A stretch of 64,000 nucleotides of DNA from Pseudonocardia sp. C8. Lineage in GTDB: Bacteria; Actinomycetota; Actinomycetes; Mycobacteriales; Pseudonocardiaceae. Positions 1-64,000 of the stretch are shown piece after piece; positions within the stretch are counted from its first letter, which is position 1, and each line of letters opens with the position of its first letter. The notes beneath the pieces were generated by a model. It was not told where the DNA came from, made no database searches, and saw nothing but the letters and a program-made list of their open reading frames with translations. The position numbers and the translations under genes are program-made. The stretch covers positions 2,939,501-3,003,500 of the forward strand of contig NZ_JACMTR010000002.1 of NCBI RefSeq assembly GCF_014267175.1. The letters run 5' to 3'.

Positions 1-618
1 GACGACCAGCCCGCCGTCGACGTCGTCGTGCTGCAGGGTGAGCGGGAAAAGGCCGCCGACAACCGGGTGCTCGGCCGGTTCCGGTTGGAGAACATCCCGC
101 CGGCGCCCCGCGGCGTCCCGCAGATCGAGGTCACCTACGACATCGACGCCAACGGCATCCTCAACGTCTCGGCCATGGAGAAGACCACCCGGACCGAGCA
201 GAACATCACCATCAGCGAGAGCTCCAACCTGGAATCGTCCGAGGTGGACCGGATGGTCGCCGACGCCGAGAAGCACCGGGCCGAGGACGCCCGCCTGCGC
301 GAGACCGTCGACGCCCGCAACGTCCTCGACACCGCCGCGTACCAGGTCGACAAGCAGGTCACCGAGCTCGGCGGGTCCGTCCCGGTGCACGAGAAGGCCC
401 GCGCCGAGTCGCTGGTCGCCGACGCCCGCAGCCTGCTCGAGGACGCCGACCCCCCGCTGGACCGGATCAAGTCGCTCACCGCGGAGCTGCAGCAGGTGCT
501 GCACGGCCTCGCGGCCGCCGCGGCCGGACCGGACGTGGGTGCCGCCCACGGCGCCCCGGGCGGCCGCCCCGGCCCGGACGACGACGACGTCGTCGACGCC
601 GAGTTCACCACCTCCTGA
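1..618 (+). CDS. dnaK: DnaK (Hsp70) chaperone, C-terminal part
   Basis: The open frame runs in from the left edge, so only the last 205 residues are present. They cover the end of the substrate-binding beta sandwich ([32 protein letters not shown]) and the helical lid, ending in the acidic DnaK tail [10 protein letters not shown]. DnaK is the ATP-driven cytosolic foldase; the ATPase domain lies outside the window. It leads an operon with grpE, cbpA, cbpM and clpB, all in the same direction with short gaps or overlaps. Identity is secure; the true start cannot be seen. Confidence 0.97.
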
Positions 619-638
619 GCGACGCCACGAGTAGGACG

Positions 639-1160
639 ATGACCGAGCAGAGCACCGACGGGACCGCAGCCGGCCCGGACCCCGGGACCGGCGCGGCGGA
701 CGGCCAGGAGGCCGGCGAGCTGCGCGCGCGGATCGCCGAGCTCGAGGACCGCTGGCGGACCGCCGCCGCCGATCTCGAGAACTTCCGCAAGCGCACCGCC
801 CGCGACGCCGAGCGGTCCCGCGAGCTGGAACGCGCCCGGGTGGCCCGGGAGTGGCTGCCCGTCCTCGACAACCTCGACATCGCACTGCAGCACGCGGAGT
901 CCGACCCGGGCGCGATCGTCGAGGGCCTGCGCGCCGTCCGCGAGCAGGCCGCGGCCGTGCTCGCCCGGCTCGGCTTCCCGCAACGCGAGGACGAGCCGGG
1001 CACGGCCTTCGACCCCGCCCGGCACGAGGCCGTCAGCACCGTCCCGGCCGGGGAGTTCGCGCCCGGCACGATCGTGCAGACGGTGCGCACCGGGTTCGGC
1101 GACGGCGATCACCAGCTGCGCCCGCCCGGTGTCGTCGTCGCGGCCCCGGAGCCGAGCTGA
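639..1160 (+). CDS. grpE: GrpE nucleotide exchange factor
   Basis: A 173-residue GrpE, the ADP/ATP exchange factor of DnaK. An acidic, Gly/Ala-rich N-terminus is followed by a coiled coil (about residues 25-60, with the typical [12 protein letters not shown]) and the C-terminal beta domain, where [29 protein letters not shown] gives the family signature. It starts 20 nt after dnaK, and its TGA overlaps the ATG of the next J-protein gene (ATGA), so translational coupling is likely. Length and motifs are ordinary for the family. Confidence 0.96.
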
Positions 1161-2092
1161 TGGCCACCACGCACGACACCGACTTCTACGCGACCCTCGG
1201 CGTCGGCCGGGACGCGAGCCCGGAGGAGATCCAGCGGGCCTACCGCAAGCTCGCCCGCTCCTACCACCCCGACATCAACAAGGACCCGGGCGCCGAGGAC
1301 ACGTTCAAGAGCATCACGGAGGCCTACGACGTGCTCTCCGACCCGGAGACCCGCAAGCGGTACGACGCCTTCGGCGCGGACTTCCGGTCGGTCCCCGAGG
1401 GCGTCGACCCCGACACCTGGGCCCGGGCCCGCGCGGGCGGTGAGCGCACCGGCGGGTTCGGCGACGGCTCCACCTTCACCTGGTCCGACGACGACATCGA
1501 CATCGAGGACCTCCTCGGCGGGATGTTCGGCGGGCGTGCCCGGCGGGCCCGGGGCCCGGTGCCCGGCGCCGACCAGGAGGCGGAGATCGAGCTGACCCTG
1601 CAGGAGGCCTACCGCGGCGGCCGGCGCTCGCTCACCCTGTCCGGCCCGGACGGTCCGAAGACCCTCGAGGTGAACATCCCGCAGGGGGTCACCGAGGGGA
1701 AGCGGATCCGGCTGGCCGGGCAGGGCGGGCGCGGCTTCGACGGCGGCGAGCCCGGCGACCTGTACCTGATCGTGCGGTTCGCCCCGCACCCGCGCTACCG
1801 CGTCGACGGCCGGGATGTCTCGCTGACCGTGCCGGTCGCGCCGTGGGAGGCCGTGCTGGGGGCGACCGTCGCGCTCGAGATCCCGGACGGCGAGGCCAAG
1901 GTCAAGATCCCGCCCGGCACGGCCGGCGGGAAGCGGCTGCGCCTGCGCGGGCGCGGCATCCCGGACCCGCGCGGCACCGCGGGCGACCTGTACGCCGAGG
2001 TCCGCGTCGTCGTCCCCACCGACCCGACGGAGGCCGAGCGCGACCTCTACCGCGAGCTGTCGACCACGTCGACGTTCGAGCCGAGACGATGA
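1160..2092 (+). CDS. cbpA: Class B J-domain co-chaperone (CbpA/DnaJ type)
   Basis: A 310-residue J protein. Residues 5-70 form the J domain with the HPD motif (SYHPDINKD), then a Gly/Phe linker, then two C-terminal beta domains ([19 protein letters not shown] and [20 protein letters not shown]). No CxxCxGxG zinc-finger repeats are present, so this is a class B CbpA-like protein, unlike the zinc-finger DnaJ usual beside dnaK-grpE. The start is the ATG overlapping the grpE stop; an open frame upstream has no J-protein features. The next gene encodes a CbpM-like modulator, which supports the CbpA assignment. Confidence 0.93.
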
Positions 2093-2103
2093 AGGAGGCC
2101 CGG

Positions 2104-2415
2104 ATGACCTACCCGCTCGTCCTGGGACACGTCGGCGCGCACCGCCTCGACCCGGAGTCCTTCGCCGAGACCGCCGGCGTCCACCCGGAACTCGTGCACC
2201 GGTGGGCGACCCTCGGCCTCGTCGAGTGCGTCACCGACGCCCGGGGCAACCGGTGGTTCCCGGTCACCGAGCTCGCCGCCGTGGCCCGGATCCAGCGGCT
2301 CCGGGCCGGGCTCGGGTTGAACTACGCGGCCCTGGGTGTGGTCGTCGACCTTCTCGACCGCATCGCCGAGCTCGAAGCCACCCTGCAGCAACGCCCACGA
2401 CGCACCGGAGGCTGA
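2104..2415 (+). CDS. cbpM: CbpM-like MerR-fold chaperone modulator
   Basis: A 103-residue protein with an N-terminal MerR-like helix-turn-helix (about residues 15-60, [16 protein letters not shown]) and a C-terminal helix ([24 protein letters not shown]) matching the layout of E. coli CbpM, which binds the J domain of CbpA and inhibits it. The operon position is one where many actinobacteria have the repressor hspR, so HspR-like DNA binding is an alternative; however, the short form and LDRIAELE helix fit CbpM better. The start is the ATG at 2104 behind AAGGAGG. An ATG at 2089 overlapping the cbpA stop is possible. Confidence 0.82.
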
Positions 2416-2416
2416 C

Positions 2417-5044
<2,628 letters not shown>

Positions 5045-5080
5045 CGGCGCCGGACACCCACCCCGGAAAGGCGGTCCGCC

Positions 5081-5428
5081 GTGCCCGAGAACCCCACCGT
5101 CCGTGCCCACCTGGTCGGCAACCCGTTCGGCGGTGAGCTCGACAACCCGTGGCCGCCGGGTCGTCCGGCCGACGGCGAGCAGGTGGCCCTGTTCCTGTTC
5201 GAGGTGACCTCGGTGGACGGGACCCGCGACCACAGCCGCACCTTCCACACCGTGCCCGCGGTCCGGGCCGCGACCGGCGCGCTGGGTCCGGCCACGAGCG
5301 AGCCGCAGGGGGTGACCGTCCGCTGGTGGGGGTGCGGGACCGCGACCGTCGCCGGGGTCCCGGAGGACGACCCGCTCTCCCGCGAGGTGCGCCCGGACGA
5401 CCCCGCGTTGCTCGACCCGGCCGGGTAG
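5081..5428 (+). CDS. Hypothetical protein, 115 aa
   Basis: A GTG-started ORF just downstream of clpB. The protein has no signal peptide or membrane segment. It contains a short beta-rich stretch (VALFLFEVTSVDG) and a Trp pair (VRWWGCGTATV), with no family I recognise. It could be a downstream member of the heat-shock operon (37-nt gap) or independent. Its non-repetitive composition compared with the overlapping antisense frames makes it the likeliest real gene here. Confidence 0.55.
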   Translation: MPENPTVRAHLVGNPFGGELDNPWPPGRPADGEQVALFLFEVTSVDGTRDHSRTFHTVPAVRAATGALGPATSEPQGVTVRWWGCGTATVAGVPEDDPLSREVRPDDPALLDPAG

Positions 5429-5447
5429 GTTCTCGCGGCCGTGATCC

Positions 5448-5660
5448 TCAGGGCAGCTGACGCGGCCCCGCGCCCGGCCCCAGCGACTGCGCCCGGGAGC
5501 CGGACACGCGCCGGTACGCCCAGACCCCGCCGCCGACCAGGAGCGCGCCCGCGGCCAGCCACGCCAGCGACCCGACCAGCCAGCCCAGCACCGGCAGCAC
5601 CACACCGGTGAGCACCACGATCGCGCCGATCCCCGCCAACACCAGCACTGCGATTCTCAT
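5448..5660 (-). CDS. Small two-helix membrane protein, 70 aa
   Basis: Two hydrophobic helices (about residues 2-20 and 25-45, IAVLVLAGIGAIVVLTGVVL and WLVGSLAWLAAGALLVGGGVW) are followed by a basic, Pro/Gly-rich tail. I chose the ATG at 5660, where hydrophobic sequence begins; a longer form starting at 5693 would add a non-hydrophobic leader. No family is recognised. It is convergent with the preceding hypothetical gene. Confidence 0.6.
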   Translation of the reverse strand: MRIAVLVLAGIGAIVVLTGVVLPVLGWLVGSLAWLAAGALLVGGGVWAYRRVSGSRAQSLGPGAGPRQLP

Positions 5661-5732
5661 AACTCCACGGTGCCGTGCCCCCGGCGCCGCCACCTCGGGG
5701 TCGCCCCGGAGACGGCTCGGGGTCGGCCGCCC

Positions 5733-6167
5733 CTACCGGGCGCGGGTGCGCAGCAACGCGGGCACCAGCACCGCCACCGCGAGGTGCACGAAGAACAGCG
5801 CCACCTGGGTCCCGGGTGTGGCGTCGACGAGGAAGATCGGGACCATCGACGCGGTGAGCACCACCGCGGCCAGCGCCGTCCAGATCCGGGCGGCGTGCCG
5901 GGTGAGGCGTTCGAGCAGGACCAGGACGGCCCAGCCCAGCAGCGACACGACGAGCGTGACCGCCGCCGTCGTCCCTGCCCCGATGGTCACCGATCCGGTC
6001 GGGTCCCTGAGGACGTAGTCGGCGCCGGCGAGCACGCCGACGGCCCAGACGACGAGCGTCACGACGACGGTGGCCCCGACGCCGGCCGGGCGCAGCAGCC
6101 GGCGGCGCGCCGCCGGGAAGCCGGAGGAAGTCGGATCGACGGTGTGGACGGTTGTTGTTTCGCTCAT
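5733..6167 (-). CDS. DUF6069-type four-helix membrane protein
   Basis: A 144-residue integral membrane protein with four predicted helices; the second loop carries GADYVLRDPTGSVTIGAGTTA, and the C-terminus ends in basic residues. The layout matches the actinobacterial DUF6069 family of unknown function. The ATG at 6167 is preceded by GAGG; a GTG two codons upstream is possible. It appears to be a single-gene unit. Confidence 0.68.
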   Translation of the reverse strand: MSETTTVHTVDPTSSGFPAARRRLLRPAGVGATVVVTLVVWAVGVLAGADYVLRDPTGSVTIGAGTTAAVTLVVSLLGWAVLVLLERLTRHAARIWTALAAVVLTASMVPIFLVDATPGTQVALFFVHLAVAVLVPALLRTRAR

Positions 6168-6232
6168 GGACACAGCCTCTGAGCTGAAGCTGAGTTCAGG
6201 TCAAGTAGCTCGTCCCGGATGTGTCACCGGTC

Positions 6233-7132
6233 TCAGCGCGCCACCCGGTACCGCCCGGGCTCGACGAGCTCGACGGTCCCGCCCGCGACCAGCCGGGCCA
6301 GGTGCTGCTCCGCGGTCCGCCGCTCCACGGTGTCCGCCCAGGGCAGGTCGACGTGCGGGCGGTAGACGATCCGGTGGGCGACGATCTCGTCGAGGGTGCG
6401 CGGCTCGGCGAGGAACTCCAGCAGCCGCTGTTCCCGGGTGCCGATCACGTCGCGGTAGGCACGCAGCTGGCCGGCGAACTCGGCCGCGCCGGTCACCACG
6501 CCCTTGTGGTGGAACGTGCCGTACCAGCGGGCCTGCACCTGCAGGCACTGCTCGATCGACGCCTCGAACGCCGACAGGTCGCTGCCCAGGTCGCCGTAGT
6601 ACGGACCGAACCGGCTCAGGTCGATGTCGCCGACGAAGAAGAAGTCGTCGGGCTCGACCAGGAGCCCGCAGTGGCCGGCCGTGTGACCGGGCAGGTGCAC
6701 CACGGTCAGCGTGCGGTCGCCCAGATCGAGCCGGGTGCCGTCGGCCAGACCGGTGGCGTCCGGGCGGTCCACCAGCCCGAAGTCGCGCACGAGCTCGGCC
6801 CGGAACTCCCCGGACCGTTCCCGCGGCAGTCCGTAGCCCTCGACCAGCGCGTCGACCGAGCGCACCGCGGGCAGGTCCGCCTCGTGGACGTACACCGGCA
6901 CCTCGGGGAACCGGTGCAGCCCCGCCAGGTGGTCCTCGTGGCCGTGGCTGACGACCACCGCGTCCACCCCGGTCCCGTCCAGGCCCTGCTCCCCGACCGC
7001 GAGCGACGGGTCGACCAGCACGGTCTCCGCGCTCCCCCGGATCAGCAGCGAGTTGCCGTGCGGGTAGCGGCCCCCGTTCTCCGGGACCAGCACCCCGACG
7101 GCGCCATGATCGTGACGGCTCAGGCCCACCAT
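6233..7132 (-). CDS. Metallo-beta-lactamase-fold hydrolase
   Basis: A 299-residue MBL-fold enzyme. The zinc-binding HxHxDH motif is SHGHEDHLAG, and the further metal ligands lie in LPGHTAGHCGLL, FFVGDIDLS and FHHKGVV. The C-terminal 60 residues (LDEIVAHRIVYRP...TAEQHLARLVAGGTVE) form a winged-helix-like module typical of LACTB2-like MBL proteins. The substrate cannot be told. The ATG at 7132 follows AAGGAGG at 5-nt spacing and is preferred over the GTG at 7138. It is divergent from the SLC13 carrier. Confidence 0.85.
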   Translation of the reverse strand: MVGLSRHDHGAVGVLVPENGGRYPHGNSLLIRGSAETVLVDPSLAVGEQGLDGTGVDAVVVSHGHEDHLAGLHRFPEVPVYVHEADLPAVRSVDALVEGYGLPRERSGEFRAELVRDFGLVDRPDATGLADGTRLDLGDRTLTVVHLPGHTAGHCGLLVEPDDFFFVGDIDLSRFGPYYGDLGSDLSAFEASIEQCLQVQARWYGTFHHKGVVTGAAEFAGQLRAYRDVIGTREQRLLEFLAEPRTLDEIVAHRIVYRPHVDLPWADTVERRTAEQHLARLVAGGTVELVEPGRYRVAR

Positions 7133-7235
7133 CGGCACCTCCTTGCGACCGGGCCGACCCTACTGCCCGGCCCGGCCGGAGCCGACGATCTCCGCCCGGG
7201 TGGCCGCCGGTCGTGACCCCTGTCACGCTTCGCCC

Positions 7236-8840
7236 ATGAGCGACCAGAGCCCGGGCACCCGGACCGACGTCGACCAGGCCCTGCTCGGCCACGCCACCTA
7301 CCGCAGCCTCGGTGAGCAGCGGCTCTCCCCCACCGAGGAACGGTTCGAGAAGGGCCGCCGCACGGTCGGGCTGTTCCTCGCCCCGGCGGTGACGATCGTG
7401 TTCCTGCTGCTGCCGCTGACGATCGAGCCGCAGCAGCAGGTGCTGGCCGGCGTGCTGCTCGGCGTGATCGTCCTGTGGGTGACCGAGGCGGTGCCGATCC
7501 CGGTCGGCGGACTGATCGGGGTCGCGGCCGTCGTGATCCTGCAGGTGGTGCCGGCCGACGACGCGCTGGCACCGTTCGGATCCTCGACGATCTTCACGTT
7601 CATCGGGGCGTTCATCCTCGCGCAGGCGATGCTCAAGCACGGCCTGGCGCGGCGGTTCGCGTTCCGGATCCTCGCCCTGCCGCGCGTGGGGCAGACGACG
7701 ACCGGCGTGATCATCGCGTTCGGCGCGATCACGTGCGTGCTCTCGGCGTTCGTGTCCAACACCGCGACGGTGGCCATGCTGCTGCCCACCGCGATCGGCA
7801 TCCTCGCGGTGATCGCCAAGCTGCTGCAGGAACGTGGGCTGGTGGCCGAGGACTTCGACCCGCTGCGGCTGCGCGTCGGAGCGGCCCTGATGCTGATGCT
7901 GGCCTACGGCGCGAGCGTCGGCGGGCTGCTGACGCCGGTCGGCAGCCCACCGAACCTGATCGGCCGGGGCCTGATCGAGGAGGCCACCGGCAGGCAGATC
8001 ACGTTCGCGCAGTGGATGGCCGCCGCGGTCCCGATCTGCCTGCTGATGTTCGTGGCGCTCGCCCTCGTGCTGCTGCTGCTCAACCGGCCCGAGATCCGGC
8101 GCATCGAGGGCGTCGGCGAGTTCGTGGCCCAGCAGCGCGCGGAGATGGGGCCGCTGTCGCGGGCGGAGAAGAACACGCTGATCGCGTTCGGCATCACCGT
8201 CGCACTGTGGATCCTCCCCGGTGTCGTCGCGCTGGTCGCCGGCGCCGACTCGCCGGTCTACGACGCCGTCAGCGAACGGCTCGACGAGGGCGTGGTCGCC
8301 GTCCTCGGGGCCGCGCTGCTGTACGTGCTGCCGACCGACTGGGCGAACCGGGAGTTCACCCTGCGCTGGCGGGACGCCGCAGAGATCGACTGGGGCACGA
8401 TCCTGCTGTTCGGCACCGGCATCATCTTCGGTTCCCTGCTCGCCGACACCGGCCTGGCCGAGACGCTGGGCAACGCCGCGGCGTCCGGGCTCGGGCTGAG
8501 CAGCATCGTCCCGATCACGATCTTCGCCGTGGTGCTGGCGATCGTCGTCTCGGAGACCACGAGCAACACCGCGTCGGCCGCGGTCGTGGTGCCGATCATC
8601 ATCCCGGTGGCCGTCGCGGCGGGGGTCAACCCGTTCGTGCCGGCACTCGCGGCCACGTTCGCCGCGTCGTTCGGGTTCATGCTCCCGGTGTCGACACCGC
8701 AGAACGCCGTGGTCTACGGCTCCGGGGCGGTGCCGATCACCAAGATGATCCGCTCCGGGGTGTCGTTCGACGTGCTCGGCGCTCTTTTGATCATCGTGCT
8801 CATCCCGCTGATGGTGGCGGTGCTGGGGCTGGGTGCCTGA
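7236..8840 (+). CDS. SLC13/DASS-family anion:sodium symporter
   Basis: A 534-residue polytopic carrier of the divalent anion:Na+ symporter family. Both SNT-type substrate/Na+ motifs are visible (FVSNTATVAMLLP and ETTSNTASAAVVVPI), with GSPPNLIGRGL after the first. The roughly 50-residue hydrophilic N-terminus is cytosolic. Substrates in the family are dicarboxylates, citrate or sulfate; which one applies here cannot be told. The ATG at 7236 has no strong ribosome-binding site. Confidence 0.9.
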   Translation: MSDQSPGTRTDVDQALLGHATYRSLGEQRLSPTEERFEKGRRTVGLFLAPAVTIVFLLLPLTIEPQQQVLAGVLLGVIVLWVTEAVPIPVGGLIGVAAVVILQVVPADDALAPFGSSTIFTFIGAFILAQAMLKHGLARRFAFRILALPRVGQTTTGVIIAFGAITCVLSAFVSNTATVAMLLPTAIGILAVIAKLLQERGLVAEDFDPLRLRVGAALMLMLAYGASVGGLLTPVGSPPNLIGRGLIEEATGRQITFAQWMAAAVPICLLMFVALALVLLLLNRPEIRRIEGVGEFVAQQRAEMGPLSRAEKNTLIAFGITVALWILPGVVALVAGADSPVYDAVSERLDEGVVAVLGAALLYVLPTDWANREFTLRWRDAAEIDWGTILLFGTGIIFGSLLADTGLAETLGNAAASGLGLSSIVPITIFAVVLAIVVSETTSNTASAAVVVPIIIPVAVAAGVNPFVPALAATFAASFGFMLPVSTPQNAVVYGSGAVPITKMIRSGVSFDVLGALLIIVLIPLMVAVLGLGA

Positions 8841-8931
8841 GTCGCCTCGCGCGGAATATTGCCTCTGTCCTGCGGGTGCGAGCAGGTCGACAATCGTGCG
8901 AGGCGGACACTCGTCTTGCACGGAGGTGAGC

Positions 8932-9441
8932 ATGATGTCCACCCCACAGAACCCTCCCATGTCGGAGCACCCCGACCTCGCCGAAGTGCGGCGCGGGCAC
9001 GAGCTGCAAGAAGTCCGGATGCGCTACGAGCGGGCGGCCGAGACGGCCACCGGGCAGCTCATCGAGGGCGTGATCATGCTCGCCGGGCTGTACATCGCCC
9101 TGTCGGGTTGGATCATCGGGTTCGCCGGACCGCTCCAGATGAACAACCTGGTCGTCGGCCTCGCGATCGCCGTGCTCGGCTTCGGTTTCGGTGCGGCCTA
9201 CGGCAGCACCCACCGCCTGGCCTGGGTGTGCCCGATCCTCGGCGCCTGGACCATCGTGGCGTTGTGGCTGGTCAGCGGAGCCGCGGGCGGCATCGGCGCG
9301 CTCCTGACCAACATCATCGCCGGCGTGGTGGTGCTGCTGGCCGGGCTCGCGTTGCTCGGCACGACCCGGATGGGTGACGCCGGGCAGATGTTCCGCGGCG
9401 GCCGGACCGGGACCGGGGGCGGCACCGCCGGTCACATGTGA
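8932..9441 (+). CDS. SPW-repeat membrane protein
   Basis: A 169-residue protein with a hydrophilic N-terminal 40 residues and four membrane helices arranged as two SPW-like repeats (LIEGVIMLAGLYIALSGWIIGF and LAWVCPILGAWTIVALWLVSG). SPW proteins are common in actinobacteria and have no established function. The ATG at 8932 follows GGAGG, and an ATG one codon later is equivalent. Confidence 0.72.
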   Translation: MMSTPQNPPMSEHPDLAEVRRGHELQEVRMRYERAAETATGQLIEGVIMLAGLYIALSGWIIGFAGPLQMNNLVVGLAIAVLGFGFGAAYGSTHRLAWVCPILGAWTIVALWLVSGAAGGIGALLTNIIAGVVVLLAGLALLGTTRMGDAGQMFRGGRTGTGGGTAGHM

Positions 9442-9508
9442 GAACGGCGGCCCGGGCGTCGGGGGCGGGACCGGACCACCCGGCCACGGTCCGGCACGAT
9501 CGTCGGCG

Positions 9509-10756
9509 ATGACCGACCCCGCCGCGCTCACGGTGCTCACCGCACTCCCCCGCCGTCCCGGGCCGGCGCTCCCGGGCCCGCACCCCGGCCCGGACGCCGA
9601 CTGGCCCGGCGTCGACGACCCCGCCGCGCTGCGGGGCCTGGTCGCCCGCTGGCTGGCCGGCTACGGCGCCGCGCAGACCCGGCGCACCTACGCCTACGCG
9701 CTCGGGCTGCCCCCGGAGTGGGCCGACGCCGTCACCGGCGCCGACCGGCCCGCCCGCGCCGCCGGCAGCGGGCGCACGCCGCCACCGGCCCGCCGAGGCC
9801 GGCTGCACCACCTGGCGTACTTCCGCTGGTGCGCGGGCCACGCGCTGGACCCGCGGGCGGCGACGGCCGCACACGTCACCACCTGGCTGCACGCCCTCGA
9901 CGCCGCCGGGGCCGGCAAGCGGACCCGGGCCCGGATGCTGTCCACGGTGTCGGCGTTCTACGCGTTCCTGGCCGAGGACGGTGTGATCGACGCGAACCCG
10001 GCCGCGCTGCACCGCGGGCGGCTCGGGCTGGCCGGGACCTCCCGGGACCCGTCCCCCACGATCCGGCTGACGGCCGACCAGGTCCGCGCGTTGTGGGCGG
10101 CCGCGGCGGCGCTGCCGAACCGCACCCGGCACCGCGAGCTCTACGCCCGCCGCGCCGTCGCCTACGTCGCGCTGCTCTGCCTGGGCCTGCGGATCTCCGA
10201 GATCACCGGGCTGGACCGCGACGACCTCGTCGTGTCCGGCGGCGAGCGGGTGCTGCGGGTCCGCGGCAAGGGCGGCACGGTCCGCGAGGTGTTCCCCGGG
10301 GCGGCGACCGTCGACGCGCTGACCGGGTACCTGCTGCTGCGCGACCGCGAGTACGGCGACCCGCTGCCCGCCCGCACCGGGGGCGCCCGCCGCTCCCCGC
10401 TGCTCGCCACCAAGGACGGCGGCCGGTGCTCCCGGCACGACCTGCACCAGCTGCTGCGCCGGATCGCCCGGCACGCCGGGCCGCCGCTGGCCGAGGTCGC
10501 CGACCGGGTGCACCCGCACACGCTCCGGCACGCCTACGTGACGCTCGCCCTGGAGGCCGGGGCGCCGATCCAGCACGTCCAGGCCGACGTCGGGCACGCC
10601 AGCATCGCCACCACCCGGCACTACGACCGGTCGCTGCGCACCCGGGCCGGGAGCGCCGCCGACCTGGTGACGGGGCTGGTCACCGAGACCGGCCGGGAGC
10701 GCACCGGTCCCCCGGACGAACGGGAGGACCCGCAACGGCCGCGCGCAGACGCTTGA
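9509..10756 (+). CDS. Tyrosine recombinase (XerC/D or phage-integrase type)
   Basis: A 415-residue site-specific recombinase. The N-terminal SAM-like core-binding domain (about 40-160) precedes the catalytic domain, with Arg in CLGLRISEITGLDR, Lys in VRGKGGTVREVF, the box-II HxxR in HPHTLRHAYVTLALEAG, the second His in DVGHASIATTRHYDR, and the nucleophile Tyr in the same string. All catalytic residues are present, so it is probably active. No excisionase, att duplication or tRNA is visible nearby. It is longer than XerC/D (about 300 aa), which favours an integrase-like role. Confidence 0.88.
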   Translation: MTDPAALTVLTALPRRPGPALPGPHPGPDADWPGVDDPAALRGLVARWLAGYGAAQTRRTYAYALGLPPEWADAVTGADRPARAAGSGRTPPPARRGRLHHLAYFRWCAGHALDPRAATAAHVTTWLHALDAAGAGKRTRARMLSTVSAFYAFLAEDGVIDANPAALHRGRLGLAGTSRDPSPTIRLTADQVRALWAAAAALPNRTRHRELYARRAVAYVALLCLGLRISEITGLDRDDLVVSGGERVLRVRGKGGTVREVFPGAATVDALTGYLLLRDREYGDPLPARTGGARRSPLLATKDGGRCSRHDLHQLLRRIARHAGPPLAEVADRVHPHTLRHAYVTLALEAGAPIQHVQADVGHASIATTRHYDRSLRTRAGSAADLVTGLVTETGRERTGPPDEREDPQRPRADA

Positions 10757-10808
10757 CCTCGAGCCGACTTCAGCTCGCAGGCTGGGCGGGACCCGACGAC
10801 GGAGGAGC

Positions 10809-11453
10809 ATGCAGATGGACGTCACCCCACCGGTCACCCGGTTCGAGCAGGCCTACCGGGACGGCGACCCGCCCTGGGTGATCGACGAGCCGCAGCCCGC
10901 CGTGGTGGCGCTCGCCCGCGACGGCGCGTTCACCGGGACCGTCCTCGACCTGGGCTGCGGCACCGGGGAGCACACCATCCACCTGGCGCGCCTCGGGTAC
11001 GACGTGCTCGGCGCCGACGGCTCCGCCACCGCCGTCGAGCGGGCCAGGGCCCGCGCCGCGGCGGCCGGCGTGGCCGCCCGGTTCACCGTCGCCGACGCAC
11101 TCGCCCCGGCCGGGCTCGGCACGTTCGACACGGTCCTCGACAGCGCCCTGTTCCACGTGTTCGACCCCGGCGACCAGGCCCGGTACGCCGACGCGCTGGC
11201 CGGACTCGTGCGCCCCGGCGGCGTCGTGCACCTGCTGGCGCTCGCCCGGACCGGTGCGGCCGCCGAGTTCGGACCGGTGATCGACGCCGCGGAGATCCGG
11301 GCGGCGTTCGCCGGGCCCGGGTGGACGGTCGAGGCCCTCGACCGGTCCACCTACCGCGGTGTCGTCACCGCGGACCTGGCCGCGTCGTACGGGGAGCCGG
11401 CCGGGACCCGGGTCGACGTGCCCGCCCACCTGGCCCGGATCGTCCGGACCTGA
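10809..11453 (+). CDS. Class I SAM-dependent methyltransferase
   Basis: A 214-residue Rossmann methyltransferase. The glycine-rich SAM loop is VLDLGCGTGEHTIHLA, with the acidic ribose ligand following (VLGADGSATAVERARA), motif II FDTVLDSALFHVF and motif III LVRPGGVVHLLAL. The N-terminal DGDPPWVIDEPQP resembles thiopurine S-methyltransferase-like small-molecule enzymes. The substrate is unknown. The start ATG follows GGAGG; a second ATG lies two codons downstream. Confidence 0.86.
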   Translation: MQMDVTPPVTRFEQAYRDGDPPWVIDEPQPAVVALARDGAFTGTVLDLGCGTGEHTIHLARLGYDVLGADGSATAVERARARAAAAGVAARFTVADALAPAGLGTFDTVLDSALFHVFDPGDQARYADALAGLVRPGGVVHLLALARTGAAAEFGPVIDAAEIRAAFAGPGWTVEALDRSTYRGVVTADLAASYGEPAGTRVDVPAHLARIVRT

Positions 11454-11487
11454 CGCGGGACCGCCCCGGCTCGTTATCCTGCCCACC

Positions 11488-11850
11488 ATGTCGCGACCGT
11501 CCGACCTCGAGGCCCGGCTCGCCGCGCTGGAGGCACGCGTCGAGGCCGTGGCCGCGGACGCGACGGCCGCCCGCCACCTGGCCGCGGCCCGCGACCGCGA
11601 CCTCGCCGAGGTCGGGCGCAAGCTCGACGCGACCCGCTCGGGGGTCACCGGCCTCGGGGAGCAGTCGGCGGCCCGCTTCGCGCACCTCGAGGAGCGCTTC
11701 GCCCGGCTCGAACGGCGGCTCTACCACATCGAGGACGGGATGGGCACCGGGTTCGCCGAGCTGCGTGGCCGGCTCGACCAGGCCGCGGCCGGTCAGCAGC
11801 AGATCGTGGAGCTGCTCCACGAGGTGCTCGCGCAGGAGCGTGACCGGTAG
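11488..11850 (+). CDS. Coiled-coil protein, 120 aa
   Basis: A highly charged, almost entirely helical protein with heptad patterns (LEARLAALEARVEAVAADATA, then HLEERFARLERRLYHIEDGM). No enzymatic or membrane motif is seen. The ATG lacks a ribosome-binding site, but TATCCT (11475-11480) stands 7 nt before it, which would place transcription start at or near the ATG; a leaderless mRNA is likely. Function unknown. Confidence 0.7.
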   Translation: MSRPSDLEARLAALEARVEAVAADATAARHLAAARDRDLAEVGRKLDATRSGVTGLGEQSAARFAHLEERFARLERRLYHIEDGMGTGFAELRGRLDQAAAGQQQIVELLHEVLAQERDR

Positions 11851-11873
11851 GGACCTCCACGGCCCCCGGGAGA

Positions 11874-12920
11874 TCAGGCCGGCCGGCGCGCCGGCAGGCA
11901 GCAGTCGACCGCGCACGGGGCGCCGTTGCGGGTGCACCCGGCGGCCGGGACGGCGCCGAGCCTGCGGGCGGGCAACCCGCCGGTGTGCTCCCGGACCAGC
12001 TCGATCACCATGTCCGCGAACCGCGGGTCCGGCCCGGCCGTGGCCGCCCGGGCGAAGCCCATGCCGTGCGCGGCGCACCGCTCGGCGGCCTCGTTGTCCA
12101 GGTCCCAGATGACCTCGACGTGGTCGGAGACGAACCCCACCGGGGCGACGACGACCGCCGGGACCCCCTTGGCGGCCAGGTCGTCGATGTGGTCGACGAC
12201 GTCCGGTTCCAGCCACGGCACCTGCGGCGGGCCCGACCGGGACTGCCAGACGACGTCGAAGTCGTCCACGCCCAGCTCGGCGGCCACCAGGGCCGCCGCC
12301 TCCGCCACCTGCCGGGAGTAGCGGTGCCCGCCGTCGGCGGGCGTGCCCGCGGCGGCGTCGGCGGCGGTCGGGATCGAGTGTGCGGTGAACACCAGCCGGG
12401 CCGGGTCGCGCTGCTCGGCGGGCAGCCGCGCCACCGCCGCGCGGATCGCGTCGGCGTTGGCGCGCACGAAGTCCGGGTGGTCGTGGAAGTGCCGCAGCTT
12501 GACCAGCTCGGGTGCGCCGTCGCCGACGGCGGCCCGGGCCCGGGCGATGTCCTCGTGGTACTGGCGGCAGGCCGAGTAGCCGCCGTAGGCGCTGGTCGCG
12601 AACACCAGCGCCGACCGGATCCCGTCCCGCGCCATGGTGCGCACCGTGTCCTCGGCGAACGGGTGCCAGTTGCGGTTGCCGAAGTACACCGGCAGCTCGG
12701 TGCGGGCGGCGATCGCCGCGACCAGCTCCCGGTTGCGCGCGTTGATCGGCGAGACCCCGCCGAAGTGCTGGTAGTGCTCCTCGACGGCGTCGAGCCGCTC
12801 CGGCGGCACCCCGCGGCCCCGGGTCACGTTCTCCAGGAACGGGCGGACCTCGCCGGGGGCTTCGGGGCCGCCGAAGGACAGCAGCAGGATCGCGTCGAAC
12901 TCCACCCCCCGATTAGACAC
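11874..12920 (-). CDS. hemH: Ferrochelatase (coproporphyrin type)
   Basis: A 348-residue actinobacterial ferrochelatase. The N-terminus [15 protein letters not shown], the HSIP box ([12 protein letters not shown], with catalytic His) and the [14 protein letters not shown] metal site are conserved. In this phylum the enzyme inserts Fe2+ into coproporphyrin III. The C-terminus carries [13 protein letters not shown], cysteines expected to bind a [2Fe-2S] cluster. The GTG at 12920 overlaps the end of inhA by 8 nt; a GTG at 12905 (VEFDAILLL) aligns better with mycobacterial starts. It is last in the fabG-inhA-hemH string. Confidence 0.95.
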
Positions 12921-13689
12921 CGACCGCGTGGACCCCGCCGTCGGCCATCACCATCGAGCCGGTCGTGGTCGGCATCCAGTCCGAGAGGACCGCGCAGACG
13001 GTCTTCGCGACCGGCACCGGGTCGTTCATGTCCCAGCCGAGCGGGGCCCGGGAGTCCCACACGTCCTCGAACGCGGAGAAGCCGGGGATCGACTTGGCGG
13101 CCATCGTCTTCACCGGGCCGGCGGCGACGAGGTTGACCCGGATGCCGTCCGGGCCGAGGTCCCGGGCCAGGTAGCGGGTGACCGACTCCAGCGCCGACTT
13201 GGCGACGCCCATCCAGTCGTAGGCCGGCCAGGCCTGCCGGTTGTCGAAGTCCATCCCGACGATCGACGAGCCCGGCCCGAGCAGCGGCTTGCACGCCACC
13301 GCCAGCGACTTCAGCGAGTACGCGCTGACCTGGATCGTGGTGGCGACGTCCGCCCACTCGGCGGACAGGAACGCGCCCTCGCCGAGCGCGCCGGGCGGGG
13401 CGAAGCCGATCGAGTGCAGCACGCCGTCGAGCCGCGGCTCGTCCCCGAGGTGCGGGGTGATGCGCTCGGCGAGGGTGTCCAGCTGCTCCTGGTCGGCCAC
13501 GTCCAGCTCGACGACGGGTGCGGGCTTCGGCAGCCGCTGCGCGATCCGCTCGACGAGGCGCATCCGGCCGAACCCGGTGAGCACCACCTCGGCGCCCTGC
13601 TCCTGGGCGATCTTGGCGGAGTGGAAGGCCAGCGAGGCGTCGGTGATCACACCGGTGATCAGCAGCCGCTTGCCGTCGAGCAGTCCCAT
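12913..13689 (-). CDS. inhA: NADH-dependent enoyl-ACP reductase (InhA/FabI)
   Basis: A 258-residue short-chain dehydrogenase that performs the last reductive step of type II fatty-acid elongation. [25 protein letters not shown] is typical InhA, with the FabI-type nucleotide loop. The catalytic Tyr-x6-Lys is [13 protein letters not shown], and the C-terminal substrate loop is [23 protein letters not shown]. It lies 29 nt after fabG and just before hemH, the same order as mabA-inhA-hemZ in mycobacteria. Residues corresponding to isoniazid-resistance sites were not evaluated. Confidence 0.96.
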
Positions 13690-13718
13690 GACGTCCTTTC
13701 GAGATCTGGAGTTGCGGG

Positions 13719-16400
<2,682 letters not shown>

Positions 16401-16404
<4 letters not shown>

Positions 16405-17432
16405 GCCGGGCCACCTGCCGGGCGGGCACTGACCTGGGGCAGCGGCACGGTCTGCAGCACCCGGGAGACGAGGTGGTCGACCGGGACCTGGTCGGCGACG
16501 GCGTCGTAGGACAGCACCAGGCGGTGCCGCAGCACGTCCGGAGCCACCTCCAGCACGTCCTGCGGGAGCACGTAGTCCCGGCCCCGGACCAGGGCCAGGG
16601 CACGGGCGGCGGCCACGATGCCCAGCGACGCGCGCGGCGAGGCCCCGTAGGCGATCCAGGACGCGACGTCGGTCAGGCCGTGCTCGCCCGGGAGCCGGGT
16701 CGCGACCACCAGCCGGACGACGTAGTCGACCAGGGCGTGGTGCACGAACACGTCACCGGCGGTGCGTTGCAGCCGCACCAGCTCGGCCGGGCTGAGGATC
16801 TGCGCCGGCTCCGGCGGGGTCACCCCCATCCGGTAGATGATCTCCCGCTCCTCCTCGACGCCCGGGTACTCGATCAGCAGCTTGAACAGGAAGCGGTCGC
16901 GCTGCGCCTCGGGCAGCGGGTAGACGCCCTCGTTCTCGATCGGGTTCTGGGTCGCGAGGACCAGGAACGGGTCCGGCATCGGGTGGTCCCGGCCGCCGAG
17001 CGACAGCTTGCGCTCGGCCATCACCTCGAGCATCGCCGACTGCACCTTGGCCGGGGCGCGGTTGATCTCGTCGGCGAGCACGAAGTTCGCGACGACCGGG
17101 CCGAGCTCGACGTCGAACTCCTCGCGCCCCTGCCGGTAGATGCGGGTGCCGAGGATGTCGGCGGGCACCAGGTCCGGGGTGAACTGCAGGCGGGCGAAGC
17201 TGCCGCCGACGACCTTGGCGAACGTCTCCACCGCGAGGGTCTTCGCGACCCCGGGGACGCCCTCCAGCAGCAGGTGCCCGCGGGCCAGCAGCCCGACCAG
17301 CATCCGCTCGACCAGCCGGTCCTGGCCGACGATCACGCGCTTGACCTCGAGCACCGCGCGTTCGAGCCGCTCGGCGTCGTGGGCCGGGGTGGTCGGCGTG
17401 CCGACGGTGTCCTGCGACGGAGTCGTGCTCAC
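16401..17432 (-). CDS. moxR: MoxR-family AAA+ ATPase
   Basis: A 343-residue AAA+ ATPase. Walker A is LLLEGVPGVAKTLAVETFA (residues about 55-62), Walker B LADEINRAPAKVQSAMLEVMAE, sensor 1 VLATQNPIENEG and sensor 2 in ASPRASLGIV. MoxR proteins act with DUF58 and VWA partners as chaperones for envelope or metalloprotein maturation. It is first in the moxR-DUF58-VWA string. In mycobacteria ripA/ripB lie immediately upstream; here that position is occupied by a repeat array and accessory genes. Confidence 0.95.
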
Positions 17433-17587
17433 CGTGCCATCCCATCGCGGGGGCCGTGTGACGGCCGTGAAAGCGGAGTGGGCGGACGTCCGCCGTGTCC
17501 GTGCCGTGTTCCGGCGGCCGCTCCCCTCCGGCGGCGTCCGTCGTCGAGGCGGCCGGGGTCGTCGTCGTTTGGTTGACGAAACGCTGG

Positions 17588-17606
17588 TGTCAATGATTCA
17601 TTGACA
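17588..17606. promoter_or_regulatory. 19-bp perfect palindrome, probable operator
   Basis: TGTCAATGATTCATTGACA has 9-nt arms around a single central T and sits in an AT-rich pocket within very GC-rich DNA, about 155 nt upstream of moxR. It contains TTGAC/GTCAA half-sites; a further TTGAC lies at 17573. The pattern fits a MarR- or TetR-type operator. No regulator gene is adjacent, so the cognate protein is unknown. Confidence 0.55.
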
Positions 17607-17624
17607 TCATGGGCACGGCCGAGT

Positions 17625-18008
17625 GTCGATCAACTCTCGGACGCCCCCGGCAGGGCGAGAACGCGCGCCTCGACCGAACCACCGCCGTCGATCTGCACGA
17701 TCCGGCCCGCGCCGGGGCCAGAACGCGCGTCTCGACCGGCGCATCCTCGTTGATCTGCACGCTTTCGCCGCGGCCAGGGCGAGACCGTGCAGATCGACGA
17801 ACGCCGCCCTGTCGATCTGCACGCTTCCGCCCCCGCCAGGGCGAGAACGTGCGTCCCGGCCGGCGCCTCCCAGTTGATCAGCACGCTTCTGCCCCGCCCC
17901 GGGCACGAACGTGCAGATCGACAAGACGCTCGCCCATCACGCTCCACGATTCCGCTGGTGATCTGCACGGTGTCGCCCCGTCTCGGGCGAGAACGTGCAC
18001 CTCACCCC
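17625..18008. repeat. Array of about six 62-bp units containing inverted repeats
   Basis: Units begin at 17625, 17687, 17749, 17811 and 17873, each exactly 62 bp after the last. A sixth begins at 17957 after an extra 22 bp. Each opens with GTYGATCTGCACG or a close variant. In units 3 and 5 the other arm is CGTGCAGATCGAC, giving 13-bp arms around a 24-nt GC-rich middle. Unit 6 has changed both ends together (GGTGA with TCACC), as expected if pairing matters. The middle often holds its own GCCC/GGGC pair. Units 1, 2 and 4 have decayed right arms. The 775 nt from 17433 to 18207 hold no convincing gene; frames through the array translate to Arg/Ala-rich nonsense. Confidence 0.85.
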
Positions 18009-18144
18009 ACACCTTCTCCCGCGGCGATCCGGGCGCGGGCGAGACGGAGCGCACCGCGCCGCTCCCCCCGTCCGGCACCCCGGGCGACCGCGAGTACGCG
18101 AGCCGAGTGCCGCGCCGCGGTGGCCGGCGCTCGCGACCCACCAG

Positions 18145-18173
18145 CTGCACCCTCTTCCAATTTCCTATAGGAT
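18145..18173 (+). promoter_or_regulatory. Candidate dhaKL promoter with GntR operator
   Basis: The palindrome TCCTATAGGA (18163-18172) overlaps a possible -10 (TAGGAT, 18168-18173); a weak -35 (CTGCAC, 18145-18150) lies 17 nt upstream. The same core, ATCCTATAGGAT, occurs before the isomerase gene at 21461. Palindromes of this form suit FadR/FCD-type GntR repressors, and such a gene lies in this operon. The site is 35 nt before the dhaKL start. Confidence 0.6.
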
Positions 18174-18207
18174 TCACCTGCCCGCACCCCGTGACGAGAG
18201 GACCGCG

Positions 18208-19959
18208 ATGACGCGCCTGTTCAACGACCCCGGCGAGTTCGCCGCCGAGATGACGGCCGGGTTCGCCGCCGCCTCCGCCCGCTGGGCGCGCGCGGTGCCC
18301 GGGGGCGTGGTCCGCAGCACCGCGAGCCCGGAGCCGACGGTGTCGCTGGTCGTCGGCGGCGGCTCAGGCCACTACCCCGCCTTCGCGGGCCTGGTCGGGC
18401 CCGGCCTGGCGCACGGCGCGGCGATGGGCAACCTGTTCGCCTCACCGTCGGCCCAGCAGGTGCACGCGGTCGCCGCGGCGGCCGACCAGGGACGCGGGGT
18501 GCTGCTGTCCTACGGCAACTACGCCGGCGACGTCCTCAACTTCGACGCCGCACAGGAACGCCTGCGCGCCGAGGGAGTCGACTGCCGGACCGTCGTCGTC
18601 ACCGACGACGTGTGGAGCGCCGGCCCCGACGAGCGGCACCGGCGCCGCGGCATCGCGGGCGACCTCACCGTCTTCAAGGTCGCAGGCGCGGCCTGCGCGG
18701 CCGGCTACGACCTCGACGGCGTCGAGCGGGTCGCGCGGCTGGCCAACGCGCGGACCCGCTCGCTCGGTGTCGCGTTCGGCGGCTGCACGCTGCCCGGTGC
18801 CGGCGAGCCCCTGTTCGACGTCCCGGCCGGCCGGATGGGCGTCGGCCTCGGCATCCACGGCGAGCCCGGCATCGACGAGACCGACGTCCCGACGGCGGCC
18901 GGGCTGGCCGAGCTGCTGGTCTCCAACCTGCTCAAGGAGGTCCCGGACGGCGCCGGGGCCCGAGTCGTCCCGATCCTCAACGGCCTGGGCTCGGTCAAGT
19001 ACGAGGAGCTGTTCGTCGTCTACGGCACCGTGCACCGGCTGCTCGGCGAGGCCGGGCTCGAGGTCGTCGACCCCGAGGTCGGCGAGTTCTGCACCAGCTT
19101 CGACATGCCCGGCGCCTCGCTGACCCTGCTGTGGCTCGACGACGACGTCCCCGGCGAGCTGGAGCGCCTCTGGACCGCGCCGTGCGACACCCCGGCCTTC
19201 CGGCGCGGCGCCGTCGGCGGGCAGGGCGCCGTCATCCCTGCCGCGTCCGGGGCGACCACCGGGGCCGGCCCGGCCGCACCCGGCACAATCACCGAGGGGA
19301 GCCCGGCGTCGCAGGCCTGCGGGGCCCGGATCGCGGCCGTCCTCGACGACGTGGCCGCCGCACTCGACGCGCACGCCGACGAGCTCGGCCGGCTCGACCG
19401 CGTCGCCGGCGACGGCGACCACGGCATCGGCATGCAGCGCGGCGGCCGGGCCGCCCGGGACGCCGCGGCCGGGGCGGCCGGGCAGGGCGCCGGGGCGGGC
19501 ACCGTCCTGCGCCGGGCCGCCGACGCCTGGGGCGACCGCGCCGGCGGCACCTCCGGCGCGATCTGGGCGGCGATGCTCGACGCCCTCGGCACCGCGCTCG
19601 GCGACGACGACGCCCCGGACGCCCGCGCCGTGGCCGGCGGGGTCCGCGCCGCCGAGCAGGCGGTCGCACGGGCCGGCGGGGCCGCCGTGGGCGACAAGAC
19701 CATGGTCGACGCGATCGTGCCGTTCGCCCGCGCGTTCACCGAGCGCGTCGACGCCGGCGACGACCTCGCCGCCGCCTGGGACGCCGCGGCCCGGCTCGCG
19801 ACGGACGCCGCCGACGGGACCCGCGAGCTGGCGGCCCGGCTGGGCCGGGCCCGGTCGCACGGGGACCGCAGCATCGGCACGCCCGACCCGGGCGCGGTCT
19901 CCTTCGCGCTCGTCGTGCGGACGGCCGGGGAACGGCTCCGGGAGGACCCCCGGTGCTGA
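18208..19959 (+). CDS. Fused DhaK-DhaL ketose kinase (ATP-dependent)
   Basis: A 583-residue dihydroxyacetone-kinase-family protein. The DhaK half (1-330) has LVVGGGSGHYPAFAG and VGLGIHGEPGIDETD; the DhaL nucleotide-binding half (370-583) has DRVAGDGDHGIGMQRG, GGTSGAIWAAML, GDKTMVDAIVPFA and GDRSIGTPDPGAVSF. A linker rich in Ala, Gly and Thr joins them. Fused proteins use ATP, not PEP-phosphorylated DhaM. Relatives phosphorylate dihydroxyacetone or erythrulose; the next gene, a TIM-like isomerase, favours a C4 ketose. The ATG follows GAGAGGA. It is the first gene of the operon and has the operator upstream. Confidence 0.9.
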   Translation: MTRLFNDPGEFAAEMTAGFAAASARWARAVPGGVVRSTASPEPTVSLVVGGGSGHYPAFAGLVGPGLAHGAAMGNLFASPSAQQVHAVAAAADQGRGVLLSYGNYAGDVLNFDAAQERLRAEGVDCRTVVVTDDVWSAGPDERHRRRGIAGDLTVFKVAGAACAAGYDLDGVERVARLANARTRSLGVAFGGCTLPGAGEPLFDVPAGRMGVGLGIHGEPGIDETDVPTAAGLAELLVSNLLKEVPDGAGARVVPILNGLGSVKYEELFVVYGTVHRLLGEAGLEVVDPEVGEFCTSFDMPGASLTLLWLDDDVPGELERLWTAPCDTPAFRRGAVGGQGAVIPAASGATTGAGPAAPGTITEGSPASQACGARIAAVLDDVAAALDAHADELGRLDRVAGDGDHGIGMQRGGRAARDAAAGAAGQGAGAGTVLRRAADAWGDRAGGTSGAIWAAMLDALGTALGDDDAPDARAVAGGVRAAEQAVARAGGAAVGDKTMVDAIVPFARAFTERVDAGDDLAAAWDAAARLATDAADGTRELAARLGRARSHGDRSIGTPDPGAVSFALVVRTAGERLREDPRC

Positions 19960-20711
19960 TCGGCATCAGTTTCAAGACCTGGTTCTCGCACGCCCGCACG
20001 CTCGACTGGCTGCGCACGGTCGCCGCGACCGCCGCCACCCACGAGGCCGTGACCTCCGGGCTGGTGCGGCTGTTCGCGCTGCCGCAGTTCCCGACCGTCC
20101 CGGCGGCACTCGAGATCGCCGGGCCGGCCGGGATCGCGGTCGGCGCCCAGGACGTCGCGGTGCACGACGAGGGCCCATGGACCGGCGAGGTGTCCGGCGC
20201 CGTGCTCGCCGAGCTCGGCGCGACGCTGGCCGAGATCGGCCATGCCGAACGCCGCGCACACTTCGGCGAGACCGACGACGTCGTCGCGGCCAAGGTCCTC
20301 GCCGCGCGCCGCAACGGGCTCACGCCGGTGCTGTGCGTCGGCGAGACCGAGCACTCCGCGCACGCCGCCGACGAGGTCCGGGCCCAGGTCGACCGCGCCC
20401 TCGCCCCGGCCCGCGCGGCCGGCCTCGACGGCCCGCTGGTCGTCGCCTACGAGCCGGTGTGGGCGATCGGCGCCCCGGAGCCGGCGCCGGTCGCGCACGT
20501 CCGCGCGGTCGGCTCGGCGCTGCGCGCACACCTCGCCGGGCTGCCGGACACCCGGGTCATCTACGGCGGGAGCGCCGGGCCCGGCCTGCTCCCGGAGATC
20601 GCCGGCGCCGTCGACGGGATGTTCCTCGGGCGGTTCGCGCACGATCCGGCCGCGGTTACCGCCATCCTGGACGAAGCACTGTCGACCACGACGAGCGGAG
20701 GCGCCCGGTGA
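19953..20711 (+). CDS. Triose-phosphate-isomerase-like enzyme (possible erythrulose-phosphate isomerase)
   Basis: A 252-residue TIM-barrel protein related to TpiA but distinct from housekeeping sequences. The N-terminal Lys is in GISFKTWF (in place of NWK), the electrophilic His in EIGHAERRAHFGETDD, the catalytic Glu in VVAYEPVWAIGAPEPA, and the phosphate loop in IYGGSAGPGLL. TpiA homologues next to erythrulose kinases act as tetrulose-phosphate isomerases (EryH/EryI type), the likely role here. The GTG start overlaps the dhaKL stop by 7 nt, and the 3' end overlaps the GntR gene by 4 nt. Confidence 0.85.
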   Translation: MLIGISFKTWFSHARTLDWLRTVAATAATHEAVTSGLVRLFALPQFPTVPAALEIAGPAGIAVGAQDVAVHDEGPWTGEVSGAVLAELGATLAEIGHAERRAHFGETDDVVAAKVLAARRNGLTPVLCVGETEHSAHAADEVRAQVDRALAPARAAGLDGPLVVAYEPVWAIGAPEPAPVAHVRAVGSALRAHLAGLPDTRVIYGGSAGPGLLPEIAGAVDGMFLGRFAHDPAAVTAILDEALSTTTSGGAR

Positions 20712-21418
20712 GCACGAGGTCCGGCCTGCGCGGCGGCATCGAGCGGCGCGGCCTGCGCGACCACGTCTACGAGCGGATCCTCGAACTGCTGCTCTCCGGC
20801 GGGCTCGAGCCGGGCACCCGGCTGGGCATCGACACGATCGCCCGCGAGCTCGACGTCTCCCCCACCCCGGTGCGCGAGGCGATGGTCCAGCTGGAACGGA
20901 CCGGGCTGGTCACCCGGGAGGCGCTCAAGGGCTACCGGGTCGCGCCGCCGCTGGGCGCCGACCAGCTCGCCGAGCTGTTCGACGCCCGGCTGATGCTGGA
21001 GACCACGGCGGCCCGGATGGCCGCACCGGCCACCCCGGAGATGCTCGACGACCTGCGCGCGACCCAGCAGCGGCACGCCCGGGCCGGCTCCGCGGTCGCC
21101 GCCGCCCTCGCCGAGGGCCGGGTCGACCCCGCACTGACCGCCGAGTACTTCGCGGCGGACACCGCGTTCCACGACGTCGTGCTGCACCACAGCGGCAACC
21201 GCTACCTGCGGCAGATGTCCGAGACGCTCGGCGCCCAGGTGCACCGGATGCGCCAGACCGCCCTGCAGGGCGTCCCGGACGTCGAGGAGGCCGTCACCGA
21301 GCACGCGGCCGTCGTCGACGCGTTCGCCACCGGCGATCTCGAGGCCCCGGTCACGGCGCTGCACCGTCACCTGGAGAACGTCCGGGAGCGCTCGCTGCGC
21401 TTCGAGACCGGCACCTGA
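20708..21418 (+). CDS. GntR-family (FadR/FCD) repressor of the C4-sugar operon
   Basis: A 236-residue regulator. The N-terminal winged helix (about 15-80) contains GIDTIARELDVSPTPVREAMVQLERTGLV. The C-terminal FCD ligand domain has the metal or carboxylate ligands in ELFDARLMLET, ADTAFHDVVLHHSGN, and a late His in EHAAVVDAF and LHRHLENV. It is encoded inside the operon it probably controls, with GTG overlapping the isomerase stop. Two CCTATAGG palindromes (18163 and 21461) are the expected targets. The effector is probably a pathway intermediate. Confidence 0.88.
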   Translation: MSTRSGLRGGIERRGLRDHVYERILELLLSGGLEPGTRLGIDTIARELDVSPTPVREAMVQLERTGLVTREALKGYRVAPPLGADQLAELFDARLMLETTAARMAAPATPEMLDDLRATQQRHARAGSAVAAALAEGRVDPALTAEYFAADTAFHDVVLHHSGNRYLRQMSETLGAQVHRMRQTALQGVPDVEEAVTEHAAVVDAFATGDLEAPVTALHRHLENVRERSLRFETGT

Positions 21419-21444
21419 CCCCCGGAGCACGGCCGCCCGAACGG

Positions 21445-21472
21445 TTGACTCCGATACTCGATCCTATAGGAT
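21445..21472 (+). promoter_or_regulatory. Promoter with GntR operator before the isomerase gene
   Basis: TTGACT (21445-21450) and TAGGAT (21467-21472) lie 16 nt apart. The perfect 12-bp palindrome ATCCTATAGGAT (21461-21472) covers the -10, so bound repressor would block RNA polymerase. The core is identical to the site before dhaKL. This suggests that the second half of the cluster has its own GntR-controlled promoter. Confidence 0.68.
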
Positions 21473-21503
21473 CTATCAAAGAGCACGATTGAAGGAGCCG
21501 CTG

Positions 21504-22439
21504 ATGCCCCCCACCCCGGATCTCACCGCGGAGACCTGGCCGATCGCCGTGTGCATGCACGGTTTCGCCCCGGTCGGCCCGGACGGGGTCGCCCTGCACG
21601 ACGCACCGGCCGAGCGCTGGGACGCGGTGTTCGCCGAGGTCGCCGCGCTCGGTTTCACCGAGCTGGAGCTCGCCGACTCCCACATCCGCCCGGCCGACCT
21701 GGAGCCGGTCCGGCGCGCCGAGCTCCTCGCGGTCGCCGAGCAGCACGGCGTCAAGATCATCTCCGTGCACGTGCAGCGGCAGAGCGTGCTGCAGCCGGGC
21801 CACGAGGACCGCAACCTCGACTACGCCCACCGCACCATCGACGCCGCCGCCGAGATGGGCATGGACGTGTTCTCCACCGGGCTGCACCACCCGTTCTCCG
21901 CCGCGCAGAAGCGGGCGCTGTGGTTCTGGACCGCGCCCGGCTGGCGCGACCCCGACGACGCCGACACCCGCGCGTTCGCCGTCGCCCGGCTGCGCGAGCT
22001 GGGCAAGCACGCCCAGGACGCCGGCCTGCCGATGTCGCTGGAGATGTACGAGGACACCTACCTCGGCACCGCCGACTCGGCCGTGCAGCTGATCGAGGAG
22101 ATCGGCCTGCCCAACGTCGGCCTCAACCCCGACATCGGCAACCTCGTGCGCCTGCACCGCCCGATCGAGGACTGGCGCGAGATGCACGCCAAGACGCTGC
22201 CGTACGCCAACTACTGGCACGTGAAGAACTACGCCCGCGACGAGGCCGCCGACGGCTCCTGGTCCACCTCGACGCCGACCTCGCTGCAGCTCGGGCTCAT
22301 CAACTACCGGCAGGTCGTCCGCGACGCCGTCGCGCTCGGCTTCCGCGGCCCGTTCCTGATGGAGCAGTACGGCGGCGACTCGCTCGGCGTCTGCGCCACC
22401 AACCGCGACTACCTGCGCACCCTGCTCCCCCGCCCCTGA
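21504..22439 (+). CDS. Sugar isomerase/epimerase (TIM barrel, AP_endonuc_2 family)
   Basis: A 311-residue xylose-isomerase-like TIM-barrel protein. Metal-ligand-like positions include Glu/Asp in ELELADSH, His in ISVHVQRQ, Glu in SLEMYEDTYLG, Asp in VGLNPDIGNL, His in YWHVKNYARDE and Glu in FLMEQYGGDS. In C4-acid pathways a related enzyme (OtnI) isomerises 2-oxo-tetronate before the DUF1537 kinase acts; this is the role I infer. The ATG at 21504 lies behind GAAGGAG. It is the first gene of the second transcription unit. Confidence 0.8.
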   Translation: MPPTPDLTAETWPIAVCMHGFAPVGPDGVALHDAPAERWDAVFAEVAALGFTELELADSHIRPADLEPVRRAELLAVAEQHGVKIISVHVQRQSVLQPGHEDRNLDYAHRTIDAAAEMGMDVFSTGLHHPFSAAQKRALWFWTAPGWRDPDDADTRAFAVARLRELGKHAQDAGLPMSLEMYEDTYLGTADSAVQLIEEIGLPNVGLNPDIGNLVRLHRPIEDWREMHAKTLPYANYWHVKNYARDEAADGSWSTSTPTSLQLGLINYRQVVRDAVALGFRGPFLMEQYGGDSLGVCATNRDYLRTLLPRP

Positions 22440-22459
22440 CCGAGCCGAGAGAGGCCACC

Positions 22460-23440
22460 ATGACCGGACAACTCACCGGCCGCACGTTCGCGGTGATCGG
22501 CAGCGGGTACATGGGCGGCGGCATCGCCCAGGTCCTCGCCCTGGCCGGCGCCGAGGTGCGGATCGCCGACGTCGACGCCGAGGTGACCCGGGCGAACCGG
22601 GAACGGCTGATCGCCGAGGCGGAACGGTTCGCCGCCGACGGCCTGTTCCCGGCGCACGCCCCGGACACCGTCGCGTCCCGGGTCACGGCCGCCGACGACT
22701 ACGAGGCCGCCGTCGACGGCGCCGGCTTCGTCGAGGAGGCCGTCCCGGAGAAGATCGAGATCAAGCACGAGGTCCTGCGCCGGGTCTCCGCGGCCGCCGC
22801 ACCCGACGCCGTGATCGGCTCGAACACCTCCACCATCCTCATCGGACGGATCGCCGAGGCGGTGAAGGGCCCGGAGCGGTTCCTCGGCGTGCACTTCTCC
22901 AACCCGGCCCCGTTCATCCCGGGCGTCGAGGTGATCACCCACGAGGGCACCGACCCGGCGGTCGTCGCCGGCGTCGAGGACGTCGTGCGCGCCACCGGCA
23001 AGCACCCGGCCCGGGTCGCCGACGCCGACGGCTTCGTCCTCAACCGTCTGCAGTACGCGCTGTTCTCCGAGGCCTCCCAGCTGGTCGACGAGGGCGTCGC
23101 GAGCGCGGAGGACGTCGACACGATCGTCCGCACCACGTTCGGGTTCCGGCTGCCGTTCTTCGGCCCGTTCGCGATCGCCGACATGGCCGGGCTCGACGTC
23201 TACAGGTTCTGCTTCGAGTCGCTGCAGGGCCGCTGGCCCGAGCGGTTCGCCACCCCGCCGGCCCTGGCCGAGCACGTCGACGCCGGCCGGCTGGGCACCA
23301 AGTCCGGCGGCGGGTTCCTCGACGTGCCCGCCGAGCGGGTGCCCGAGCTCGTCGCCTACCGCAACCGGGCCTACACGCGGATGCAGCAGCTCCTCGACGA
23401 GCTGGGCCCGGCACCCCTGACCCAGGAGGACGACCGATGA
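22460..23440 (+). CDS. 3-hydroxyacid / 3-hydroxyacyl-CoA dehydrogenase-family enzyme
   Basis: A 326-residue two-domain NAD dehydrogenase. The Rossmann domain opens with FAVIGSGYMGGGIAQVLALAGAEV and has SNTSTILIGRIAE. The C-terminal helical domain has DGFVLNRLQYALFSEASQLVDEG and LGTKSGGGF. The catalytic His (GVHFSNPAP) and Asn (NR) positions are present. Relatives include L-gulonate 3-dehydrogenase and carnitine dehydrogenase. With no other beta-oxidation gene here, a polyol or sugar-acid substrate is likelier than an acyl-CoA. It overlaps the SDR gene by 4 nt. Confidence 0.82.
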   Translation: MTGQLTGRTFAVIGSGYMGGGIAQVLALAGAEVRIADVDAEVTRANRERLIAEAERFAADGLFPAHAPDTVASRVTAADDYEAAVDGAGFVEEAVPEKIEIKHEVLRRVSAAAAPDAVIGSNTSTILIGRIAEAVKGPERFLGVHFSNPAPFIPGVEVITHEGTDPAVVAGVEDVVRATGKHPARVADADGFVLNRLQYALFSEASQLVDEGVASAEDVDTIVRTTFGFRLPFFGPFAIADMAGLDVYRFCFESLQGRWPERFATPPALAEHVDAGRLGTKSGGGFLDVPAERVPELVAYRNRAYTRMQQLLDELGPAPLTQEDDR

Positions 23441-24204
23441 CCCCCTTCCCCACCGAGCGCACGGTGATCCTCACCGGGGCGGGCTCCCCGCGCGGGATCG
23501 GCCGGGCGACCGCGTTCCACCTCGCCGAAGCGGGCTGGAACGTCGGCCTGGTCGACGTGGACGCCGCTGCGGCCGCCGATACCGCGGCCGAGGTCGCCGC
23601 GGCGCACGGCGTCCGCGCCGCCGGCGTCGGCGCCGACGTCGCCGACCGCGAGGCCGCCGTCGCCGCGGTCGACACCCTCGAGGAACGGCTGCCGCAGCTC
23701 GTCGCGCTGGTGGCGTTCGCCGGGGTCTCCTCCCCGGTCCCCTACCTGGAGGTCGACGCCGACGAGTGGCGCCGGGTCGTCTCGGTGAACCTGGAAGGCA
23801 CCCACTGGGTCACCCAGCGGGTCGCCCGCTCGCTGGTCGGGCACGGTGTCGGCCGGATCGTCGGGATCTCGTCGGTGTCCGCGCAGCGCGGCGGCGGCAC
23901 CTACTCCAAGACGCCGTACTCCGCGGCCAAGGCCGGCATCGTCGGCCTGATCCGGTCGGTGGCCCGCGAGCTGGGCCCGCACGGGGTGACCGCGAACGCG
24001 ATCTCCCCCGGCCCGATCGACACCGACATCATGGGCGGCACCCTCACCGACGAGCGCAAGGCCGCGATGGCCGCCGACGGGGTGCTCCCCCGGATCGGCA
24101 CCCCGCGCGACGTCGCCGCGGCCGCCGCCTACCTGATCAGCGAGGACGCCGGCTTCGTGACGGGGCAGACCCTGAACGTCGACGGCGGCCTCTACATGCA
24201 CTGA
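23437..24204 (+). CDS. Short-chain dehydrogenase/reductase
   Basis: A 255-residue classical SDR. The cofactor loop is ILTGAGSPRGIGRATAFH, with Asp in GLVDVDAAA suggesting NAD(H) preference. The catalytic Ser is in IVGISSVSAQRG, and Tyr-x3-Lys is PYSAAKAGI; the protein ends NVDGGLYMH. The likely role is oxidation of the polyol or sugar-acid substrate. Its ATG overlaps the preceding stop (ATGA). Substrate specificity cannot be read from sequence. Confidence 0.85.
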   Translation: MTPFPTERTVILTGAGSPRGIGRATAFHLAEAGWNVGLVDVDAAAAADTAAEVAAAHGVRAAGVGADVADREAAVAAVDTLEERLPQLVALVAFAGVSSPVPYLEVDADEWRRVVSVNLEGTHWVTQRVARSLVGHGVGRIVGISSVSAQRGGGTYSKTPYSAAKAGIVGLIRSVARELGPHGVTANAISPGPIDTDIMGGTLTDERKAAMAADGVLPRIGTPRDVAAAAAYLISEDAGFVTGQTLNVDGGLYMH

Positions 24205-24299
24205 TGTCCCGACCGTTCCCCGGCTGGAGCCGCTCCCGGATCGCGTTCCTCGCGGTCGGGATCGTCCTCGTCGCCGCCGGGCTCGTGATGATCTTCTAG
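24204..24299 (+). CDS. 31-aa single-pass membrane peptide
   Basis: A very short ORF whose ATG overlaps the SDR stop (TGATG) and whose TAG is followed after 9 nt by the MFS gene. The peptide has a basic N-terminus (MSRPFPGWSRSR) followed by one hydrophobic helix (IAFLAVGIVLVAAGLVMIF) to the end. The position directly before the transporter and the clean signal-anchor layout suggest a small membrane partner of the MFS carrier. No named family is recognised. Confidence 0.6.
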   Translation: MSRPFPGWSRSRIAFLAVGIVLVAAGLVMIF

Positions 24300-24308
24300 G
24301 AGACCGCC

Positions 24309-25700
24309 GTGGCAACGACGCCGCAGACCGGCGCCCCGCGCGAGCTGCTCGACAGCCCGCACCTGGCGTCCGGCATCAAGAAGGCCACCACCCGGCTCAT
24401 GCCGATGCTGGTGATCCTCTACTTCGTCGCCTTCCTCGACCGCACCAACGTCGGGTTCGCCGAGGACGGCCTGCAGATCGACCGGGGCATCAGCGCGGGC
24501 GCGTTCGCGCTGGGCGCCGGCATCTTCTTCATCGGGTACGCGCTCTTCGAGATCCCGTCGAACCTGCTGCTCACCCGCTACGGGGCCCGGTTCTGGCTGG
24601 CCCGGATCGCGATCAGCTGGGGCCTCGTGGCGTCCGCGTTCGCGTTCACCACGAACGACACGATGTTCGTGATCCTGCGGTTCCTGCTCGGCGTCACCGA
24701 GGCCGGGCTGTTCCCCGGCGTGATCATGTTCCTCGCCGAGTGGTTCCCGAACAAGCGCCGCGTGCAGCTGTTCGCGATCTTCTACCTGGCCCAGCCGTTC
24801 AGCCAGATGCTGGGCGCCCCGCTGTCCGGCGGCCTGATCAGCTTCGGTGAGCAGTTCACCCCGTGGCTGGGCTGGCAGGTGATGTTCTTCGTCGAGGGCA
24901 TGCTCGCCGTCGTCGCCGGGATCGCGGCGTTCTACCTGCTCACCGACTCCCCGCAGAAGGCCCGCTTCCTCACCGCCGAGGAGAAGTCCGCGATGCACGC
25001 GGTGATGGAGCACGAGAACGCGGTGAAGGACGCCGACGGGCCGCGTGGCATCTGGCCCGCCATGGTCAGCGGGAAGGTCTGGTACTTCACCGCGATCTAC
25101 TTCTGCCTGCAGGTCGCCGTGTACGGCACCACCTTCTACCTGCCCCAGCAGGTGTCCGGGCTGATCGGCCGCGACGTCGGCTGGGAGGTCGGCCTCGTCA
25201 CGGCGGTGCCGTGGGCGGTGGGCCTGTTCGCCTGCTACTACGTCGGCAAGCACGCCGACACGCTGCGGCGCCGCCGGGACTGGGGCACGGTCGCGTTCGT
25301 GCTCACCGGAGCCGCGATCCTGCTCTCGGCCTGGGCGGGCGCGCACGGGTACTCGCTGCTCGGCATCGTCGCGATCACGGTCGCGGTGTCGGCGTTCCTG
25401 TGCGCCGGCCCGATCAGCTGGTCGTTCCCGACCGCGTTCCTGGCCGGGGCGGCCGCCGCCACCGGCATCGGGCTGATCAACTCGATCGGCAACCTGGGCG
25501 GCTTCGTCGCCCCGGTCATGCGGACCGCGATCAACGACGTCGTCCCGACCGAGAGCGGCACCTGGGGCGTGGTGTCGCTGGGCGTGCTCGCGTTCGTCGC
25601 GGCCGCGATGATGTGGGCGACCCGGTTCTTCACCGCCCGGGCCGACGCGCTGCTCGCCGACACCCCCGCAGCGGACGGCGCCGCGGAGACGCGGCCGTGA
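24309..25700 (+). CDS. MFS transporter, anion:cation symporter family
   Basis: A 463-residue 12-helix permease. The N-terminal signature DRTNVGFAEDGLQIDRGISAGAF, RYGARFWLARIAISWG and FLLGVTEAGLFPGVIMFLAEWFP are typical of the tartrate/phthalate/galactarate (ACS) branch, whose members take up sugar acids with H+. This points to an acidic sugar as the cluster's substrate. The GTG start follows AGGAGA, and the 3' end overlaps the DUF1537 kinase by 4 nt. Confidence 0.9.
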   Translation: MATTPQTGAPRELLDSPHLASGIKKATTRLMPMLVILYFVAFLDRTNVGFAEDGLQIDRGISAGAFALGAGIFFIGYALFEIPSNLLLTRYGARFWLARIAISWGLVASAFAFTTNDTMFVILRFLLGVTEAGLFPGVIMFLAEWFPNKRRVQLFAIFYLAQPFSQMLGAPLSGGLISFGEQFTPWLGWQVMFFVEGMLAVVAGIAAFYLLTDSPQKARFLTAEEKSAMHAVMEHENAVKDADGPRGIWPAMVSGKVWYFTAIYFCLQVAVYGTTFYLPQQVSGLIGRDVGWEVGLVTAVPWAVGLFACYYVGKHADTLRRRRDWGTVAFVLTGAAILLSAWAGAHGYSLLGIVAITVAVSAFLCAGPISWSFPTAFLAGAAAATGIGLINSIGNLGGFVAPVMRTAINDVVPTESGTWGVVSLGVLAFVAAAMMWATRFFTARADALLADTPAADGAAETRP

Positions 25701-26938
25701 CCCGGCCGGTGAAGGTGGTCGTCTGCGACGACGACCCCACCGGGACCCAGTCCGCGACCGGGGTCGAGGTGCTGCTGGCCTGGGACGCCGGCTCGCTCAC
25801 CGAAGCCCTGACCCGGGCCGACGCGGTGTACCTGCTCACCAACACCCGGGCGCTGGCCGAGCCCGCGGCCGTCGCACTGGTCGCCCGGATCCGGGCGGAG
25901 GCGACCGCGGCCGCGGAGCGCCTCGGCGCCGACGTCCGGCTGGTGCTGCGCGGCGACTCGACCCTGCGCGGGCACGTGTTCGCCGAGGCCGCCGCCGTCG
26001 ACCCGGTCGCGCCGCTGCTGTTCGTGCCGGCGTTCCCCGGCGGCGGCCGGACCACCGTCGACGGCACCCACCTGGTCCGGGTCGGCGGGGAGACCGTCCC
26101 CGCGCACGAGACCGAGTTCGCCCGCGACCCGGTGTTCGGCTACCGGCACGGGCACCTGCCGGACTACGTGCGCGAGAAGTCCGACCGCACCCCGGTGCCG
26201 GTCGGGGTCGACGTCGTGCGCTCCGGCGGATTGGCCGGCGTGCTGGCCGCGGCCGGTGACGGCGAGGTGATCCTCCCGGACGTGCACGACGACGCCGACG
26301 TCGTCCGGATCGCCGAGGCGCTGCGGGCGGCCTGGCCCCGCCGCGCCGTCGTCGCCCGCGGCGGCGCCCCGCTCGCCGCGGCCGTCTGCGGCGTGACCAG
26401 CGACGGCCTGCTGGACCGGCCGGTCGCCGGCCCGGGCCGGACGCTGCTGGTGTGCGGATCGCACACCGGCGCCGCCACCCGCCAGCTCGCCGCGGCCTCG
26501 GCCCGCCGGCCGGCGCCCGCGGTCGTCGACACCGACGCGGCGCTCGCCGACCCGGACGCGGCCGCGGTCGCGCTCACCGCCCGGTGCGGCGCCGGCCTGG
26601 ACACCGGCTACGCCGCGCTGGCCAGCGAGCGCGAGCGCCGCGCCGAGCACGACACCCTCGCCCACGGGGAGTCGGTGATGCGGGTGCTGGTCGGGGTGGT
26701 CGCGGCGGTGCGGGACCGGGTCGACGTCGTCGTCACCAAGGGCGGGATCACCGGCGCCCAGGTCGCCCGGGACGGCCTGGGCGCGACCTCCGCCCGGGTC
26801 CGCGGCCAGGTGCTGGCGGGGGTCTCGGTCTGGGACCTGCGGACGGCGGGCGGCCGGGACGTCGTGCAGGTGGTGGTGCCCGGCAACGTCGGCGACGACG
26901 ACGCCCTCGACGCCGCGCTCACCGCCGTCGGCGCCTGA
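25697..26938 (+). CDS. Four-carbon acid sugar kinase (DUF1537 family)
   Basis: A 413-residue kinase of the former DUF1537 family. The N-terminal substrate domain shows VVVCDDDPTGTQS and LVLRGDSTLRGHVFAE; the C-terminal nucleotide domain shows VTKGGITGAQVARDGLG and PGNVGDDDALDAAL. Characterised members phosphorylate threonate, erythronate or 2-oxo-tetronate at O4. A downstream enzyme usual for these routes (PdxA2-like dehydrogenase, OtnC aldolase or RuBisCO-like decarboxylase) is absent from the window. It starts at a GTG overlapping the MFS gene. Confidence 0.9.
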   Translation: MTRPVKVVVCDDDPTGTQSATGVEVLLAWDAGSLTEALTRADAVYLLTNTRALAEPAAVALVARIRAEATAAAERLGADVRLVLRGDSTLRGHVFAEAAAVDPVAPLLFVPAFPGGGRTTVDGTHLVRVGGETVPAHETEFARDPVFGYRHGHLPDYVREKSDRTPVPVGVDVVRSGGLAGVLAAAGDGEVILPDVHDDADVVRIAEALRAAWPRRAVVARGGAPLAAAVCGVTSDGLLDRPVAGPGRTLLVCGSHTGAATRQLAAASARRPAPAVVDTDAALADPDAAAVALTARCGAGLDTGYAALASERERRAEHDTLAHGESVMRVLVGVVAAVRDRVDVVVTKGGITGAQVARDGLGATSARVRGQVLAGVSVWDLRTAGGRDVVQVVVPGNVGDDDALDAALTAVGA

Positions 26939-26951
26939 ACCGGTCCGGGAA

Positions 26952-26972
26952 CGCCCCGTGACGTGCGGGGCG
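26952..26972 (+). terminator. Candidate hairpin terminator after the C4-sugar operon
   Basis: CGCCCCG (26952-26958) pairs with CGGGGCG (26966-26972) across a 7-nt loop, 13 nt after the kinase stop. There is no T-run, as is common in actinobacteria. It also lies just upstream of the next small gene. Confidence 0.45.
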
Positions 26973-26992
26973 GCTCCTGCCAGGATCGGCGC

Positions 26993-27250
26993 ATGGGCCG
27001 CAGGGTGAGGTGGAACGACCTGGGCGCCGGCGGGCGGGCCGCCGTGGTGCTCACCGCGATCGCGCAGTTCGGGCTGCTCGGCGCCGCATGGGTGGATCTC
27101 GCCCGCCGCGCGCCGTCCGAGGTGAACGGCCCGCGGTGGCTGTGGGCGCTGGCGTCGCTGGTGAACTTCGCCGGCCCGATCGCCTACTTCGCCCGCGGCC
27201 GGGCTACTCCACGAGCAGGAACACGACCGCGGCGATCCCGATCACGATGA
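26993..27250 (+). CDS. Small PLDc_N-like membrane protein
   Basis: An 85-residue protein with two hydrophobic helices (AAVVLTAIAQFGLLGAAWVDLA and WLWALASLVNFAGPIAYFARGR). The W-L-GP-YF-GR pattern of the second helix resembles the N-terminal domain of cardiolipin synthases found as stand-alone proteins in actinobacteria. CAGGAT (26981-26986) lies 6 nt before the ATG and no ribosome-binding site is seen, so a leaderless mRNA is possible. The last 47 nt overlap the convergent TauE gene; the tail is Arg-rich and may be non-functional. Confidence 0.6.
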   Translation: MGRRVRWNDLGAGGRAAVVLTAIAQFGLLGAAWVDLARRAPSEVNGPRWLWALASLVNFAGPIAYFARGRATPRAGTRPRRSRSR

Positions 27251-27956
27251 TCACCGCGCGGAGCAGCGCCGGCGGCAGCCGCCGCCCGACCTTCGCGCCC
27301 AGCAGGCCACCGGCGATCGAGCTCACCGCGATGATCCCGACGACCGCCCAGTCGACCGGGGCGACGACCGCGTAGATCACCCCGGCGACCAGGTTCACCA
27401 CCGACGCGAGCGTGTTCTTGAACGCGTTGAGCCGCTGCAGCGGGTCGGCGACGAGCAGGCCCATCACCCCGACCAGCATGATCCCCTGCGCGGCGGTGAA
27501 GTAGCCGCCGTACACACCGACCAGGAAGATCAGCAGGTAGAGCACCGGCGACGAGGTCCGGTCCGGCCGCTCCCGGTTCCGCAGCAGCCGCGCGAGCAGC
27601 GGCTGCACCGCGACCAGCACCACCGAGAGCCCCACGAGGACCGGCACGATCGTCTCGAACGCGTCCGGCGGCAGCGACAGCAGCAGGACCGCGCCGGCGA
27701 TCGCGCCGAGGAACGACGCGACGCCGTAGCGGGCCAGCCGGCGCCCGTGCCCCACCCATTCCTTGCGGTACCCGACCGCACCCGTGATCGAGCCGGTGAT
27801 GAGGCCGATGGCGTTCGACGTCGTCGCGGTCACCGGCGGGAACCCGAGCGCGACGAGCACGGGGAAGGTCACCAGCGTCCCGGACCCGACGACGGTGTTG
27901 ATCAGTCCGGCCCACAGCCCGGCCAGGGCGATGACCGCGACCTCCCACAGCTCCAT
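27204..27956 (-). CDS. TauE/SafE-family permease
   Basis: A 250-residue membrane protein with about eight helices. The two DUF81/TauE repeats show GLWAGLINTVVGSGTLVTFPVL and VGVYGGYFTAAQGIMLVGVMGL. Members export sulfite, sulfoacetate or related anions, or act as general anion permeases. No sulfur gene is nearby, so the substrate is unknown. It is a single gene, convergent with the preceding small protein and divergent from a methyltransferase. Confidence 0.88.
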   Translation of the reverse strand: MELWEVAVIALAGLWAGLINTVVGSGTLVTFPVLVALGFPPVTATTSNAIGLITGSITGAVGYRKEWVGHGRRLARYGVASFLGAIAGAVLLLSLPPDAFETIVPVLVGLSVVLVAVQPLLARLLRNRERPDRTSSPVLYLLIFLVGVYGGYFTAAQGIMLVGVMGLLVADPLQRLNAFKNTLASVVNLVAGVIYAVVAPVDWAVVGIIAVSSIAGGLLGAKVGRRLPPALLRAVIIVIGIAAVVFLLVE

Positions 27957-28039
27957 GCGCTCACCCTACGAACCGACCGTTGCATCGCTAACCATCGGCC
28001 GCTCGCCGGGGCGCACCGCGGCCGTACGAGGATCGCCAC

Positions 28040-28672
28040 GTGAACCCCGACTTCCTCACCCGGACCCGCTCCGGCTACGACCGGATCGCCCGCGCCTACG
28101 CCGATCACTTCCGCGACGAGTTCGCCGGGTGGTACGAGGAGCGCGCCCTGCTCGGGGCGTTCGCGGACCGCCTCGTCGCCGGCGGGGGCGGCCCGGTGGT
28201 CGACGCCGGCTGCGGGCCGGGTGACGTGACCGGGTTCCTGCGGGACCGCGGGGTCGACGCCCGCGGGATCGATCTCTCCCCCGAGATGGTGCGGGTCGCC
28301 CGCGAGCAGCACGCGGGCGTCCCGTTCGCGGTGGGGTCGCTGCTGGAGCTGCCGACGGGGCTCGCCGGGCTGCTGGCCTGGTACTCGCTGATCCACGTCC
28401 CGCCGGAGCGCCGCGCGGACTGCCTCGCCGGGTTCGCCCGTGCCCTGCGCCCGGGCGGGCTGCTGCTGCTCGGGTTCCAGGTCGGGACCGGGACGTTGCA
28501 CCTGGCCGAGGCGCTCGGCGAGCCGGTCGGGCTGGACTTCCACCGGCTCGACCCGGACGAGCTGGCGGACCGGCTGGGCGACAACGGGTTCACCGTGCTC
28601 AGCCGGACCGTCCGGGCGGCGCGGGAGGGCGAGCGGACCCCGCACGCGGTCGTGCTCGCCCGGCGCGGGTGA
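28040..28672 (+). CDS. Class I SAM-dependent methyltransferase
   Basis: A 210-residue enzyme with the SAM-binding loop VVDAGCGPGDVTGFLRDRG, acidic residue in ARGIDLSPEMV, and post-motifs WYSLIHVPPER and ALRPGGLLLLGF. The N-terminal TRSGYDRIARAYADHF is typical of UbiE-like small-molecule methyltransferases. The substrate is unknown. The GTG start has only a weak ribosome-binding site (GAGGATCG). It is convergent with the response regulator. Confidence 0.85.
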   Translation: MNPDFLTRTRSGYDRIARAYADHFRDEFAGWYEERALLGAFADRLVAGGGGPVVDAGCGPGDVTGFLRDRGVDARGIDLSPEMVRVAREQHAGVPFAVGSLLELPTGLAGLLAWYSLIHVPPERRADCLAGFARALRPGGLLLLGFQVGTGTLHLAEALGEPVGLDFHRLDPDELADRLGDNGFTVLSRTVRAAREGERTPHAVVLARRG

Positions 28673-28696
28673 GCGCCGGCCGGCCGCCGGGCGTGC

Positions 28697-29368
28697 TCAG
28701 CGGACCGACCGGTGCCGGTGGTACAGGGCCACGGCCTCGATCTGGGAGTTGACCCCGAGCTTGGTGAGCACCCCCCGGATCTGGGTGCGCACCGTGGCGA
28801 CCGAGACGACGTAGGAGTCCGCGATGGCCGGGGCCCGCCGGCCCGCGGCCAGCAGCTCGAGGATCTCGCGCTCCCGGGTGGTGAGAGCGGCGAAGGCCTC
28901 GTCCAGCCGGTGCCGGTCGCGCCGGTGGGCGAGGTGCCGTTCGATCAGCTCGCGGCGCCGGACCGGCGGCACGACCGGGCGGCCGTGGAGGGTGTCGCGC
29001 AGCGCGGCCAGCAGGGTGCCGAACGGTGCCGACTTGGGGACCGCCCCGGCTGCGCCTGCGGCGAGCGCGGCCCCGATCCGTTCGGGCCCGGTGTCGTCGC
29101 TGAGCGCCAGCACCCGCCGGCCCGCGGCCCGGATCGGCCCGACCAGCTCGGCGCCGTCGATCCGGCGGCCGGTGCCGTCGTACCCGAGCTCGAGGTCGAG
29201 CAGCACCACCTCGGGCACGGTGGTGGGCCCGAGCGCGGCGACGACCTCGGGTGCGGAGGGGACCGCGAGGACCCGCGCGTCGTGACCGGCCGCCCGCAGG
29301 CCGGTGGCCAGCGAGGACGCCACCAGCGGGTGGTCGTCGACGATCCAGATCGGCCGGAACGGCGACAC
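28697..29368 (-). CDS. LuxR/NarL-type response regulator
   Basis: A 223-residue regulator. The receiver domain starts IWIVDDHPLVASSLATGLRAAGH; the presumed phospho-acceptor Asp is in VVLLDLELGYDG, and the conserved Lys in GAVPKSAPFG. The C-terminal HTH is LTTREREILELLAAGRR, with recognition helix VSVATVRTQIRGVLTKLGV. The GTG at 29368 lies behind GGAAAGGGG; an upstream extension to 29473 has no receiver features. It is divergent from the GAF-ANTAR gene, and no histidine kinase is next to it. Confidence 0.88.
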   Translation of the reverse strand: MSPFRPIWIVDDHPLVASSLATGLRAAGHDARVLAVPSAPEVVAALGPTTVPEVVLLDLELGYDGTGRRIDGAELVGPIRAAGRRVLALSDDTGPERIGAALAAGAAGAVPKSAPFGTLLAALRDTLHGRPVVPPVRRRELIERHLAHRRDRHRLDEAFAALTTREREILELLAAGRRAPAIADSYVVSVATVRTQIRGVLTKLGVNSQIEAVALYHRHRSVR

Positions 29369-29579
29369 GGGGCCCCTTTCCGTCAGGGGCCGCACGGTCG
29401 CCAGGCCCCGGCATCGAGTGGACGAAGCCGATGTACCGCCGGGGTCTGGAGCGGTCGTCTCCAGTAGGTACACAATCGGCTGCGGGAACGTCGACCGCCG
29501 TTCGGCCGATCCGGGCTGCTGCGGTCACATGATCCCGTGCGGGGCCGGGTACCCACCCGATGCGAGCTCGGGAGGACCC

Positions 29580-30347
29580 ATGGCCCCACGTGACGGGTGG
29601 CCGCCGGACCGGACCGGTGAGCTGGCCGAGACGTTCGTCGAATGCGCCGACACCCTGGTGGCCGGTTTCGACATCGTGGAGTTCCTGATACGGCTCTGCG
29701 ACCGGTGCGTCCGGTTGCTGCAGGTCGACGCGGCCGGGGTGGTGCTGGCCGACCCCCAGGGCCGGCTGCAGATCATGGCCGCGACCGGCGAGGACGCCCG
29801 GCACCTGGAACACCGCCAGCTCCAGGTCGGCGAGGGGCCGTGCCTGGACTGCCACCGCACCGGCCGAGCGGTGGCCGTCCCCGACATGGCCGAGGCCGTG
29901 GAGCGGTGGCCCCGGTTCGCCGTGACGTGCCGGCAGGCCGGGTTCGCCGGGGTGCACGCGCTGCCGATGCGCTATCGCGACCAGGTGGTCGGCGCGATGA
30001 ACCTGTTCGCGCGCACGCCCGGGCCGTGGGGCCCGGCCACCGCGCGGGTCGCCCAGGCGCTGACCGACGTCGCCACGATCGGCCTGCTGCAGCACCGCGA
30101 ACGCACCGACCAGGCCACGGTGATCGACCAGCTGCAGACCGCGGTCACCAGCCGGGTCGTCATCGAGCAGGCCAAGGGGGTTCTCGGCGAACGCATCGGC
30201 ATGGACCCGGAGCAGGCGTTCCAGGTGCTGCGCCGGTACGCCCGGCGCCACAACCGGCGGCTGACCGACCTGGCCCGCGCCGTGGTCACCGGCACCGAGG
30301 ACCTCACCGGCCGGGTCCCGCGCCCCCCGCCGGACGGCCGGCGCTGA
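29580..30347 (+). CDS. GAF-ANTAR RNA-binding antiterminator
   Basis: A 255-residue protein with a GAF sensor domain (about 30-155, QLQVGEGPCLDCHRTGRAVAVPDM) and a C-terminal ANTAR three-helix RNA-binding domain (about 180-240, VIEQAKGVLGERIGMDPEQAF and RRYARRHNRRLTDLARAVV). ANTAR proteins bind paired hexaloop RNA hairpins to prevent termination. The GAF Cys/His cluster (CLDCHRTGR) could bind a metal or be redox-active. The ATG lies behind GGAGGA. Confidence 0.9.
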   Translation: MAPRDGWPPDRTGELAETFVECADTLVAGFDIVEFLIRLCDRCVRLLQVDAAGVVLADPQGRLQIMAATGEDARHLEHRQLQVGEGPCLDCHRTGRAVAVPDMAEAVERWPRFAVTCRQAGFAGVHALPMRYRDQVVGAMNLFARTPGPWGPATARVAQALTDVATIGLLQHRERTDQATVIDQLQTAVTSRVVIEQAKGVLGERIGMDPEQAFQVLRRYARRHNRRLTDLARAVVTGTEDLTGRVPRPPPDGRR

Positions 30348-30416
30348 GCACCCGTGCACGCGGCCGGGTTCGCGGTAGCGTGTCGGTATCGCCCTCCGGC
30401 AATCGAGGGGTCGTCC

Positions 30417-31106
30417 GTGCCACCAGACTCTCGACAGTCGCTCCAGCAGGTCGTTCGCGGCTGCGTCGCCACGCTCGGGGTAGACGGAGCCGGCCTGACC
30501 GCGATCGGCAGCCGGGACGAACGGGTCCACCTCGCCGCGACCGGCCCCGCCACCCTCCGGATCGCGGACCTGCAGCAGGTCACCGGTACCGGCCCGTGCT
30601 GGGACGCCAGCACGACCCACCGGCCCGCGCACGGGCCCGACCTGGCCGCGGCGGTGGAGCAGGCGCGCTGGCCCGGTTTCGCCGCGGCGGCCGTCGAGCG
30701 GGGGACGCGAGCGGTCTTCGCCTTCCCGGTCCTGGCCGGGGCCGTCTGCTGCGGCACGCTCCTGCTGTGCCGGCAGCGCCCCGGGCCGCTGACCCCGGCC
30801 CAGATCCGCGACGGGCTGGGGTTCGCCGAGTCGGGGCTGTGGGCCCTGCTCGATCTGCGGGCCGGCGTGCCCACCGACCGGCCGGTCGCGCCCTTCGGCG
30901 CCGGCCAGGACGAGGTCTTCCAGGCCAGCGGCGTCATCGCCGCCCAGCTCGGCACCGGGGTCGATGACGCCCTGGTCCTGCTGCGTGCCCATGCGCTGGC
31001 CGCCGGCCGGCCCCTGACCGAGGCCGCCGCCGACGTCGTCGCGCACCGCCTGCGGTTCGCCCCGGACCGCACCGGTAGCGCCGGCGATCACGGGTCGACG
31101 GAGTGA
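30417..31106 (+). CDS. GAF protein with degenerate ANTAR domain
   Basis: A 229-residue paralogue of the preceding protein. The GAF part (about 10-145) keeps the GTGPCWDA and GTRAVFAFPVLAGAVCCGTLLL regions. The C-terminal helices (VFQASGVIAAQLGTGVDDALVLLRAHALAAGRPLTEAA) align with ANTAR but lack the AKG and Arg-rich features, so RNA binding is doubtful. The GTG at 30417 follows GAGGGG. Arrangement after a canonical ANTAR gene suggests a sensor or decoy partner. Confidence 0.75.
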   Translation: MPPDSRQSLQQVVRGCVATLGVDGAGLTAIGSRDERVHLAATGPATLRIADLQQVTGTGPCWDASTTHRPAHGPDLAAAVEQARWPGFAAAAVERGTRAVFAFPVLAGAVCCGTLLLCRQRPGPLTPAQIRDGLGFAESGLWALLDLRAGVPTDRPVAPFGAGQDEVFQASGVIAAQLGTGVDDALVLLRAHALAAGRPLTEAAADVVAHRLRFAPDRTGSAGDHGSTE

Positions 31107-31190
31107 TCTGGATCATCTAATCTGGCGGCGCGTCACTCCAGACCCCGGTGACCCACTCCTGTTGGTGTGCACGGGAAAGGCCGGGCGGGT

Positions 31191-31661
31191 ATGGAGAACC
31201 CCTGTTTCATCGGCTCGTTCCTCGACGACCCGGGCGAGGGTGTCCTCCTGCTCCGGGGTGATCTCGACGCCGGTGCGGTCGTCCGCGTGGGCCACCACAT
31301 CGACGACTTCCTCGCCGGCCCCACCCGGTTCCTCACGATCGAGGCCCACGAGGTCCACGACTACGACGCCGGCCTGCTGGCGCTGCTCGGGCGCGCGCAA
31401 CGACGGCTCGGCGCCCGGCGCGGGATGCTGCAGGTGCGGGGCCTGCGGCCGGCCCCACGACCGGACCCGGCCCGGGCCGGGGCGGGTGCCGCCACGCCGG
31501 CACCCGAGGCGGCCCCACCGGTCGACGACCGGCCGACGGTTCGCTGTGGCGTCGCGCGTCAGGACCGGCGCGGCCGCCACCGCCGTGACCGGGCCGCCCC
31601 GGTGCCCGGTAGCCGCGCGGCGGGGGCCGCGAGACCTGCGGCCGACGGAGCACCGGCGTGA
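31191..31661 (+). CDS. STAS-like (anti-sigma-antagonist-like) protein
   Basis: A 156-residue protein. The first 90 residues read as a STAS fold (GVLLLRGDLDAGAVVRVGHHIDDFLAGP, then TIEAHEVHDYDAGLLALLGRAQRRLG). The usual phosphorylated Ser is not obvious; HDYDAG occupies its place. The rest is a low-complexity Pro/Ala/Arg tail that may be unstructured. It overlaps the next gene by 4 nt. It probably belongs to a partner-switching or stress circuit with the neighbouring GAF-ANTAR genes. Confidence 0.68.
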   Translation: MENPCFIGSFLDDPGEGVLLLRGDLDAGAVVRVGHHIDDFLAGPTRFLTIEAHEVHDYDAGLLALLGRAQRRLGARRGMLQVRGLRPAPRPDPARAGAGAATPAPEAAPPVDDRPTVRCGVARQDRRGRHRRDRAAPVPGSRAAGAARPAADGAPA

Positions 31662-32116
31662 CCCGGTCGGCACCGGACGTGAGTTCCGTTGCGGACGCGC
31701 CCCGGCTGCGCGACCGCCGCGAGCTGGTCGCCCAGCTCGACGCGCTGCACCGCTGGGACGGTGCCGGACCGACCGCCGAGTTCTACCGCGGCGCCGCCGC
31801 GGCGCTGAGCTGGCTGGCCGACGGTCGCCCGGCCCCGCTGTCCGGGAGCAGCCGTACCGGGCCCGTCACCGCGCCGGCCGTGGCTGCCGAGCTGGCCGAC
31901 GCCGACGACCTCATCCGGGCCGGCCGGCCGCGACGACGGCACTTCCTCATCGGGGTGGAGCACGCCCTGATGTGGGCAGGGCACGACACCGCCGTCCCCC
32001 CGCTGCCGGACGCGCCCGAGCCGCCACCCCCCGTCTCCTCCTGGGCCGGACCGGGCATCCCTGCCCCGGACACCGCCGGGGACCAGGACCCGGTCGGCTG
32101 CGTGACCCGACGGTGA
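31658..32116 (+). CDS. Hypothetical protein, 152 aa
   Basis: A GTG-started ORF overlapping the STAS gene. A helical region (LRDRRELVAQLDALHRWDGAGPTAEFYRGAAAALSWLADG, then RRRHFLIGVEHALMWAGHD) is followed by a Pro-rich tail. It resembles unnamed small proteins found beside actinobacterial GAF-ANTAR genes, but I recognise no family. The overlap implies co-expression with the STAS protein. Confidence 0.6.
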   Translation: MTRSAPDVSSVADAPRLRDRRELVAQLDALHRWDGAGPTAEFYRGAAAALSWLADGRPAPLSGSSRTGPVTAPAVAAELADADDLIRAGRPRRRHFLIGVEHALMWAGHDTAVPPLPDAPEPPPPVSSWAGPGIPAPDTAGDQDPVGCVTRR

Positions 32117-32177
32117 CCGCCTTCCCCGGCACCGCGAGCCACCGGTCGCACGCCGTCCCAGGGCACCGGCCGACCGG

Positions 32178-33860
<1,683 letters not shown>

Positions 33861-33887
33861 GGGGATGCTCCGCAGCTCGCAGTGGAG

Positions 33888-33913
33888 CCGGGCAGCAGGA
33901 CACGGCCGCCCGG
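33888..33913 (-). promoter_or_regulatory. Hairpin between leader ORF and ABC-F gene
   Basis: A 9-bp stem (33888-33896 with 33905-33913; one G-U pair) with an 8-nt loop lies on the transcribed strand between the leader stop and the ABC-F start. GC-rich competitors such as CCGCCGGGCGG overlap it, as expected for an attenuator with alternative folds. The regulatory role is inferred from layout only. Confidence 0.45.
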
Positions 33914-33961
33914 CGGGAACCGGAACGGCGAGCGCGTGAAGTCGATGCGAAGGCGCCGCCG

Positions 33962-34006
33962 TCAGCGGGCGGAGCGGACCTTCTGGGACCAGATGCCTCG
34001 TGCCAT
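33962..34006 (-). CDS. Leader peptide ORF of the ABC-F gene
   Basis: A 14-codon [17 protein letters not shown] then TGA, ends 101 nt before the ABC-F start. TACCGT lies 7 nt before its ATG and could be a -10 that yields a near-leaderless transcript. Short leader ORFs whose translating ribosome stalls under drug control many ABC-F genes. The basic, Trp-containing peptide is plausible, but no stalling motif is known to me. It is too short to be convincing without its context. Confidence 0.55.
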
Positions 34007-34224
34007 GGCGCTCACGGTAACGACGCGGGCGCAGCGCATCATCCCGATTTCCGCGGCCGGCCGGCCCCGGAGGCGCCAGGTCCGCCGAATCCCGCCGACA
34101 TGTAGCCCCCGGCGCGAATCGTCGATCTCCGCCGGACCGTGGGCTGCATCTCGGCGGGGGTGTGCCGGACACGGACGTTCCGGACGCGGACCGGTGCGCC
34201 CGGGTTGCGCCCCCGGTCACCGCA

Positions 34225-35205
34225 TCACCCGACGGTCGCGGCCGGTTCGGCCGGCGCCCGGCGCCGCGACGGCGCCGACGCCGCGAGCACCCCGCCCACC
34301 ACGACCGCCCCCGCGAGCAGCTCGACGACCGAGGGCCGCTCCCCCAGCAGCACCATCGCCAGCGTCATCCCCACGACCGGCACGAGCAGCGAGTGCGGCG
34401 CGACCAGCCCCGCCGGGTAGCGGCGCATCAGCCCCGTCCAGATGCCCGCGGCGAGGACCGTGGCCACCACCGAGAGGTAGACGAGCGCCCCCAGCCCCGG
34501 CAGGCCGTCCCAGGTGACCATCGCCCCGACGGCCGCCCACCCGGCCCCCGGACCCTCGACCACGGCGGAGGCGGCCAGCAGCGGCACCGGCGGCACGACC
34601 GTCATCCACATCGTCAGGTGCAGCGGGTTCACCGTCGCCCCGTCCCACTGTGCGGATGCGCGTTCCGCCTGCGCTCCACGCTGGGCCGACGCGCGTTCCG
34701 CCTGCGCTCCACGCTGGGCGAGCCGGTTGCACAGGTTGCCCGCCGCCCACCCGAGCGCGCCGAGCAGGGTGAGCACCACGGGCAGCAGCGCCGCGCTCTG
34801 GGCCCGGGCCAGCGCGATCGTGGCGAGCCCGGCCACCGCGACCCCGATGCCCGCCCACTGCCGGCGGGTCACCTCCTCCCGCAGCAGGATCGCGCCCAGC
34901 ACGAGGGTGAACGGGCCGGACGCCTGCAGCACCAGCGACGCCAGCCCGGCCGGCATCCCCGCGTACATGGCGAGGAACAGAAACAGGAACTGCAGCGTCC
35001 CGAACCCGAGGCCGTAGCCGACCAGCCAGCGCAGCGGCACCCGCGGGCGCGGCACGAGCAGCACCGCCGGAACCGCGAGCACGAGCATCCGCAGGCCGGC
35101 GAGGAACACCGGCGGGAAGTACTCGAGTCCGACGTGGATCGCGATGAAGTTCGCGCCCCACAGCACGGCGACGACGACGGCGAGCAGGCGGTCCCGGACG
35201 GTCAC
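34225..35205 (-). CDS. EamA/DMT-family transporter
   Basis: A 326-residue protein with ten predicted helices in two EamA repeats ([23 protein letters not shown] and [18 protein letters not shown]). The family exports amino acids and metabolites. The cytosolic loop between the repeats contains an exact 11-residue duplication ([11 protein letters not shown] twice). It is divergent from a LysR gene, which is its likely regulator. The gene lies upstream of the ABC-F leader in the same direction. Confidence 0.88.
34655..34720. repeat. 33-bp in-frame tandem duplication inside the EamA gene
   Basis: Two copies of a 33-nt unit (34655-34687 and 34688-34720) differ at few positions. They encode [11 protein letters not shown] twice in the central loop of the transporter. 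The unit length keeps frame, so the gene is not disrupted. Confidence 0.85.
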
Positions 35206-35264
35206 GGCACCGACCCTGTCGCACCGCGGACACTGCAGTCCAGCGACATGAACTGAAACGATGT

Positions 35265-35279
35265 TGTAGCGTTCCTACA
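35265..35279. promoter_or_regulatory. Candidate LysR operator overlapping the lysR start
   Basis: TGTAG-N5-CTACA is a perfect dyad in the 73-nt gap between the divergent EamA and LysR genes, and it ends on the A of the LysR ATG. Sites of T-N11-A type in divergent gaps are the classical LysR targets. Its position would allow autoregulation. Confidence 0.5.
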
Positions 35280-36196
35280 TGGATGTGCGCCGCCTGCGGA
35301 TCCTGCGCGAGCTCGCCGACCGCGGCTCGGTCACCGCCGTCGCCGCGGCACTCAACTACACGCCGTCGGCGGTGTCCCAGCAGCTCAAGGCGCTGTCCCG
35401 GGAGGCGGGCATCGCCCTGACCGTCCCGGACGGCCGCGGGCTGCGGCTGACCGAGGCAGGCGCCGCCGTCGTCGCCGGGGCGGAGGAGGTCCTCGCCGCG
35501 CTGGGCCGGCTGGAGGAGACCGTCACCGGGCTGCGCGATCAGCCACTCGGGACTGTCCGGGTGGTGCTGTTCCCGTCCGCGGCGCGGCTGCTGCTGCCCG
35601 GCCTGCTGCGCCGCGCCGGCCGGCACGACGGCCTGGTCCTGTCCTGCCGGGATCTGGACCTGCGCCCCGACGAGGTGCCGGTGGCCGCGGCGGAGGCCGA
35701 CGTCGTCGTCACCCACCACGACGAGCGGCTCGACCCGTTCGGCGGCGGACGGCTGCGGGTGCACCCGCTGCTGCGCGAGCCGCTCGACGTGGTCCTCCCG
35801 CCCGCGCACCCGCTGGCCACCCGCACGGCGCTGCGCCTGACCGACCTGGTCGACGAGGACTGGATCTCGGTCGGGGTCGGGTGGCCGGTCGACGACGTGC
35901 TGAACTCCCTCGCGCTGGTCACCGGCACGACACCGCGGGTCGTCCAGCGGATCAACGACTTCTCGGTCACCGAGGAGCTCGTCGCCGACGGCCACGGCGT
36001 CGCCCTGCTCCCCCGCTACTCCACCGACCACCGTGACGGCACACGCCTCGCGCTGCGCCCGCTGGCCGGCGTGCACGCGGCCCGGCTGGTGCACGCCGTC
36101 GCCCGCCCGGAGGCAGCCGAGCGCCCGGCCGTGCGGCTGGTGCTCGACGAGCTCGCGGCCGAGGCCGACGCCGTGCGGCTCAGAACATCCGGGTGA
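35279..36196 (+). CDS. LysR-family transcriptional regulator
   Basis: A 305-residue regulator. The N-terminal winged HTH is MDVRRLRILRELADRGSVTAVAAALNYTPSAVSQQLKAL. The C-terminal periplasmic-binding-like effector domain (about 90-300) starts at TVRVVLFPSAARLLLPGL. It is divergent from the EamA exporter, which it probably controls. No ribosome-binding site precedes the ATG, and an operator-like dyad abuts it. The last 17 nt overlap the convergent NlpC/P60 gene tail to tail. Confidence 0.9.
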   Translation: MDVRRLRILRELADRGSVTAVAAALNYTPSAVSQQLKALSREAGIALTVPDGRGLRLTEAGAAVVAGAEEVLAALGRLEETVTGLRDQPLGTVRVVLFPSAARLLLPGLLRRAGRHDGLVLSCRDLDLRPDEVPVAAAEADVVVTHHDERLDPFGGGRLRVHPLLREPLDVVLPPAHPLATRTALRLTDLVDEDWISVGVGWPVDDVLNSLALVTGTTPRVVQRINDFSVTEELVADGHGVALLPRYSTDHRDGTRLALRPLAGVHAARLVHAVARPEAAERPAVRLVLDELAAEADAVRLRTSG

Positions 36197-37574
36197 CCTT
36201 GTTCAGGCCGTCGTAGCGCACCGGGGTGATCCGCACCCGCGCCCCGGAGTACGGCGCCTCGATCATCATCCCGTCGCCCAGGTACATGGCGATGTGGTGG
36301 GTCCGGCCGTCCTCGGCCCAGGACAGCATGTCGCCGCGGCGCATCTCGTCGATCGGCACGAGCTCACCGGAGTTCGCCTGGTTGCCGCTGTAGCGGGGCA
36401 GGTCCACGCCGACCCCGGCGAACGCGTACTGCATCAGCCCGGAGCAGTCGAAGCCGACCTTGCGGTAGTCACCGTGCTCGTCGGCGACCCCGCCGTCCCG
36501 GATCCCCCGGGTCGGGCCGCGGGAGTTCCCGCCGCCCCACGCGTAGATGACGCCGAGCTGGGCCGTCGCGCGGTCGATCACGGTCTCGATCGCGGCCGAG
36601 CCGGACCGGCGGGGCGCCGGCGCCGGCGACGGCCCGTCCTGCTGGCTCTCCCGGGCGCGCGACCGCTCCTCGCGCTGCACCCGGGCGCGGGCCTCCGCGC
36701 GGGCCCGCTCCTCGGCCGCGGCGCGCAGGCGCTCCTGCTCGGCACGCCAGGCCTCGAACCGCTGGCGCTGGGCCCGCAGCCCGGCGTCGGCGTTCTCCGC
36801 CGCGTCCAGCCGGCCCTGGACCTGCGCCCGCTCGGCCCGGACGGCGTCCAGCCGGGCCTGCTGCGCGTCCGCCGCGGCCGCGGCGGCGTCCAGCTCGCGC
36901 TCCGCGGCGGCCGAGGCCTGCTCGGCGGCCTCCCGGCGCCGGTCGGCCTCCTCCTGCGCGGCCCGGGCCAGCGAGTCCGCGTTGGCCTGCGCGATCCGCG
37001 CCTGCTGCAGCCGTTCCAGCACCGCGGCCTGGTCCTCGCTCAACGCGTCGGTCAGCCGGGCCCGGTCGACGAGGTCCTGCGGGTCGGTCGCCCGGGACAG
37101 CAGCCCGAGCGGGCCGAGGTCGAGGCCGTGCGTGTAGACGTCGCCGACGAACGCGTCGAGCCGGGTCCGGGCCTCGTCGACGGCGCGGCCGGCCTCCTCG
37201 GTGGCCTGCCGCGCGGAGAACGCCCGGGCCGCGGCCGCGTCCGCCTCCCGCCCGGCCGCGTCCGCGGTGTCGCGGGCCGCGAGGGCCTCCTCGTTGCGGG
37301 CCGCGACGGCGAACTGCAGCTTTTCGACCTCGGCGTCCAGCTCCGCGAGCCGGCCGGTGAGCCGGCCGACCTCGCCGGCGCGTTCCTGCACGGTCCGGCG
37401 GCTCTGGTCGAGCTCGTCGTCGCCGGGGTTCGGCGGCGGGGGCGGCGCGGGCTGGGCCGGCGCGGTACCGGCCGCCGGCGCGACGGCGGCGGCGCCCACG
37501 GCAGGCGTGGCGAGCAGCACGGCCCCCAGGACCGCCAGCACGCCGATCGCCGTCGGCACGCGCCTGGACGTCAC
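36180..37574 (-). CDS. Secreted NlpC/P60 peptidoglycan endopeptidase (RipA-like)
   Basis: A 464-residue protein. The N-terminal signal sequence (PTAIGVLAVLGAVLLATPAVGAAA) is followed by a Pro linker, a long Ala/Glu/Arg-rich coiled coil (about 55-325) and a C-terminal NlpC/P60 domain. Catalytic Cys is about residue 377 (GFDCSGLMQYAF), with His in THHIAMYLGDG. RipA-type enzymes cut stem peptides during cell separation, and the coiled coil normally shields the active site. The GTG start follows GGGAGG. Adjacency to aconitase matches the mycobacterial acn-ripA order. Confidence 0.92.
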   Translation of the reverse strand: MTSRRVPTAIGVLAVLGAVLLATPAVGAAAVAPAAGTAPAQPAPPPPPNPGDDELDQSRRTVQERAGEVGRLTGRLAELDAEVEKLQFAVAARNEEALAARDTADAAGREADAAAARAFSARQATEEAGRAVDEARTRLDAFVGDVYTHGLDLGPLGLLSRATDPQDLVDRARLTDALSEDQAAVLERLQQARIAQANADSLARAAQEEADRRREAAEQASAAAERELDAAAAAADAQQARLDAVRAERAQVQGRLDAAENADAGLRAQRQRFEAWRAEQERLRAAAEERARAEARARVQREERSRARESQQDGPSPAPAPRRSGSAAIETVIDRATAQLGVIYAWGGGNSRGPTRGIRDGGVADEHGDYRKVGFDCSGLMQYAFAGVGVDLPRYSGNQANSGELVPIDEMRRGDMLSWAEDGRTHHIAMYLGDGMMIEAPYSGARVRITPVRYDGLNKVTRMF

Positions 37575-37877
37575 TCGTGGGCCTCCCGGGGAGCGGAACG
37601 GCGAGCGGGGGTCTCGCGCAGCTTGCCACTCCCGTCACGTCCGCACCGTGCGACACACCGGACGCACCCCGAGGTCCGCCGCTCGGGCGACGCGACCGGC
37701 ACCACACCCACCTCGCGCGACTTATAGGACAGGCGTACTATTTGGGCGCGAGGGTCCACGCTGCCGCGGACGGAGCGGTGCGCAAGACTCCCGAGAGACG
37801 CCGGTGAGCCCACCCGAACGGCGAGCGCTCACCGACCCGGACGAGACACACGCCCACCACCACGGGAGGACCATCAA
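37575..37877. promoter_or_regulatory. Divergent intergenic region between NlpC/P60 and aconitase genes
   Basis: This gap of 303 nt has no convincing ORF. The only AT-rich part, about 37721-37744, contains CTTATAGGAC and GTACTATTT. It offers a -10-like TACTAT (37736-37741) towards aconitase and a TATAAG on the other strand towards the hydrolase, but no clear -35. Both genes probably have their promoters here. I looked for a c-di-AMP (ydaO) riboswitch before the hydrolase and did not find its conserved core. Confidence 0.35.
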
Positions 37878-40688
<2,811 letters not shown>

Positions 40689-40705
40689 CGCGCCACCACC
40701 ACGGA

Positions 40706-40740
40706 CGGAGCCCGTCGCCCCGCGCAGGGGTGGCGGGCTC
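40706..40740 (+). terminator. Hairpin terminator after acnA
   Basis: A 15-bp stem (40706-40720 with 40726-40740; two G-U pairs) with a 5-nt loop lies 17 nt after the aconitase stop and before the convergent IclR gene. There is no T-run, but the stem is exceptionally strong, and the site suits a bidirectional terminator. Confidence 0.75.
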
Positions 40741-40760
40741 CGCCTCGTTCACACCCGCGT

Positions 40761-41513
40761 TCACACCGGGGCGCCGAGCTCCCGGGAGATCCGGCGGGCC
40801 GCATCCGCGGCGGCCCGCCCGTGGTCGTCGAACACGGCCTCGGTCATCCGCACGGTCGGGCCGGACACCGACAGGGCCCCGACCGGACGGGCGTCGGCGC
40901 CGAGGATCGCCGCGCCGACCGCGGCGATGCCGTCGCTGAGCCCTTCCGGGTTGACCGACCAGCCGCGGGCCCGGACCTCGGCGAGCCGCGCCCGCAACGC
41001 GTCCGGATCGGTGACCGTCCACCGGGTGCGCTCCTCGAGGGACCCGCCGGCCAGGTAGGCGTCGACCACGGGGGCGGGACAGGCCGCCAGGTAGGCCTGG
41101 CCGGTGGCCGAGGCGTTGAGCGGGATCCGGTGCCCGAGCGGCAGGAACGCGCGCAGGCTGTGCGCGGTGTCGAGCCGCTCGATCAGCACCAGCTCGCGGC
41201 CGTCCGGGGCCGCGAGGTGGATCGTCTCCCCCGTGGCGAGCTGCAGCTCGTGCAGCACCGGCAGCGCGCGCCCGCGCAGCTCACCGGCGTCGCGCGCCTG
41301 GTTGCCGACCGCGAACGCGCGGTAGGTCAGCCGCCACCGCGACACCTCGTCCACCCGGCACCAGCCGACCTCGGCCAGCGTCAGCAGGGTCCGCTGCACG
41401 GTGCTCTTCGGCAGCCCGACGGCCCGGGCGAGCTCGGACAGCCCGATCGGCTGCCGCTCCCCCACGGCCTCCAGCACCCGGATCGCCGAGACCACGCTGT
41501 TCGTCGCCGCCAT
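40761..41513 (-). CDS. IclR-family regulator of the malonate genes
   Basis: A 250-residue regulator. The N-terminal winged HTH is GLSELARAVGLPKSTVQRTLLTLAEVG. The C-terminal GAF-like effector domain has LNASATGQAYLAACPAPVV and GLSDGIAAVGAAILGADARPVGALSVSG. It is divergent from matC-matB, whose expression it probably controls with malonate or malonyl-CoA as effector. Start, length and fold are ordinary. Confidence 0.9.
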   Translation of the reverse strand: MAATNSVVSAIRVLEAVGERQPIGLSELARAVGLPKSTVQRTLLTLAEVGWCRVDEVSRWRLTYRAFAVGNQARDAGELRGRALPVLHELQLATGETIHLAAPDGRELVLIERLDTAHSLRAFLPLGHRIPLNASATGQAYLAACPAPVVDAYLAGGSLEERTRWTVTDPDALRARLAEVRARGWSVNPEGLSDGIAAVGAAILGADARPVGALSVSGPTVRMTEAVFDDHGRAAADAARRISRELGAPV

Positions 41514-41554
41514 GTGCTTGACCCCTCACGTACGGGTGACCTAACATCCGCGTC

Positions 41555-41591
41555 GGTCCATGGAATGAACCACTGTGCCATTGTGTGGACC
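41555..41591. promoter_or_regulatory. Candidate IclR operator in the iclR-matC gap
   Basis: GGTCCA (41555-41560) and TGGACC (41586-41591) form a dyad enclosing TGGAATGAACCA and further TGTG/CCA half-sites, all within the 113-nt divergent gap. IclR dimers often bind such imperfect dyads near the -10/-35 of the divergent operon. No clear promoter hexamers are seen. Confidence 0.35.
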
Positions 41592-41626
41592 GATTCGACA
41601 AGGTAGCGACCAACGGGGGTACGCAC

Positions 41627-42907
41627 GTGGCGGTCCAGACCATCGCGCTGGTGGTGTTCGCGGCGGTGTTCGTGATCGCCGAGGTCCGGCGGTCGCACAT
41701 CGGCATCGTGATGTTCGCGGCCGCGTCCGGGATCGGGCTGCTGGTGGCCGGGCTCGCCCTCGACGACATCGTCGCCGGGTTCCCGATCGACATCCTGATC
41801 CTGCTGGTCGGCGTCACGTACTTCTTCGGGATCGCCAAGGCCAACGGCACGATCGGGCGCCTCGTCGACCGTGCGCTGCTGCTCACCGGGGACCGCACCG
41901 GGGCGCTGCCGCTGACCTTCTTCGCGCTCACCGGCGTGATCTCGGCGATGGGCTCCCCGCTGGGCGGCCTGGTGATGGCCCCGATCGGGATGTCCGTGGC
42001 GCACCGGCGCGGGATCGACCCGATGCTCATGGGCCTCGCGATCGGGACCGGGTTGTCCGCGGGCGGCTTCGCGCCGACGTCGCTGTTCGGGATCGTCACC
42101 TGGGGCACCGCCGCGTCGGCCGGGGTCCCGCTGAACCCGCTCACGCTGTTCGCGGTCGCGATCGTCGCCAACCTGGTGCTGCTGGGCGCCGCCCACCTGC
42201 TGTTCGGTGCCCGCCGCCGGGTCCGCGTCGCCGCCGGGAGCGTTCCGCCCGTCGAGGACGACGACGTGCCGGCCGGGCGCGACCCGTTCAGCCCGATCCA
42301 CCTGATCACCGTGCTCGCGATGCTCGGCCTGGTCGCCGCGGTGGTGGTGCTGGCCGTCGTCGGCAACGAGCCCGACGTCGGTGTGCTCGCGTTCGCGTTC
42401 GGTGCTGCGCTGACCCTGATCGACCCCGCGAACGGCCGCGGTGCGCTCAAGGAGATCGACTGGTCGACGGTGCTGCTCGTCGGCGGGATCATCACCTACG
42501 TCGGCGTGCTGCAGGAGATCGGTGCCGTCGACCTGCTCGGCGACCTCGCCGCCCGGCTCACCGTCCCGCTGCTCGCCGCCCTGGTGATCTGCGCCGTCTG
42601 CGGGCTGGTGTCGGCGTTCGCCTCGACCACCGGGATCCTCGCCGCCCTGGTCCCGCTCGCCATCCCGCTGGTGCAGCAGGGCGGTGTGCCGGGCTGGGCG
42701 CTGATCTGCGCGCTCGGGGTCTGCTCGTCCCTGGTGGACGTCTCCCCGTTCTCGACGGTCGGGGCGACCCTGGTCGCGACCACCGTCGACCCCGACCAGC
42801 GTCCGCGGATGACCGCGCTGCTGACCCGCTGGGGCCTGTCCATGGTGGTGCTCGGCCCGCTCGCGCTGGTCGGCACACTGGTGCTCCCCGCACTCGCCGT
42901 CCAGTGA
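41627..42907 (+). CDS. matC: MatC-type malonate/dicarboxylate carrier
   Basis: A 426-residue membrane protein with about twelve helices of the MatC/SLC13-like ion-transporter superfamily. Typical segments are GSPLGGLVMAPIGMSVAHRRG, GLSAGGFAPTSLFGIV and SAFASTTGILAALVPLAIPL. It lies 38 nt before matB, so malonate uptake is the best-supported function. I start at the GTG at 41627 behind GGGGGT; a GTG at 41585 gives a longer N-terminus. A 14-bp tandem duplication spans its stop codon. Confidence 0.83.
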   Translation: MAVQTIALVVFAAVFVIAEVRRSHIGIVMFAAASGIGLLVAGLALDDIVAGFPIDILILLVGVTYFFGIAKANGTIGRLVDRALLLTGDRTGALPLTFFALTGVISAMGSPLGGLVMAPIGMSVAHRRGIDPMLMGLAIGTGLSAGGFAPTSLFGIVTWGTAASAGVPLNPLTLFAVAIVANLVLLGAAHLLFGARRRVRVAAGSVPPVEDDDVPAGRDPFSPIHLITVLAMLGLVAAVVVLAVVGNEPDVGVLAFAFGAALTLIDPANGRGALKEIDWSTVLLVGGIITYVGVLQEIGAVDLLGDLAARLTVPLLAALVICAVCGLVSAFASTTGILAALVPLAIPLVQQGGVPGWALICALGVCSSLVDVSPFSTVGATLVATTVDPDQRPRMTALLTRWGLSMVVLGPLALVGTLVLPALAVQ

Positions 42908-42945
42908 GACCGCCCAGTGAGACCGCCCAGAACCGGAGACCGACG

Positions 42946-44337
42946 TTGATCCTCACCTCCCTCACGTCCGCGGAGGACCTCGACCGCGCCGTCGCCGTCG
43001 GCGACGACGTGCTGTCCCGCGCCGACCTCGTCGAGCGCGCCGGGCGGTTCGCCGCCGGCCTCCCGGACGACGGCCCGGTCGCGGTGCACGCGACGGCGTC
43101 GATCGACACGATCGTCGCCGTCACCGGCTGCCTGCTGGCCGGGGTGCCCGTGGTGCCGGTGCCGCCGGACGCCGGCCCCGCCGAGCGCGGGCACGTGCTG
43201 CGCGACTCGGGCGCGACCGCGTGGGCGGGCGACCGCCCGGACGGGGCCGAAGTCGCGGCGCTCCCGCCGGTCCGCCCCGCCGCGAGCGCCGCCGCACCGA
43301 GGGAAGTCGACCCCGAACAGACCGCGATGCTGCTCTACACCTCGGGGACCACCGGTGCGCCGAAGGGGGCGCAGCTGTCCGGGCGGGCGATCGCGTCCGG
43401 CCTGGACGCCCTGTTCGAGGTGTGGGACTGGACGCCCGGCGACACCGTCGCGCACGGGCTGCCGCTGTTCCACGTGCACGGGCTGATCCTCGGCGTGCTC
43501 GGCTCGCTGCGGCGCGGGTCGCGGGTGGTGCACACGGTCAAGCCGCAGCCCGCCCGGTACGCGGCGGCCGGCGCGAGCATGTACTTCGCCGTGCCGACGG
43601 TCTGGAACCGGATCGCCGACGACCCCACCTCGGCGCGGGCGCTCGGATCGGCCCGGCTGCTGGTGTCGGGCAGCGCGCCGCTGCCGGCGTCGCTGTTCGA
43701 GCGGATCGCCGGGCTCACCGGACAGGCACCGGTCGAGCGGTACGGGATGACCGAGACCATGATCACCCTGAGCGCGCGGGCGGCCGGGGAACGGCGCGCG
43801 GGCTGGGTCGGCCTGCCGGTCCCGGGCGCGGAGACCCGCCTGGTGCCGGCCGGCGACGGCGAGACCGGGGAGGTTCCCGGCGACGGCGAGACCGTCGGCC
43901 GGCTCGAGGTGCGCGGGCCGATGCTGTTCAGCGGCTACCTCAACCGGCCCGACGCCGACGCCGAGTGCCGGGCCGGCGACGGCTGGTTCCGCACCGGTGA
44001 CCTCGCCGTCCGCGACGCCGGCGGGTTCCACCGGATCGTCGGCCGCGAGTCCACCGATCTCATCAAGTCCGGTGGCTACCGGATCGGCTCGGGCGAGATC
44101 GAGGCGGTGCTGCTCGACCACCCGTCGGTCTCCGAGGTCGCCGTCGTGGGGCTGCCCGACCCGGACCTGGGCCAGAAGATCGTCGCGTTCGTCGTGGGCG
44201 ACGGCGACGGCCAGGCCCTCGTCGACCACGTCGCGTCCCAGCTGTCCTGGCACAAGCGCCCGCGCGAGGTCGTGTTCGTGGACGCGCTGCCGCGCAACCC
44301 GATGGGCAAGGTGCAGAAGAAGCTGCTCGGACGCTGA
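42946..44337 (+). CDS. matB: Malonyl-CoA synthetase (MatB)
   Basis: A 463-residue ANL-superfamily ligase that forms malonyl-CoA from malonate, ATP and CoA. The P-loop is LLYTSGTTGAPKGAQLS; A5 is VERYGMTETMI; A7/A8 are WFRTGDLAVRDAGGFHRIVGR and STDLIKSGGYRIGSGEIE; the acylation Lys is in PRNPMGKVQKK. The string FHVHGLILGVLGSLRRGS closely resembles Streptomyces MatB. No malonyl-CoA decarboxylase (MatA) is present, so the product may feed fatty-acid or polyketide synthesis. The TTG at 42946 behind GGAG is likely; a GTG at 42904 overlapping the matC stop is possible. Confidence 0.9.
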   Translation: MILTSLTSAEDLDRAVAVGDDVLSRADLVERAGRFAAGLPDDGPVAVHATASIDTIVAVTGCLLAGVPVVPVPPDAGPAERGHVLRDSGATAWAGDRPDGAEVAALPPVRPAASAAAPREVDPEQTAMLLYTSGTTGAPKGAQLSGRAIASGLDALFEVWDWTPGDTVAHGLPLFHVHGLILGVLGSLRRGSRVVHTVKPQPARYAAAGASMYFAVPTVWNRIADDPTSARALGSARLLVSGSAPLPASLFERIAGLTGQAPVERYGMTETMITLSARAAGERRAGWVGLPVPGAETRLVPAGDGETGEVPGDGETVGRLEVRGPMLFSGYLNRPDADAECRAGDGWFRTGDLAVRDAGGFHRIVGRESTDLIKSGGYRIGSGEIEAVLLDHPSVSEVAVVGLPDPDLGQKIVAFVVGDGDGQALVDHVASQLSWHKRPREVVFVDALPRNPMGKVQKKLLGR

Positions 44338-44354
44338 GCCACGGAGGGAGCAAC

Positions 44355-45323
44355 GTGCGACGGATGGTCTGCCGGGAGTTCACCGACCCGCCACGGCTCG
44401 ACGTGGTCGAGGAACCCCACCCCGTGCCCGGGCCCGGCGAGGTGCTGGTCGAGGTGGACGCGGCCGGGGTCAGCTTCGTCGACGGCCTCATCGCGGCCGG
44501 GCGCTACCAGGTCCGACCGCCGCTGCCGTTCGCGCCGGGCTCCGCCGTCGCCGGGCGGGTCGCGGCCGTCGGGGACGGTGTCACGGCCCCGGCGCCGGGC
44601 GTGCGGGTGGCCGGGCTGCTGACCGGGTTCGGCGGTTTCACCTCGCACGTCGTGCTCCCGGCCGCGTCCGCGGTCGAGATCCCGGCCGGGGTGGATCCGG
44701 ACGCCGCGGCCACCGCCCTGGAGAACTACGGGACGCTGGTCTTCGCCGTCACCCACCGGGTGACGATCGCCCGCGGCGAGTGGGTGGTGGTGCTCGGCGC
44801 CGGAGGCGGCATCGGGCTGGCCGCGGTCGACGTGGCGCGCTCGCTCGGGGCGCGGGTGCTGGCCGTCGCGTCGTCGGAGGGCAAGCGGGCGGCCGCGCGA
44901 GCCGCCGGGGCCGAGGCCACCCTGGGTTACGACGGGCTCAAGGACCGGATCCGGGAGGTCACCGGCGGCGGCGCGGACGTGGTGCTCGACCCGGTGGGCG
45001 GGCCGACGGCGGAGGCGGCGCTGCGGGCGCTCGGCACCGGCGGCCGGTTCTGCGTGGTCGGCTTCACGTCCGGGGAGATCCCGCGGCTCCCGGCGAACAT
45101 CGTGCTGCTGCGCAACCGGACCGTCGTCGGGGTGGACTGGGGCGACTGGGCCCGCGCCGACTCGGCCGCGGCCGTGGCGCTGGCCGGTGACGTGCTGGGC
45201 CGGATCGGCCGGGGCGAGCTGCACCCGCCGGCGCCGCACGGGCTGCCGCTGGGGGAGGCGGGCGAGGCGCTCCGGATGCTGGCCGCGCGCGAGGTCACCG
45301 GGAAACTGGTCCTGCACCCCTGA
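44355..45323 (+). CDS. Zinc-independent MDR oxidoreductase (quinone reductase-like)
   Basis: A 322-residue medium-chain reductase of the NADPH:quinone oxidoreductase branch. It contains VEVDAAGVSFVDGLIAAGRYQ (no zinc-ligand Cys), the NADPH loop VVVLGAGGGIGLAAVDVARSLGARV and DVVLDPVGGPTAEAALRALG. It lies 17 nt after matB and 8 nt before the VOC gene, so it belongs to the malonate unit, though its reaction there is unclear. Confidence 0.86.
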   Translation: MRRMVCREFTDPPRLDVVEEPHPVPGPGEVLVEVDAAGVSFVDGLIAAGRYQVRPPLPFAPGSAVAGRVAAVGDGVTAPAPGVRVAGLLTGFGGFTSHVVLPAASAVEIPAGVDPDAAATALENYGTLVFAVTHRVTIARGEWVVVLGAGGGIGLAAVDVARSLGARVLAVASSEGKRAAARAAGAEATLGYDGLKDRIREVTGGGADVVLDPVGGPTAEAALRALGTGGRFCVVGFTSGEIPRLPANIVLLRNRTVVGVDWGDWARADSAAAVALAGDVLGRIGRGELHPPAPHGLPLGEAGEALRMLAAREVTGKLVLHP

Positions 45324-45331
45324 GGAGACCC

Positions 45332-45721
45332 ATGCCCTGCACGTTCAACCACACCATCGTCGCCGCCCGGGACCGCACCGCCTCCGCGGCGTTCTTCCGG
45401 CACGTCTTCGAGGCCGCCGAGGCCCCGTCCTGGGGCCCGTTCACCAACGTGCTGCTCGACGGCGGCGTGCTGATCCAGTTCGCCGACCTGCCGGAGGACG
45501 CGTACCCGGAGATCCAGAACCAGCACTACGCCTTCCTGGTCGACGACGACCTGTTCGACCGGGCGTACGCGCGCCTGGTCGACGGCGGCGTCGAGCACTG
45601 GGCCGACCCGCGCGGCGAGCGCCCCGGGGAGATCAACCACGAGCACGGGGGCCGCGGGGTGTACTTCCTCGACCCGGCCGGGCACTACCTGGAGATGATC
45701 ACCCGGCCGTACCTGCCATGA
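45332..45721 (+). CDS. VOC-superfamily (glyoxalase/dioxygenase fold) protein
   Basis: A 129-residue two-module VOC protein. The first metal-ligand His is in FNHTIVAARD, later ligands probably in NQHYAFLVDD and YFLDPAGHYLEMIT (Glu). The family includes glyoxalases, epimerases and resistance proteins. As the last gene of the matCB unit it might be an isomerase or epimerase of a CoA thioester, but this is inference. A perfect inverted repeat begins 7 nt after its stop. Confidence 0.85.
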   Translation: MPCTFNHTIVAARDRTASAAFFRHVFEAAEAPSWGPFTNVLLDGGVLIQFADLPEDAYPEIQNQHYAFLVDDDLFDRAYARLVDGGVEHWADPRGERPGEINHEHGGRGVYFLDPAGHYLEMITRPYLP

Positions 45722-45727
45722 TCACCC

Positions 45728-45772
45728 GTTGTGGAGTGCAGCGCTCGCTGCGCGAACGCTGCACTCCACAAC
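45728..45772. repeat. Perfect 16-bp inverted repeat between convergent genes
   Basis: GTTGTGGAGTGCAGCG (45728-45743) pairs perfectly with 45757-45772 around a 13-nt loop. The 7-bp direct repeat GATCACC flanks it at 45720-45726 and 45777-45783. It lies between two convergent genes, so a bidirectional terminator is the simplest role; the flanking repeat would also fit a small mobile palindromic element. Confidence 0.75.
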
Positions 45773-45801
45773 CGTCGATCACCGGGTCGTGCCGGGGTCG
45801 G

Positions 45802-45993
45802 TCAGACCGCGCGCGGCCGCCGGCGCAGGGCGTTGCGGGCCACCGCGAGGTGCTGGGCGACCTCGGCGGTGATCAGCTCCGCGTGCAGCGGCCCGGTGTC
45901 GTCGGCGCGGAGCGCCCGGTGCCGGCGGACGAGGGCCTCGAGGCCGTCGAGCAGCTGCGTGCCCGGGTCGGCGGGGCGGGTGGACGTGCTCAT
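45802..45993 (-). CDS. Hypothetical small helical protein, 63 aa
   Basis: A short helical protein (GTQLLDGLEALVRRHRALRADD, then ELITAEVAQHLAVARNALRRR) with a clear ribosome-binding site (GGGAGA, 6 nt before ATG). Its ATG overlaps the TGA of the preceding 48-codon ORF. No family is recognised. Confidence 0.6.
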   Translation of the reverse strand: MSTSTRPADPGTQLLDGLEALVRRHRALRADDTGPLHAELITAEVAQHLAVARNALRRRPRAV

Positions 45994-46136
45994 GCTGGTC
46001 TCCCGGATGCGGAGGGACGTGGTCGCGGTCGAGCGGCCGTCCGACACAGTGTCGCGTGCGTCAGTCCGAAGTCGACGACGCGCCGCCGGGACAGGACCGT
46101 GCGGGCCACGTCCCGCTCGTCGCGCCTCCGCAGCAT
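45990..46136 (-). CDS. Arg-rich 48-aa ORF, leader-peptide-like
   Basis: ATG with GGAGG 4 nt upstream; the ORF ends in a TGA overlapping the next ATG (ATGA). The peptide contains LSRRRVVDFGLTHATLCR, whose spacing resembles the ssu leader peptide on the other strand (LTRRRHVDLVRIAGCVCR). It could be a regulatory leader for the 63-aa gene or a small protein in its own right. A TTGACA/TACAGT promoter lies about 110 nt upstream. Confidence 0.5.
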   Translation of the reverse strand: MLRRRDERDVARTVLSRRRVVDFGLTHATLCRTAARPRPRPSASGRPA

Positions 46137-46243
46137 GCGTCCTCCATCGCTCCCGGCGGGAGCACCCGCACCCGCGTGGCGGGGGGTTGCTGCGGCGTCG
46201 TCGAGCCGGGTCTCTCGGCCGCTCCGGATGGTGTGCCCCCCGA

Positions 46244-46274
46244 ACTGTACGAAGATCGGATGGGCCCGTGTCAA
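46244..46274 (-). promoter_or_regulatory. Candidate promoter for the small-ORF pair
   Basis: On the minus strand TTGACA (46274-46269) and TACAGT (46249-46244) are separated by 19 nt, slightly more than optimal. It is the best sigma-70-like match in the 294-nt gap between the divergent small ORFs. The palindrome CTGTCCGGACAG lies further off at 46351-46362. Confidence 0.5.
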
Positions 46275-46430
46275 GCGGCGTCGAGCCGGAGTGACCGGCA
46301 CCGCTGCGGGCGTCCCGACCGGCGGAAACCGGCGGCCGGGGCGGCCCGTGCTGTCCGGACAGGACGGTCCCGCTCCCGCGCCGCGGACGCCGGGTTGTCC
46401 CGGACGCACGGTCCGTGGTCACCTGCCGGG

Positions 46431-46544
46431 GTGAGTGCCCCCCGAGGTGACCGGTCACGCCCGGTCGCCGTCGACCACGGCCGCGACCTGACGCGTCGCC
46501 GGCACGTCGACCTCGTCCGGATCGCCGGCTGCGTCTGTCGCTGA
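46431..46544 (+). CDS. Cysteine-ended leader peptide of the ssu operon
   Basis: A 37-codon GTG-started ORF whose C-terminus reads LTRRRHVDLVRIAGCVCR then TGA. The ending with Cys-Val-Cys-Arg and RRxHVDLxR resembles short leader peptides annotated before sulfur-assimilation genes in actinobacteria. A strong hairpin (46589-46638) and then ssuC follow. Slow reading of the Cys codons in sulfur limitation could prevent termination. The ribosome-binding site is poor, so the exact start is uncertain; the C-terminal part is what counts. Confidence 0.5.
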   Translation: MSAPRGDRSRPVAVDHGRDLTRRRHVDLVRIAGCVCR

Positions 46545-46588
46545 CGCGCCCGCCGCACCCGCACCCGCACCTCCCCGCGCGCCACGTC

Positions 46589-46638
46589 CCGGGCCGGTGA
46601 CGGCCGGGCCGTCCTCGACGGCCGGGTCACCGGCCCGG
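46589..46638 (+). promoter_or_regulatory. Large hairpin, candidate ssu attenuator
   Basis: A perfect 13-bp outer stem (46589-46601 with 46626-46638) and a 7-bp inner stem (46607-46613 with 46617-46623, loop CTC) are separated by a small asymmetric bulge. It lies 44 nt after the leader stop and 76 nt before ssuC. It has no T-run. The position is right for a terminator or ribosome-controlled switch. Confidence 0.55.
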
Positions 46639-46714
46639 CCGGCACGCGCGCTCCGCGTCCCGGCGCCGCCACCGAAGCCGCCGCCTCCCCCAGACCTCTT
46701 CCCGGGAGACACCC

Positions 46715-47560
46715 GTGTCCTCGACCACCCTGACCCGCCCGGCGGGCACCCACGGCCCGGCCGCCGCACGGCCGGAGCCGGCCCGTGCCCGCCGCCGCCC
46801 CGACCTGCGCCGCTGGATCTCTCCGGTCGCGCTGCTGCTGCTGTGGCAGCTCGCCTCGACCACCGGACTGCTCGCCGAGGACGAGCTCGCCTCGCCGCTG
46901 CGGGTGGTGACCGCCGCCGTCGACCTCACGCGGACCGGTGAGCTGCCGGCAGGCCTGCTCGTCTCGCTCGGCCGGGTCGCGGCCGGCGTCCTGCTCGGCC
47001 TCACCACCGGTGTCGCGCTCGGGCTGGCGTCCGGGCTGTCCCGGTGGGGCGGGCACCTGATCGACCCGCCGGTGCAGATGCTGCGCACCTTGCCGCACCT
47101 GGCGCTCGTGCCGCTGTTCATCCTGTGGTTCGGCGTCGGCGAGCTGCCGAAGGTGCTGCTGGTCGCGCTCGGCGTGCTGTTCCCGATGTACCTCAACGTG
47201 CACGCCGGTGTCCGCGGCGTGGACCCGAAGCTCCTCGAGGCCGCGTCGGTGTCCGGGTTCACCCGCGCCGAGCGGCTGCGGCACGTCGTGCTGCCGGGCG
47301 CGATGCCCTCGACGCTCACCGGGTTGCGCCTCGCGCTCGGCGTCGCCTGGCTGTCCATCGTGGTCGCCGAGACGACCGCGGCGGACGCCGGCCTCGGATA
47401 CATGATCATGAACGCCCGGGAGTTCCTGCGCACCGACGTGATCGTCGTCGGGCTCGCGGTCTACGCCCTGCTCGGGCTCGGCACCGACGCGCTGGTCCGC
47501 CGGCTCGAGCGGACCGTGCTGGCCTGGCGCCCGGCCGGCCCGGCGGGAGGCGACCGGTGA
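46715..47560 (+). CDS. ssuC: Sulfonate ABC transporter permease
   Basis: A 281-residue BPD_transp_1 permease with six helices after a cytosolic Arg/Pro-rich N-terminus. The EAA loop is EAASVSGFTRAERLRHVVLPGAMPS, and LRTLPHLALVPLFILWFGVGE is typical of SsuC/TauC. It is the first gene of ssuCBAD. The GTG start follows GGGAGA. The 3' end overlaps ssuB by 4 nt (GTGA). Confidence 0.92.
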   Translation: MSSTTLTRPAGTHGPAAARPEPARARRRPDLRRWISPVALLLLWQLASTTGLLAEDELASPLRVVTAAVDLTRTGELPAGLLVSLGRVAAGVLLGLTTGVALGLASGLSRWGGHLIDPPVQMLRTLPHLALVPLFILWFGVGELPKVLLVALGVLFPMYLNVHAGVRGVDPKLLEAASVSGFTRAERLRHVVLPGAMPSTLTGLRLALGVAWLSIVVAETTAADAGLGYMIMNAREFLRTDVIVVGLAVYALLGLGTDALVRRLERTVLAWRPAGPAGGDR

Positions 47561-48270
47561 CCGCGCGCATCCGCGACCTGACCCGCTCCTTCGACGGCCG
47601 CCGCGTCCTCGACGGGCTCGACCTCACCCTCGGCGACGGCGAGTTCGTCGCGCTGCTCGGCCGCTCCGGCTCCGGGAAGTCGACGCTGCTGCGCCTGCTC
47701 GCCGGGCTCGACGGCACCTCCGACGCCGAGGTGTCGGGCCGGGTCGAGGTGCCCGGCTCGGTCGCCGTCGCGTTCCAGGAACCGCGGCTGCTGCCGTGGC
47801 GCTCGGTGCGCGACAACGTCGCGCTCGGCCTGCACCGCGATCTCGCCGGGGACACCCCGGCCCGGGTCGCCGACGCCGCGCTCGCCGAGGTCGGGCTCAC
47901 CGGGCGGGCCGCCGCGTGGCCGCTGACCCTCTCCGGCGGTGAGGCACAGCGCGCGTCGCTGGCCAGGGCCCTGGTGCGGGAGCCGGACCTGCTCCTGCTC
48001 GACGAGCCGTTCGGCGCGCTCGACGCGCTCACCCGGATCACCATGCACCGGCTGGTGCTGGACCTGTGGACCCGGCACCGCCCCGGCGTGCTGCTGGTGA
48101 CCCACGACGTCGACGAGGCGCTGCTGCTCGCCGACCGGGTCCTGGTGCTCGCCGAGGGCCGGATCACCGCCGAGCACCGGCCCGGTGGCCGCCCGCGGGA
48201 CCCGGACCGGCTCGCCGCGCTGCGCCGCACCGTGCTGGACGAGCTGGGGGTGGCCGACGATGCGGCCTGA
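47557..48270 (+). CDS. ssuB: Sulfonate ABC transporter ATPase
   Basis: A 237-residue ABC ATPase. Walker A is [19 protein letters not shown]-loop AFQEPRLLPWRSV, signature LSGGEAQRASLARAL, Walker B LLLLDEPFGALDAL and switch His VTHDVDEALLLA. The PWRSV Q-loop is characteristic of SsuB/TauB/NrtD. The start at 47557 overlaps ssuC; longer upstream frames are not real. It overlaps ssuA by 11 nt. Confidence 0.93.
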   Translation: MTARIRDLTRSFDGRRVLDGLDLTLGDGEFVALLGRSGSGKSTLLRLLAGLDGTSDAEVSGRVEVPGSVAVAFQEPRLLPWRSVRDNVALGLHRDLAGDTPARVADAALAEVGLTGRAAAWPLTLSGGEAQRASLARALVREPDLLLLDEPFGALDALTRITMHRLVLDLWTRHRPGVLLVTHDVDEALLLADRVLVLAEGRITAEHRPGGRPRDPDRLAALRRTVLDELGVADDAA

Positions 48271-49312
48271 CTGGGTCGTGCCGCGGCTGGTCGCCGCCGT
48301 CGTCACGCTGCTCGCGCTCGCCGGGTGCTCGGCAGTGCCGGTCGAGCGCCCACCCGTCCAGCCGCCGGTCGAGGAGGCCGTGATGGCCGGTGTGACGCTG
48401 GTCGTCGGCGACCAGAAGGGCGGGTCGCAGTCGCTGCTGCGCGCCGCGGGGCTGCTCGACGACCTGCCCTACACGGTGCAGTGGCGGACCTTCACCTCCG
48501 GCCCGCCGCTGATCGAGGCCGCCCGCGCGGGAGCGATCGACGTCGGCGGCACCGGGAACACCCCCGCGATCTTCGCGGCCGCCGCGAGGGCCCGGGTGCA
48601 GATCGTCTCGGCGAACCGCGGTGACGTCAGCGGCGACGCGATCGTCGTCCGCCGCGACTCGCCGCTGCGCACCGTCCAGGAGCTGCGCGGCAGGCGGATC
48701 GCCGTGGCGAAGGGCAGCTCCGCGCACGGCCAGCTCCTCTACACGCTGCGCCGCGCCGGGCTCTCGCTGGACGACGTCGAGCTCACCTTCCTGGCCCCGG
48801 CCGACGCGTTCGCCGCCTGGAAGCAGGGGGAGGTCGACGCCTGGTCCACCTGGGACCCCTACACCAGCCAGGCCGAGCTCGGGGGTGGCCGCGTCCTCGC
48901 CGACGGCGAGGGCACCGCGAACGGCCTCGGCTTCCAGGTCGCCTCGAACGCCGCGCTCGCCGACCCGGCCCGGAGCGCCGCCGTCGCCGACCTGCTGGCC
49001 CGGGTCGCGGCCGCGCAGGCCTACTCGAACACCCACCGCGAGCAGCGCGCGGCGGTGTGGAGCCAGGAGACCGGCCTGCCGATCGCGGTCACCCGCCGGG
49101 CGGTCGGCCGGGGCCCCGACCTGCCGGTCCCGCTCGACGACCGGGTCGTCGCCTCCCAGCAGGCGCTCGCCGACGCGTTCTCCGAGGCCGGGGTCATCCC
49201 CGGCCGGGCGGACTTCGCCGCGTTCGTCGACCGCCGCTTCGAGCCGACCACCCTGCACGCCGCCCGGAACGGCGTCCCGGGCACCCCGACCTCCCGAGGA
49301 GACACCCCGTGA
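48260..49312 (+). CDS. ssuA: Sulfonate-binding lipoprotein
   Basis: A 350-residue solute-binding protein. A signal peptide with lipobox LLALAGC puts the lipidated Cys at residue 23. The mature protein has the SsuA/NMT1 pattern (GVTLVVGDQKGGSQSLLRAAG, IDVGGTGNTPAIFAAAA, VDAWSTWDPYTSQAE). It captures alkanesulfonates at the membrane for SsuBC. The ATG is inside the end of ssuB. The 3' end overlaps ssuD by 4 nt. Confidence 0.93.
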   Translation: MRPDWVVPRLVAAVVTLLALAGCSAVPVERPPVQPPVEEAVMAGVTLVVGDQKGGSQSLLRAAGLLDDLPYTVQWRTFTSGPPLIEAARAGAIDVGGTGNTPAIFAAAARARVQIVSANRGDVSGDAIVVRRDSPLRTVQELRGRRIAVAKGSSAHGQLLYTLRRAGLSLDDVELTFLAPADAFAAWKQGEVDAWSTWDPYTSQAELGGGRVLADGEGTANGLGFQVASNAALADPARSAAVADLLARVAAAQAYSNTHREQRAAVWSQETGLPIAVTRRAVGRGPDLPVPLDDRVVASQQALADAFSEAGVIPGRADFAAFVDRRFEPTTLHAARNGVPGTPTSRGDTP

Positions 49313-50436
49313 GCAGCATCGTCCCGCACTGGTTCCTGCCGACCTCCGGCGACGGCCGCACCGTCGTCGCGCGCCGGCACGCCGACCGCGGCGAGGCCGG
49401 CGAGACCACCCGCGCGGCGGACATCGGCTACCTCGCCCAGATCGCCCGCGCCGCCGAGGCGCAGGGCTTCCACGGCGTGCTGACGCCGACCGGCACGTTC
49501 TGCGAGGACTCGTGGCTGACGACGGCGGCACTGCTGCGCGAGACCCGCACGCTGCGCTACCTCGTGGCGTTCCGGCCCGGGGTGCTCTCCCCCACCCTCG
49601 CGGCCCAGATGGCAGCCACCTACCAGCGGATCTCCGGCGGGCGGCTGCTGCTCAACATCGTGACCGGCGGGGACGCCGTGGAGCAGGAGCGGTTCGGCGA
49701 CCACCTCGACCACGACGCGCGCTACGCCCGCACCGACGAGTTCCTCGCGGTGCTGCGCGGAGCCTGGTCCGGGGCGCCGTTCGACTTCGCCGGAGCGCAC
49801 TACGATGTGCGGGGCGCGACCACCCTCGCCGCACCCGACCCGGAACCCCCGATCTACTTCGGCGGTTCCTCGGACGCGGCGCTCCCGGTCGCGGCCCGGC
49901 ACGCCGACGTCTACCTGACCTGGGGCGAACCGCCCGACGCGGTCGCCGAGAAGGTCGGCCGGGTGCGCAAGCTCGCCGAGGACCTCGGGCGCAGCCCACG
50001 GTTCGGCATCCGGCTGCACGTCATCACCCGGGACACCGCGGACGAGGCGTGGGCCCAGGCGCAGCGGCTGCTCGACGCCCTCGACCCGGCCGAGATCGAG
50101 CGGGCCCAGTCCGTGCTGCGCTCCAGCCAGTCGGTCGGGCAGCGGCGGATGCTGGATCTGCACGGCGGCTCGCGCGACGACCTCGTCGTCGCACCGAACC
50201 TGTGGGCCGGGATCGGCCTGGTCCGCGGCGGCGCGGGCACCGCGCTCGTCGGATCGCACGCGGAGGTCGCCGACCGCATCGCCGAGTACCACGCGCTCGG
50301 GATCGAGGAGTTCGTCCTCTCCGGATACCCGCACCTCGAGGAGGCCTACCGGGTCGGCGAGGGCCTGCTGCCCGAGCTGCGGCGCCGGGGGCTCCTCCGG
50401 CCGGCCGGGTCGCCCGGCGGCGGGTCAGGACCGTGA
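49309..50436 (+). CDS. ssuD: FMNH2-dependent alkanesulfonate monooxygenase
   Basis: A 375-residue bacterial-luciferase-fold enzyme that cleaves alkanesulfonates to aldehyde and sulfite. Conserved blocks are AEAQGFHGVLTPTGTFCEDSW, LVAFRPGVLSPTLAAQMAATYQ, GRLLLNIVTGGDAVEQERFGDHLDHDARYARTDEF and IYFGGSSDAAL. No flavin reductase (SsuE) is adjacent, so FMNH2 must come from elsewhere. The GTG overlaps ssuA. The 3' end overlaps the convergent next gene by 12 nt. Confidence 0.93.
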   Translation: MSSIVPHWFLPTSGDGRTVVARRHADRGEAGETTRAADIGYLAQIARAAEAQGFHGVLTPTGTFCEDSWLTTAALLRETRTLRYLVAFRPGVLSPTLAAQMAATYQRISGGRLLLNIVTGGDAVEQERFGDHLDHDARYARTDEFLAVLRGAWSGAPFDFAGAHYDVRGATTLAAPDPEPPIYFGGSSDAALPVAARHADVYLTWGEPPDAVAEKVGRVRKLAEDLGRSPRFGIRLHVITRDTADEAWAQAQRLLDALDPAEIERAQSVLRSSQSVGQRRMLDLHGGSRDDLVVAPNLWAGIGLVRGGAGTALVGSHAEVADRIAEYHALGIEEFVLSGYPHLEEAYRVGEGLLPELRRRGLLRPAGSPGGGSGP

Positions 50437-50766
50437 GTACCCGAGGGCCCTCCGGAGCTCGTCCTTGTTCATCGAGGAGCGGCCCTGGATGCCGGCGCGC
50501 TTCGCGTCGTCGTAGAGCTGCTGCTTGGTCTCGCCCTTGGGCCCCTCCCGGCGACCGGAGCGCTTGCCGCCGCGGTGGCCGGGCGAGACGTCCTTCGTGG
50601 ACGCCTTGCTCGCCTGCCGCGACTCGCCCTCCTGGGCGCGCTCCTTGTTCACCGTCCGCGCCGCGATCTCCTTCGCGCGCTTCTCGGAGCTTCCCCGCTC
50701 CTCGGTCTGCTCCTTGATGTGCTCGTACTGTCGTTCCCGCTTGTCGCTCCACGCCTGCTGCGGCAC
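50425..50766 (-). CDS. Conserved small charged protein with Rho-N/SAP-like C-terminus
   Basis: A 113-residue, very hydrophilic protein. The N-terminal PQQAWSDKRERQYEHIKEQ and EIAARTVNKERAQEGESRQ are strongly conserved in many actinobacteria, often annotated only as plasmid stabilization protein. The C-terminus (TKQQLYDDAKRAGIQGRSSMNKDELRRALGYS) fits a Rho-N/SAP-type nucleic-acid-binding helix pair. The GTG at 50766 lies behind GAGGAGG. Function unproven. Confidence 0.78.
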   Translation of the reverse strand: MPQQAWSDKRERQYEHIKEQTEERGSSEKRAKEIAARTVNKERAQEGESRQASKASTKDVSPGHRGGKRSGRREGPKGETKQQLYDDAKRAGIQGRSSMNKDELRRALGYSRS

Positions 50767-50882
50767 GAGAGCACCTCCTCGGTCTCCGGACGGTCTCTCC
50801 ATCCGGTACCCGGCTCCGTGGCGAGGTATGCGAGGAACCCTCCGGACCGGTACGGTCGTACCACCGCAGACCGGGGGGGAAC

Positions 50883-51275
50883 GTGGTGGACGACGTCCGA
50901 CGGGTGGTCGCCAGGGCACTGCACGACACGCGCGACGGGGGCACCGCCGTGCTCGGCGCGGACAGCGGCGCACGGGGCGTCGTGCAGTGGATCTGTTTCG
51001 GCTCCGACGGGTACCTGATCGACGTACCGGACCCGGCCCGCTGCCGGGGCGGCCTGCTCCGCCGGATGTGGCGCCGGTCGGAACCGGACCCGGACGGCCT
51101 GAGCGACGAGCAGGTCCGCGGCCTGCAGCGGCTCGGTTTCGGTCCCGGGGACCACGGGTACGAGCGTCACACCCGAGCCGACGAGCTCGGTCACGACCAG
51201 CTGGTGCACCTCATCGTGAGCGCCCTGGACGTGGTCGGGCTGGACGGGGAGCCGGTGTCGGCCGAGGTGTTCTGA
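50883..51275 (+). CDS. Hypothetical protein, 130 aa
   Basis: A soluble protein started by GTG. It includes GVVQWICFGSDGYLIDVPDP, an Arg-rich segment (GGLLRRMWRRSEPDPDG) and a C-terminal helix (HDQLVHLIVSALDVVGLDG). The pattern resembles small actinobacterial proteins related to secretion chaperones, but I cannot assign a family. It is likely a single gene. Confidence 0.6.
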   Translation: MVDDVRRVVARALHDTRDGGTAVLGADSGARGVVQWICFGSDGYLIDVPDPARCRGGLLRRMWRRSEPDPDGLSDEQVRGLQRLGFGPGDHGYERHTRADELGHDQLVHLIVSALDVVGLDGEPVSAEVF

Positions 51276-51313
51276 CCCGCAGCCGGGCCGGCCCCCGATG
51301 CCGAGGAGCGACC

Positions 51314-51832
51314 ATGACCGTCACCGAGCCCGTCATCGGCAGTGACCACTGGAACGAGCAGCACCGCGACGAGGGCCCGCTGTGCCGCGCCGACCGGAAC
51401 TTCATCGAGATCCTGCAGGAGCTGCGGGTCGTGCTCACCGGCGTGCAGATCCTGTTCGGTTTCCTGCTCACGGCGTCGTTCACCGAGCAGTTCGCCCAGC
51501 TGACCCCGCTGCAGCGCGGGTTGTTCGTCAGCACGCTCCTCGCGGCCGCGCTGACGTCCGCGCTGCTGGTCGCGCCGGTGGCGGCGCACCGCGCGGTGTT
51601 CCGACTCGGCCGCAAGCCCGCGCTGGTGCACTGGGCGCACCGGCTCACCCAGTGCGGGTTGGGCAGCCTGGCCGTCACCCTGGTGTCCGGGCTGGGCCTG
51701 GTGCTCGACCTGGCCGTCGGCACGCCCGGCGCCCTCGCCGGCGTGGCCGGCTTCGTGGTCGTGCTGGCGGGGCTGTGGGTGATCGGACCGGTGCGCCGGC
51801 TGCGCCGGGAGGACGGCTCAGCGTCCTCGTAG
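51314..51832 (+). CDS. DUF6328 four-helix membrane protein
   Basis: A 172-residue protein. After a 25-residue acidic N-terminus, NFIEILQELRVVLTGVQILFGFLLTASFT is the hallmark of DUF6328; three more helices follow. Function unknown; common in actinobacteria. The ATG at 51314 follows GAGGAG. It lies 38 nt downstream of the preceding gene and may be co-transcribed. Confidence 0.8.
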   Translation: MTVTEPVIGSDHWNEQHRDEGPLCRADRNFIEILQELRVVLTGVQILFGFLLTASFTEQFAQLTPLQRGLFVSTLLAAALTSALLVAPVAAHRAVFRLGRKPALVHWAHRLTQCGLGSLAVTLVSGLGLVLDLAVGTPGALAGVAGFVVVLAGLWVIGPVRRLRREDGSASS

Positions 51833-51868
51833 GCCGGGCCACCCTCCCGGCGCAGCACGTGAGCCGCC

Positions 51869-52072
51869 TCAGGCCCCGCTGCTCTCCTCGGCCGCGGCGT
51901 TGAGATGGGCGTCCGGCCCCGGGCAGTAGAGCGACTCGGTGCCGTCGTCCCACCGCACGCGGTACGGCGGGCCTCCCCCGTCGCCCAGGACGGCGACGAC
52001 CTCGCCGAGCCGGGCGGGCTTGCCGAGGGTCGCCGACTCGACGACGATGTGATCACCCACGGTTGCCTGCAT
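51869..52072 (-). CDS. DUF1918 protein
   Basis: A 67-residue protein with the DUF1918 pattern: MQATVGDHIVVESATLGKPARLGEV, then PPYRVRWDDGTESLYCPGPDAHL. It has an SH3-like small beta fold. It is abundant in actinobacteria and the function is unknown; some members are dormancy or stress proteins. Upstream AGGACGA acts as a weak ribosome-binding site. Confidence 0.85.
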   Translation of the reverse strand: MQATVGDHIVVESATLGKPARLGEVVAVLGDGGGPPYRVRWDDGTESLYCPGPDAHLNAAAEESSGA

Positions 52073-52213
52073 TCGTCCTGCACCCCTTCCGTCGTCCGGC
52101 GTCTGCTGACGGTGTGTCGAGTCGGATGGTTCCCGGATCCCGGCGCTGCCATGCGCCCGTGCTGCCAGGATCTCGCCGCGTTCGGGACCCGGCAAGGGCA
52201 GGACGGTTCCCCG

Positions 52214-54232
52214 CTACCGCTCCGGCCGGATCCGCAGCTCCTCCCCGGCGACGGTGAGCCGCACCGTGTCCCCGGCCCGTAGCTCCCCCGCCAGCAGCGA
52301 GCGGGACAGCCGGCGCCCCACCTCGCGACCGATCGTGCGGCGCAGCGGCCGGGCCCCGTGCTCGGGGCGGTGCCCGCGCCGGGCGAGCAGGTCGACGGCG
52401 TCGTCGTCGGCGCGCAGCGTGATGCCCTGCGCCCGCAGTCGCGTGCCGGTCTCGGCCAGCATCATCGCGGTGATGCGGCGCAGCTGGTCCGCGGCGAGCG
52501 GCGCGAACAGCACGACCTCGTCGATCCGGTTGAGGAACTCGGGCCGGAAGTGCATGCGCGCCAGGGCCAGCAGCGGCTCCCGGACGTCGTCGAGCGGGGT
52601 ACCCGCCGCCGCGGCGGCCAGCACCCGGTCCGACCCCAGGTTGCTGGTCATGATCACGATGGTGTGCCGGAAGTCGACGGTGCGGCCGCGCGCGTCGGTC
52701 AGCCGGCCCGCGTCCAGCACCCCGAGCAGCGTCGAGGTGACCTCGACGTGCGCCTTCTCGATCTCGTCGAGCAGCAGCACGCAGTACGGGGTGCGCCGCA
52801 CGGCCTCGGTGAGCCGCCCGCCGTCGTCGTGCCCGATGTAGCCGGGTGGGGCACCGATCAGCCGGGTCACCGACGCGCGGTCGGCGTACTCGCTCATGTC
52901 GAGGCGGACGATCCGGTCCGGGGAGCCGAACAGGGTCTCGGCCAGCGCCCGGGCCAGCTCGGTCTTGCCGACCCCGCTGGGCCCGAGGAACAGGAACGAG
53001 CCGACCGGTCGGTCCGGGTGCCCCAGCCCGGCCCGGCCGGCCCGGACGGCGTCCGCGACGGCCTCCACCGCCTCGTCCTGCCCGACGACCCGCGCGTGCA
53101 GGTGCTCCTCCAGGCGCAGCAGCCGGTCGCGCTCGTCGGTGCCGAGCCGGGCGAGCGGGATGCCGGTGCGCCGGGAGACGATCTCGGCGACGTCGTCGGC
53201 GGTGATCACCGGTCGGGCGTCCGCCGCGCCGGTGATGGCCCCGAGCCGGTCCAGCTCGCGGGTGAGCATCGCGGCCCGCTCGAAGTCCTCGGAGTCGACG
53301 GCGACGTCACGGGCCCGGCGCAGCTCGTCGATCCGGTGGGTGGTCGTGCCGGAGGACCGCAGCCCGGCCCGGGCAGCGGCCCGGTCGACCAGGTCGATCG
53401 CCTTGTCCGGCAGGAACCGGTCCGGGACGTAGCGCGCCGACAGCGCGACCGCCGCGTCCAGCGCGCCGTCGGTGAGCCGGACGCCGTGGTGGCGCTCGTA
53501 GCGGTCGCGCAGGCCGCGCAGGATCTCGACGGTCCGGGCCTCGGTCGGCTCGGGCACCGCCACCGGTTCGAACCGCCGTTCCAGCGCGGTGTCGCGCTCG
53601 ATGTAGCGGCGGTAGTCCTCGGTGGTGGTGGCCCCGACCAGCCGCAGCGTGCCGCGGGCCAGCGCCGGCTTGAGGATCGACCCGGCGTCCATCGCGCCGC
53701 CGTCGGCCGCACCGCCGGCGCCGACGACCAGGTGCAGCTCGTCGACGAACACCACGATCCGGCCCTCGGCGGCGACCACCTCGTCGATGACGGCGGTGAG
53801 CCGCTCCTCGAACTCGCCGCGGTACTTGGTGCCCGCCACCATCCCGGCCAGGTCCAGCGCGATCATCCGCACGCCGCGCAGCGCCGCGGGCACGTCACCG
53901 GCGGCGAGCCGCCCGGCGATGCCCTCGGCGATCGCGGTCTTGCCCACGCCCGGGTCCCCGACCAGCACCGGGTTGTTCTTGGTGCGGCGGCCCAGCACCT
54001 CGAGCGCGGTGTCGATCTCGGCGTCCCGCCCGATCACCGGGTCCAGCCGGCCGGCGGCCGCGTCCGCGGTCAGGTCGCGGCCGAACCGGTCCAGCCCGCG
54101 GGTGCCGCGGGCGCCGGGCGGGCGCCGGTCGGCGTCGGCGAACGGCTCGTCGAGGTCACCCAGGGACTCGAACAGCCGCCCGAGCAGCGGTTCCAGCGGG
54201 CCGAACGCGTCGCGGAACGGGTCCTGGGGCAT
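52214..54232 (-). CDS. Hsp100 AAA+ unfoldase lacking the Clp_N domain
   Basis: A 672-residue double-ATPase. Only a 60-residue linker precedes NBD1 (Walker [14 protein letters not shown]; Walker B IVVFVDELH). The middle region is short (RIDELRRARDVAVDSEDFERAAMLTRELDRL), like the UVR-type module of ClpC rather than the long ClpB coil. NBD2 has Walker [15 protein letters not shown] and Walker B LLLDEIEKAHVEV, with C-terminal GARPLRRTIGREVGRRL. Absence of Clp_N means no N-domain adaptors. No clear ClpP-docking IGF/LGF loop was identified. The ATG lies behind GGAGGAGG. Confidence 0.9.
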   Translation of the reverse strand: MPQDPFRDAFGPLEPLLGRLFESLGDLDEPFADADRRPPGARGTRGLDRFGRDLTADAAAGRLDPVIGRDAEIDTALEVLGRRTKNNPVLVGDPGVGKTAIAEGIAGRLAAGDVPAALRGVRMIALDLAGMVAGTKYRGEFEERLTAVIDEVVAAEGRIVVFVDELHLVVGAGGAADGGAMDAGSILKPALARGTLRLVGATTTEDYRRYIERDTALERRFEPVAVPEPTEARTVEILRGLRDRYERHHGVRLTDGALDAAVALSARYVPDRFLPDKAIDLVDRAAARAGLRSSGTTTHRIDELRRARDVAVDSEDFERAAMLTRELDRLGAITGAADARPVITADDVAEIVSRRTGIPLARLGTDERDRLLRLEEHLHARVVGQDEAVEAVADAVRAGRAGLGHPDRPVGSFLFLGPSGVGKTELARALAETLFGSPDRIVRLDMSEYADRASVTRLIGAPPGYIGHDDGGRLTEAVRRTPYCVLLLDEIEKAHVEVTSTLLGVLDAGRLTDARGRTVDFRHTIVIMTSNLGSDRVLAAAAAGTPLDDVREPLLALARMHFRPEFLNRIDEVVLFAPLAADQLRRITAMMLAETGTRLRAQGITLRADDDAVDLLARRGHRPEHGARPLRRTIGREVGRRLSRSLLAGELRAGDTVRLTVAGEELRIRPER

Positions 54233-54303
54233 GCGGGCCTCCTCCGGGAGGGGACGCCGTACGGCGTCCCTACCCGATGGTGCCCGCCCGGCGCGGCCCG
54301 CGC

Positions 54304-54516
54304 TCATTCTTCTTCTTCGACCCGGAAGCCCACCTTCATGCCGACCTGGAAGTGCTCGACCGAGCCCTCGTCGAGATGCAGGCGGATCTGGGTCACCTCC
54401 GCCCAGTCGAGGTGCCGCAGCGTCCTCGACGCGGCCGCGATGCCGCTGCGGATGGCCGCGTCGACGCCCTCGGTGGAGGAGCCGACGATCTCGGTCACGC
54501 GATATGTGTGCGCCAT
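54304..54516 (-). CDS. Dodecin (flavin-storage protein)
   Basis: A 70-residue dodecin with the typical MAHTYRVTEIVGSSTEGVDAAI start, the HLDWAEVTQIR strand bearing the flavin-stacking Trp, and the C-terminus HFQVGMKVGFRVEEEE. Dodecins assemble into 12-mers that store and protect FMN/FAD. It lies 71 nt upstream of the Hsp100 gene on the same strand, so co-transcription is possible. The ATG at 54516 matches family starts; the in-frame extension is not conserved-looking. Confidence 0.92.
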   Translation of the reverse strand: MAHTYRVTEIVGSSTEGVDAAIRSGIAAASRTLRHLDWAEVTQIRLHLDEGSVEHFQVGMKVGFRVEEEE

Positions 54517-54568
54517 GCGGACGGCATGCCCATCCGCCGGCCGCGCGAAACAACCCACCGGCCGGCCG

Positions 54569-55072
54569 TCACGGGCTCGGCCCGAGCCGGGTCGCGAGCA
54601 CCCGGAGCACCTCGGCCGCCGCCGAGGTGCAGATCTCCGCGGGCGTGCCGTCGAGGTCGAGCCGGAACACGTCGTCCCCGCCGGGCTCCCCCGCGACGGC
54701 GACGAACACGGTGCCCGGCGACTCGCCGTCCTGCGGGTCCGGCCCGCCCGAGCCCGTCACCGCGACGACGAGCCCGGCGCCGAGCAGCTCGCGGGCCCGC
54801 CGGGCCATCGCCCGCGCCGCGGGCCGGCTCACGACCGGGCCGTCGGGCACGTCGAGCAGGCCGTACTTGACCTCGCTGGCGTAGGCGACGATCCCGCCGC
54901 GGAACCACTCCGAGGCGCCCTCGGCGCGGGCCAGCGCGGCCGCGACCATGCCCCCGGTCAGCGACTCGGCGACGGCGACCGTGCACCCCCGGGCGCTCGC
55001 CCGCCGGGCGACCGACGCGGCGAGGTCGTCGAGGGCCGGGTCGTGCGCGTCCTGGGTCATGTCCTGGTTCAT
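54569..55072 (-). CDS. CinA C-terminal-type nicotinamide-nucleotide amidase
   Basis: A 167-residue stand-alone CinA C-domain (PncC type), which deamidates NMN to NaMN. Motifs include CTVAVAESLTGGMVAAALARAEGASEWFRGGIVAYASEVKYGLLDV and VVAVTGSGGPDPQDGESPGTVFVAV, with DPQDGESPGTV replacing the usual GPxGGTxxKPVGTV. Its ATG overlaps the aldehyde dehydrogenase stop (ATGA); another ATG lies 4 codons on. Recycling of NAD fits its coupling with an NAD-dependent enzyme. Confidence 0.88.
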   Translation of the reverse strand: MNQDMTQDAHDPALDDLAASVARRASARGCTVAVAESLTGGMVAAALARAEGASEWFRGGIVAYASEVKYGLLDVPDGPVVSRPAARAMARRARELLGAGLVVAVTGSGGPDPQDGESPGTVFVAVAGEPGGDDVFRLDLDGTPAEICTSAAAEVLRVLATRLGPSP

Positions 55073-56466
55073 GTCACCGGCCGGCCCAGGTGCACGACCT
55101 TCACCGTGGTCATCTCGTCGAGCAGCTCCGGCCCGTAGCCGAAACCCTGCCCGCTCGCCCGCCGCGGCTGCGCCGCCCCGCCGGGGGCGCCGCCGAACAC
55201 CGAGTTGACCTTCACCGACCCGACCGGCAGCGACCGCCACGCCTGCTGGGCGTGCTCCATGTCGGCGGTCAGAACGGTCGCGGCCAGCCCGTGCCGGTCG
55301 TCGGCGGCCTCGGCCAGCCCGGTCGCGAAGTCCGGGACCACCCGCACCGGCGCGACCGGGCCGAAGGTCTCCTCGGCGAACACGGCCAGCTCCGGGGTGC
55401 AGCCCTCCAGGACGGTCGGCGGGTAGTACGCGCCGGGTCCGCCGGGCAGCGTGCCGCCGGCACGCAGCCTTGCGCCGGCCGCCACGGCGTCGGTGACCTG
55501 CCGGTGGACGGTCTCCCGCAGGTCCCGGTCGACCATCGGCCCGATCCGGTCCGCCCAGGTGCGGGCCTGCACGGTCAGCGCGTCGAGGAACGGCCCCGCC
55601 AGATCCGCGTGGACGTGGACCCGCTCGACGGACACGCAGATCTGCCCGGAGTTGGCGAAGGCGCCCAGCGCGGCCTGCTCGGCCGCCCAGCCGGGGTCGA
55701 CGCCGGCGTCGACGACGAGCGGGTCGTTGCCGCCGTTCTCGAGCAGCACGTGCGCACCGGTGGCGGCACAGGTCCGGCGGATCTCCCGGCCGGTGGCGGT
55801 GCCGCCCACGTGGGCGACGACGTCGACGTCGGCCCCGGCGAGGCGGGCCCCGACCGTGCCGTCGCCGTCGACGACGCGCAGGACGTCCGGTGGCAGGTGC
55901 GCCGCGACCAGCTCGGCGAACCGCCGCCCGGTGGCCGGGCACCGCTCGCTGGGCTTGTGCACCACGGTGTTGCCGGTGGCCAGCGCCGCACCGAGGAGAC
56001 CGGCCGCGACCGCGACCGGGTCGTTCCACGGCGTCAGCACGGCCACCACGCCGCGGGGCTCGGGCACCATCAGGTCGGTGGCGTCCCAGCTCCCCTGCAG
56101 GGTGCGTCCGCGGTGCAGCGGGCCGAGCTCGGCGTACTGCACGAGCGTGCCGATCCCGGCCTCGACCCCGCCCCGCGCGTCGGCGAGCGGCTTCCCGGTC
56201 TCGCGCTCGGTCATCTCGGCGAGCTCGTCGGCGGCCTCCCGCACCGCGGCGGCCGCGGCGTGCAGGGCGGCGCCCCGCTCCGCGGCCGGGGTGCGGGCCC
56301 AGCCGGGCGCCGCCGCCCGGGCCGCGGCGACGGCCGCCGCGCACTCGACGGGCGTCGCCGGGGTCAGCCGTCCGACGACCTCGCCGGTGCGGGGGTCGAG
56401 GATCGGGCGGTCGCCGGGCTCGGTGCGGTCCTGCGGGGTGCGGTCGGTGAGTGTCACGACGACCAC
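55069..56466 (-). CDS. NAD(P)-dependent aldehyde dehydrogenase
   Basis: A 465-residue ALDH. It has the cofactor segment VLTPWNDPVAVAAGLLGAALATGNTVVHKPSE, the general base Glu in LLENGGNDPLVV, catalytic Cys in FANSGQICVSVERV and EETFGPVAPV. LENGGNDP deviates from the standard LELGGKSP (Asn for Leu, Asn for Lys). Closest by pattern to succinate-semialdehyde/acyl-aldehyde types. It starts at a GTG; other GTGs lie within the first five codons. The substrate is unknown. Confidence 0.88.
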   Translation of the reverse strand: MVVVTLTDRTPQDRTEPGDRPILDPRTGEVVGRLTPATPVECAAAVAAARAAAPGWARTPAAERGAALHAAAAAVREAADELAEMTERETGKPLADARGGVEAGIGTLVQYAELGPLHRGRTLQGSWDATDLMVPEPRGVVAVLTPWNDPVAVAAGLLGAALATGNTVVHKPSERCPATGRRFAELVAAHLPPDVLRVVDGDGTVGARLAGADVDVVAHVGGTATGREIRRTCAATGAHVLLENGGNDPLVVDAGVDPGWAAEQAALGAFANSGQICVSVERVHVHADLAGPFLDALTVQARTWADRIGPMVDRDLRETVHRQVTDAVAAGARLRAGGTLPGGPGAYYPPTVLEGCTPELAVFAEETFGPVAPVRVVPDFATGLAEAADDRHGLAATVLTADMEHAQQAWRSLPVGSVKVNSVFGGAPGGAAQPRRASGQGFGYGPELLDEMTTVKVVHLGRPVT

Positions 56467-56498
56467 GTACCCGGCAACCGGCCGTCCTCACCTCGCCG

Positions 56499-57527
56499 TC
56501 ACCCGGCCGGCGACCCCACCAGCGCGTCCAGCCGGCCCCGGAAGTCCCGCTTGACCTCCGGGGGTGCCCAGGAGATGTCGATGGCGTTGCGCTGCAAGGT
56601 GATGAGCTCGTCCGGGGAGAAGCCCGCCTCCCGCATCGCGACCAGGTTCTCGGCGACGTAGCCCCCGAAATAGGCGGGGTCGTCGGAGTTGACGGTGACC
56701 TTCACCCCGAGATCGAGCAGCTGTTTGATCAGCTCTGCCTTCGTACCGTCGCTCACCCAGCGGTTCGAGATCGGGCAGCAGGTGAGCCCCAGTCCCCGGC
56801 GGACGACCTCGGCGACCAGCTCCGGGCTCTCCAGGACGTTCGAGCCGTGGTCGATGCGGTCCACCCGGATGTCCTCGACGCACTGCCGGATGTGCTCGAC
56901 CGAGTCCTGCTGGTCGACGTCGCAGTGGGCCGTGATCAGGTAGCCCTCCCGCCGCGCCCGGTCGAAGACCTGCGCGAACTTGGCCGGCGGGTGGCCGCGC
57001 TCGTCGGAGTCGAGGCCGACGCCGACGATCCACTGCCGGTACGGCAGGGACTCCAGGAGGGTGGCCATCGCGTACTCGGCCTGGAAGTCCCGCAGGAAGC
57101 ACATGATCAGCCCGGTGGGGAGCCCCAGGGTGCGCTCGGCCTCCAGCTGGGCCCGCCGGATGCCGCCGATGACGACGTCGAACGGGACCCCGCGGGACGT
57201 GTGCGCCTGAGGGTCGAAGAAGATCTCCGCGTAACGGACCCCCTGGCCGGCGGCCTTCTCCAGGTACGCCCGGGTGAGGTCGTAGAAGTCCGCCGCGGTT
57301 CGCAGGACCTGCATGCCTTCGTAGTACGACGCCAGGAACGACGTGAGGTCGTCGAAGCGGTACGCGGCCCGCATCTCCTCGACCGTGCCGTGGGGAAGCC
57401 GGAGCCGGTTGCGCTCGGCGAGCGCGAACTTGAGCTCCGGTTCGAGCGTGCCCTCGATGTGCAGGTGCAGCTCGCACTTGGGCAGCGTCTCGATGAACGC
57501 GTCGGTCGCGGTGGCGTTCTCGGTCAT
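56499..57527 (-). CDS. Adenosine/adenine deaminase-family protein with altered active-site loop
   Basis: A 342-residue amidohydrolase. Metal-binding HxH is KCELHLHIEGTLEPELKFAL, the HP segment is GVGLDSDERGHPPAKF, and the final metal Asp is in VNSDDPAYFGGYVAENL, all very like bacterial adenine deaminases of the Add family. The expected HAGE (with the proton-shuttling Glu) is replaced by AHCDVDQQDSVEHI, with about two extra residues before the RIDHG motif. Activity or substrate may therefore differ. It overlaps the adenine deaminase gene by 4 nt. The ATG at 57527 is chosen over an upstream extension without features. Confidence 0.86.
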   Translation of the reverse strand: MTENATATDAFIETLPKCELHLHIEGTLEPELKFALAERNRLRLPHGTVEEMRAAYRFDDLTSFLASYYEGMQVLRTAADFYDLTRAYLEKAAGQGVRYAEIFFDPQAHTSRGVPFDVVIGGIRRAQLEAERTLGLPTGLIMCFLRDFQAEYAMATLLESLPYRQWIVGVGLDSDERGHPPAKFAQVFDRARREGYLITAHCDVDQQDSVEHIRQCVEDIRVDRIDHGSNVLESPELVAEVVRRGLGLTCCPISNRWVSDGTKAELIKQLLDLGVKVTVNSDDPAYFGGYVAENLVAMREAGFSPDELITLQRNAIDISWAPPEVKRDFRGRLDALVGSPAG

Positions 57528-59290
57528 GTCCGCACCTCGATGATCGGGTCGATGGGCTCGAACGTCGTGCAGTCGATCAGCCCGAGGTCGGTGATCGCGT
57601 ACTCGGGGATGGCGGTGATGGACAGGAACATCAGGTGGCCGAACGGTGACGGGAGACCGCTGCCCAGCTCGCGGGCGCACTTGTCGAGCGCCTGTTCCCG
57701 CTCCGCCATCGTCTCGGGGGGCAGGTCCGCCACGATCCCGCCGATCGGCAGCGGCAGCAGCGCGAGCACCTGGCCGTCCCGGACGACGACCTGCCCGCCC
57801 CCGGCGCGGGCGATCGCGTCGACCGCCGCGGCCATGTCCTCGGTGTCCGCGCCGACACAGACGATGTTGTTGTCGTCGGGCGCTGCGGAGGTCGCGATCG
57901 CACCGGCGGTCAGGCCGAAGCCGTGGACGAACGCGACGGGCAGGTGCGAGGTCCTGCCGTACCGCTCGGCGACGGTGACGTACAGGACGTCGCGGTGCAC
58001 GTCGGCCAGGATCCGTCCGTCGCGGACCGGGAGCACGGCGTCCTTGCGGGTGCGCACGAACGCGACGTCGGGGCTCAGCGCCATCGCCAGCACGTGGGCC
58101 TCCCCGGTCGGCTGGGACACCCGCGGTGCGAGATCGGCGCCACCGATCTCCCGCAGCACGATCGTCTCGCGGACGAGCGGGGAACGCTCGGGGGGTTCCG
58201 GGCGCCGCACCGGCCGGCCGTCCCGGGCGACGACGACACCGCCGGCGAGGACGGTCTGCGCACGGAAGTCGGCGAGGTCGTCGACCAGGAGGATGTCGGC
58301 GAAGCGGCCGGGCGCGACCGCCCCGACCGACTGGTCGATCCGGTACATGGTCGCGCAGTTGATCGTCGCCATCTGGATGGCGGTCACCGGGTCGACCCCG
58401 GCGTCGACCGCCATCCGGACGAGGTGGTCGAGGTGCCCGCGGCCGAGCAGGTCACCGGCCGACACGTCGTCCGTGCAGAACGCCACCCGACCGGGTGCGG
58501 CACCGAACTCGGTCAGCACCCGGATGTTCTCGTGCAGGAACGGGGCGGCCGCGGACTCGCGGAGGATCACGTGGATGCCGTTGCGCAGCTTCTCGAGCGT
58601 CTCCTCGGCGGAGTAGGACTCGTGGTCGAGCCGGATACCGGCAGCGGCGAGCCCGGCCACCCGGCGGGCGTCGGCCATCGGCGCGCACCCGAAGATCGGC
58701 AGCCGGTTGCGGTCGGCGAGCTCGAACGCCCGGAACACCTCGTCGTCACCGTGCTCGACGAACTCCTGCACGGTCTCCCACAGGCCCACGCACTCCGGCC
58801 AGGACTGGGCGACCCGGTGCTCGTCCGGGCCGAACCGGTGACCGACCGTGGACTCCGGCACCGTGTAGGGCGCCTTCGCCGGCGCTCCCCAGAAGATCCG
58901 CAACGCCGTGTTCCGCGACTCGGCGAGGAACTCGCGGACCCCCTCGAGGCCGGCGACGACCAGGATCTGGTCCAGTCCGGACACCGCGCTCGTCGTGCCG
59001 TAGCGCGACACCAGATCGGCGAACATCGTGACCGAGAGCTTGCTGCACTCGACGTGGACGTGCCCGTCGATCAGCCCGGGGGTGAGGTAGCGCCCGTCGG
59101 CCCGGATCACCGTGGTGTCCCGGCCGCGGTGGCGGGTGGCGTCGCCGACGGCCGCGATGCGCGCGCCGGAGATCGCCACGTCGGCCGGGTAGATCTCCCC
59201 GGTCAGGACGTTGACGAGCCGTCCGCCGGTGACCACGGTGTCCGCGGCCGTGCGCCCGTAGGCGACGTCGAGCAGGGAACGGTCGATCAC
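57524..59290 (-). CDS. ade: Adenine deaminase (AdeC type)
   Basis: A 588-residue amidohydrolase that converts adenine to hypoxanthine. It has the N-terminal composite domain, metal-binding LTPGLIDGHVHVECSKLS, and FCTDDVSAGDLLGRGHLDHLVRMAV. The C-terminal adenine-deaminase domain has GLTAGAIATSAAPDDNNIVCVGAD and LPLPIGGIVAD. The GTG start overlaps the permease stop (GTGA), and the gene overlaps the next deaminase-like gene by 4 nt. The whole unit is divergent from a LacI regulator. Confidence 0.93.
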   Translation of the reverse strand: MIDRSLLDVAYGRTAADTVVTGGRLVNVLTGEIYPADVAISGARIAAVGDATRHRGRDTTVIRADGRYLTPGLIDGHVHVECSKLSVTMFADLVSRYGTTSAVSGLDQILVVAGLEGVREFLAESRNTALRIFWGAPAKAPYTVPESTVGHRFGPDEHRVAQSWPECVGLWETVQEFVEHGDDEVFRAFELADRNRLPIFGCAPMADARRVAGLAAAGIRLDHESYSAEETLEKLRNGIHVILRESAAAPFLHENIRVLTEFGAAPGRVAFCTDDVSAGDLLGRGHLDHLVRMAVDAGVDPVTAIQMATINCATMYRIDQSVGAVAPGRFADILLVDDLADFRAQTVLAGGVVVARDGRPVRRPEPPERSPLVRETIVLREIGGADLAPRVSQPTGEAHVLAMALSPDVAFVRTRKDAVLPVRDGRILADVHRDVLYVTVAERYGRTSHLPVAFVHGFGLTAGAIATSAAPDDNNIVCVGADTEDMAAAVDAIARAGGGQVVVRDGQVLALLPLPIGGIVADLPPETMAEREQALDKCARELGSGLPSPFGHLMFLSITAIPEYAITDLGLIDCTTFEPIDPIIEVRT

Positions 59291-60693
59291 AGGGTGGCCC
59301 TTTCTCGGGGGTCGGAGCTGCGGAAGGCGGCCCGCCGGGCGAGGGCCCAGTACGTCAGCGACGCGGTGAGCAGCCCGGCCGGGATGCTGAGGTCGGCGCC
59401 GCCGGTCCAGGTCGACAGCGGACCCACGTAGGTCGTCGAGTGGAGCCAGAGTGCCGCGACGAGCATGCCGAGTGCCTGCGCGACCAGGCCCGGGGTCCCG
59501 AACCGGGCCCGTCCGCGGTCGCCGGGCCGGTCGGCGAGCTCGGCCGGGGCGTAGCGGCCGCGGCGCAACCGCCAGTCGGTGAGGTAGACGGCCACCCACG
59601 GCGCCATCCAGACGACCAGCAGGCCCAGGAACGCGTTGAGCATGTCGTAGAACGACTCGCCGACGACGGCGACGTAGGTGATGACCGCGCAGAGGACGGT
59701 GTCGGCGACGACCATCCCGATCCGGGAGACCGGGACGCCGGCCGTCTGCAGGTTCAGTCCGGAGGAGTAGAGGTTCGTGCTGTTCTGCACGAGCAGCGAC
59801 ACCATCGCCAGGACGAGGTACGGGACGACGAACCAGGCCGGCAGGACTCCCGGCAGGCCGGAGATGGGGTCGGAGGCGTCGAGCGTGATCGACGCGGTCA
59901 CCGCACCCAGGATCTGGAGCAGCACGTAGGGGACGAACCCGCCGAGCGCGGCGTACCAGGCCACCGCGGGCCGGGACGCGGTCGTCGGGAGGTAGCGGGA
60001 GAAGTTCGACCCGGACGGCGCCCAGGAGAGGCCCCCCGAGGCCATGACCAGGGCCACGGCGACGGTGAACATGGACAGGGACGCGCCCTCGGCGGTGCTC
60101 GCCGCGCCGAAGTCGACCTGGGGGACGACGAGCGCGGCCATCACGGCGAACGCCACCGCGAAGACGGCACTGAAGTACTTCTGCGCCTTCATCATCACGG
60201 CGTGCCCGAACAGGGGCAGCAGCAGCTGCACTCCGGCGAGGGCGACGATCGCCACGATCTGGACCGCCGGTGTCGCTGCCACGCCGGCCCGCTCGAGCAG
60301 GGTGAGAGCAGCGAACACGACCAGGATGAGGCCCCCGGCCTCGAAGCCGACCAGCGTCAGCCACGCGAACACCCCGAGGACGCGGGCCCCTTTCGGCCCG
60401 TAGGACGCCCGCGAGATCGTCAGGGTGGTCGTGCCCGTGGCCGGCCCCTGCACGCTGGCCAGCCCGAGCAGGGGGTAGGCCAGCAGGTTCCCGACGACGA
60501 TCGCCAGGACGGCCTGGCCGAGGCTCAGCCCGAGCGCGACGACGAACGCACCGTAGACCACCGTGAACACCGTCATCGTGGTGCCCGCCCAGAGGAACAT
60601 CAGGTCACGGGGCCTGCCGTAGCGCTCGGTGTCCGGCACGAGGTCGATCCCCCGGCGCTCGAAACGACTCGCGGACGACGATGTCCTGCCCAT
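59287..60693 (-). CDS. NCS1-family purine/cytosine permease
   Basis: A 468-residue, 12-helix nucleobase:cation symporter-1. Motifs include YGRPRDLMFLWAGTTMTVFTVVYG, TLTISRASYGPKGARVLGVFAWLTLVGFEAGG and GGLSWAPSGSNFSRYLP. As the first gene of an operon with adenine deaminase it most likely imports adenine or a related purine. Transcription starts from the LacI-controlled gap. Specificity is inferred from context. Confidence 0.92.
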   Translation of the reverse strand: MGRTSSSASRFERRGIDLVPDTERYGRPRDLMFLWAGTTMTVFTVVYGAFVVALGLSLGQAVLAIVVGNLLAYPLLGLASVQGPATGTTTLTISRASYGPKGARVLGVFAWLTLVGFEAGGLILVVFAALTLLERAGVAATPAVQIVAIVALAGVQLLLPLFGHAVMMKAQKYFSAVFAVAFAVMAALVVPQVDFGAASTAEGASLSMFTVAVALVMASGGLSWAPSGSNFSRYLPTTASRPAVAWYAALGGFVPYVLLQILGAVTASITLDASDPISGLPGVLPAWFVVPYLVLAMVSLLVQNSTNLYSSGLNLQTAGVPVSRIGMVVADTVLCAVITYVAVVGESFYDMLNAFLGLLVVWMAPWVAVYLTDWRLRRGRYAPAELADRPGDRGRARFGTPGLVAQALGMLVAALWLHSTTYVGPLSTWTGGADLSIPAGLLTASLTYWALARRAAFRSSDPRERATL

Positions 60694-60738
60694 CGGGGCT
60701 CCTCGTGGTGACCGGAGGGGATCGCGTGATGGACGCGG

Positions 60739-60770
60739 ACGCTAGGAGCAGAAACGTTTCTTCACAAGAA
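60739..60770 (-). promoter_or_regulatory. Promoter and LacI operator of the purine operon
   Basis: On the minus strand TTGTGA (60767-60762) and TAGCGT (60744-60739) are 17 nt apart. Between them lies the perfect palindrome GAAACGTTTC (60751-60760) with the central CG typical of LacI-family sites. A second dyad, TTCTT-CAC-AAGAA (60758-60770), overlaps the -35. Repressor bound here would block the permease-deaminase operon. Confidence 0.7.
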
Positions 60771-60796
60771 GTCCGGGCCGGTGGCATGCTTCCGCC

Positions 60797-61789
60797 GTGT
60801 CCCGCCGCCGGTCCGCCGCACCCGGAATTCGCGATGTCGCCACCGCGGCCGGGGTGTCGATCACGACGGTGTCGGACTCCCTGAGCGGCAAGGGCCGGAT
60901 CAGCGAGGCCACCCGCCGGCGGGTGCGGGAGATCGCGGACTCGCTCGGCTACCGGCCGAGCCCGCTCGCCCAGGGCCTGCGCGCCGGGCGGTCCCGACTG
61001 CTGGGGCTCGTCGTGACGAAGTACGGGCCGACCCGGTGGACGTTCACCCGCTACCCGTACTTCTCGACGGTCGTCGACGCGGCCGTCGACGCCGCGCTCG
61101 ATCGCGGGTACGCGCTGGTGGTGCTCCCCGCAGGTGGCAGCCCCGAGACGCTGCTGGCCTACCCGTTCGACGGGCTGTTCGTGGTCGACCCGCTCCGCCA
61201 CGACACCGTGATCACCGAAGCCCGTCGCCGGGGCGTTCACGTGATCGCGGACCGCGCCAACGCGACGTCCCCCGAGCACCTCTGGGTCGACTTCGACCAC
61301 GACCGGGCGGTCACGCTGATGTGCGACCACCTCGGCACCCGGAACGGTCACGCCCCCGCGCTGCTGGCCGCGGACGGCGACGACAGCTACACCCACGCCT
61401 GCATCGAGGCGTACCGGCGCTGGTGCGCGGGCGCCGGGGCCCTCCCCCGCGAGGTCCGCGTCGGCCGCACCGAGGAGGACGCGGCGGAGCAGGTCACCGC
61501 CCTGCTGCGCGCGCCGGACCGGCCCGGCGCGGTGTTCGGCCTGGAGGATCTCCATCTCCAGGTCCTGCGGTCGGCGGTACGCCGGTGCCGGCTCCGGGTC
61601 CCCACCGACGTCGCCCTCGGGTGCTTCACCGAGGAGACCGCGACCGACGAGGGCAGCGGACCGGTGGCCCGACTCACCGGAAACCCGGCCGCCCTCGCCG
61701 GCAACGCCGTCGCCCTGCTCGTGGACCGGATCGAGAACCGGGATCCACGCCCGGAGCTTCGCACCGTCGACTGCGCGCTGCGGGTTTGA
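60797..61789 (+). CDS. LacI-family transcriptional regulator
   Basis: A 330-residue regulator. The N-terminal HTH with hinge is IRDVATAAGVSITTVSDSLSGKGRISEATRRRVREIADSLGYRPSPLAQGL. The C-terminal sugar-binding-protein-like domain includes FDGLFVVDPLRHDTVITEARRRG and GAVFGLEDLHLQVL. It is divergent from the purine permease, and a GAAACGTTTC operator lies between. The likely effector is a purine. The GTG start has no strong ribosome-binding site. It is shorter in the ligand core than PurR but complete. Confidence 0.9.
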   Translation: MSRRRSAAPGIRDVATAAGVSITTVSDSLSGKGRISEATRRRVREIADSLGYRPSPLAQGLRAGRSRLLGLVVTKYGPTRWTFTRYPYFSTVVDAAVDAALDRGYALVVLPAGGSPETLLAYPFDGLFVVDPLRHDTVITEARRRGVHVIADRANATSPEHLWVDFDHDRAVTLMCDHLGTRNGHAPALLAADGDDSYTHACIEAYRRWCAGAGALPREVRVGRTEEDAAEQVTALLRAPDRPGAVFGLEDLHLQVLRSAVRRCRLRVPTDVALGCFTEETATDEGSGPVARLTGNPAALAGNAVALLVDRIENRDPRPELRTVDCALRV

Positions 61790-61819
61790 CGGACGACACC
61801 GGTGGACAATCGTCGTCCG
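61790..61819 (+). terminator. Candidate hairpin terminator after the LacI gene
   Basis: CGGACGAC (61790-61797) pairs with GTCGTCCG (61812-61819) around a 14-nt loop. It starts directly after the LacI stop and lies before the promoter of the next unit. No T-run follows. Confidence 0.45.
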
Positions 61820-61831
61820 CCGCCCGTCCCA

Positions 61832-61877
61832 TGTATACACGCCAGTGATTGATCTGGCCGATCCCGGACCATACGTT
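61832..61877 (+). promoter_or_regulatory. Promoter of the ureide unit with TGTATACA dyad
   Basis: TTGATC (61849-61854) and TACGTT (61872-61877) are separated by exactly 17 nt, a good sigma-70-like pair. Just upstream the 8-bp palindrome TGTATACA (61832-61839) resembles GntR-type half sites. The first gene starts 36 nt after the -10. The regulator is not in the window. Confidence 0.6.
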
Positions 61878-61912
61878 GACCGCGTGTGAACACGAACACA
61901 CGGAGGAACGAC

Positions 61913-62316
61913 ATGGCCCGAATGTTCTTGACCGGCGGCGCGATGAAAGGTGGTTCAGCGCATCACCTGATTGCCGGGAGCCCTTTCCTGGGCGAATACC
62001 GCACCGTTGCGGAGTACCGGTTGTTCTGCATCCGCGACCGCTTTCCGGCGCTGTGCCCCGTGGAAACCGGAGGCTTCCCGATCCGGGGGGAACTCTACGA
62101 CGTCCCGCTCCGGCAGCTCCGTGAGATCTCCTACCCGCCGAGTCCCCCGAGCTGGAACTGGGGATCGTCCTGCTCGACGACGCACAGGCGTGCCTCGCCA
62201 TGCTGCTCCGGCAGACCGAGCGGGTTCCCGGACGCTTCCCGGACATCACCGCCTACGGTGGATGGCGGGAGTACATGCGGCAGTCACGGGTGGCCGGCGG
62301 GGCGCACCGACCATGA
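61913..62316 (+). pseudogene. Allophanate-hydrolase-related (GGCT-like) gene with a frameshift
   Basis: The first frame (ATG at 61913 behind GGAGGA) encodes RMFLTGGAMKGGSAHHLIAG through RGELYDVPLRQLREISYPP, a gamma-glutamylcyclotransferase-like fold related to the C-terminal domain of allophanate hydrolase. At the C5 tract 62144-62148 the reading shifts: frame 1 continues ELELGIVLLDDAQACLAMLLRQ through DITAYGGWREYMRQSR and stops at 62316, overlapping the next ATG (ATGA). One missing C restores a 134-residue protein of normal size. It is either a real pseudogene, a sequencing slip, or, less likely, programmed shifting. Confidence 0.75.
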
Positions 62317-63899
62317 CCGCCGAGAGCCGGACGCCGGCGGCGGGTTCCGGTTCCGGGCCCACGGCAGGGTCCGAGTCCTACGGACGCGGACCGCTCGGGA
62401 GCCTCTTCCGCCTGCTCGAGCGCGTCGGTAACCGGGTGCCCGAGCCCTTCACGCTCTTCGTCTACGCCTTCTGCCTCCTGGCGGTCCTCTCCACCGTCTT
62501 TGCCGGACGAACCGTCACCGTTCCCGGCCAGGCCGACGCAGTCATCGTTCGCAACTTCCTCTCGGTCGATGGGGCGCTTCACCTTCTCGACACCGCGGTC
62601 GAGAACTTCATCGGCTTCCCGGCCCTCGGCACCGTCCTGGTCATGGTCATGGCGGTCGGCGTGGCGCAGGGCACCGGCCTGCTCGAGGCCGCCGTTCGCG
62701 CCATGATGGTGCGGGTTCCGGCATGGGCGATCCCGTATGCCGTGGCTTTCGCGGCGGCCCAGGGTCACGTTCTCTCGGACGCGTCGTACTTCGTCATCGC
62801 GCCACTCGGAGCCCTGGTGTTCAAGGCCTGCGGTCGCAATCCGCTGGCGGGACTCATCGGCTCCTACGCCTGCCTTCAGGCCGGCTATGCGGGCGGATTC
62901 GTCCTCGGCACCTTGGACGCGACCTACGCCGGCATCACGCAAGAGGCCGCCATGATCGTCGGCGGCGACGAGCCCATCCACATCGCCATGAACATCTTCT
63001 ACACCGCGGCTGCGGGGATCATCCTCCCGGTCCTGGGTGGTTGGTTGATCGCGCATGTCCTGGAGCCACGGCTGCCCGCATCGACACGGCCGCCCGGCCA
63101 CGACGACGAGACCACGGTCACGCTGGGCGTGACGCCGGTCGAGCGCCGCGGACTGCTGATGGCGATCGCCGGCGTCGCGACCTACTCCGCGGTGGCACTG
63201 ACCCTCTGGCTCCTCCCGGACAGCCCGCTCCGAGGCGACGGCGGCCGTCTCGTTCCGTCACCGTTCACGAGCGGACTGGTTCCCCTCATCGCCATCGCCT
63301 TCGTGATCGGCGGCGCCGTCTACGGCTTCGTGACGCGAGCGCCCGGAGATCGCGAGAACCTGCCGACGCTGATGGCCCGGTCGGTGCGCAACGTGGCCGG
63401 ACTGGTCGTTCTCTTCTTCGTGGTCGGTCAGGTGTTCGCCCTGATCCAGTGGACGAACCTCGGCACCTTCCTCGCCGTGACTCTCGCCGAGACGGCGCGG
63501 GCGTGGCACATCGAGGGGTTCGCCGCACTGATGGTCCTCGTCGTCGTTTCTGCGCTCCTCAACATGGTGATCACGTCGGGGTCCGGACTGTGGAGCCTCG
63601 TCGGGCCCGTCATGGTGCCCAGCATCATGCTTCTCGGGCTGTCGCCGGCGGCGATCCAGGCCGCTCACCGGATCGGTGACTCGACCACCTCGCTCATCAC
63701 GCCGATGTCCGTGTTCCTGTTCTGGCTCCTCGGCGTGGCAAGGGAGTACGAGCCAGGGCTGAAGTTCGGCACCCTCATCACCCGGCTGGCGGTCTTCGTG
63801 CCGGTGTACCTGGTCGGCTGGATCGCCGTCCTGGCGGCCTTCTACTACGCCGACCTCCCCCTCGGCCCCGGAACCGGATTCGAACTGACACCGCCCTGA
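62313..63899 (+). CDS. AbgT-family transporter
   Basis: A 528-residue membrane protein of the AbgT (p-aminobenzoyl-glutamate) family. Family patterns include RLLERVGNRVPEPFTLFVYAF, GQGHVLSDASYF-like AAQGHVLSDASYFVIAPLGALVF, LQAGYAGGFVLGTLDA and the C-terminal SGSGLWSLVGPVMVPSIMLLGLSPAAIQAAHRIGDSTTSLITPMS. Setting between an allophanate-hydrolase-related gene and a probable allantoicase suggests transport of a ureide such as allantoate rather than aminobenzoyl-glutamate or antifolates. This is inference from context. Its codon use is slightly less GC-extreme than its neighbours. Confidence 0.9.
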   Translation: MTAESRTPAAGSGSGPTAGSESYGRGPLGSLFRLLERVGNRVPEPFTLFVYAFCLLAVLSTVFAGRTVTVPGQADAVIVRNFLSVDGALHLLDTAVENFIGFPALGTVLVMVMAVGVAQGTGLLEAAVRAMMVRVPAWAIPYAVAFAAAQGHVLSDASYFVIAPLGALVFKACGRNPLAGLIGSYACLQAGYAGGFVLGTLDATYAGITQEAAMIVGGDEPIHIAMNIFYTAAAGIILPVLGGWLIAHVLEPRLPASTRPPGHDDETTVTLGVTPVERRGLLMAIAGVATYSAVALTLWLLPDSPLRGDGGRLVPSPFTSGLVPLIAIAFVIGGAVYGFVTRAPGDRENLPTLMARSVRNVAGLVVLFFVVGQVFALIQWTNLGTFLAVTLAETARAWHIEGFAALMVLVVVSALLNMVITSGSGLWSLVGPVMVPSIMLLGLSPAAIQAAHRIGDSTTSLITPMSVFLFWLLGVAREYEPGLKFGTLITRLAVFVPVYLVGWIAVLAAFYYADLPLGPGTGFELTPP

Positions 63900-63937
63900 T
63901 CCGTCCAGGTCGCAGTCGATACCACGTCAGGAGAAAC

Positions 63938-64000
63938 GTGTCTCGCCTCCCACGGCCAATTGATCTTGCATCCCGCCGCCTCGGCGGTGGGGTGATGGCA
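63938..64000 (+). CDS. Probable allantoicase, N-terminal fragment
   Basis: A GTG with GGAG upstream opens a frame running off the window after 21 codons: MSRLPRPIDLASRRLGGGVM. The RPIDLASRRLGG pattern resembles the allantoicase N-terminus (DLAS-LGG-V-ASDE). Allantoicase cleaves allantoate to ureidoglycolate and urea, which fits the purine and ureide genes upstream. The fragment is short, so the call rests on pattern and context. Confidence 0.55.
   Translation, partial: MSRLPRPIDLASRRLGGGVMA

Follow-up and report, generated by a model that had tools for sequence, protein, structure and literature searches.

A six-unit array of inverted half-sites

The window, the whole stretch of DNA analyzed, comprises 64,000 nucleotides of the 6.24-Mb genome (G000) of a soil-dwelling Pseudonocardia. 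Between two divergent genes, encoding a MoxR-type AAA ATPase and a Dak1-Dak2 kinase, it holds an array of six units (Table 1). The first five units start in 62 bp steps and the sixth 84 bp after the fifth, which bears out the spacing given in an earlier note on this DNA (five unit starts at 62 bp, then a sixth after a 22-bp insertion); the 13-bp arms described there in units 3 and 5 are present. Open reading frames run through the array in several frames, and our own codon-usage script calls no gene in it, leaving the stretch empty as the note had stated. Nor are there CRISPR-like spacers, again as the note had it: the units diverge throughout, with no near-identical repeats, and the genes on the two flanks are not cas genes. 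Rfam (4227 families) gave no match at the gathering score in the window, and other matches of the window were weak (best E value of 0.02). With a weight matrix trained on 70 units, the six window units among them, the latter score 39 to 60, compared with a maximum of -4 over 932,718 reversed-sequence positions.

The window also contains an operator-like inverted repeat just ahead of the array at 17585-17609 (TGGTGTCAATGA/TCATTGACATCA, 12-bp arms that are 92% complementary), which is unrelated to the units. A tRNA-like gene with the four-base anticodon ggct was found at 35495-35589 by ARAGORN.

Table 1 Parts of the window array and the genes on either side
Feature	Position	Strand	Remark
Left flanking gene, MoxR-type AAA ATPase (AAA_3, AAA_lid_2)	16401..17432	-	
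Whole array, six units	17622..18015	+	Orientation set by better-conserved left half-site
Dyad element 1, two inverted half-sites	17625..17674	+	Weight-matrix score 48
Dyad element 2	17687..17736	+	Weight-matrix score 55
Dyad element 3, near-perfect arms	17749..17798	+	Weight-matrix score 55; inverted repeat I6
Dyad element 4	17811..17860	+	Weight-matrix score 60
Dyad element 5	17873..17922	+	Weight-matrix score 55
22 extra bases ahead of unit 6 (84 instead of 62)	17932..17953	.	Spacing
Dyad element 6, GGTGA/TCACC ends	17957..18006	+	Weight-matrix score 39; ends without covariation in the family
Right flanking gene, Dak1-Dak2 kinase	18208..19959	+	

The consensus unit reads GTCGATCAGCACGnTnnCGCC, a short variable centre and GGGCGAGAACGTGCnnCTCGAC, namely two inverted half-sites about one dyad axis, followed by a linker of about 12 bp. 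The dyad element spans about 50 bp and the half-site, GTCGA-N3-GCACGtT-N3-GCC, about 22 bp.

A dispersed family with a 62-bp period

A blastn search with the window array returned at least eight other arrays in G000 (nine candidates scored; E values of 3e-27 to 2e-22) and weak matches in relatives. A pattern of 14 fixed bases, with one mismatch allowed, matched 237 times in G000 compared with once for the reversed pattern, and a sequence-only profile built from 70 units gave at least 204 matches (best 150 of 26,855 candidates scored). The weight matrix, at a cut-off of 12 and with a reversed control that reached -4 at most, identified 436 units in 69 fetched G000 loci. Clusters in G000 thus number at least 71, and 67 hold two or more units, a census that is a lower bound drawn from search matches rather than from a random sample; further places listed outside the 69 loci are C2:4153831, 3037577, 3064137, 5385950 and 4174197. 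All listed places are scattered along the 6.1-Mb contig C2, the arrays are of mixed orientation along the chromosome when read by eye, and the largest has 15 units (L176). Copies on this scale, detected by blastn, pattern, profile and matrix alike, rule out a local accidental duplication. A plasmid origin was rejected because blastn found no match in a plasmid collection; a viral origin was rejected as well, the half-site pattern matching 81 viral stretches and the matrix, applied to 80 of these loci, reaching a score of 6 at one of them against the cut-off of 12.

A gap of 42 bp separates one 12-unit array (L036 2071-2866, G000:C2 about 5.4871-5.4879 Mb) from the 3' end of dnaA, as assigned by Pfam, and four DnaA-box-like sites with at most one mismatch occur at 1305-1839 of the same locus. 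Given the adjoining dnaA and these sites, the array is probably in or beside oriC.

The 62-bp period noted for the first five units holds more widely than had been proposed, being the rule across the fetched arrays of G000: of 365 pairs of neighbouring dyads, 301 are exactly 62 bp apart and 327 are 61 to 63 bp apart. Units that match the other strand better still hold the dyad phase, and because of this the unit starts alternate between 56 and 68 bp. Fourteen spacings of 66 to 112 bp bunch near +10 bp, although a phase test was not significant (P of 0.06-0.12). Neighbouring units have a linker identity of 54% and a core identity of 84%, compared with 36% and 78% for units of different arrays. 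The higher linker identity of neighbours indicates shared ancestry, and part of the constancy of the period is accordingly due to recent tandem duplication or homogenisation. However, if neutral indels occur at roughly one tenth of the rate of substitutions, a spacing of 62 bp in 82% of pairs despite diverged linkers is far above what they would leave. We therefore infer that selection acts on the spacing as well. Across the 64 arrays that have at least three units, no conserved sequence was found beyond the first or last unit; the edges are abrupt and none resembles that of a mobile element.

Distribution among relatives

A two-unit pattern retrieved 26 stretches from genome contigs, of which the matrix found units in seven, all from Pseudonocardia (six contigs of P. 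ammonioxydans and one of P. parietis), and none in the other 19. The earlier note had named an absence of copies from related genomes among the outcomes that would count against its reading; the opposite was found, since copies occur throughout the own genome and eight of 62 genomes of the genus match the unit at E≤1e-5. A midpoint-rooted gyrB tree covering 30 of the 62 genomes places the eight carriers inside one clade of nine species with support of 100/98. The sole member of this clade without the element is G062, in which a low-threshold unit search gave matches no better than in genomes outside the clade (best E value of 0.0045); it is a natural loss of the element.

The form of the element differs among carriers. 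P. ammonioxydans (G061) has arrays too, with periods of 61 to 62 bp (19 of 100 spacings measure 61 bp), and G070 is mixed, with six single and six multiple clusters among 12 and one array of period 72. In G026, G002, G079, G073 and G074, all 34 fetched clusters are solitary units. Thirteen locus groups have both flanking genes common to different species, and many copies must accordingly be old. Numbers at shared loci vary: a PHP-domain/cupin gene pair encloses four units in G000 and six in G061, and an F420-quinone-reductase/amine-oxidase pair encloses one in G070 and seven in G061. In four of eight shared-locus comparisons, the units within either array resemble one another more than they resemble those of the other species; in the other four this is not so. 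Separate expansion is therefore likely at some of the shared loci. Between genes for a VTT-domain protein and SpoU, G026, G002 and G079 carry a palindrome that nine other genomes lack beside SpoU. Six of these nine show the convergent VTT partner, and in G061 the VTT and SpoU stop codons appear 3 bp apart. Single elements can therefore be gained, and at this one locus no obvious target duplication was seen. Single palindromes like those still present in these relatives are the probable origin of the arrays. In G079, the SpoU-side gene and palindrome are identical on three contigs (L226, L227 and L228 on C57, C9 and C58), and the VTT-domain gene is on two of them, which reflects either assembly duplication or a recent segmental copy. 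We found no description of the family in the open-licence literature, PMC6325685 among it, which does not imply its absence from print.

Arrays keep the half-sites rather than a helix

In unit 6, the outer ends read GGTGA and TCACC, as the earlier note reported, and it had taken them for a compensatory change and hence for a sign of selection for pairing. The sequence of the ends is as described; the compensatory change is not supported, and the selection drawn from it fails with it, since among 436 units of G000 a left GGTGA occurs in 25 and a right TCACC in two of those 25. TCACC occurs 31 times in G000, 21 of them paired with GTCGA. When a 16-pair structure is imposed on 70 aligned units, 81.6% of cells are paired, the same 81.6% as after shuffling, and RNAalifold predicted no pair on this alignment. 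Ranking 1485 column pairs of 409 units by corrected mutual information puts no arm-to-arm pair among the top 25, and the eleven strongest all join columns within two positions of each other. There is a weak hint of covariation: when diagonals are ranked by mean coupling, the paired one is slightly raised and comes third in G000, first in G061 and second in a set that leaves G000 out; in this last set one pair beside the centre ranks 18th in mutual information. Arms of array units match slightly less well than shuffled ones (0.592 versus 0.613 in G000, 0.594 versus 0.617 in G061), a difference that may in part arise because units were picked at a score threshold of 12 or 25, a choice that can produce an apparent anti-correlation between arms. 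Compensatory base changes in the arrays were rejected on shuffling, mutual information, arm matching and the GGTGA/TCACC counts together.

Solitary units behave differently from array units. Their mean folding z score is -5.6 (n = 32), compared with -1.6 for 60 sampled array units of G000 and -1.7 for 60 of G061 (mononucleotide shuffles), and 20.0 of 23 positions are paired in the solitary units of G026 compared with 15.2 in G000. Their arms covary, at 0.765 versus 0.727 for all 32 units and, with orthologues left out, at 0.783 versus 0.740 for 18 units, two of whose loci (L041 and L275) have one flanking gene in common (P of 0.002, or 0.0002 with G-U pairs). This covariation fits an RNA or cruciform role in the relatives. 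The suggestion in the earlier note of a structured RNA thus does not hold for the arrays, which pair like shuffled sequences, fold weakly and lack strong covariation, whereas for the solitary palindromes it is a possibility. On balance, what the arrays preserve is a pair of half-site sequences and not a helix. Loss of the hairpin with retention of the half-sites is expected if the sequence is read as double-stranded DNA and if strong tandem palindromes are unstable; a section of the REP survey reasons similarly about heterodimers (PMC3733652).

Gene context

Based on gene calls by the same codon-usage script, 70 of the 71 G000 clusters are intergenic, with an overlap with called genes of at most 3 bp. 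They lie between convergent genes in 26 cases, co-directional genes in 38 and divergent genes, the rarer type to which the window array belongs, in seven, compared with 51, 183 and 68 array-free pairs in the same loci (Fisher P of 0.0005 for the convergent excess and 0.02 for the divergent deficit). The contrast is stronger against array-free gaps of at least 100 bp (11, 52 and 46, respectively). In the 38 co-directional contexts, arrays point with the genes in 24 and against them in 14, which is no clear bias. The 27 clusters of G061 comprise 13 convergent, 11 co-directional, one divergent and two of unknown context, and the 46 clusters of the other relatives 25, 17, three and one, respectively. 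Six of these 46 overlap a called gene by at least 54 bp (L043, L222, L268, L272, L276 and L279); the overlap at L043 is probably due to an over-long gene call. No Pfam family has more than three members among the flanking proteins (127 of 134 listed proteins scanned), which argues against an ordinary regulon, and a regulon of related genes was rejected on this ground.

An element lies between homologues of scpA and scpB, which encode condensin subunits, in five genomes, namely G026, G079, G070, G061 and G073, the genes being assigned by flank matches and, on L043, by Pfam. These loci (L043, L276, L273, L262 and L280) hold 1, 1, 5, 3 and 1 units, respectively.

Discussion

We propose that the window array is a member of a clade-specific, REP-like family whose dyads would be in-phase binding sites for a putative dimeric protein that forms a boundary, a reading to which we give close to an even chance. 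The dyad has been multiplied in tandem with its linker of about 12 bp in G000 and P. ammonioxydans, probably by the route from single palindromes described above. A recurrence of 62 bp corresponds to about six helical turns, so that all dyads would be exposed on one face of the helix. A sequence-specific, dimeric DNA-binding protein peculiar to the clade may sit on each dyad, and adjacent dimers could cooperate, turning the array into a block of nucleoprotein in the intergenic gap, most often downstream of gene 3' ends. Such a block might act as a transcription roadblock, a supercoil barrier or a nucleoid anchor. The position between gene ends suggests the boundary role, and we infer the protein, its cooperativity and the boundary function alike. 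Among the three guesses of the earlier note, which were a REP-like family, a structured RNA and a protein-binding array, the last is the best supported, the protein itself being putative.

The main rival is a functionless selfish repeat: a REPIN-like, non-autonomous element, mobilised by a putative transposase, which is tolerated between genes away from promoters and builds arrays by slippage or tandem insertion with no function for the host. The patchy loci, such as the SpoU palindrome found in three genomes and not in nine others, and the relatedness of neighbouring units are what such an element would leave, and the intergenic placement with a 3'-end bias is that of REPs as parts of the survey describe them (PMC3733652). 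However, the eight carriers lack a RAYT, the 64 arrays have no conserved flanking sequence, the single locus read for it has no obvious target duplication, and the 13 shared locus groups show that many copies are old; furthermore, the core is conserved and the period largely kept while the linkers diverge. We consider this explanation possible and rather less than likely. It is more doubtful still that the family is one of RNA hairpins, serving as bidirectional terminators or as stabilisers of mRNA 3' ends between convergent genes and duplicated later. The strong folding and arm covariation of the solitary elements, and the convergent position of more than half of the clusters in relatives other than G061, make an RNA terminator plausible for the solitary form. 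The arrays, which pair as if shuffled, speak against the hairpin family as a whole, as do sequence conservation far beyond the needs of a terminator, a consensus without a T-run and the divergent genes around the window array itself.

A recognition sequence for DNA uptake or for a replication-related process, with the half-site as the functional unit, was considered because of the inverted pairs at gene ends and the array adjoining dnaA. Uptake sequences can double as terminators. However, half-sites with at most two mismatches number 83, 73, 99 and 107 in G026, G002, G079 and G070, compared with 106 in G062 and 100 in G001, neither of which carries the element; beyond the called units, 34 strong half-sites occur in 866 kb of loci, mostly beside arrays, and the mixed orientation of the arrays along the chromosome also weighs against the idea. 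An uptake-type sequence was rejected for the lack of an excess of single half-sites in the genomes with solitary elements, and we regard the broader explanation as very improbable.

Returning to phased dyads bound by a putative dimeric protein, a wider and more speculative extension, which we think on the whole doubtful, is that the family may amount to a chromosome-wide architecture of the clade's own. Some 70 or more arrays, about one per 80-90 kb and one of them beside dnaA, would then be bound by a putative cooperative protein of the clade to set up boundaries from one transcription unit to the next, having been amplified in tandem from solitary, terminator-like palindromes. Repeats between bacterial genes are usually classed as REP/RAYT parasites or as RNA hairpins. 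The present family lacks RAYT and drops the hairpin while retaining its half-sites and a largely strict period, and related species have single palindromes or arrays at matching loci. The idea of binding sites that organise the chromosome can be tested directly, given a probe, a period, element-free loci and a close relative without the family (G062).

Comparison with known repeat systems

Parts of the REP, BIME and REPIN literature distinguish superfamilies tagged with GTAG and CGTC (PMC3733652, PMC2817692), and sections of the survey describe REPs as intergenic with a bias to gene 3' ends and CGTC REPs as having no dedicated transposase (PMC3733652); the main text of that survey contains neither Pseudonocardia nor Frankia nor "actino-". 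Several features are shared with the systems so described: short inverted repeats occur in many copies per genome, in intergenic, mainly convergent or co-directional gaps, and units of opposite orientation stand at regular spacing, in large groups in some genomes. The same intergenic placement and the regularly spaced inverted units in groups are found in the Pseudonocardia family. CGTC-family REPs have stems of 8-9 bp in those accounts, compared with a dyad of about 50 bp and half-sites of about 22 bp here. Unlike REPs, the Pseudonocardia family has a strict 62-bp period, loses the hairpin in arrays, and has no constant tag and no RAYT. CGTC lies at the outer end on the left in 11 and on the right in four of 32 solitary units, and in 34 and 18 of 406 array units; GTAG occurs near an end in one of 32 and five of 406. 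RAYT (Y1 transposase, PF01797) was detected in none of eight carriers, two of eight non-carriers and five of 14 control genomes, so that a REP accompanied by RAYT was not found in the carriers. As the survey assigns no dedicated transposase to CGTC REPs, this absence leaves room for REPs of that type. The family is therefore REP-like in habit, as the earlier note suggested (dispersed, intergenic, biased to gene 3' ends and arranged in inverted pairs), and is not REP by the features tested, namely tag and RAYT.

In the dRS3 repeats of Neisseria, short repeats flank other sequence blocks, unlike the Pseudonocardia unit, which consists wholly of half-sites and a short linker. The two are alike in forming large intergenic clusters of palindromic repeats, dRS3 being listed as CGTC-1 REPs in the relevant section of the survey (PMC3733652).

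The BIMEs of E. coli differ from the present family in period, sequence and lineage. They are intergenic arrays that have been proposed as gyrase sites, and the Pseudonocardia arrays resemble them as intergenic arrays of alternating inverted sites that may likewise bind a topology-related protein.
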